IMG/VR virus record: IMGVR_UViG_3300006802_000471
Span: 1-26,351 of that record
Reading direction: 5' to 3' (one strand)
Origin: a virus
DNA length: 26,351 nt
The position numbers and the translations under genes are program-made. The notes beneath the pieces are model-generated. The model was not told where the DNA came from. It saw only the letters and a list, made by a program, of their open reading frames with translations, and did no database searches. This document shows positions 1 through 26,351 of the stretch, piece by piece. How positions within the stretch are numbered: position 1 is the stretch's first letter; each line of letters starts with the position of its first letter.

Positions 1-2
1 AG

Positions 3-533
3 ATGGAATTCGAGAGCTTTGAGAAAATCGCAAGACTGAATCGCGGGATTGTAGTTACCGAAAAAATTGATGGCACAAACGCCCAGATTGCCTTTAACGA
101 ACAGGGAGAGATGTTCGTCGGGAGCAGGAACAGATGGATTACACCCGAGAACGATAACTTCGGTTTTGCTAAGTGGGCCTTCGAGAACGCTGACCAGTTG
201 CGAGAGCTTGGCGAAGGGCGACATTTTGGCGAATGGTGGGGCTCGGGAGTTCAGCGCACCTACGGGATGCAGGAAAAGCACTTCTCACTATTCAACACGG
301 GCAGATGGTCAGAGGGTCGGCCTGAGTGCTGTGATCTTGTTCCGTTGCTGTACGCAGGAAACTACAGCGAGCAAGCCATTAATGATTGCCTTGAAGATTT
401 GCGCGAAAACGGCAGCAAAGCTTCGCCCGGTTTTATGAACCCAGAGGGCATTGTGGTTTATCACGCGGCGGCCAGAAAGCTATTCAAGGTAACGCTCAAG
501 AATGACGAGCAACCCAAGAGCATGGCTGCCTAA
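3..533 (+). CDS. Small RNA/DNA ligase (nucleotidyltransferase domain)
   Basis: This 176-residue protein looks like the adenylyltransferase domain of an RNA ligase (T4 Rnl2-like or RNA_ligase family), which would seal nicks in RNA or DNA using ATP. Visible motifs in order are EKIDGTN at residues 20-26, where K21 would be the adenylated lysine; GSRNR near 41-45; GEWWGSG around 77-83 (motif IIIa type); EGIVVYH near 149-155 (motif IV); and KVTLK near 162-166 (motif V). No separate C-terminal domain is present, so it is a minimal catalytic core, as in many phage ligases of this size. The ATG lies 2 bases from the window edge, so its ribosome binding site and any upstream start cannot be seen. The next gene begins at the last base of its stop codon. 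Family assignment is good; RNA versus DNA substrate is undetermined. Confidence 0.8.
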   Translation: MEFESFEKIARLNRGIVVTEKIDGTNAQIAFNEQGEMFVGSRNRWITPENDNFGFAKWAFENADQLRELGEGRHFGEWWGSGVQRTYGMQEKHFSLFNTGRWSEGRPECCDLVPLLYAGNYSEQAINDCLEDLRENGSKASPGFMNPEGIVVYHAAARKLFKVTLKNDEQPKSMAA

Positions 534-979
534 TGCAAGGAACCTTCTGGATAGTCAACAGCGACGAGAAGTACGGCAATTTTCTGACCGAGCTTGCCGA
601 CGAGTACAAGAAGCACCGCTATCTGAAAATCCAAGTCAGGAACGGCAAGAAACGCACACTGAATCAAAATGACATGAGCTTTGAGCAGTACACCAGAATC
701 GGCGAACAGCTATACGGCGGTGATACTGAGTTAGCAAGGCGTGAATGCAAGCTGGAAATCGGCGTACCAATTTTGAGACGCGACGAGGAAAAGTTCAGAG
801 ACATTTACGACAAGTATTTACGCTCGGCAAGTTACGAGGAAAAGATGGAGCTTATGGGGATGATGCAGGTAACAAGTTTATTCACGACCACACAGCACAA
901 GGAATACATCGACCGGACTTTTGACAAGTACGCTGATCGTGTTCAGTGGGGTGATTTGTCCCAGGGGCAGAGCAGATGA
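533..979 (+). CDS. NinB-like recombination protein
   Basis: This 148-residue protein resembles the lambda NinB family, single-stranded-DNA-binding recombination accessory proteins. The clue is KRTLNQNDMSF at about residues 40-50, matching the NinB-type R(S/T)L(D/N)QN segment near the middle of a short protein. A helical C-terminal part follows, ending in a region like the NinB end (FDKYADRVQWGD). It overlaps the upstream ligase stop by one base and overlaps the next gene by ATGA, so it is probably translated as part of one polycistronic message. The presence of a clear NinG gene 560 bases downstream supports a nin-type block. The assignment rests on a short motif plus context; a divergent hypothetical protein is the alternative. 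Confidence 0.55.
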   Translation: MQGTFWIVNSDEKYGNFLTELADEYKKHRYLKIQVRNGKKRTLNQNDMSFEQYTRIGEQLYGGDTELARRECKLEIGVPILRRDEEKFRDIYDKYLRSASYEEKMELMGMMQVTSLFTTTQHKEYIDRTFDKYADRVQWGDLSQGQSR

Positions 980-1242
980 TAGCCCTAGCCTCATTCGTAG
1001 CAGTTCCCTCTGGTCTGTACATGCTCCAAGTCTTTTTGCGGAGCTTCCAGCAGAAGAACGTAATCGGCGGGCATCTGTGGGCGATTATTCCGGTGAGTAT
1101 TCTGATGACGTTTTCAAACAACTACATCATTGAGTTTATATCGAGTAACGGCAACTCGTGGGAATTGACTTTGGTTATGGGAGTCTGCGGCGGCTTGGGG
1201 AGTATTTTGGCGATTAAATTACACGGGAGATTGTTTCGATGA
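976..1242 (+). CDS. Small membrane protein
   Basis: This 88-residue protein has three apparent hydrophobic segments: residues 1-20 (IALASFVAVPSGLYMLQVF), about 36-52 (LWAIIPVSILMTFSN) and about 65-83 (LTLVMGVCGGLGSILAI). It ends in a short basic tail. It is probably an inner-membrane protein with three spans. No family is recognised. Its ATG overlaps the previous stop as ATGA, and its own stop overlaps the next ATG in the same way. It lies well upstream of the lysis genes, so a holin role is possible but not supported by position. A host-modifying or superinfection-related early membrane protein is an equally open guess. Confidence 0.6.
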   Translation: MIALASFVAVPSGLYMLQVFLRSFQQKNVIGGHLWAIIPVSILMTFSNNYIIEFISSNGNSWELTLVMGVCGGLGSILAIKLHGRLFR

Positions 1243-1373
1243 GAAAGATTCTTTGTTGGCTCGGATTTCACGATTGGCGAGAAGCAAACCAAAGAAGGAT
1301 GTGCTGGCGCTGCTATAAAATTCAGAAGCTGGAGTTTTATTCTAACCGAACATCTGAATGGGTTGATTTATGA
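1239..1373 (+). CDS. 44-residue Cys/Trp-rich protein, DUF1660-like
   Basis: This short gene encodes 44 residues beginning MRKILCWLGFHDW and containing CWRCYK at residues 22-27. The pattern of Cys-x-Leu-x-Phe-His-x-Trp followed by a CxxC knuckle matches the small phage zinc-ribbon-like proteins of the DUF1660 type. A metal site could be formed by C6, H11, C22 and C25; this is inferred from the pattern. Its ATG overlaps the upstream stop as ATGA and its TGA overlaps the next ATG in the same way. These overlaps on both sides are the main argument that the frame is translated. No function is known. Confidence 0.6.
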   Translation: MRKILCWLGFHDWREANQRRMCWRCYKIQKLEFYSNRTSEWVDL

Positions 1374-1549
1374 ACTACTCAATATCAATCCCCGCTGAGA
1401 CTTGGGACAAGGTAAAGCCAGAGGATAGGAAAGACTTTCTCCGAAGCAACGGCGTACCAGTTGGCGAGACTGGCTGGACTTCGGACGTTGGTATTGAGCT
1501 AAAGACAGAGAATGGCAAATCGACTTGGGTGTATAGCTGGAATGATTAA
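1370..1549 (+). CDS. 59-residue hypothetical protein
   Basis: This small gene encodes 59 residues (MNYSISIPAETW... ending WVYSWND), joined to the upstream gene by an ATGA overlap and running 8 bases into the downstream NinG gene. The sequence is hydrophilic, with four tryptophans and a likely beta-strand-rich C-terminal half. No signal peptide, membrane span or metal motif is visible and no family is recognised. Support comes from the unbroken chain of overlapping genes on either side, which would be left with a gap if this frame were not translated. Confidence 0.5.
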   Translation: MNYSISIPAETWDKVKPEDRKDFLRSNGVPVGETGWTSDVGIELKTENGKSTWVYSWND

Positions 1550-2090
1550 AAAGCCGCGCAAGAAGAAGTGCAAGGCTTGCGGTGAAGTGTTCCAGCCCGA
1601 GAGACAGTTTCAGGAAGTGTGCAAGCCGTTTCCTTGTTCGCTGGACTTGGCAAGAATCAAGGCGAAGAAAAAAGAGGACAGGGAGCACAGAGAGCGCAAG
1701 AAAGACCTAAAACCCATTGCTCACTGGCTGAAAGAAACGCAGTTCAAGGCGTTCAACCCGTACATTTTGAAAAGGGACAAAGAGCGGGGCTGTATGTCAT
1801 GTGGAACCTACGACTGCGAAGAGTTCCACGCGGGCCACTTGAGGTCAATCGGAGCCGCGAGTCAGCTTAGGTTTAACGAGGATAATTGCTGGAAACAGTG
1901 CTCGAAGTGCAATACGCACCTATCCGGCAACCGAGAGCAGTACGAGATTAATTTAAGGTGGCACATTGGTAACGAACGAGTGGACGCGCTAATCAACGAC
2001 AACACGACAAGAACATGGACACGGGAAGAACTGGAAGAAATGAGAAAAGTCTATCGGGCAAAGATCAAGGAACTGGAGGCGCAACTGTGA
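1542..2090 (+). CDS. ninG: NinG (Rap) recombination protein
   Basis: This 182-residue protein matches the lambda NinG/Rap family, a structure-specific nuclease that promotes phage recombination by resolving joints. It has an N-terminal zinc knuckle (C10, C13, C27, C32), then a basic Lys/Arg-rich coiled segment (about 38-58), then the diagnostic HNH-like core. The core has CMSCG at 84-88, AGH at 97-99, QLRFNE at 108-113, and QCSKCNTHLSGN at 119-130. The cysteine pairs 84/87 and 120/123 would hold a second zinc. The lambda order of the same elements (CISCG, DAGH, QLRFNE, KQCVVCNQHKSGN) is preserved. I place the start at ATG 1542 (MIKKPRKKK), which fits family length; the frame extends to 1512 without a better start. 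It overlaps the previous gene by 8 bases. Confidence 0.93.
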   Translation: MIKKPRKKKCKACGEVFQPERQFQEVCKPFPCSLDLARIKAKKKEDREHRERKKDLKPIAHWLKETQFKAFNPYILKRDKERGCMSCGTYDCEEFHAGHLRSIGAASQLRFNEDNCWKQCSKCNTHLSGNREQYEINLRWHIGNERVDALINDNTTRTWTREELEEMRKVYRAKIKELEAQL

Positions 2091-2165
2091 TCTATCAAAA
2101 AAGATATATTAACGGCAATTAAGCGGCTTTACATATCAATTCTGACATACGCAACCGGAGCCCAA

Positions 2166-2693
2166 ATGAACCCAATACGCGCAATCAATCCAAACAAGCA
2201 GCGCATTGATAAGCTGATAGGCATTTACCTTGATTCCCTGGTGTCGCTCTCCAACGATGCCGGATGGACGGGCGAGAGCATGTTATCCAGACTGATTCAG
2301 TTCGAGGGAGAGATCCCCGCGCCCACAAGGAACGACCAGTCGAACATGACGATGATTAACGCCATGCAATTCCTGCGGAACGAACACGCCAAGTGCGGCC
2401 TGATTCGCAAGGTAATCAAGGAGCAACTGGGAACCTACCTGAACTCGAACAAGGTGATTGCCTTGCTGTCAAAGCACTACTATCGAGGGCTGGTGGATGG
2501 CACCGACAGGGTGTTCTCAGACCGCGACAGGATGCAGAGAATCGGCAGGGCTCCCATTGGCCTACCTGATGACTTGGAGGCCGCACAGACGAAGTGGGAG
2601 AGCGCAGAGAGGGCGTATCGGCGGGATATTCAGGCAGCCTATGGTATTCTTGCGAGCGAGATTGATCGGGAAGAAACGAGGGGAGCAGCATGA
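2166..2693 (+). CDS. Candidate Q-like late antitermination protein
   Basis: This 175-residue, mostly helical, charged protein has no firm family match by eye. Its position is that of lambda Q: directly after ninG and directly before a strong promoter, a terminator and the lysis genes. A segment near residues 97-120 (KVIALLSKHYYRGLVDG) loosely resembles the LLxxYYxxG stretch of phage 21 and PF06530 antiterminators. The following basic SDRDRMQRIGR part could form the DNA-binding helix. If correct, it would load onto paused RNA polymerase at the promoter at 2736-2764 and suppress the terminator at 2825-2847. A 75-base noncoding gap separates it from ninG. Function is inferred mainly from context; an unrelated DNA-binding regulator is the alternative. 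Confidence 0.4.
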   Translation: MNPIRAINPNKQRIDKLIGIYLDSLVSLSNDAGWTGESMLSRLIQFEGEIPAPTRNDQSNMTMINAMQFLRNEHAKCGLIRKVIKEQLGTYLNSNKVIALLSKHYYRGLVDGTDRVFSDRDRMQRIGRAPIGLPDDLEAAQTKWESAERAYRRDIQAAYGILASEIDREETRGAA

Positions 2694-2735
2694 TTCTGGA
2701 ATCCATTTAACTGTAATTATATACACCTGTACGTA

Positions 2736-2764
2736 TTGACAGTGTTGTCCGTTTTCTGTAGACT
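2736..2764 (+). promoter_or_regulatory. Strong sigma70-type late promoter (pR'-like)
   Basis: A perfect -35 box TTGACA (2736-2741) is followed after exactly 17 bases by TAGACT (2759-2764, four of six matches to TATAAT). Transcription would start near 2771. It lies in the noncoding gap between the Q-like gene and the lysis genes and points rightward into an intrinsic terminator about 55 bases downstream. This is the arrangement of the late promoter of lambdoid phages. Confidence 0.8.
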
Positions 2765-2776
2765 TTCTGCTAGTGT
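2753..2776 (+). promoter_or_regulatory. Direct repeat and -10-like pause element
   Basis: TTTCTG-TAG (2753-2761) is repeated as TTTCTGCTAG (2764-2773), offset by 11 bases, about one helical turn. The first copy contains the start of the promoter -10 box. The second contains TGC-TAGTGT (2768-2776), an extended -10-like sequence at about +1 to +6. Lambdoid late promoters carry a sigma-dependent pause element at this place, and phage 21-type systems use direct repeats as Q-binding sites. The repeat is directly visible; its role is inferred. Confidence 0.45.
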
Positions 2777-2824
2777 GGAGATTGAACTAAATCCACCCGC
2801 CACATCACTCCCCTGAGATCAACT

Positions 2825-2847
2825 AGCCGCCAAGTGCGGCTTTTTTT
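2825..2847 (+). terminator. Intrinsic terminator in the late leader (tR'-like)
   Basis: AGCCGC (2825-2830) and GCGGCT (2836-2841) form a six-base perfect GC-rich stem with the loop CAAGT, followed by a run of seven T (2841-2847). It lies about 55-75 bases downstream of the promoter start site and just upstream of the first lysis gene. Lysis and late genes would therefore be off unless polymerase is modified to read through. Confidence 0.8.
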
Positions 2848-2861
2848 ATGCCCATGAAACC

Positions 2862-3128
2862 ATGCCCGAACCACTAGACTTCCAACTGCTGTTCAACATC
2901 GCAGCCACGGCTTGTAGCGTCCTGTTTGGATGGATACTCAAAACGATCTGGGATGAAATCAAGAGCTTGCAGCAGTCGGACAAGAGCATTGTCGATGAAC
3001 TGAGCGCCATTAAGGTGCTGGTTGCTGGCAAATACGTGACACGGGATGAATTACAGGCAATGTTCAACAAGCTCGACGCTAAGTTGGACGGAATAGGGGT
3101 GAAGCTGGACAGGAAAGTGGATCGGTAA
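2862..3128 (+). CDS. Holin candidate: one membrane span plus coiled coil
   Basis: This 88-residue protein has a single hydrophobic segment at about residues 8-27 (LLFNIAATACSVLFGWILKT), followed by a charged, heptad-like helical region to the C-terminus (DEIKSLQQSDKSIVDEL..., KLDAKLDGIGVKLD). Small one-span proteins with a helical tail just ahead of a signal-less endolysin are common holin or pinholin candidates in phages. Its stop overlaps the lysozyme start as TAATG. The ATG lacks a clear Shine-Dalgarno and sits 14 bases after the terminator T-run. A 9-codon frame (2848-2877) overlaps its start out of frame. The role is inferred from topology and position. Confidence 0.55.
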   Translation: MPEPLDFQLLFNIAATACSVLFGWILKTIWDEIKSLQQSDKSIVDELSAIKVLVAGKYVTRDELQAMFNKLDAKLDGIGVKLDRKVDR

Positions 3129-3526
3129 TGAAAATCACTGAGCTTCTTCATCTCCATGAGGGATTTAGACGCTTACCGTATGAGGACACTGAAGGCCACT
3201 TAACAATCGGAGTGGGCCATAACCTCGAAAGACCCCTATCTACTAGAGCCATTGAGACCATCCTCGAGGATGACATTAACGAGGCTAGGGGCGAACTGGA
3301 CAGGATCTATCCCAAATGGATTCACTTAACCGAGACAAGACAAAACGTCCTGATTGACATGTGTTTCAACATGGGCGCTCCGCGATACCAGACTTTCAAA
3401 AAGTTTTGGGAAGCTCTCAGACGACACGACTACAACGCAGCCGCAACTGAACTACTTGATAGCAAATGGGCTGGACAGGTGGGCGAGAGAGCGACCCGAT
3501 TATCCAAGATGATGCGGGATGGCTAG
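3128..3526 (+). CDS. Endolysin, T4-type lysozyme (GH24)
   Basis: This 132-residue enzyme would hydrolyse the N-acetylmuramic acid to N-acetylglucosamine linkage of peptidoglycan at lysis. It keeps the T4 lysozyme catalytic triad at identical numbering: E11 (HLHEGF), D20 (YEDTEGH) and T26 (LTIGVGH). Downstream hallmarks include the helical core NVLIDMCFNMG (about 78-88) and the C-terminal RATRLSKMMRDG. It is shorter than T4 lysozyme (164 residues) but within the range of phage relatives. No signal peptide or N-terminal anchor is visible, so release should depend on a holin, for which the overlapping upstream gene is the candidate. It begins with a TAATG overlap, and the next frame starts inside its last codons. 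Confidence 0.93.
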   Translation: MKITELLHLHEGFRRLPYEDTEGHLTIGVGHNLERPLSTRAIETILEDDINEARGELDRIYPKWIHLTETRQNVLIDMCFNMGAPRYQTFKKFWEALRRHDYNAAATELLDSKWAGQVGERATRLSKMMRDG

Positions 3527-3956
3527 ATTCCTCCGCATTGTTCTCTGGCTCATTGATAGATATTTTTACGGATGGCCTCCCATGAGCGCGTTCAAGACAG
3601 CATTCATTGCTCAAGCTGTTGATGGTGGCTGGCAGCTCACTCAAGAGCTTATCTATTACTCTGATTACCTACAGCGGGATATTAAGGTTCCTGCTGACTT
3701 CTTCACAGACTTAGCGAGCGTTCCACGTGTTGCTCGTTGGCTGGTTCCGGTGGCAAATGCCAAGAATCGCCGCGCTGCTGTTGTGCATGACTATCTCTGT
3801 GACTCAGTAATCCAAGCAGCCTACGGAATTACGCAGGCTCAGGCTGATCGTGTATTCCGCGAGGCTAATGAGGTTTGCGGACTTAACACTGTCCAACGCT
3901 GGGGCATGTGGCTACCAGTCAGGGTATATCAAGCCTCGAAAGGACTATTCAAATGA
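3519..3956 (+). CDS. DUF1353 family protein
   Basis: This 145-residue protein matches the DUF1353 phage family. The core is VPADFFTDLASVPRVARWLVP (about 57-77), then AAVVHDYLCD (about 85-94), QADRVFREA (about 107-115) and RWGMWLPVRVYQASKG. The conserved D-x-A-S-V-P and HDYL residues suggest an enzyme-like fold, but no reaction is established for the family. Members often lie near lysis genes. Two starts are possible. ATG 3519 overlaps the lysozyme end and adds a hydrophobic leader (FLRIVLWLIDRYFYGW) that could be a membrane segment. ATG 3582 (MSAFKTAF) gives a 124-residue protein closer to the usual family length. The stop overlaps the next start as ATGA. Confidence 0.8.
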   Translation: MARFLRIVLWLIDRYFYGWPPMSAFKTAFIAQAVDGGWQLTQELIYYSDYLQRDIKVPADFFTDLASVPRVARWLVPVANAKNRRAAVVHDYLCDSVIQAAYGITQAQADRVFREANEVCGLNTVQRWGMWLPVRVYQASKGLFK

Positions 3957-4195
3957 CCCCAAACTTCCGAAACATCCTACAGATTCTAGCCGCTGTCATC
4001 ATTGTAGTGGTGCTGACTGTATTCATGACTGGCTGTAGCAACACTATGGCTGTACTGGACGGGGCAACACATGCTTGTGGGAACGTGCATATTGAGGGCT
4101 TCTACACTGACACTCAGGGCGATGTGATAGTCGCTAAAGCCCCTGATAACTGGACGCCGGAGCAAGTTAAAGAGTTCTGCGCGGGCGCTCAGTGA
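3953..4195 (+). CDS. Small lipoprotein, possible outer-membrane lysis factor
   Basis: This 80-residue protein starts at ATG 3953, which overlaps the DUF1353 stop as ATGA. It has a basic N-terminus, a hydrophobic stretch (about residues 8-26) and a lipobox-like FMTGC with the cysteine at about residue 28, so it should be lipidated and exported. The mature part (about 52 residues) has a second and third cysteine (HACGN, EFCAG) and a PEQVKEFC end. A lipoprotein straight after a lysozyme fits the slot of an outer-membrane spanin. However, no partner i-spanin is visible and the mature part lacks the proline-rich look of Rz1, so this is only a possibility. Small lipoproteins of this kind also occur as phage hypotheticals. 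Confidence 0.65.
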   Translation: MTPNFRNILQILAAVIIVVVLTVFMTGCSNTMAVLDGATHACGNVHIEGFYTDTQGDVIVAKAPDNWTPEQVKEFCAGAQ

Positions 4196-4425
4196 GCTCG
4201 AACATTTTTGACCCAAACGATTACCAAGAGTTAATAGGTAAGGTCTTTGTTGAGAGTAAGGGCGAGCACATGAAGCTCAGCGGCATCGTTCTGGCGGAAG
4301 ACGACTGGTACTGGTGGATGACCCCATTAAAGTGGCCCCATTCATCAAAAAACCAGCGGCTTTTGAGTTGCGTTGGGGATCTTGAGCAATGGGGATTCGT
4401 TCCCCTTAAGGGATTCGCTAAGTGA
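4192..4425 (+). CDS. 77-residue hypothetical protein
   Basis: The gene starts at GTG 4192, overlapping the previous TGA as GTGA, and ends with a GTGA overlap into the next gene, so expression is probably by translational coupling. The protein is soluble and acidic in its first half, with an aromatic WYWWM cluster near residues 39-43 and a compact C-terminal part (LSCVGDLEQWGFVPLKGF). No domain is recognised. The overlap on both sides and the good aromatic and charged residue balance argue that the frame is real. Confidence 0.6.
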   Translation: MSSNIFDPNDYQELIGKVFVESKGEHMKLSGIVLAEDDWYWWMTPLKWPHSSKNQRLLSCVGDLEQWGFVPLKGFAK

Positions 4426-4841
4426 CCACTATCGCCGCAGATCCTGTGACTGGCGTAATCGCCTACGAGTCAAGGATTACCCGCGGCGACTATATTCTTG
4501 ATGACGATTGCGACAAATGTGTCATAAGGGACGGAATAGCATTCTTCGTCGCTGGTGACGTGGCCCACGAGCAGCAGTTCATCGACCAATACCCAGACGG
4601 CAAGATTGATAAACACGCTGACCTAGACGCATTCGTTGTTATCGACGGGCAAGTAAACCTTGCTGGCGTTGAGGAAGGCCGCATCTGGTCAATGCCCCTG
4701 AACAAGCCTTACGCAATCGGCGTAGGTGGCCCAATCGCTGTTGGCGCAATGGCTTACGGCGCATCAGTTGAAGACGCTGTGCAGATTGCCATTGACCACA
4801 CTCAATCATCTGGCGGCAAGGTCAGGACATTCAAGCTATAA
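4422..4841 (+). CDS. Proteasome/HslV-like Ntn hydrolase
   Basis: This 139-residue protein resembles phage proteins of the proteasome beta/HslV fold, a threonine-nucleophile amidohydrolase. It begins MTTIAAD, so removal of Met would expose Thr as in HslV. Aligned by eye to HslV, the catalytic Asp17 position is Glu (E16 in AYESRIT) and Lys33 corresponds to K32 (CDKC). The GSGGP loop appears as GVGGP near residues 100-104, followed by the helix AVGAMAYGASVEDAVQIAI and a closing GGKVRTF. Phage members are about this length. Start is GTG 4422, with AAGGGA upstream and a GTGA overlap. It is the last gene of the lysis-side operon and ends 11 bases inside a convergent gene. Its substrate is unknown, and the Asp-to-Glu change could alter activity. 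Confidence 0.75.
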   Translation: MTTIAADPVTGVIAYESRITRGDYILDDDCDKCVIRDGIAFFVAGDVAHEQQFIDQYPDGKIDKHADLDAFVVIDGQVNLAGVEEGRIWSMPLNKPYAIGVGGPIAVGAMAYGASVEDAVQIAIDHTQSSGGKVRTFKL

Positions 4842-5019
4842 ACGATTGACCGAGCTTGTGAAGAAACAACTCCCATACAGCGGGATCCATGTCTCTGTCA
4901 CCAGCTTCCCACTTCTGCCAAGCATTTAAGGTCTTATAAACCATCAGCGCAGCCTGGGATTGGGTAAGGCCCGCATTAGCACGGGCCGCCTTGATTTGTT
5001 CGGGTGTTGGGGATTTCAT
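4831..5019 (-). CDS. Xre-like helix-turn-helix regulator
   Basis: This 62-residue leftward protein has a compact Xre/Cro-type fold: IKAARANAGLTQSQAALMVY (about residues 9-28) gives helices 1 and 2. TLNAWQKWEAGDRDMD (about 30-45) is the recognition helix and following turn, and PAVWELFLHKLG is a final helix. Short proteins of this type (PTPEQIKAAR...GLTQ.QAA...W..WE.G.R.M) are common in phages and prophages of Proteobacteria and are presumed DNA-binding repressors. It is the last gene of a three-gene leftward group and overlaps the rightward Ntn hydrolase gene tail to tail by 11 bases. The candidate operator at 5721-5741 is an obvious target to consider, but nothing proves it. Confidence 0.8.
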   Translation of the reverse strand: MKSPTPEQIKAARANAGLTQSQAALMVYKTLNAWQKWEAGDRDMDPAVWELFLHKLGQSFIA

Positions 5020-5066
5020 GCGTATCTAGCCCTCGCTCGCTCGCTCATCTCGATTGTAATGGGTGA

Positions 5067-5480
5067 TTACTTTTCGCAAGCGTCTGAATATGCGCGGGCT
5101 ACTTCTTCGGCAATAAACCATGCCAGAGCATTAAGCACCTGCTCGGAATTGTCGGAGTCGTTATAGATTGCCTCTGCTACTTCTGATTGGCTGTAATCGC
5201 CATTTAAGCAGTTAAAGCCCGCGATCATTTCAAGCGCGCCAGATTGTCCGAATTCTTTTGCCATTTCTTCTGCGTAATCCATGATTGCCTTGCGGTGCTT
5301 TTTGGCGAATTCCACAGTATCTGTGTAGTAGATGAAACCGTGAAAGCCTCCATCTATGCCGTGGTTTGCGATGTCGATGGCTGACTCCTTGAATGATTCA
5401 GCGCCTCCAAGTTGTATTACTACTGCGTCAATCAGTGTCTCGCTGATGTTTGATTGTGCTTTGAATGTTGAAATCTTCAT
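5067..5480 (-). CDS. Hypothetical protein, DUF7222-like
   Basis: This 137-residue leftward protein is acidic and largely helical. Conserved-looking blocks are LGGAESFKESAIDIANHGIDGG (residues 24-45, broken here by context), GFIYYTDTVEF (about 48-58), MDYAEEMAKEFG and ALAWFIAEEVARAYSD at the end. These match my memory of a phage/plasmid family catalogued as DUF7222, whose function is unknown. The start is supported by AGGAGA 7 bases upstream of the ATG at 5480, one of the better ribosome binding sites in the leftward block. No membrane span or catalytic motif is evident. It is separated from its neighbours by about 50 bases on each side and probably shares one transcript with them. Confidence 0.65.
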   Translation of the reverse strand: MKISTFKAQSNISETLIDAVVIQLGGAESFKESAIDIANHGIDGGFHGFIYYTDTVEFAKKHRKAIMDYAEEMAKEFGQSGALEMIAGFNCLNGDYSQSEVAEAIYNDSDNSEQVLNALAWFIAEEVARAYSDACEK

Positions 5481-5530
5481 GGTCTATCTCCTGAGTTTTC
5501 GTTGTTTGTAATGGGCCATCCGCGGGTTGG

Positions 5531-5674
5531 TTAAAGCTCGCCGCGACGTCGTAGAGCAATCGCGTGCAACGCTATGTGGATTGGACGCATGTACTTGCTA
5601 GGCGATCCCATCGATGCGCGGATCCACTCGGTGGACTCTTTGTTAATCAGTGCTAGGTATTCTCGGTTGTTCAT
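5531..5674 (-). CDS. 47-residue hypothetical protein
   Basis: The preferred start is the ATG at 5674, preceded by AAGAGA on the leftward strand, giving 47 residues (MNNREYLALINKES...). The frame stays open to 5770, but that extension runs across the promoter and operator region and is not likely to be translated. The protein is small and basic toward its C-terminus (ALRRRGEL), with a mostly helical pattern. It would be the first gene of the leftward unit. No family is recognised. Confidence 0.5.
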   Translation of the reverse strand: MNNREYLALINKESTEWIRASMGSPSKYMRPIHIALHAIALRRRGEL

Positions 5675-5720
5675 GGCCTGTCTCTTATCTGGTAACTGCC
5701 AATCAGTTACTATGGGATAC

Positions 5721-5748
5721 AGTATACAGACATTGTATATTATGTAAA
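5721..5748 (-). promoter_or_regulatory. Leftward promoter with overlapping operator candidate
   Basis: On the minus strand TTTACA (5748-5743) is separated by 16 bases from TATACT (5726-5721), a good sigma70-type promoter. It would start transcription about 40 bases before the first leftward gene. An imperfect inverted repeat, AGTATACA-gacat-TGTATATT (5721-5741, seven of eight arm positions paired), covers the -10 box and spacer. It is well placed for repression, perhaps by the Xre-like protein of the same unit. Confidence 0.6.
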
Positions 5749-5811
5749 AGGGATTTAGAGATATTTTCACTGATCTTTTATACAGTAGTTTATCGACACT
5801 AGGAACACTGA

Positions 5812-6153
5812 ATGGCTGATTACTACGTAAGCTCCAAGTCCAAACAACAGACTGGCAGAGAGCTTTTCTTTAAAGGCGATGCAAGAACCATCGCTGTTGA
5901 CTTCAGTACATGGGCAGACGACAACTCAAACGTATCTAGCGTGACCTGGACAACTGAATCTGGTCAGGCGGCAATATCAAGCGAGTCCCTATCAAGCAAT
6001 GTAGCCACTGCTCTAGTAACAACATCCCAATCAGGTAGCTCAATGATAAAGCTACTCGCTACTGACGGCACTCACTCAATCGCCTTCTACGTAAGAATCT
6101 ACTCTAAAGATCCTCAATCTATAAGTGATGACTATGGAATGGTTCAGATATAG
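5812..6153 (+). CDS. Small beta-rich protein, probable Ig-like virion protein
   Basis: This 113-residue protein starts at ATG 5812 with AGGA seven bases upstream. It is rich in Ser, Thr and short beta strands (TIAVDFSTWADD, VSSVTWTTESGQAAI, ATALVTTSQSGSSMIKLLATDG, SIAFYVRIYS). This is the look of a single immunoglobulin-like domain. The VDFSTWADDNSNVSSVTWT stretch resembles small phage proteins sometimes annotated as fiber-tail adaptors or accessory virion proteins. It is the first rightward gene after the leftward block and lies in an AT-richer stretch. No clear dedicated promoter was found upstream. Structural role is a guess. Confidence 0.6.
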   Translation: MADYYVSSKSKQQTGRELFFKGDARTIAVDFSTWADDNSNVSSVTWTTESGQAAISSESLSSNVATALVTTSQSGSSMIKLLATDGTHSIAFYVRIYSKDPQSISDDYGMVQI

Positions 6154-6160
6154 TCAAAAG

Positions 6161-6194
6161 TGACAATAATTGGCACAAACTGACATTAATTAGC
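6161..6194 (+). repeat. Two 14-bp direct repeats, 20-bp period
   Basis: TGACAATAATTGGC (6161-6174) and TGACATTAATTAGC (6181-6194) match at 12 of 14 positions and start exactly 20 bases apart, close to two helical turns. They lie in the 98-base gap between two small genes just upstream of the packaging genes. They could be a paired protein-binding site; no function is shown. Confidence 0.45.
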
Positions 6195-6251
6195 CCTTTT
6201 CACACAATTAGTTGGAAAAACCACAAAAGGATTGGCTGGAATAGGGGGGAA

Positions 6252-6518
6252 ATGTGCCTCAAACACGGGATTATATCAATGTCAGAGCTTTCGGACGCTG
6301 TTGATAGGGCAAACCAGCAGGGGAGTGACGATATTGCGCTCAGGGCTCGATGCGGCCTTATACAGCGCTTTATGGATCGCGAGAACGCCAAGACTATACA
6401 CATGATACTTGACCAGGCTATCGCCACTGGCGACCTGTTGACCATTGAGGCACTAAAGGCTTTGGAGTATGTGGACGCTGCTCCCGAGCTTATGCCCGAG
6501 CAAGATATTGAGCACTGA
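6252..6518 (+). CDS. 88-residue hypothetical protein
   Basis: This helical, acidic 88-residue protein is preceded by a run of six G and GGAAA, which gives a close but usable ribosome binding site for ATG 6252. A second in-frame ATG at 6282 (MSELSDAV) gives a 78-residue product with no good upstream site. Segments such as MSELSDAVDRANQQGSDDIAL and AIATGDLLTIEALKALEYVDAAPEL suggest several short helices. Short helical proteins of unknown function often precede terminase genes in phages; no family is recognised here. Confidence 0.55.
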   Translation: MCLKHGIISMSELSDAVDRANQQGSDDIALRARCGLIQRFMDRENAKTIHMILDQAIATGDLLTIEALKALEYVDAAPELMPEQDIEH

Positions 6519-6739
6519 CCACAACATATAGTGTTCGGCCCATCCTGATTACCCTCAAACAGCCTAAGTGCTTGATTTCCCTAGAGACACTAATTCCAGT
6601 AATTAATATTACCGGAAATAGCGATTCGGGGACACCAGATATGGGGGGGGTACACCCTCTGGGACGAGGACTACGGGGGTGTTGGAGATATTGTCAGACA
6701 CCTCCCAGACACATTTTCAAAATTTTTTTCAGGTGACTT
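6519..6739 (+). other. Noncoding segment before the terminase genes
   Basis: This 221-base gap holds no credible gene. It contains a strong palindrome (6594-6617), a run of eight G (6643-6650), several GACAC/GACACC words on the same strand and an AT-rich end (AAAATTTTTTT). The last part provides AGGTGA as the ribosome binding site for the small terminase. Such a gap directly upstream of a small terminase gene is a usual place for the packaging start (cos or pac) site, which is a hypothesis here. Confidence 0.4.
6594..6617 (+). repeat. 24-bp near-perfect palindrome
   Basis: TTCCAGTAAT and ATTACCGGAA form 10-base arms around the spacer TAAT, with nine of ten arm positions complementary. There is no T-run after it and the stem is AT-rich in the centre, so a dimeric protein-binding site is more likely than a terminator. 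It sits about 125 bases upstream of the small terminase start. Confidence 0.55.
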
Positions 6740-7198
6740 ATGGCATGGGACGGCCCTCCCGGCAGTAACGGCGCTCCGAAGGGGAATAAGAACCAGTCCT
6801 CTGGAAAGCCTTGGAAGGACGCTATCAATCGAGCCCTCACGAAGAAGGGTAAGTGTGAGCAGGCTGAAGAACTTTACCTGATCGCTCGTGAGGTTGTTGA
6901 GGCGGCACAGGATAGAACAGACCCTAATTTTGCAATGGCGGTGAAGGAGGTTGGTTTACGACTTGATGGAAAGCCAACTGAGCACATCGCGCTTGAGGGA
7001 AATACTTCCCAAGCACTTATCGGAATATCCGCAGCTTTTGCTTCGCTTGTCCGAATTACCAACAGCGGAGAGGTTATCGACGGAGAGATTATTATGCCGG
7101 ATCGATCTTTACTTTCTTCTGAGATATGCGTTGAAGCGGAAGGACTTGGAGAGGGAGTGGATCTTCCAAAGGTGTCGGGAGGTTCAGGAGAACCCTAA
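6740..7198 (+). CDS. Terminase small subunit (putative)
   Basis: This 152-residue protein would recognise the packaging site and direct the large terminase to it. The N-terminus (GPPGSNGAPKGNKNQSSG) is a flexible basic KGN-type segment often seen in small terminases of this group. A helical part follows, ending in EVGLRLDGKPTEHIALEG (about residues 71-88), where the RLDGKP block is typical of these proteins. Start is ATG 6740 with AGGTGA seven bases upstream. Position directly before the large terminase is the other argument. The last third (from about residue 77) is encoded in the same DNA as the large terminase N-terminus in another frame, an unusually long overlap, so the true C-terminus deserves a check. 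Confidence 0.7.
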   Translation: MAWDGPPGSNGAPKGNKNQSSGKPWKDAINRALTKKGKCEQAEELYLIAREVVEAAQDRTDPNFAMAVKEVGLRLDGKPTEHIALEGNTSQALIGISAAFASLVRITNSGEVIDGEIIMPDRSLLSSEICVEAEGLGEGVDLPKVSGGSGEP

Positions 7199-8519
7199 CG
7201 GTCGGATTGATATCTGGGCGCGTGAACATTACAAGTCCACGATTATCACTTTTGGCAAGAACATTCAGGACATTCTCGCGAGTCATGGGGAAGACCCTTT
7301 GCCTGAGTGGAATGGTCGAGAAGTCACGATAGGTATCTTTTCGTTCAACCGTCCTGCTGCGAAGAAGTTTCTAAGACAGATCAAAGTTGAGTTCGAGGAC
7401 AACCAAGAACTTAAACTTTTATTCCCCGATGTGTTGTATCAAAACCCTCGCAAGGAGTCCTCCAAGTGGTCGGACGATGAGGGGTTGGTAGTAAAACGAA
7501 AATCCAACCCTCGCGAGGCGACAATTGAAGCCTCTGGTTTGGTGGATGGTCAGCCTACGGGGATGCACTACGTCATCAGGTCTTATGACGACGTGGTGAC
7601 TCTTGAATCTGCCCGTTCGGTAGAGATGATCAAGAAAACCACCCAGGCATGGGGCTTGAGTCTTTCCCTCGGCACTGAGGGCGGGTTTGACCGTTACGCC
7701 GGGACTTTTTACGCCGACGGGGATACTTACTCAGACATTATTGAAAGGGGTGGGGCAATTCCCAGAATCCACCCAGCGACGGATAACGGACTTTCCACCG
7801 GGGAGCCTGTTTTATTTTCTAAAGAGTATTTGGATTCTAAAAAGTTCGCCGGGATTTATGACTTTTCTTGTCAGTATTTATGCGACCCCATCCCCGATGA
7901 GAACGCCTACTTCACGAAAGACGATTTCCAGTGGTACGACAAGCCCCCTGAGCATTTAAGGCGCTACGGCGCTTCAGACTACGCTGTGAGCGAGGGTAAG
8001 GGCGACTTCACCGAATTGGGAGTTTGCGGGGTCTCCTCTGATGATCATATCTACATTTTAGATTGGTGGTCGGGTCAAACCACGGCAGATGTGTGGATAG
8101 ACCGTCAAATCGACTTATGCAAAAAGCACAAGCCTACAAAGTGGGCCTCGGAAGCTGGAGTTATCCGAAGGGCCACAGAACCGTTTCTCTTAAAACGAAT
8201 GAGAGAGCGGAAAGAATACTTCACGATGGAATGGTTTCCAGCCATTTCCGACAAAGCAGCAAACTGCAAATCCTTTCAAGCACGAGCAAAGATGGGGATG
8301 GTTCACCTTCCCCGAACTGATTGGGCGCAAGACCTTGTTGCCCAACTCCTCCGATTTCCGAAAAGCCGCCACGACGACAAAGTCGATGTGTGTGGTTTGT
8401 TCGGTCGGATGCTGGACGGGATGCACGGCGCATTTGCACCAAGCGAACCCAAATTGAGACTGGTTTCTGATTCCTACGGCTTTACCGAGGAAGCGGAACA
8501 GGAATGGAAAACGGCATGA
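6966..8519 (+). CDS. Terminase large subunit
   Basis: This 517-residue protein is the packaging ATPase and headful or cos nuclease. Residues below count from ATG 6966. The family N-terminus IDLYFLLRYAL is at 46-56. A degenerate Walker A-like AREHYKST is at 85-92 (WAREHYKSTIITF), Walker B SYDDVV is at 206-211, and a conserved SGLVDGQPTG block precedes it. Nuclease acidic residues are D338 (GASDYAVS), E396 (ASEAG) and D471/D474 (RHDDKVDV). TTG 6951 would add five residues, but GGAGG lies directly against it. ATG 6966 lies 15 bases after GGAGG, also imperfect. Because IDLYFLLRY belongs to the family core, the real start must lie upstream of about 7090, inside the small-subunit frame. Confidence 0.92.
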   Translation: MESQLSTSRLREILPKHLSEYPQLLLRLSELPTAERLSTERLLCRIDLYFLLRYALKRKDLEREWIFQRCREVQENPNGRIDIWAREHYKSTIITFGKNIQDILASHGEDPLPEWNGREVTIGIFSFNRPAAKKFLRQIKVEFEDNQELKLLFPDVLYQNPRKESSKWSDDEGLVVKRKSNPREATIEASGLVDGQPTGMHYVIRSYDDVVTLESARSVEMIKKTTQAWGLSLSLGTEGGFDRYAGTFYADGDTYSDIIERGGAIPRIHPATDNGLSTGEPVLFSKEYLDSKKFAGIYDFSCQYLCDPIPDENAYFTKDDFQWYDKPPEHLRRYGASDYAVSEGKGDFTELGVCGVSSDDHIYILDWWSGQTTADVWIDRQIDLCKKHKPTKWASEAGVIRRATEPFLLKRMRERKEYFTMEWFPAISDKAANCKSFQARAKMGMVHLPRTDWAQDLVAQLLRFPKSRHDDKVDVCGLFGRMLDGMHGAFAPSEPKLRLVSDSYGFTEEAEQEWKTA

Positions 8520-8535
8520 TGAAAGAGGACGGTAA

Positions 8536-10389
8536 GTGATTACACCGAAAGAGCAGGTAGAGCGGTTTCTAAACGACACTGACTATGCCCGCCGTCTGTC
8601 TCAGAAATGTCGTGATTACTACGACTCGAAACAGTGGACGGAGGAGGAGGAGAATAAACTCCGCGCCCGTCGTCAGGCTGCGATTGTGGTTAATCGGATT
8701 CGCCCGAAGGTTGAGGGGCTTGTTGGGCTTTATGAGTTAAGAAAAACCGACCCCAAAGCCTTCCCCAGAACCCAGAAGCACGAAAAGGCCGCGCACGTCA
8801 TTACCGATGCGCTCCGGTTTGTGACTGAAAACAATAAATTCGACCTTACTCGCCTAGCCGTCGCCGAGGAGTTTTTCGTCGAAGGTTACGGCGGTGTATT
8901 CACTGGAGTTAAAAAGACCCCACGCGGGATTGAGATTGTCATTAATCACATCCCGTGGGACAGAATCTACTTCGACCCCCACTCCAGAAAGAAAGATTTC
9001 AAAGATGCCCGTTTCATGGGCATGTGGGTGTGGATGGATGAAGACCAGGCTAAGGACACGTTCAAATTAAGCCAGAAGAAGATTGATGAGATTCTGGACG
9101 CGCCTATAGACGGGGAAGAAACCAACGCTGACCGCCCTCGCTGGTCAGTAAGTCGTGAAAGACGGGTCAGGATCGCCATGCACTTCCACATAGTTGGCGG
9201 TGTTTGGAAGATGACTGTCTTTTCCGGCGACACAATCATCAAAAAAGAACAAGACTCTCCCTTTGTCGATGAAGACGGAACCCCAATCAACCCGATTGAA
9301 CTGGTTTCGGCAAATATCGACCGTGATAACAACCGATATGGGGAAGTAGCCAGTTTTCTCTCCCAACAAGACGAGATAAACCACCGAAGAAGCAAGTTTC
9401 TACACCATAACTCCACGCGACAGACTTTTGGCAACGCCACAGCGGTAAGTGACGTTGAAAGCGTGAAAAAGGAGCTTAAAAAGCCCGACGGACATATTCA
9501 GTTAGAGGCAGGGGCCAAACTTAACGAAGATTTCGGCATTTTACCGACTCAGGATATGAGTCAGGCCCAGTTTAACCTCTATCTCGACGCAAAAAGTGAA
9601 CTTGATGCGGTTTCTTTCAACGCCCAACTCGCCGGAGAGCGTCAAAGCGGCGAAATGTCCGGTCGGGCGATTGAGAAACTCCAAGCCGCCGGAACCATTG
9701 AGCTTAACCGACAGTACGCTTTGTTAAGAGCGTTTGAAAAACGTGTCTATGAGCAAGTTTGGTACAGAGTTAAGCAATTCTGGAACGAAGAAAAGTGGAT
9801 TCGCGTCACCGACGACCAAGACGATTTGAGATGGGTCGGCCTTAACGCACAGGTCACGGCGCAAACCCTGCTGTTGGAAAACATTCAAGACGAATCTCTC
9901 CCATTACAAGCGCGTCAACAGTCAGAGCAGATCCTCCAATTGCTTTTGGAGACTGAAAACCCTCGTCTCAATGAAATTGTCGAAGTCCGCAACCCAACCT
10001 CCGAGTTGGACGTGGACATCATCATCGACCAATCCCTCGATGTCATAAACATCCAGCAAGAGCAGTTCGAGCTTATCGCGACCTTCGCTCAGAAGGGAGA
10101 TATTGACGTGATCGAGTTGATCGAACTGTCTCAACTTCGAGGGAAGGACGACCTTATCAAGAAATTGGAGAAACGCCGCGCAGCACAAGCTCAGGCCGAG
10201 CAAGCGGCACTCCAGCAAGACAAAGAAATCGAATTGGCAGAAAAGACCGTAGAGCTTGTTCACAAGAAAGCGGAAACAGCCAATATCGAAGCGGATACCC
10301 TATCAAAGCACATAGGGGCAATTACTCAGCAGTTAGAGAATCAACAGATTCAGAGAAACCCTGATAAGAATCCGCAAGTAAGCGTTTAG
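8536..10389 (+). CDS. Portal protein, P22 type
   Basis: This 617-residue protein would form the dodecameric portal through which DNA is packaged and ejected. The N-terminus (CRDYYDSKQWTEEEENKLRARRQ, VVNRIRPKVEGLVGLYE) and the later blocks EEFFVEGYGGV and IPWDRIYFDP match the P22-like portal family, as do ERQSGEMSGRAIEKLQ and LRAFEKRVYEQVWYRVKQFW. The C-terminal 100 residues are Gln/Glu/Ala-rich helix (QAEQAALQQDKEIELAEKTV), like the helical barrel of such portals. Start is GTG 8536 with AGGACGG upstream, 16 bases after the terminase stop. A 67-base noncoding gap follows it, without a recognisable signal. Confidence 0.9.
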   Translation: MITPKEQVERFLNDTDYARRLSQKCRDYYDSKQWTEEEENKLRARRQAAIVVNRIRPKVEGLVGLYELRKTDPKAFPRTQKHEKAAHVITDALRFVTENNKFDLTRLAVAEEFFVEGYGGVFTGVKKTPRGIEIVINHIPWDRIYFDPHSRKKDFKDARFMGMWVWMDEDQAKDTFKLSQKKIDEILDAPIDGEETNADRPRWSVSRERRVRIAMHFHIVGGVWKMTVFSGDTIIKKEQDSPFVDEDGTPINPIELVSANIDRDNNRYGEVASFLSQQDEINHRRSKFLHHNSTRQTFGNATAVSDVESVKKELKKPDGHIQLEAGAKLNEDFGILPTQDMSQAQFNLYLDAKSELDAVSFNAQLAGERQSGEMSGRAIEKLQAAGTIELNRQYALLRAFEKRVYEQVWYRVKQFWNEEKWIRVTDDQDDLRWVGLNAQVTAQTLLLENIQDESLPLQARQQSEQILQLLLETENPRLNEIVEVRNPTSELDVDIIIDQSLDVINIQQEQFELIATFAQKGDIDVIELIELSQLRGKDDLIKKLEKRRAAQAQAEQAALQQDKEIELAEKTVELVHKKAETANIEADTLSKHIGAITQQLENQQIQRNPDKNPQVSV

Positions 10390-10456
10390 TAGTTCCGTCG
10401 CCGGGAGTTCGGGCGTAAGTGGTCGCCGCACGTAATCGGGTGTTAGGTAGGAAAAG

Positions 10457-11155
10457 ATGACAGACGAAGATACTGATGTTTTTGATGACGTTGAGGAAGA
10501 CGTTGAAGTAGAGACCGAAACCGAGACCGAAACTGATGTAAAGGATGAGTCGAAAGACAAACCCAAAGAGGAAGCATCAACCTCTGAAGACGAAAGTAAC
10601 GATGTTGTCGGACTTAGAAAGGCAGTCCAGCGCGAACGAGAGCGTCGCCAGAAAGCCGAAGCACAACTCAAGAAGCAGGAAGCACCCCCTAAAAAGGTTC
10701 CTGACCCAGTCACAGACCCTCACGCATTTACAAACCATGTGTCGAGCGAAACTGACATCAAAATCCTCAGGCTAAAGATCGAACAGTCTCAGGAAATGAT
10801 GCGCGACCTTCACGATGATTACGATGAGTCTGAGAAAGTATTTATCTCGCTCATTTCCGATGAAGACGGAAACATCACTGACAGAAAACTTCTTGATCAA
10901 TTCAATGCCTCGGTATCCCCGGCGAAGTTTGCTTACAACAAAGTTAAAGAGCACAAAAAATTCCTCGAACGAACCTCTGATGATTACGAAAAGAAAATCA
11001 GAGATGACGAGAGGAAGCGACTTTTGGCTGAGTTGGAATCAAAAGGTCTCGATGCGACAGATTTGCCTGACTTCACTAATGCAGCGGCATCTGGCTCGAA
11101 CACCGACCCCTTAGATAAGGACACAGGAGATCGTATAGATGCCTTCGATGACTAA
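10457..11155 (+). CDS. Scaffolding protein
   Basis: This 232-residue protein lies between portal and coat, the standard place for the internal scaffold that directs procapsid assembly. It is extremely acidic at the N-terminus (first 50 residues, including a TETETETE run from a 12-base DNA repeat near 10511-10534). It continues with a long charged helix (VQRERERRQKAEAQLKKQE) and alternating acidic and basic helical segments, and has no cysteines. The VSPAKFAYNKVKEHKKFLE part is the likely coat-interacting helical region by analogy with P22 scaffold, which binds coat through a basic C-terminal hairpin; here the last 40 residues are acidic instead. Start is supported by AGGAAAAG before the ATG. 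Identity rests on composition and position. Confidence 0.8.
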   Translation: MTDEDTDVFDDVEEDVEVETETETETDVKDESKDKPKEEASTSEDESNDVVGLRKAVQRERERRQKAEAQLKKQEAPPKKVPDPVTDPHAFTNHVSSETDIKILRLKIEQSQEMMRDLHDDYDESEKVFISLISDEDGNITDRKLLDQFNASVSPAKFAYNKVKEHKKFLERTSDDYEKKIRDDERKRLLAELESKGLDATDLPDFTNAAASGSNTDPLDKDTGDRIDAFDD

Positions 11156-11166
11156 CGAGGCACTAA

Positions 11167-12327
11167 ATGACATCAGCAACAATCAATTCGGGTAATAAAA
11201 CTACCCGATTCCAGAAAGAAGTCCGACGCGAATACGTTCGTGACGGCGTTTACGGAGATGCGATCGGCAACGATATCAACTCCATCATCCAGACAAACAA
11301 GAACCTGAAGAAAATCTCCATCCCTCTCGTCGGCAAAGTCGGCGGGGCTGGTGTAACTGGTTCTTCGCAATTGTCCGGTAGTGAGCAGCCACTCTCTAAC
11401 TACGCTCAAACAATGCAACCGACGTATTACCGTCAGGGTGTTTTGGTTGATAACGAAGAAAACGAGCTGGCTGAATTTGATCTGTTCCAAGAAGCACGTC
11501 CTGCCCTGATGGATTGGGCGATGGAGCTTAAGCGCGACCAGATCACTCAGGCGCTCGGCGCAATTGAGGCAGGTGGTACGTATTACAACTACGGTGGTAC
11601 TGGTGGTGCTTACGGCGCAACTGCTGCTTCTGCGACCAACCTGGACACGTGGAACACCAACAACGCTGACCGCATTATCTACGGTAAGACGATCAGCAAC
11701 TACTCCGCTGGCGACCACACAGCCTCGCTTTTGAACATTGACACCACCAACGACAAGATGACCGCAGCACTGGTCACTCTTGCCAAGCGTCGTGCCAATC
11801 TCGCGCGTCCGAAGATTCGCCCTGTGAAACTCGGTCGAAACAAATCTGCTGTTTACGTCATGTATATCGGTAGTTTTGGTTTCCGCGATCTGAAGCAAGA
11901 CTCCACTATCGCTCAGGCTAACCGTGAAGCGCGTCCTCGTGATGTGAAAGAAAACCCCATCTTTGCTGATGGCGATCTTTTCTACGATGGCGTGATCATC
12001 AAAGAAGTCTGTGATATGGACGTGTTCATTGACGGCGGCGATGCTTCAAACCCGTATTCCGGTGTTTGGGGTGCTGGCGCTGCTGGTGACAGCCTTGCAA
12101 CAGGTGGTAACGGTGGTACTCGCGTAGGTGTTGCGTTCCTGTGTGGCGCTCAAGCGGTGGCCTTTGTTATGGGTCGCAATGCTGAGTTCAAGCGTCGCAA
12201 GGAAGACGATTACGAGCATCTGAACGGTGTTGCTGTTTCTATGAAGCACGACATAAAGAAGACGTTCTACAACAACAAGCAGCACGGCATGGTTACTGTC
12301 TTCCATTCAGCCTCGGCTGATGCGTAA
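11167..12327 (+). CDS. Major capsid protein (N4-gp56/DUF4043-like)
   Basis: This 386-residue protein builds the capsid shell. The N-terminal third (FQKEVRREYVRDGVY, ISIPLVGKVGGAGVTG, GSEQPLSNYAQTM) and the helix EARPALMDWAMELKRDQITQALG match the N4-gp56/DUF4043 group, which has the HK97 fold. So do RDLKQDSTIAQANREARPRDVKENPIF, near residue 240, and the closing MKHDIKKTFYNNKQHGMVTV (each shown only as a landmark). The insertion GGTYYNYGGTGGAYGATAAS around residues 137-156 is a Gly/Tyr-rich loop. It starts 12 bases after the scaffold stop with GAGG upstream. Note that the coat is of a different family from the classic P22 gp5, while portal and hub are P22-like. Confidence 0.88.
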   Translation: MTSATINSGNKTTRFQKEVRREYVRDGVYGDAIGNDINSIIQTNKNLKKISIPLVGKVGGAGVTGSSQLSGSEQPLSNYAQTMQPTYYRQGVLVDNEENELAEFDLFQEARPALMDWAMELKRDQITQALGAIEAGGTYYNYGGTGGAYGATAASATNLDTWNTNNADRIIYGKTISNYSAGDHTASLLNIDTTNDKMTAALVTLAKRRANLARPKIRPVKLGRNKSAVYVMYIGSFGFRDLKQDSTIAQANREARPRDVKENPIFADGDLFYDGVIIKEVCDMDVFIDGGDASNPYSGVWGAGAAGDSLATGGNGGTRVGVAFLCGAQAVAFVMGRNAEFKRRKEDDYEHLNGVAVSMKHDIKKTFYNNKQHGMVTVFHSASADA

Positions 12328-12336
12328 GGAGGGCTT

Positions 12337-12624
12337 ATGGCTAGTAATAGACCACTTCCCGGTGATTTAACCGTCACCGGGCAAGACCAAGCCTCGCTTA
12401 ATGCTTGGCAAGGTAATGTGACCGATCTCACGAACGAGCTTCAATCAGACCACGCAACTAACATTGCCGTGATTGCTGCATTGAAAACCGCCGTGAACGC
12501 GATCATTACCGCCGCCGCCGCAACTGGCGCAGCAATTGGAGACATTGGAGCAGTTACCTCTGTGACAGCATCTCCAGCCGCGTCACTTTCCAACTCAACA
12601 GCACTCACGCTTTTAAGGAGCTAA
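12337..12624 (+). CDS. Small Ala/Thr-rich head-associated protein
   Basis: This 95-residue protein follows the coat gene after only nine bases and has a very strong ribosome binding site (AAGGAGGG), pointing to high expression. It is rich in Ala, Thr, Ser and Asn, with a likely helix (QSDHATNIAVIAALKTAVNAIITAAAATGAAIGDIGA) in its second half and no charged core. Highly expressed small genes after the coat are often decoration or head-joining proteins. No domain can be named. Its last codons contain AAGGAG, the ribosome binding site for the next gene. Confidence 0.6.
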   Translation: MASNRPLPGDLTVTGQDQASLNAWQGNVTDLTNELQSDHATNIAVIAALKTAVNAIITAAAATGAAIGDIGAVTSVTASPAASLSNSTALTLLRS

Positions 12625-12625
12625 C

Positions 12626-13111
12626 ATGGCTGATTTAACTTATACAGGCACTGGAACCTTTAGGCGTGCAAACACAACCACGCTTGGTAAGGGTGACGCT
12701 GGTAGTGTCAAAAACTTCACCTCGGTGATTGAAATTGCCGCTGGTGCAACGGTCGGTCAAACATGGAAGATTGGCCGGATTCCCTCTAACGCCCGACTCA
12801 CAGGTTCTTGTGAGCTTTATTGGGACGATGTTAGTACAGCATCGCCTGATTTTGACATCGGCCTTGCCTCAGTAAATGGCAATATCACTTCCGACCCCGA
12901 CGCAGTAAACGACGGTCTGGACGCGGGTACTGCTTCTGCTGGTGTGAAGATGATTAAAACCATCGACAACATCGGCAAACAGGCTTGGGAATATGTCAAC
13001 GGGCAAACAACAGATCCGGGCGGTGAGCTTGATCTGTATGTGAGCAACACTGTAGCAACGATAGACGACGGCGGCACTTTGGTTGCTGACGTTTATTACA
13101 CGCTTGACTAA
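12626..13111 (+). CDS. Probable capsid decoration-type protein
   Basis: This 161-residue protein is almost entirely predicted beta strand. Landmarks are SVIEIAAGATVGQTWKIGRIP (about 34-54), ARLTGSCELYWDDVSTASPDFDIGLA (about 57-82), ITSDPDAVNDGLDAGTAS and GGELDLYVSNTVATIDDGGTLVADVYY. The IPSNARLTGSxxLYWDD...DFDIGL pattern recurs in phage proteins located directly after the coat gene and is consistent with a jelly-roll-like cement or accessory head protein. Start ATG 12626 has AAGGAG nine bases upstream. The radical SAM frame begins inside its last 29 bases. Confidence 0.6.
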   Translation: MADLTYTGTGTFRRANTTTLGKGDAGSVKNFTSVIEIAAGATVGQTWKIGRIPSNARLTGSCELYWDDVSTASPDFDIGLASVNGNITSDPDAVNDGLDAGTASAGVKMIKTIDNIGKQAWEYVNGQTTDPGGELDLYVSNTVATIDDGGTLVADVYYTLD

Positions 13112-14051
13112 CCTCGCAACAAGGATACGGGCCGTAGAGATACGGCCCCGACTTCTCCAACACCCAGAAGTTAGGTACGAAGTAACAGATAACTGCAACG
13201 CCAATTGCATTATGTGCCCTCGGGACAAGCACGACAGACCCCACGGCATAATGAATCAGGAAGATTACGAAAGGTCGATTGACGAAGTCGTTAATTTGGG
13301 AGCGGAGCAAGTCACCCTCACAGGGTTTGGCGAGCCTTTGCTTGATAAGAATCTCGAAAAGAAAGTGGCCTACGCCAAATCCAAAGGGCTTAGGACTTAT
13401 TTCATTACCAACGGCTCCCTATTAAGGGCCAGAGCGGAAAAGCTCGCAGAAAGCGGCTTGGACGAACTTAGAATCAGCTTTTACGGTATGTCCGCTTTGA
13501 CATACGACGCTGTAATGCGCGGCCTCCATTTTGAAAAGACGATGGAGGGAATTCACAAGTTTTTAAGGGTGAGGAAGGGGACGAAAGTCCAACTGTCCTA
13601 CCTTCAGTTTGACAACAACGAGCCCTATCAAGAGTTCTTGGATTACTGGGAGCCTCTTGTTGACTATGTTGAGGTTTGGAAGCCCCACAACTTCGGAGAC
13701 GGTCGAGACTACCGACTCAGGGAGGGGGTGAAAAAGTCCTGTGGTAGACCAAAATCAGGCCCGCTCCAGATTCAATGGGACGGCACGGTAATCCCTTGTT
13801 GTTATGACTACAACAACGAGATTGTTTTGGGGAACGCCTTCAGGACTCCGGTTATGAGCGTCCTTCACGGGAGTGCTTACAACGACCTCAGAGAAGCGCA
13901 CGAGACCGGACAGTTTGAGAGATTCCCTTACTGTGATCAGTGCGACCAGCTTTTAGAACATTCTGATTCACTTCTTTACACGAACCGTCACAACCTCCCA
14001 AAGAGCGAGGCGGTGAAACTTTCCAACACAGACTTATCGAGGCTTTCTTGA
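13083..14051 (+). CDS. Radical SAM enzyme with SPASM-type C-terminus
   Basis: This protein of about 322 residues would cleave S-adenosylmethionine with a [4Fe-4S] cluster to start radical chemistry. The cluster motif is C38-NAN-C42-IM-C45 (CxxxCxxC), preceded by RYEVTDN. TGFGEPLL (80-87) is the GGE-like SAM site. Later elements are YFITNGSLL (106-114) and DELRISFYGM (127-136). The C-terminal part has C220, IQWDGTVIPCC (C239, C240), NAF and C284/C287 (YCDQC), the layout of a SPASM/twitch auxiliary-cluster domain found in peptide- and sugar-modifying enzymes. There is no ATG: TTG 13083 and TTG 13104 are the possible starts, both overlapping the preceding gene. It shares a TTGA overlap with the next gene. 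Its substrate is unknown; no precursor-like peptide gene is adjacent. Confidence 0.88.
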   Translation: MLTFITRLTNLATRIRAVEIRPRLLQHPEVRYEVTDNCNANCIMCPRDKHDRPHGIMNQEDYERSIDEVVNLGAEQVTLTGFGEPLLDKNLEKKVAYAKSKGLRTYFITNGSLLRARAEKLAESGLDELRISFYGMSALTYDAVMRGLHFEKTMEGIHKFLRVRKGTKVQLSYLQFDNNEPYQEFLDYWEPLVDYVEVWKPHNFGDGRDYRLREGVKKSCGRPKSGPLQIQWDGTVIPCCYDYNNEIVLGNAFRTPVMSVLHGSAYNDLREAHETGQFERFPYCDQCDQLLEHSDSLLYTNRHNLPKSEAVKLSNTDLSRLS

Positions 14052-14794
14052 AACGAATTGCAATCGTAGGCGGTACGAAATCGTGGGTAGACGCTCCTTA
14101 TGAAGATAAATCATGGGAGATTTGGGTAATAGGAAATCAGGTTCAGCAATACGACCACAAACGGGTGGATCTGATCTTTGAGATACACAATGACTTTTCC
14201 AACAGAGTGGAAGGGTACGCACAGTGGTTGGCTGATTTCAAATTCCCGATGGTAGTGGGTGAAGGGTTTCCCTGTAAGAACGAATTAACCGAAGTGTTCG
14301 ACTTCAATAAAGCGCGTGAAATGATGTCGGGGGATTACCTGACTTCAACTCCGTCTTACATGGTCGCCTATGCGCTGTATTCCAGACCAGACCTTGAGGA
14401 AATAGGTTTCTGGGGCGTGGATATGGCAGTAGATGACACTGAGTATTTCTACGAGCAGCCCTGTGTCCAACGGTGGATAGGTTTCTGTAGAGGAAGGGGG
14501 ATAAAAATCACTCTCCCTGATGGCTGTCCTTTGGGTGAGCCGCATTACATGGAAGGGGTGACTGCGAACAAACCAGAACCCCAACACCCGTATTCAGAGC
14601 AAGACTTTTTAGCAATGGCGAAACGCCACGCCGATAAGGTCGCACAGATCGACGCGGAATTGTTCACCCTCCAATTAAAGAAAGCCGCACATGACGGGGC
14701 TCGTCAGTGCTATCAAAAACTCTCCCAAGTGGGCAGGGCTACCGATGCCGGGCAGCAGTTCGGTGAGTTAATTCAAACGATGAGGACTTTATGA
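14048..14794 (+). CDS. Rossmann-like phage protein (DUF115/MptE-like)
   Basis: This 248-residue protein begins with a Rossmann-like start, RIAIVGGTKSWVDAPYEDKSWEIWVIGN (shown as a landmark, residues 3-30, in which VGGTKS and WVIGN are key). The second half has YLTSTPSYMVAYAL (98-111) and EIGFWGVDMA (about 118-127). EYFYEQPCVQRWIGFCRGRGIKITLP follows, read in parts as YxxQPxxxxWIGxxRGRGI. This pattern is a widespread phage family near head genes, thought to be related to DUF115/6-hydroxymethylpterin pyrophosphokinase MptE or sialyltransferase-like folds, so it may bind a nucleotide or nucleotide-sugar. The last 70 residues are a charged coiled helix. Start is TTG 14048, overlapping the radical SAM stop, which suggests coupled expression of the two. 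Confidence 0.65.
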   Translation: MKRIAIVGGTKSWVDAPYEDKSWEIWVIGNQVQQYDHKRVDLIFEIHNDFSNRVEGYAQWLADFKFPMVVGEGFPCKNELTEVFDFNKAREMMSGDYLTSTPSYMVAYALYSRPDLEEIGFWGVDMAVDDTEYFYEQPCVQRWIGFCRGRGIKITLPDGCPLGEPHYMEGVTANKPEPQHPYSEQDFLAMAKRHADKVAQIDAELFTLQLKKAAHDGARQCYQKLSQVGRATDAGQQFGELIQTMRTL

Positions 14795-15003
14795 AATTCC
14801 AATATGTAGGTTTTGGGGAATCCCCGCCTGTAACGATCAACTACATGAGCAAATTCGAGTTCACGCTGAACGGCCCCGCTGTTGATGTCACGGACAAAGA
14901 AGTGCTCGCAAAGATCGTTGGGCACAGTTGCTTTAAATGCGTGAGCGAAGAAAAAACAGAAGCGCCAAAGAAAATGGGTCGTCCTAAAAAGGTTGCCGAT
15001 TAA
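14791..15003 (+). CDS. Small protein with AT-hook-like basic tail
   Basis: This 70-residue protein starts with an ATGA overlap to the upstream gene. The first 50 residues look like one small beta domain (FQYVGFGESPPVTINYMSKFEFTLNG..., key residues G7, P13 and the CFKC pair near 48-51). The C-terminus EAPKKMGRPKKVAD carries a GRPKK motif like an AT hook, which binds the minor groove. Small proteins with this tail are common between head and connector genes of tailed phages. A role at the DNA-containing head-tail junction is plausible but unproven. Confidence 0.55.
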   Translation: MKFQYVGFGESPPVTINYMSKFEFTLNGPAVDVTDKEVLAKIVGHSCFKCVSEEKTEAPKKMGRPKKVAD

Positions 15004-15005
15004 CA

Positions 15006-15359
15006 GTGGCAACACTCGCCCAAGTCCGAAACACGGCTGCTGGCTTACTGGGTCGGCACACGCCAGGTCAGGCCATTAACAATGCCCTCCTGATTGAGCT
15101 AAACCTCTGCTATGACCGCGTGTATGCGCGTCTAAAAGCAAAGCGGCTGAATACGTGGTCGAGTGCGGCGAATACCGTCATTCCCGACGAGGTAGCCGAT
15201 CAGGTTGCAGCGATGATGGCGTTTTCCGCAACGGGCCAGTTTGCCGTTTCTGAGGAAAAGATGAACCGCATTCGGGAGAAGAACCGCACGGCAATTTCGG
15301 AAATCATGGATGTTGTGAATCCAAAATACGATTCTTTGGACTCTCCAGAAGACTTCTAG
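15006..15359 (+). CDS. Head-tail connector, P22 gp4-like (putative)
   Basis: This 117-residue helical protein starts at GTG 15006, two bases after the previous stop. It sits directly before the gp10-like hub, the place of P22 gp4, which binds the portal ring and closes the head. Its helix-rich pattern (ATLAQVRNTAAGLLGR, NNALLIELNLCYDRVYARLKAK, VADQVAAMMAFSATGQFAVSEEKMNRI) fits the helical-bundle adaptors of this group. The middle IPDEVADQVAAMMAFS segment is the equivalent of the conserved LAPxxxxALAxxLA helix in gp4-type proteins. A one-base TAGTG overlap links it to the hub gene. Identification is by fold pattern and gene order, not by a firm motif. Confidence 0.6.
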   Translation: MATLAQVRNTAAGLLGRHTPGQAINNALLIELNLCYDRVYARLKAKRLNTWSSAANTVIPDEVADQVAAMMAFSATGQFAVSEEKMNRIREKNRTAISEIMDVVNPKYDSLDSPEDF

Positions 15360-16777
15360 TGGCCTACTTACCCGTAAGACTTGCAGGTGGCACTCACAGG
15401 CACACCGACTTGAGCCTGTCCGCACAAAGGACGATTAACTTCTTTCCACAACATCAGGAAGCGGGGAATGAAAAGTCTCCCTTTGTTCTTGAGTCGTTCT
15501 ACGGATTGAAGTCTTTCGCAAGTGGGACAGGACTTGATAGGGGCATGTTTGAGCACCTTGGAGTGCTCTACAAGCTCTCTGGGACAACCTTGTACTCTGT
15601 GTCCTCTGCTGGCGCTCTAACGTCTCTAGGGACGATACCGGGCGACTCACGCGCAGTCTTCGACGGGCTTGGCTCCAGTGTCGTAATTACGGCTGACGGT
15701 GTGGCGTATGAGTGGGATGGAGCAACATTAACAGCAGGAACAGACCCCGACTTTGAAACGCCCAACACAGTAACGGTCATTAACAACCAAGCCATTTATG
15801 ACGGCGGCGGGACTAATGGTAGGTTTGTGGTTTCTGACGTGGGCCTTCCGCTTGATCTAAACGCATTGAATTACGGAACCGCTGAGTCAAAGGCTGATGC
15901 CTTGATTCGCCCCTTCGCCTTGGGGACGGTGGTTTATATGTTCGGAAGCAAAACCATTGAACAATGGTGGAACAACGGAACCGGAAACCCGCCATTCCAG
16001 AGAATTGAAGACGGCACAATCGCCGTTGGTCTTGGGGCGCAAAACTCCATTGCGAACGATGACGAGTTTATCTACTTCTTCGGAGACGATAACCAAGTTT
16101 ATTTGTTAAACAGCACCGTCCCGACTCCTCTATTCCCCCTGACCATCGTTCGCGAGATTAGAAAGTTCTCCGTCAAATCTGACGCGATTGGCTGGACGAT
16201 GCAAATAGACGGACAGTGGTTTTACGTCCTGAAGTTCCCAACAGCAGACCGGACATTTGTTTACCCAAGAGGGATTAGGCGAGACGTTTTGGGTGAGGTG
16301 TTTGAACTTTCCTCTGGAGTGGACGGTGGAAGGTATCTGGGAAACAGCTACGCCTTCGCTTTTAACAAGCATCTAGTCGCTGACGAGTCTGGAAACATTC
16401 TTGAGCTTGACGAGGACACCTACACCGAGAACGGCGAGGTGATACGCAGAACGCGAACGATGGCCCCGATTCATGGCGGCTTGTTTGGAAAGCCCGGAAA
16501 AGAGATTGAGATAAGCACCTTTAGGCTTATTGGCGCTACGGGAAAAGGACTTACCTCTGGTCAGGGCTCAGATCCCGAAGTGATTCTCCAGTTCTCCCAA
16601 GACGGCGAAAACTTCTCCACAGAGATTCGCGGAGACGTGGGACGACTTGGGGTTAAGACAGTGATTGATTTTGAGATAGGCCAGTCTTTCGAGACGTGGG
16701 TATTCAGGATCACATCAACAGACCCCGTGTATTCAAATTGGCACTCTGCCGGAATCGAGGCTTGGATAGGAACATAA
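15359..16777 (+). CDS. P22 gp10-like DNA stabilization/tail hub protein
   Basis: This 472-residue beta-rich protein resembles P22 gp10, the hub below the portal that stabilises packaged DNA and anchors tail parts. Landmarks are QRTINFFPQ (23-31), the LYKLSGTTLYSV strand pair (about 70-81), YEWDGATLT (about 116-124) and the characteristic FGSKTIEQWW (about 193-202). Also present are FIYFFGDDNQVYLL and a C-terminal QFSQDGENFS...WVFRITSTDP beta domain. Repeated four-strand units are consistent with the beta-propeller fold of this family. Length is the same as P22 gp10 (472). It begins at GTG 15359 overlapping the preceding TAG. The next gene starts immediately after its stop. Confidence 0.82.
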   Translation: MAYLPVRLAGGTHRHTDLSLSAQRTINFFPQHQEAGNEKSPFVLESFYGLKSFASGTGLDRGMFEHLGVLYKLSGTTLYSVSSAGALTSLGTIPGDSRAVFDGLGSSVVITADGVAYEWDGATLTAGTDPDFETPNTVTVINNQAIYDGGGTNGRFVVSDVGLPLDLNALNYGTAESKADALIRPFALGTVVYMFGSKTIEQWWNNGTGNPPFQRIEDGTIAVGLGAQNSIANDDEFIYFFGDDNQVYLLNSTVPTPLFPLTIVREIRKFSVKSDAIGWTMQIDGQWFYVLKFPTADRTFVYPRGIRRDVLGEVFELSSGVDGGRYLGNSYAFAFNKHLVADESGNILELDEDTYTENGEVIRRTRTMAPIHGGLFGKPGKEIEISTFRLIGATGKGLTSGQGSDPEVILQFSQDGENFSTEIRGDVGRLGVKTVIDFEIGQSFETWVFRITSTDPVYSNWHSAGIEAWIGT

Positions 16778-16978
16778 ATGTCAATTCAAAACCCGGCCCC
16801 GCAGAAAATACCAACCGCATTATTTGTCAGCCCAGAAGCCAAGTCGTACCTGTTAAAGCAAAAAGAAACACTGAGGCTTTTAACGCTTACCGTTGATTCT
16901 CTGACCGATGGCTCTAGCGCGGACGCTCTACACCACCATTCTGGCTCAATCGCCGCACGGGTAGCCCTGAGAGTATGA
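16778..16978 (+). CDS. 66-residue hypothetical protein
   Basis: This short frame starts with ATG directly after the hub stop and ends with an ATGA overlap into the next gene. It has a Pro-rich beginning (MSIQNPAPQKIPTALFV), then a helical middle (PEAKSYLLKQKETLRLLTLTVDSL) and a His/Ser-containing end (ALHHHSGSIAARVALRV). No family is recognised. The tight fit between two clear genes argues that it is translated. It occupies the place where P22 encodes its tail needle but is far too short to be one. Confidence 0.6.
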   Translation: MSIQNPAPQKIPTALFVSPEAKSYLLKQKETLRLLTLTVDSLTDGSSADALHHHSGSIAARVALRV

Positions 16979-18483
16979 TACGACTCGATGCAACAACCAA
17001 GACGCTTGAGGTAGACCTTACCTCGGCAGTCACTACAACGCAGCTCCCGTTCACCGCTCATTACTCAGACATCAACACTTCAACTGCTTTATTAACAGCG
17101 GCTGGTGAGTCTGACGGAGCTACTAACAACACAACGGCGGTTACTCTTGTTTCTGCTCCGGCAGCCAGCACAACGCGCAAGATAGATTATGTCTCTATCT
17201 ACAACGCTGACACGGTTGCCGCAGAAGTTACTGTTCAGCTTAACAATAACTCCACGCTCCGAGTAATCACCAAGCAGACAGTCCAACCAGGGGAGACTCT
17301 TGAATACGTCGATGGCGTAGGCTGGGGTCTCGCTGGAAAAAAAAACGAAATTATTTCGACGCTGAATAGCACCACCGCGACACTTGCTGGATCAGGGACA
17401 TTCACCGGAACCGGAGAGCAGAACGACAAACCCGATTTGTTCGTTATGTGCATCTCTGACGTTTCGGGAACTTTGTTCTTCGATTTTTCCAACGACGGGA
17501 CGAACTGGGACTCTACTTACCCAACAGCGGGCTTTGTTTGCTCGGCTGGTGTCCCTGAGGTTCATGAGGCGGTAAAGGCGGGGCGGTATTTCCGAGTCCG
17601 ATACGTCAACGACTCAGTTGCCCAGTCTTATTTCAGGCTGACCACCTACTACGGGACGTACAGCGACCTTACGGCACCGCTTAACCAGTCGATTGCCCGT
17701 GATGCCGATGCCTCGGTAGTAAGGCCCACAAACTCGCAGGACGAGATTTCAATCGGTCTGCGTAGCGGGGTTTATCAGTTCAACAAGTTTGGCTACAAGA
17801 CGAACAGCACCGCAGCAGGAGGGCAGGAAGTTGTTTGGCCTCTCTCTACTGCTGCTCTTACGATTTTAACCACCGCAAGCACGTACACAATCACTTATGA
17901 CGGTACTGCTGGTGGTTCTACTGATGGCGCAAGCACTACGGGCGCAACAGTTCTGCTTTTCGATCACATCGACGAGAACGGTGAGCGGGAGCAAATAACC
18001 CACACTCTCGGGACTGATGGAAGTGACGAGACTGCGTTTACAGGACTTGGGATTAACCGCTGCGTCGTGACTTCCAGTGGTACGAACGATGTCAACGTCA
18101 GCGATATAACGATCACCGCCACGACAGGTGGAAGTAATCAAGCCTTCATCCCCGCTGGAGAGGGCGTTACTCAGCAATTGATTTTCCATGTCCCGACTAA
18201 TGCAAGGGCTTTGGCGAAATTGCTCTACGTACGCTGCAACAAACTATCAGGAAGTAGCCCCGTAGTGACTTTCTACGGCTGGGTCTACAACCGAACCGTG
18301 GACTCCAAATTTCTTGTCTACCGAGAAACCCTGAGAACTGCGGATGATCGGCTAATTAACTTGATCGACCCGTGCAACTTCCCCCTATCTGCTGGCGATG
18401 TGTTCTATCTCACGATGGACACGGACACTAACAACACGGTTGCGGAAACACGGGCCAGCTTCAACATTTACAACAACGCTTAA
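16975..18483 (+). CDS. Mosaic beta-rich virion protein
   Basis: This 502-residue protein appears to have three modules. The first (about 1-115) is a beta domain with KIDYVSIYNADTVAAEVTVQL and QPGETLEYVDGVGW. This module recurs in phage structural proteins. The second (about 125-240) has VSGTLFFDFSNDGTNWDSTYP and AGRYFRVRYVNDS, another shared viral virion module. The third (about 250-502) has SGVYQFNKFGYKTN, ATVLLFDHIDENGEREQITHTL (key HIDENGE), GINRCVVTSSGTNDVNVSDI and GEGVTQQLIFHVPTNARALAKLLYV. It is of a type found in many aquatic phages and some large algal viruses. Function is unknown, but such proteins are virion components. ATGA overlap links it to the preceding gene. Confidence 0.65.
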   Translation: MIRLDATTKTLEVDLTSAVTTTQLPFTAHYSDINTSTALLTAAGESDGATNNTTAVTLVSAPAASTTRKIDYVSIYNADTVAAEVTVQLNNNSTLRVITKQTVQPGETLEYVDGVGWGLAGKKNEIISTLNSTTATLAGSGTFTGTGEQNDKPDLFVMCISDVSGTLFFDFSNDGTNWDSTYPTAGFVCSAGVPEVHEAVKAGRYFRVRYVNDSVAQSYFRLTTYYGTYSDLTAPLNQSIARDADASVVRPTNSQDEISIGLRSGVYQFNKFGYKTNSTAAGGQEVVWPLSTAALTILTTASTYTITYDGTAGGSTDGASTTGATVLLFDHIDENGEREQITHTLGTDGSDETAFTGLGINRCVVTSSGTNDVNVSDITITATTGGSNQAFIPAGEGVTQQLIFHVPTNARALAKLLYVRCNKLSGSSPVVTFYGWVYNRTVDSKFLVYRETLRTADDRLINLIDPCNFPLSAGDVFYLTMDTDTNNTVAETRASFNIYNNA

Positions 18484-18510
18484 CTTAGATGCAATTTCAT
18501 AGGCAGAGAT

Positions 18511-21198
18511 ATGGATGAACTAGAAGACAGAGATATCTACGGAAACATTGACGGGACTATTAATGTTACTGGCTCCCGTCCTACTCCAGTGGATGTCAAT
18601 GCCAACATTATCGACCTTGCCACGCTCGGCGCTGCTTCCGACGGTGGAGTGAGCGCGTCTGGAACCTATTCAGGTGGAAGCTCTGGAGTGGGCGGTGGTG
18701 TTTCTGTCCCCGGTAATATTACGGCTCAGGTCGAGCCCTTTGTTAAGGCAGAGCTTGCGCGGATTCAGGAGCTTTACGACAAGGGGTTAATAAGCCCCCA
18801 ACAGAAAGCGGTCAGAGAGGCGCAGGTAATCGGTGACGGGGCTTTTGCGCTCGGGATGGGTGCTGAAGAAGTCGCCAAGGCTGTTAATGCCGTTTACAAG
18901 ACTTACGGTGTCGATGCCAAATTCGATGGGACTTCGGTTGTCAACCCGAACGGCAGTGTCAACGTCGCCGAAAATCCCAATATCGGCCTTGTCTCTCGAC
19001 AGCTCGGAGACATTAAGACCGACAGCGTTCCTAAATCATCTTCTATTATTGATGCGGTGTCAGCGGGTATTAGTGTTGTCGGGGCCATTGGGGGTTCAGG
19101 GGGTGGCAGCGATACGAAGCCTGCAACCACGCCTCCTGTTACCACGCCCCCATCAACAGCTACGGCAGCGCCCCAAGGGATAACTATTGGGAACGGCTCT
19201 GGAAACACCCCTCCAGGTTATGCTGATAGCCCAACCCTGGCTGAATTGGGCGCGAATAACGCGACAACTCCTGTCAATACCCCCACTACAACCCCGACGA
19301 CAAATCCCGTCACCACGCCAGACCCGAATAAAAACTATTCGCTGAGTGATCTGCCTGTAACCATTGGCGACGGTGCTGGCACATTGCCGCCCGGTTACGC
19401 CGACAGCCCTGCCGCGCCAACCACGGACAACACCACCAACAATGGTGCTCAAACTGACGAGCAAAGAATTGGCGAAATCATCCAGTCCGAAATGGACGAT
19501 GTTGCCAAGAAGGAGGCGCTGCAAAACCTCGCAGACGAGAAGGGCATTAGCATGTCCGACCTCGGCGTTATAGCTGCTGCAACCTTTGGCGCTGCTGTTA
19601 TCGGCAATCTGTTTGGCGGTAACGGTTCTGGGGGCAATGGCTCTGGCGGTAACGGAGCAACCGACAATGGCGGTACGACCACGGACAACGCCAACAACAA
19701 TGGTGGAGACGCGGGCGGAACCGACTGGGCATCAATTATCGCTGGTGCTGGCTCAATTTTGAGCGCTTGGCTTGGATACAAGGCGGCGGGCGATGCGGCT
19801 GACGCGCAGGCGGCGGCGGCTAATCGGGCTCTGGATATCTTTGAAAAGAACGCCGGAATCGCCACCACCAAGATAAACGAATCCACTAACACCGCATTGA
19901 GCCAAATTGCCGTTGGTGCAGATGCCTCTAAAAAGAACATCACCGATTCATCACAGGCCGCGCGAGACGTTCTGTATAAAGGCGGGAATGTAGCTCGCGA
20001 TGACATTATCTCTGCCCGAGATAGCGCTACCCAAACCCTGCTCGATGCCTTTGGGTTACAGAAGGACGAAATCAACGCCACCGCCATTGCGTCAAGTGCT
20101 TTGGTTAGTGCTGCGCGAGAGAAATCAGTCGCAGCACTGACAAGCGGCTTCCGCGATGCGATTGCAGGTGTTGAGTCCGCGCGAGACCTGTCCAACAAAA
20201 TCATTCAGGACTCGACAGACACCGCAGAGGGGAAGATAGACATAGCCCGTGCCGGTGCTATCGCAGCACAGGATCGCGGCCTAGCGGCTATCAGAAGCGA
20301 CTTCCAGCCCTATCTGGATGCCGGAAAAGTCACGGTTGAGGGACTTGAGAAGTTAATCAACGACCCCCAGACGCAGAGAGATTTCATCCTCAACAATCCT
20401 TACTTCGATGAGTTTGCAAACCAGACCGAAAGACGGCTGTTGGCGAATCAGACCGCGAAGGGTCGGGTCGGGACTGGCGAGACAGGGCTTGAGTTGAGAA
20501 ACAGACTTCTTGAGTACGGGAATCAGCTATTAAACACCGCCATTGCCCAAAGGCAGGCATTGGTAAATACCGGAATCAATGCGGCGGCTAATGTCGGGAA
20601 TGCCGAGATTGCCAGAGCGAACGCTGTTGCAGGAATTGAAAAAGCGGCGGGAGAAAGCCTTGCACAACTCGTCCAGACCGCAGGCATTAATAAAGCCAAC
20701 ATCACCACTAATGCCGGGAACACTATTGCCAATCTTAGCACTCAACAGGGTCAGGCCGTTGCGGACACTGAAACTCAGGCGGGCAAAGACTTGGCGACGA
20801 TTGAATCCAATCGCGGAACCAATGTCGCTACGCTCACAGGTAACAGCGCCTCTCAGATTGCGAATGTTGGAATCACAGCGGGCAACAATCTGGCGACCAT
20901 AGCAACCAGCACGGCAGGAAAACTCGCAGATTCATATACAACCGAAGGCACTAATCTCGCCAACATCAACACCGCAGCAACCAATGCCTCGGCTGGTCTT
21001 GAGGCGAACCGCGGGATCAACGAGGCCAACATCCTTACTGGTAACGCAGCCAACACCGCCGATGTGGTTCTGGGACAAGGTAACGCCACCGCAGCCGGAA
21101 CGATTGGTCAGGCAGATCAGTTAAAGAACGGCCTTCTGGATCTCGCGACGATCGCCATCAACCCAACCAAATTCAATGTTTCTGGAGTAAACGCCTAA
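18511..21198 (+). CDS. Large ejection/internal virion protein with 11-residue repeats
   Basis: This 895-residue protein is the first of three in the P22 ejection-protein place. In order: an acidic N-terminus; a helical unit (about 70-140, AQVEPFVKAELARIQELYDKG); a Pro/Thr/Gly-rich linker (about 205-310) containing a duplicated PPGYADSP block; and a helix DEQRIGEIIQSEMDDVAKKEALQNL. Then come a hydrophobic segment LGVIAAATFGAAVIGNLFGG (about 352-371), a GNGSG-rich spacer and a second apolar stretch WASIIAGAGSILSAWLGY. An array of fourteen 11-residue repeats spans 445-598. A conserved central domain follows (597 to about 700: FQPYLDAGKVTVEGLEKL, NNPYFDEFANQTERRLLA, GRVGTGETGLELRNRLLEYG), as in other podophage DNA-transfer proteins. 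A second array of fourteen repeats spans 713-866. Start ATG 18511 has AGGCAGAG upstream. Confidence 0.7.
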   Translation: MDELEDRDIYGNIDGTINVTGSRPTPVDVNANIIDLATLGAASDGGVSASGTYSGGSSGVGGGVSVPGNITAQVEPFVKAELARIQELYDKGLISPQQKAVREAQVIGDGAFALGMGAEEVAKAVNAVYKTYGVDAKFDGTSVVNPNGSVNVAENPNIGLVSRQLGDIKTDSVPKSSSIIDAVSAGISVVGAIGGSGGGSDTKPATTPPVTTPPSTATAAPQGITIGNGSGNTPPGYADSPTLAELGANNATTPVNTPTTTPTTNPVTTPDPNKNYSLSDLPVTIGDGAGTLPPGYADSPAAPTTDNTTNNGAQTDEQRIGEIIQSEMDDVAKKEALQNLADEKGISMSDLGVIAAATFGAAVIGNLFGGNGSGGNGSGGNGATDNGGTTTDNANNNGGDAGGTDWASIIAGAGSILSAWLGYKAAGDAADAQAAAANRALDIFEKNAGIATTKINESTNTALSQIAVGADASKKNITDSSQAARDVLYKGGNVARDDIISARDSATQTLLDAFGLQKDEINATAIASSALVSAAREKSVAALTSGFRDAIAGVESARDLSNKIIQDSTDTAEGKIDIARAGAIAAQDRGLAAIRSDFQPYLDAGKVTVEGLEKLINDPQTQRDFILNNPYFDEFANQTERRLLANQTAKGRVGTGETGLELRNRLLEYGNQLLNTAIAQRQALVNTGINAAANVGNAEIARANAVAGIEKAAGESLAQLVQTAGINKANITTNAGNTIANLSTQQGQAVADTETQAGKDLATIESNRGTNVATLTGNSASQIANVGITAGNNLATIATSTAGKLADSYTTEGTNLANINTAATNASAGLEANRGINEANILTGNAANTADVVLGQGNATAAGTIGQADQLKNGLLDLATIAINPTKFNVSGVNA
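19180..19410 (+). repeat. Duplicated IGxGxGxxPPGYADSP block
   Basis: Within the linker of the large ejection-type protein, ITIGNGSGNTPPGYADSP (residues 224-241, 19180-19233) recurs as VTIGDGAGTLPPGYADSP (residues 283-300, 19357-19410). Thirteen of 18 residues are identical, while many codons differ, so the duplication is old or under selection at protein level. The 41 residues between are Thr/Pro/Asn-rich. Confidence 0.75.
19843..20304 (+). repeat. Array 1: fourteen 11-residue protein repeats
   Basis: Residues 445-598 of the large ejection-type protein divide without gaps into fourteen 11-residue units, most ending in I, L or V. Examples are EKNAGIATTKI, NESTNTALSQI, AVGADASKKNI, TDSSQAARDVL and YKGGNVARDDI. 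The last two units keep the length but not the closing residue exactly. Codons vary, so it is a protein-level, not a DNA-level, repeat. Eleven-residue periods usually mean a straight hendecad helix or coiled coil. Confidence 0.8.
20647..21108 (+). repeat. Array 2: fourteen 11-residue protein repeats
   Basis: Residues 713-866 again divide into fourteen gap-free 11-residue units. The consensus is x-G/A-x-x-I/L/V-A-x-I/L/V-x-T/S-x, for example AGNTIANLSTQ, AGKDLATIESN, RGTNVATLTGN, AGNNLATIATS and EGTNLANINTA. The consensus differs from array 1 (Gly at 2, apolar at 5 and 8), so the two arrays may fold or pack differently. Together they flank the conserved central domain. Confidence 0.8.
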
Positions 21199-22529
21199 TG
21201 CCTTTGGACGCGCGTATCCCCCTGTCTGGTAATTCGCCCAGTTTCTCCCAGCCTCTTGTTCAGTTGGGATTGAGCCAAAGACAGAACAGATTGGACGAAA
21301 GCAACTTAGCCTCGGCTGCGCAGTCTCGTGAGCTTGGCGCTCAGACCATGCAGCTAAACAACCAAACCATGCGGTCGAACAGCCAAACACTTGAGCAGCG
21401 TCAGAGAGAGCTTGATGCCAATGCCATGAACGCGATTGTCCTCGATATGGGAACGATGAAAGCCCTTCTCGATTCCGGCGAAGTGAAAACAGCCGGACAG
21501 GTTGGTATGGGCATTCGGCAAAGACTCATTGAAGCTGGGGAGGACGCATCTCGCTTCGAGGGGATTCTTCAGGGCATGGCGAATAACCCGCAAGCGGCCT
21601 CGGATTTCTTAGGGCAAGCGGTGAACGCAATGAAGCCCAAGGTGGAATCTTTGCTGACTCGTTCTGGAGCAAAACCGCCGGAGCCCAAGATACTAAACGA
21701 CAGTCAGGTTTCTCCGCGGGGGCAGATTTTTGAAATGTCCCCTACCGGAGTTGTGACAGCCAAAGACGTTCCGGGCTTTAAAGCTGAAGCTGCCCCGAGC
21801 AAGAGAAGCATTCTGCAAAGAGTGCTCCCGACTGGTGAAATCCAAAGCATTCAATCTGATGGAGAGGGAAACTTTTTCGATCTTGAAAACAATCCTATTT
21901 CCGTCAGGGCGAACGAGCGGCTTATCGACAGCAACAGCTTGAGCGGTAGCACTGAGGATCTTGGGCTTGGGAATAATGAACTCACTCAGCTTCGGGATGC
22001 GGAAGTTGCAGCCAAGACCTTTATAGCAACCGCAGGGGATGCGCTAGACCTGCTCGCAAACACTCCAGACATAAACACATTCGTCGCCAAGGCCGCATCT
22101 GTTGTGAACAGTCTCCAACAGGAAGCAAAGGCGATTGGTCGCGCATTTGATATTGAGATAGACGAAAGCCTTCTTGACCCCGCCACGCACTCGGCAACAT
22201 TCGACGATCTGGGCATTAAGAATGTTCAGATGCGAAGTCTTATCACTTCTCTTGCTTACCAAGCCGCAGCGGCATCAGGGCAGACAAGCAGAAGTGTTTC
22301 AGATAGAGACGTGCGCCGATTCATCGACGAGATTGGTGCTAATTCTGCTGACCCGAGAGCCTTTGAGCAATCCATTATGGATGTGGCAAGTCGGGTAGCG
22401 CGTGGCTTTGAGATTAATTACTCAACCAGGGCGCGAAAGGACTACGAAGGAGATTTGGGCCTTGGCTCGATCGGGGGCAAAAAACCACTCGATGTGAAGG
22501 CTTTGTCCGATGAGGAATTATTCAACTAA
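21198..22529 (+). CDS. Second ejection/internal virion protein (P22 gp20 position)
   Basis: This 443-residue protein starts with a TAATG overlap. The N-terminal 100 residues are Gln/Asn/Leu-rich helix (LGLSQRQNRLDESNLASAAQSRE, QTMQLNNQTMRSNSQTLEQRQREL), followed by a four-helix-like region. A beta segment lies at about 185-240 (GQIFEMSPTGVVTAKDVPGF, LPTGEIQSIQ), and a helical C-terminal domain carries LAYQAAAASGQTSRSVSDRDVRRFIDEIG, key SVSDRDV. That last domain occurs in many phage internal or ejection proteins, where a (S/T)xxDxxxF pattern precedes GxxxxDP. Length is close to P22 gp20 (471). It would be packed in the head or at the portal and leave with the DNA. No catalytic motif is visible. 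Confidence 0.6.
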   Translation: MPLDARIPLSGNSPSFSQPLVQLGLSQRQNRLDESNLASAAQSRELGAQTMQLNNQTMRSNSQTLEQRQRELDANAMNAIVLDMGTMKALLDSGEVKTAGQVGMGIRQRLIEAGEDASRFEGILQGMANNPQAASDFLGQAVNAMKPKVESLLTRSGAKPPEPKILNDSQVSPRGQIFEMSPTGVVTAKDVPGFKAEAAPSKRSILQRVLPTGEIQSIQSDGEGNFFDLENNPISVRANERLIDSNSLSGSTEDLGLGNNELTQLRDAEVAAKTFIATAGDALDLLANTPDINTFVAKAASVVNSLQQEAKAIGRAFDIEIDESLLDPATHSATFDDLGIKNVQMRSLITSLAYQAAAASGQTSRSVSDRDVRRFIDEIGANSADPRAFEQSIMDVASRVARGFEINYSTRARKDYEGDLGLGSIGGKKPLDVKALSDEELFN

Positions 22530-24361
22530 TGACCGACGCTCTCAGCAAGCAAGCCAAGTGGCAGGAAATAGCCAACAGGGGGTTACAAGATAAATTCGAC
22601 CCCCAGACTCGGGCGAAATTTGACGAAGCGGTTAGGCGCGGCCTGATTCAGTTTCCAAACCAGCAGGCAGCGAACGAGCCTCCCGTTGTAAGAAGCACCG
22701 AGACCGTTGGCGCTGTACCCAACTCCTTATCTGGGCCTGATCAACCAGCGCCGAAACAAAAACCCAAAACGTCGTTCGCTCAAAATGTAGTGGGTATTGG
22801 CGACGCAGCATTAACTCTGGCGCGAGGCATGGTCGGTGTTCCTGCTGGCGGTGTCTTGGGCTTAATGAAAGCCGCTAAGGATTTCATCACCGGAGAGGAC
22901 GACCCGCTAAAGGCTGGCGCTGAAAGGTCTCAGCGAGTGCAGGGAGCGATCACTGGGGAACCATTTACCGAGGCGGGAAAAGACGCTCTAAACATGGTGT
23001 CCGAGCCCTTCAAGGTTTTGGGCGATGCCGCTCAATATGCCGGAGAAAAGACGTTAGACGCGACCGACAGCCCAGCCTTGGCGACTATCGCACAGACCGC
23101 TATTGAATCCGCTCCGATGCTGCTTGGGGCCAGAGGGAAGGGCAAGACCATTTCCGAGAGAAACGTCGATGTAAACAGCGTCATTCAAGAAACAAAGGCC
23201 GCTGGCCTCGATGTTGGCGCTCCAATAGTTCGCCAGCGAGAGCAATTAGTTGAGTCGGGAAAAACGCAAACAGGCGGGCAGGCCAACAAAGCACAAGACT
23301 TTAGTTTGATTCAGGGGGCATTGCAAAAGGCTAGAACCCAAACAGAGGCATTTGTTCAGAACATTTACTTCGATGCCAAGCGAAAAGATGCCGCAGTCAA
23401 TACTTTTCAAGTAAAGGAACTGCGAAATGAAGTCAATTCCGCTCTCGATGAATTCATCATAGGAAAAGAAATAACACCGAAGACAATGGCCTCGCTGGAA
23501 AGATTGGACAAGATTTCAGAGGGCGGGCTGTCCACTCCGGTTGAGATACGAGAGTTGATGAAGTTCCGCATCGCGAATAACCGTCTGAGAGGATCTGACC
23601 CCACCGACAATGCTGGACTGGCAATTATCAACGGACAGGTTGATGCCTACCTTCAGGCGCAGGTAACGAAGGACATGGTTAGTGGCGATAAGACCGCCAT
23701 AGCCAAATGGCAAGAAGCGTTCGAGGGAACCAAAGAATTCAAGGAAATGTTCGACGCGAACAAAGCCATTAAAAACCTGTCAACGAATCTCGAAGCCACT
23801 CCCGAAATGGCAAAGAACTGGATTATGGGCGCTAACTCTGTTGGCGCAAAAGCAGAGTCTGGTTTGGTGGTTAAGAGAATCGGGGAAATTATCGGAAAGG
23901 ACAGTCCCGAGTACAACGTACTACGACAGGAAGTTCTGTTTGATATTGTCGAGCCCCTGCTGAAATCCCAGCCAAACTACAAAGCCTTTGCAGACAACTA
24001 CGATAAGTTTGTCCGCAACAACATGACTCTTGCGAATGAATTATTCCCTGACTCCGTGGGGGAAATGCTGACACTTCGGCGCTTTGCCTCTGCGCTGGAA
24101 AAGGGTAGCGCGCGAGGGCTTGACCTGAACTTAAACCAGACCGTCTCCAGAATCCTGTTTGGTCACGAGATAGCCAAGGGCGCTGTTCGCGTGAACTTGG
24201 GCACAAACCTGATGAACATAGCGCGGAGCACAGTCGGCTCATCTCCAAAGCAACTCCTGATCTCAGACTTTACCGGATATGACATAACCAAGCCGCTTTT
24301 ACCGAAAGCGCCTGGAGCCATCGGAGCTGTAACCCAAACCGCACAACAGAGGGACAAGTAA
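22529..24361 (+). CDS. Third ejection/internal virion protein (P22 gp16 position)
   Basis: This 610-residue protein begins with a TAATG overlap and lies where P22 has gp16 (609 residues), which helps DNA cross the cytoplasmic membrane. A hydrophilic Gln/Pro-rich N-terminus (1-82) is followed by an apolar, Gly-rich segment [30 protein letters not shown] (about 88-117) that could insert in a membrane. After it comes another apolar part ([21 protein letters not shown], about 185-205). The rest is long helix ([60 protein letters not shown]). No lysozyme or transglycosylase catalytic signature was found. The [11 protein letters not shown]...GVPAGG stretch recurs in podophage proteins annotated as internal or ejection proteins. 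Confidence 0.6.
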
Positions 24362-25872
24362 TGTCTTGGTCGCCAATTAGTCTAGCCACACCCCAATACC
24401 AAAACCCCGACAACAACACCCCGTATTCTGGTGCTGTCCTAAAGGCGTATTTAAAGGGAACAACGACCGCGACCCCTATGGCGACAGATGCCACAGGAGC
24501 TACGACATTTACCTCTGTAGCACTGAACTCCGCAGGATACCCCGAGCACCTTGGGGCTATTATCATCCCTCATATAGACAGGGCTTATAAGCTGGCCCTG
24601 TACGCTGATCAGACGGCGGCAGATGCCAATACTCCGGCGATCTGGACTATTGACGGCCTCTACCCATTGACCGTGAGCGGCTCATTCACCACCGAGGACG
24701 CTGTTAGCAACGGCGTAACCTCTGTGCTTAACGTGACCCACGAGACCACGGGAACCCCTGTTGCTGGAATTGGTAGCTCGGTGTCTTTGATTACCGAGAC
24801 TGCCGACAACAACAACGAGACAGGGACTATATTGGCTTCTGTCTCAACAGACGTTTCAAGCGGGGCAGAGGACTTCGACTTTGTTTTAAGTTTGATGGAG
24901 GCTGGCGCTGCTGCTGCCGAGCGATTCAGAGTCACTTCTTCTGGTGTGGTAACGGCATCGGGAATGACTTTCGGAGACGCTTTAACCTCCGGTCATTTGG
25001 GCCAGTTTGCCGCCACTACTTCATTGCAACTGAAGGGTGTTATCTCTGACGAGACAGGATCTGGCGCTTTGGTCTTTGCAGACTCCCCAGCGCTTATTAC
25101 TCCTGATTTAGGCATTCCGTCTGCCATAGACATATCCAATGCGTCTGGAACCGTGACAAATCTGACGCTTGTAACTCCTGCACTAGGAACGCCGACAGCA
25201 ATCACGCTGACTAACGCCACCGGACTACCTTTAAGCACCGGGGTCACGGGGAACCTTCCAGTCACCAATTTGAACTCGGGCACTTCTGCCTCAAGTTCTA
25301 CTTATTGGAGAGGGGATGGTACGTGGGCAGCAGTACCGGGAGGGGGCCTTGTTCTGCTCTCCACCACCACGGCAAGCACATCAGCCACAGTCGATATAGA
25401 AACCACTTTCGACAGCACTTATGACAAATACGTGCTTGAGATCAGCGGGCTTTATCTAGAGACAGACGGTTCCTACTTAACCTGCCTTCTGAAAATCGGC
25501 GGGTCGTATATTTCAACGTCAACGTATTTTTATCATTACGCCACAACAAGCTCAGCCTCTAGTACGCCGGGTGGTGGCAATGCGCCAAACTCATCCAAGG
25601 TGGCGCTAATTAGAATGACTCCAGCCCTACTGACCAATGCCGTTTCAGAGACAGAGCTATCTGTTTTCATCGAGAAACCAACCAGTACCACCACTTACAA
25701 AAAAATACGGTGGGCTGGTACGGGGATAAACAACAATACACAAGACGTTTATGTAATGAGTGGCAGCGCTGCTAATACTGGAACTGGCGCACTAACCGGC
25801 CTCAGATTTGCAGCAAGCGCGGATAACATCATCTCGGGCACATTCAGACTTTACGGAATCAGGAACTCTTAA
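24361..25872 (+). CDS. Tail fiber/receptor-binding protein
   Basis: This 503-residue protein is probably a trimeric fiber attached to the virion through its N-terminus. Residues 1-105 ([44 protein letters not shown]) match the head-binding domain of fibers and tailspikes. The shaft holds TPDLGIPSA (247-255) and TPALGTPTA (272-280), 25 residues apart. Then comes the very common fiber segment [17 protein letters not shown]...[21 protein letters not shown], read as its landmarks GVTGNLP and WRGDGTW. The C-terminal 170 residues ([40 protein letters not shown]) resemble jelly-roll receptor-binding tips that end in GTxRLYGI. It starts with a TAATG overlap. No enzymatic spike motif was seen. Confidence 0.85.
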
Positions 25873-25874
25873 TA

Positions 25875-26240
25875 ATGACCAGATACCACACGACAGCACA
25901 AGGAAACGTACCCTTTACTCAAGCGGAAGAAGACGCGAGGGACGCAGAAGAAGCAGCTCGGGCCATTGAAGCCCAAGCAGAGGCCGCATTACAGGCTGAA
26001 GAAGCATCAAAACTTACCGGGATAGAAATACTCGGTGTTATGTGTTCTGCTACCAGAAACGATCAAAACGGCCTTGTAGCGGTAGCTTTAGAGTACAACA
26101 TGAAGCACTCAGCAGGGCAGACCTTGGGTGACACCGTGTTCAAGTTCGAGAACGGCAATACACTCACGATTACTGATTCCAATTTTCCCTCAGTGTACGC
26201 AGCTTGGGCTCCGTTCAGGCAGTCGTTCTTCGCTCCGTAG
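25875..26240 (+). CDS. Fiber-adjacent protein with helical N-terminus
   Basis: This 121-residue protein starts two bases after the fiber stop. Its N-terminal FTQAEEDARDAEEAARAIEAQAEAALQAEE (about 14-43; an Ala/Glu helix) followed by a compact beta region is a form often seen in small genes after phage fibers, including fiber assembly proteins. Examples of the beta region are LVAVALEYNMKHSAGQTLGDTVFKFENGN and LTITDSNFPSVYAAWAPFRQSFF. It could be a chaperone or a minor tip protein. The helix looks like an amphipathic coiled coil. Its last 26 bases overlap the 3' end of a leftward gene. Confidence 0.6.
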   Translation: MTRYHTTAQGNVPFTQAEEDARDAEEAARAIEAQAEAALQAEEASKLTGIEILGVMCSATRNDQNGLVAVALEYNMKHSAGQTLGDTVFKFENGNTLTITDSNFPSVYAAWAPFRQSFFAP

Positions 26241-26351
26241 GGAGTGGCTTTTTCTGAGGCTTGTTGAAAGCCATTCGCTTCAAAGTATCTTCAAAACGAT
26301 CTTTGTTGCCTTTGGAAGGATTGGCCTTCGCGAAGCCTTTTACATCATCGG
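26215..26351 (-). CDS. 3' end of a leftward small protein gene (partial)
   Basis: On the minus strand an open frame enters from the right edge and stops at TGA (26217-26215), encoding at least 44 residues. It includes FAKANPSKGNKDRFEDTLKR followed by MAFNKPQKKPLPTERRTTA. The composition, basic and Pro-rich after a DRFEDTLKRM helix, resembles small phage proteins with a DRFxxxLxxM core seen in many genomes. The start lies outside the window. It converges with the last rightward gene and overlaps it by 26 bases, marking the end of the late operon. Confidence 0.6.
   Translation of the reverse strand, partial: DDVKGFAKANPSKGNKDRFEDTLKRMAFNKPQKKPLPTERRTTA

Follow-up and report, generated by a model that had tools for sequence, protein, structure and literature searches.

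A Twitch-type radical SAM enzyme encoded in an exchangeable head cassette suggests that a phage chemically decorates its own shell

Radical SAM enzymes of the type considered here are oxygen-sensitive and best known for sugar oxidation. The SPASM domain is an extended C-terminal domain, usually with seven cysteine residues and two auxiliary clusters. Its shortened form, the Twitch domain, holds one auxiliary cluster, bound by four cysteine ligands in BtrN, an enzyme whose reaction is a two-electron oxidation (PMC9012708). Sugar-type modification of phage head proteins is already known for the mycobacteriophage capsid and tail tube, as Freeman 2023 is cited in PMC12619734, and the hypervariable host-recognition region of pelagimyophages carries radical SAM genes alongside glycosyltransferase genes (PMC7029224). 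No description of a radical SAM enzyme in a phage head cassette was found in the literature searched, a search of partial coverage and weak as evidence. The locus described here would resemble the mycobacteriophage system in being a phage-encoded, sugar-type head modification; the enzymes of that system are reportedly ordinary glycosyltransferases, and the papers found mention no radical SAM step.

The window, i.e. the whole stretch of DNA that was analysed, spans the 26,351 bases of a viral record. A 36,636-base contig is a longer record of the same phage, and its copies of the radical SAM gene (rSAM) and of the following gene for a Rossmann-type protein (ROSS) are 100% identical to those of the window. 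Upon re-reading of the sequence, the coordinates, the frames, the cysteine residues, the GFGEP motif, the TTGA overlap and the ROSS motifs (VGGTKS, WVIGN and GFWGVDMA) were all found as given in the original prediction. The rSAM gene is intact and overlaps ROSS, which begins at TTG 14048 on the rSAM stop codon (TTGA), and both lie within a P22-like head operon (Table 1). The podophage-type character of this operon, also predicted, is supported by the neighbours found with Pfam and PHROG, i.e. a P22-like portal, a Phage_capsid_3 capsid protein and the head closure protein Hc3. The protein encoded by g6 contains 22% Ser+Thr and 21% Ala and is a candidate decoration protein and acceptor with a putative location on the virion, and g7 is divergent or missing in the closest cassette-free phages.

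Table 1. Features of the head operon around rSAM and ROSS in the window.
Feature	Position	Strand	Remarks
Major capsid protein (Phage_capsid_3), survey anchor	11167..12327	+	Pfam, PHROG
g6: small Ser/Thr/Ala-rich protein, directly 3' of the capsid gene	12337..12624	+	In sister phages only alongside ROSS
g7: probable structural component of the virion, flanked by g6 and rSAM	12626..13111	+	Weak PHROG 8455 match
rSAM: Twitch-domain radical SAM enzyme, predicted BtrN-type fold	13083..14051	+	CxxxCxxC C38/C42/C45; GFGEP 81-85; predicted Twitch ligands C220, C239, C284, C287
ROSS: Rossmann-type, TPK/DUF115 (MptE-like) fold weakly predicted	14048..14794	+	Weak profile likeness to GT42 sialyltransferases; TTG start
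g8: small conserved protein	14791..15003	+	Shared with phages that have neither rSAM nor ROSS
g9: conserved gene of the head-tail region, marks the right-hand limit of the variable slot	15006..15359	+	Locus comparison
Head closure protein Hc3	15359..16777	+	PHROG 578

Counted from TTG 13083, rSAM has 322 amino acids and its complete set of cysteines comprises residues 38, 42, 45, 220, 239, 240, 284 and 287. Members of the radical SAM superfamily have a [4Fe-4S]-binding CxxxCxxC motif within a partial TIM barrel, together with a GGE-like SAM motif. The rSAM protein belongs to them by its CxxxCxxC motif, a GGE-like motif (GFGEP), a Pfam Radical_SAM match above cut-off (PF04055, E 1.2e-20) and the radical SAM fold of its structural model. 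Such matches are well outside what chance would give; other viral contigs encode rSAM proteins 65-72% identical to it, and C38, C42, C45, G83, E84, C220, C239, C284 and C287 are invariant in 39/39 aligned homologues, while C240 is an extra cysteine that varies among these 39 relatives. Most of the close phage relatives start near residue 23-25 (MLQHPEV...), and the only in-frame ATG, GTG or TTG codons of the window upstream of this point are TTG 13083 and TTG 13104; residues 1 to about 22 are therefore unsupported, and the start codon, TTG 13083 or 13104, is uncertain. The model has a pLDDT of approximately 50 over the first 20 residues.

The auxiliary domain had been labelled SPASM, and the Pfam SPASM family (PF13186) matches rSAM above cut-off (E 4.4e-13), in a region confined to the part common to SPASM and Twitch. 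By profile, BtrN ranks first among solved relatives (E 1.5e-28, both domains covered), and the alignment falls into two stretches, one over the radical SAM part and another that places C220, C239, C284 and C287, spaced by 19, 45 and 3 in the window protein, on BtrN cysteines. Because these residues coincide with the BtrN ligands, four in number, and C240 is left over, the auxiliary domain is, on this alignment, a single-cluster Twitch domain with a predicted cluster, and the earlier label has to be replaced. A full SPASM assignment was rejected, as the C-terminal domain has only five cysteines, of which four are invariant, and the alignment fits the BtrN Twitch domain. The AlphaFold2 model of rSAM is confident (mean pLDDT 91.9, pTM 0.89) and presents an intact cluster site, as had been expected, in a BtrN fold. 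Its top Foldseek match is 4m7t, BtrN with substrate (E 1.5e-13, TMt 0.77), followed by BlsE (E 1.9e-11), and the list also contains SpeY ("Twitch Radical SAM Dehydrogenase"), SuiB, anSME, EpeE, viperin and MoaA.

BtrN, from butirosin biosynthesis (PDB 4M7T), shares with rSAM the two-domain fold, the CxxxCxxC motif and four Twitch cysteines of near-identical spacing. However, the two proteins are only 22% identical and rSAM lies in a phage head operon; no aminocyclitol pathway genes were seen around it in the window. BlsE, a cytosylglucuronate decarboxylase whose substrate is a nucleoside-linked sugar, resembles rSAM by fold, but the NCBIfam BlsE model scores rSAM at 55.7 against a cut-off of 400 and the gene context differs. 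By analogy with BtrN, an aminocyclitol dehydrogenase, a BtrN-like oxidation would be the default expectation for rSAM, and we consider a sugar to be its likely substrate.

The remaining fold matches allow other substrates to be considered. Viperin and MoaA would be compatible with nucleic-acid or nucleotide chemistry, in the form of DNA hypermodification or of a viperin-like nucleotide product, but viperin has to our knowledge no Twitch cluster, unlike rSAM, and rSAM is located among head genes and not replication genes, which makes this reading very improbable. The records of the window phage, of the rSAM-positive phage L228 and of L208 yielded no thymidylate-synthase-type gene, and DNA hypermodification was rejected on these three records. 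SuiB, anSME and EpeE act as models for a direct protein modification, in which rSAM would epimerise a virion protein or cross-link it by C-C or thioether bonds and ROSS would serve as chaperone or carrier; the location in the head operon and the adjoining g6 and g7 as potential substrates are in keeping with it. Against this, the top matches by both profile and fold act on small carbohydrate-like molecules, the auxiliary domain is Twitch and not SPASM, Pfam and NCBIfam searches revealed no peptide-recognition domain at the N terminus of rSAM, the neighbour g8 is kept in phages without rSAM, and the partner genes in other phages are of glycan type, so that we regard a protein substrate as improbable. 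Since g8 is present without rSAM and ROSS, it is not the rSAM precursor peptide, and a RiPP system built on g8 was rejected.

ROSS gave no match in Pfam, NCBIfam or PHROG at the thresholds used, and its earlier DUF115/MptE-like label was therefore tested by fold. The model is confident (pLDDT 91.3, pTM 0.73) and ends in a long C-terminal helix (residues 184-233). Its best PDB folds are thiamine pyrophosphokinases (TPKs), with probabilities of 0.99-1.00, yet a weak E of 4.4e-3 and TM of about 0.4, and its top viral fold matches include a DUF115 model (E 1.2e-4). The model thus points weakly to a DUF115/MptE-type fold. The family part of the label did not hold, as ROSS does not match PF01973 (DUF115, MptE-like) and Pfam stayed silent up to E 1; ROSS also differs from MptE-like/DUF115 proteins in its long C-terminal helix and its phage head setting. 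A 53-row ROSS profile yielded ten weak hits, mostly GT42 sialyltransferases, the best at E 0.023 over about 40 residues. The likeness to the GT42 alpha-2,3-sialyltransferases (CstI/CstII) consists of these weak profile matches, centred on a short S/T-S..YM.A.A..G..EI...G.D motif. The ROSS family is large in viral contigs (125 confirmed hits, of which 80 were kept), and beyond the podophages at least 32 of 58 loci with distant relatives have capsid, portal, scaffold, adaptor or terminase genes close by, a tally made with ten probe families only and including some near-duplicate loci.

The linkage of these genes was surveyed in sister phages. As the capsid protein was the anchor, the survey is blind to rSAM and ROSS; it gave 80 loci, from which two duplicates were removed, and 63 had a scorable slot. 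ROSS is present at 29 of the 63 loci, and the slot ahead of it is occupied by rSAM (4), by a class I methyltransferase (6) or by an HNH gene, or is empty. The rSAM or methyltransferase gene always occurs with ROSS (10/0 vs 19/34 at the remaining 53 loci, Fisher 1.6e-4), g6 occurs exclusively with ROSS (8/0 vs 21/34, Fisher 1.1e-3), and among the ROSS-positive loci g6 is found at 4/4 with rSAM vs 4/25 others (Fisher 2.9e-3), kinship being ignored in the three tests. Some loci have g6 without rSAM and some have ROSS without g6. On the capsid tree, the minimum number of changes is 13 for ROSS, 4 for rSAM, 6 for the methyltransferase and 4 for g6. The podophage rSAM proteins form one clade. The informative tree-based independent pairs are all concordant (enzyme-ROSS 3.6 to 0 on average), with 3-7 pairs, which is below significance. 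In the closest capsid relatives, L205-L208 (85-89% identical), g6, rSAM and ROSS are all absent. In L208, g8 begins within about 46 bases after the capsid gene, and a search of its whole 36.8-kb record gave no rSAM or ROSS match.

rSAM and ROSS co-occur in four sister phages (L014, L015, L016 and L017), as predicted, but the fixed two-gene module that had been proposed was rejected, rSAM being absent from most ROSS loci. The resident partner is ROSS, ahead of which two SAM-dependent enzymes, rSAM among them, can replace each other. Because the methyltransferase takes the place of rSAM in sister phages, it is the tailoring step that can be exchanged, with ROSS retained. The g6 gene probably belongs to the cassette, and its co-occurrence with rSAM would be compatible with a protein substrate. 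The data show the Twitch radical SAM enzyme to be part of a head cassette that can be swapped, and to be tied to ROSS.

Such a patchy occurrence, together with the lack of the entire cassette in close relatives, would also be expected of passenger genes, a moron pair held in the head operon with no virion role. We judge this to be improbable, as rSAM and ROSS are under sequence constraint, occupy an equivalent location in unrelated head modules, show a conserved association of rSAM with ROSS or its equivalent, and share the composition of the remaining operon (GC 0.49). The constraint is purifying, with pN/pS values of 0.11-0.27 for rSAM and 0.12-0.30 for ROSS and with dS saturated.

Two further features of the slot were observed. 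In one sister locus the class I methyltransferase and ROSS are fused in frame into a protein of 455 amino acids (L051:4383-5747). HNH/AP2 endonuclease genes stand between rSAM and ROSS or ahead of ROSS (L014:5468-5953, L061:4519-5001), which suggests that the slot is a target of homing endonucleases, possibly aiding the mobility of the cassette.

Outside the podophages, rSAM proteins 63-69% identical to that of the window are found in HK97-type phages (portal PHROG 12, protease PHROG 80, capsid PHROG 10), between the capsid gene and a gp6-like head-tail adaptor. Their neighbours are an MptE/alpha-2,3-sialyltransferase-like protein (PHROG 4603), an FkbM methyltransferase, a glycosyltransferase (PHROG 1962) and a weakly matched sulfotransferase, to which L006 adds a GT8 and a nucleotide-sugar epimerase. 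Pairing with a different MptE/sialyltransferase-like protein in these phages again departs from a fixed module. Homology of ROSS to this partner was rejected, and because their profile comparison gave a probability of 22.5% over 35 columns, the two are similar in kind and not orthologues. In a third head type (portal PHROG 1216, capsid PHROG 1328), an rSAM about 35-38% identical lies 3' of the capsid gene, often with methyltransferases and once with a ROSS relative. Additionally, tandem rSAM gene pairs occur in the viral contigs L028, L029, L031 and L039, accompanied in L028 by an aminotransferase and a GT34-type glycosyltransferase; these may be a second kind of rSAM cassette, of putative phage origin.

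Cellular homologues 58-65% identical, with an additional N-terminal stretch, were found in Betaproteobacteria, Methylophilaceae and others, often within polysaccharide-type clusters. In L125, the bacterial gene is surrounded by RmlD-like, Polysacc_synt_2, DegT and NeuB genes, and among 81 tallied neighbours of the bacterial homologues the glycosyltransferase 9 family leads, GT2, GT1, methyltransferases and epimerases being present too. In the tree, the bacterial clade emerges among phage rows, but a single phage clade is not rejected (AU p 0.24), so that transfer from host to phage and from phage to host would both fit. Downstream of the bacterial rSAM in L125, L127, L129 and L133 lies a protein of about 550-580 amino acids, a recurrent partner with 23 members in the clustering, which in L125 has no Pfam match. 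In Methanolobus (L175:5561-7983), the rSAM homologue comes after genes that by eye resemble, in their N-terminal parts, KDO-8-phosphate synthase, arabinose-5-phosphate isomerase and a KdsC-type phosphatase, so that ulosonic acids may be its class of substrate.

That the nearest cellular homologues sit in surface-glycan-type clusters would suit a modification of the host surface, the pair altering, at a late stage of infection, a glycan of the host such as LPS or capsule and, for instance, blocking superinfection or re-adsorption of progeny; pelagimyophage glycosyltransferases have been interpreted as O-chain modifiers (PMC7029224). We consider this unlikely, since rSAM lies inside the late head operon of three unrelated head types, ROSS relatives are head-linked in many further phages, rSAM and ROSS are missing jointly with g6, a putative head gene, and the podophage slot has no membrane, flippase or acyltransferase gene.

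The virion is in our estimate the probable target, and a virion or sugar modification, as in the original prediction, remains the best reading of the Twitch/BtrN likeness, the head operon and the glycan-type partners. We tentatively propose, with nearly even confidence, that g6, g7, rSAM and ROSS form a swappable cassette for virion decoration. Its enzymatic part would be rSAM, oxidising or epimerising the carbon of a sugar, and ROSS, handling the group or transferring it. The [4Fe-4S] cluster at C38/C42/C45 would be reduced and SAM cleaved to yield the 5'-deoxyadenosyl radical, which would take a hydrogen from a sugar-like carbon, and the second electron would pass to the Twitch cluster held by C220, C239, C284 and C287, a scheme put forward for BtrN. 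Overall, the reaction would most likely be a dehydrogenation (alcohol to ketone) or an epimerisation of a sugar or sugar-nucleotide. The 36.6-kb record of the window phage yielded no sugar-nucleotide epimerase, so that the donor, an activated sugar, would have to be supplied by the host. ROSS would then handle the modified group or transfer it onto a head-surface protein, for which g6 (or g7) is the best acceptor candidate; sugar substrate, reaction, transfer by ROSS and acceptor are what we infer from the likenesses and gene linkage above.

If true, phages tailor their own shells by radical chemistry, which would bring an enzyme class new to the virion-glycosylation literature found and would assign a role to ROSS and its relatives, a large family of head-operon proteins that lacks annotation. 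Capsids 85-89% identical with and without the cassette would be a natural experiment, and a test bed for the roles of head decoration in receptor-independent adhesion, particle stability and escape from recognition by host or grazer. A more general and more doubtful extension is a new class of head decoration, composed of a resident DUF115/GT42-like transferase, an exchangeable SAM-dependent enzyme (Twitch dehydrogenase or methyltransferase) and a dedicated Ser/Thr/Ala-rich acceptor, giving a coat of oxidised or unusual sugars.

Elsewhere in the window, two minus-strand open reading frames (4831-5019 and 5067-5480) stand amid a plus-strand genome, the first being helix-turn-helix-like by eye and a possible regulator. 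The mechanical TerL call (6951-8519, from TTG 6951) overlaps the preceding open reading frame (6740-7198) by about 250 bases, and the true TerL start is probably downstream of TTG 6951.
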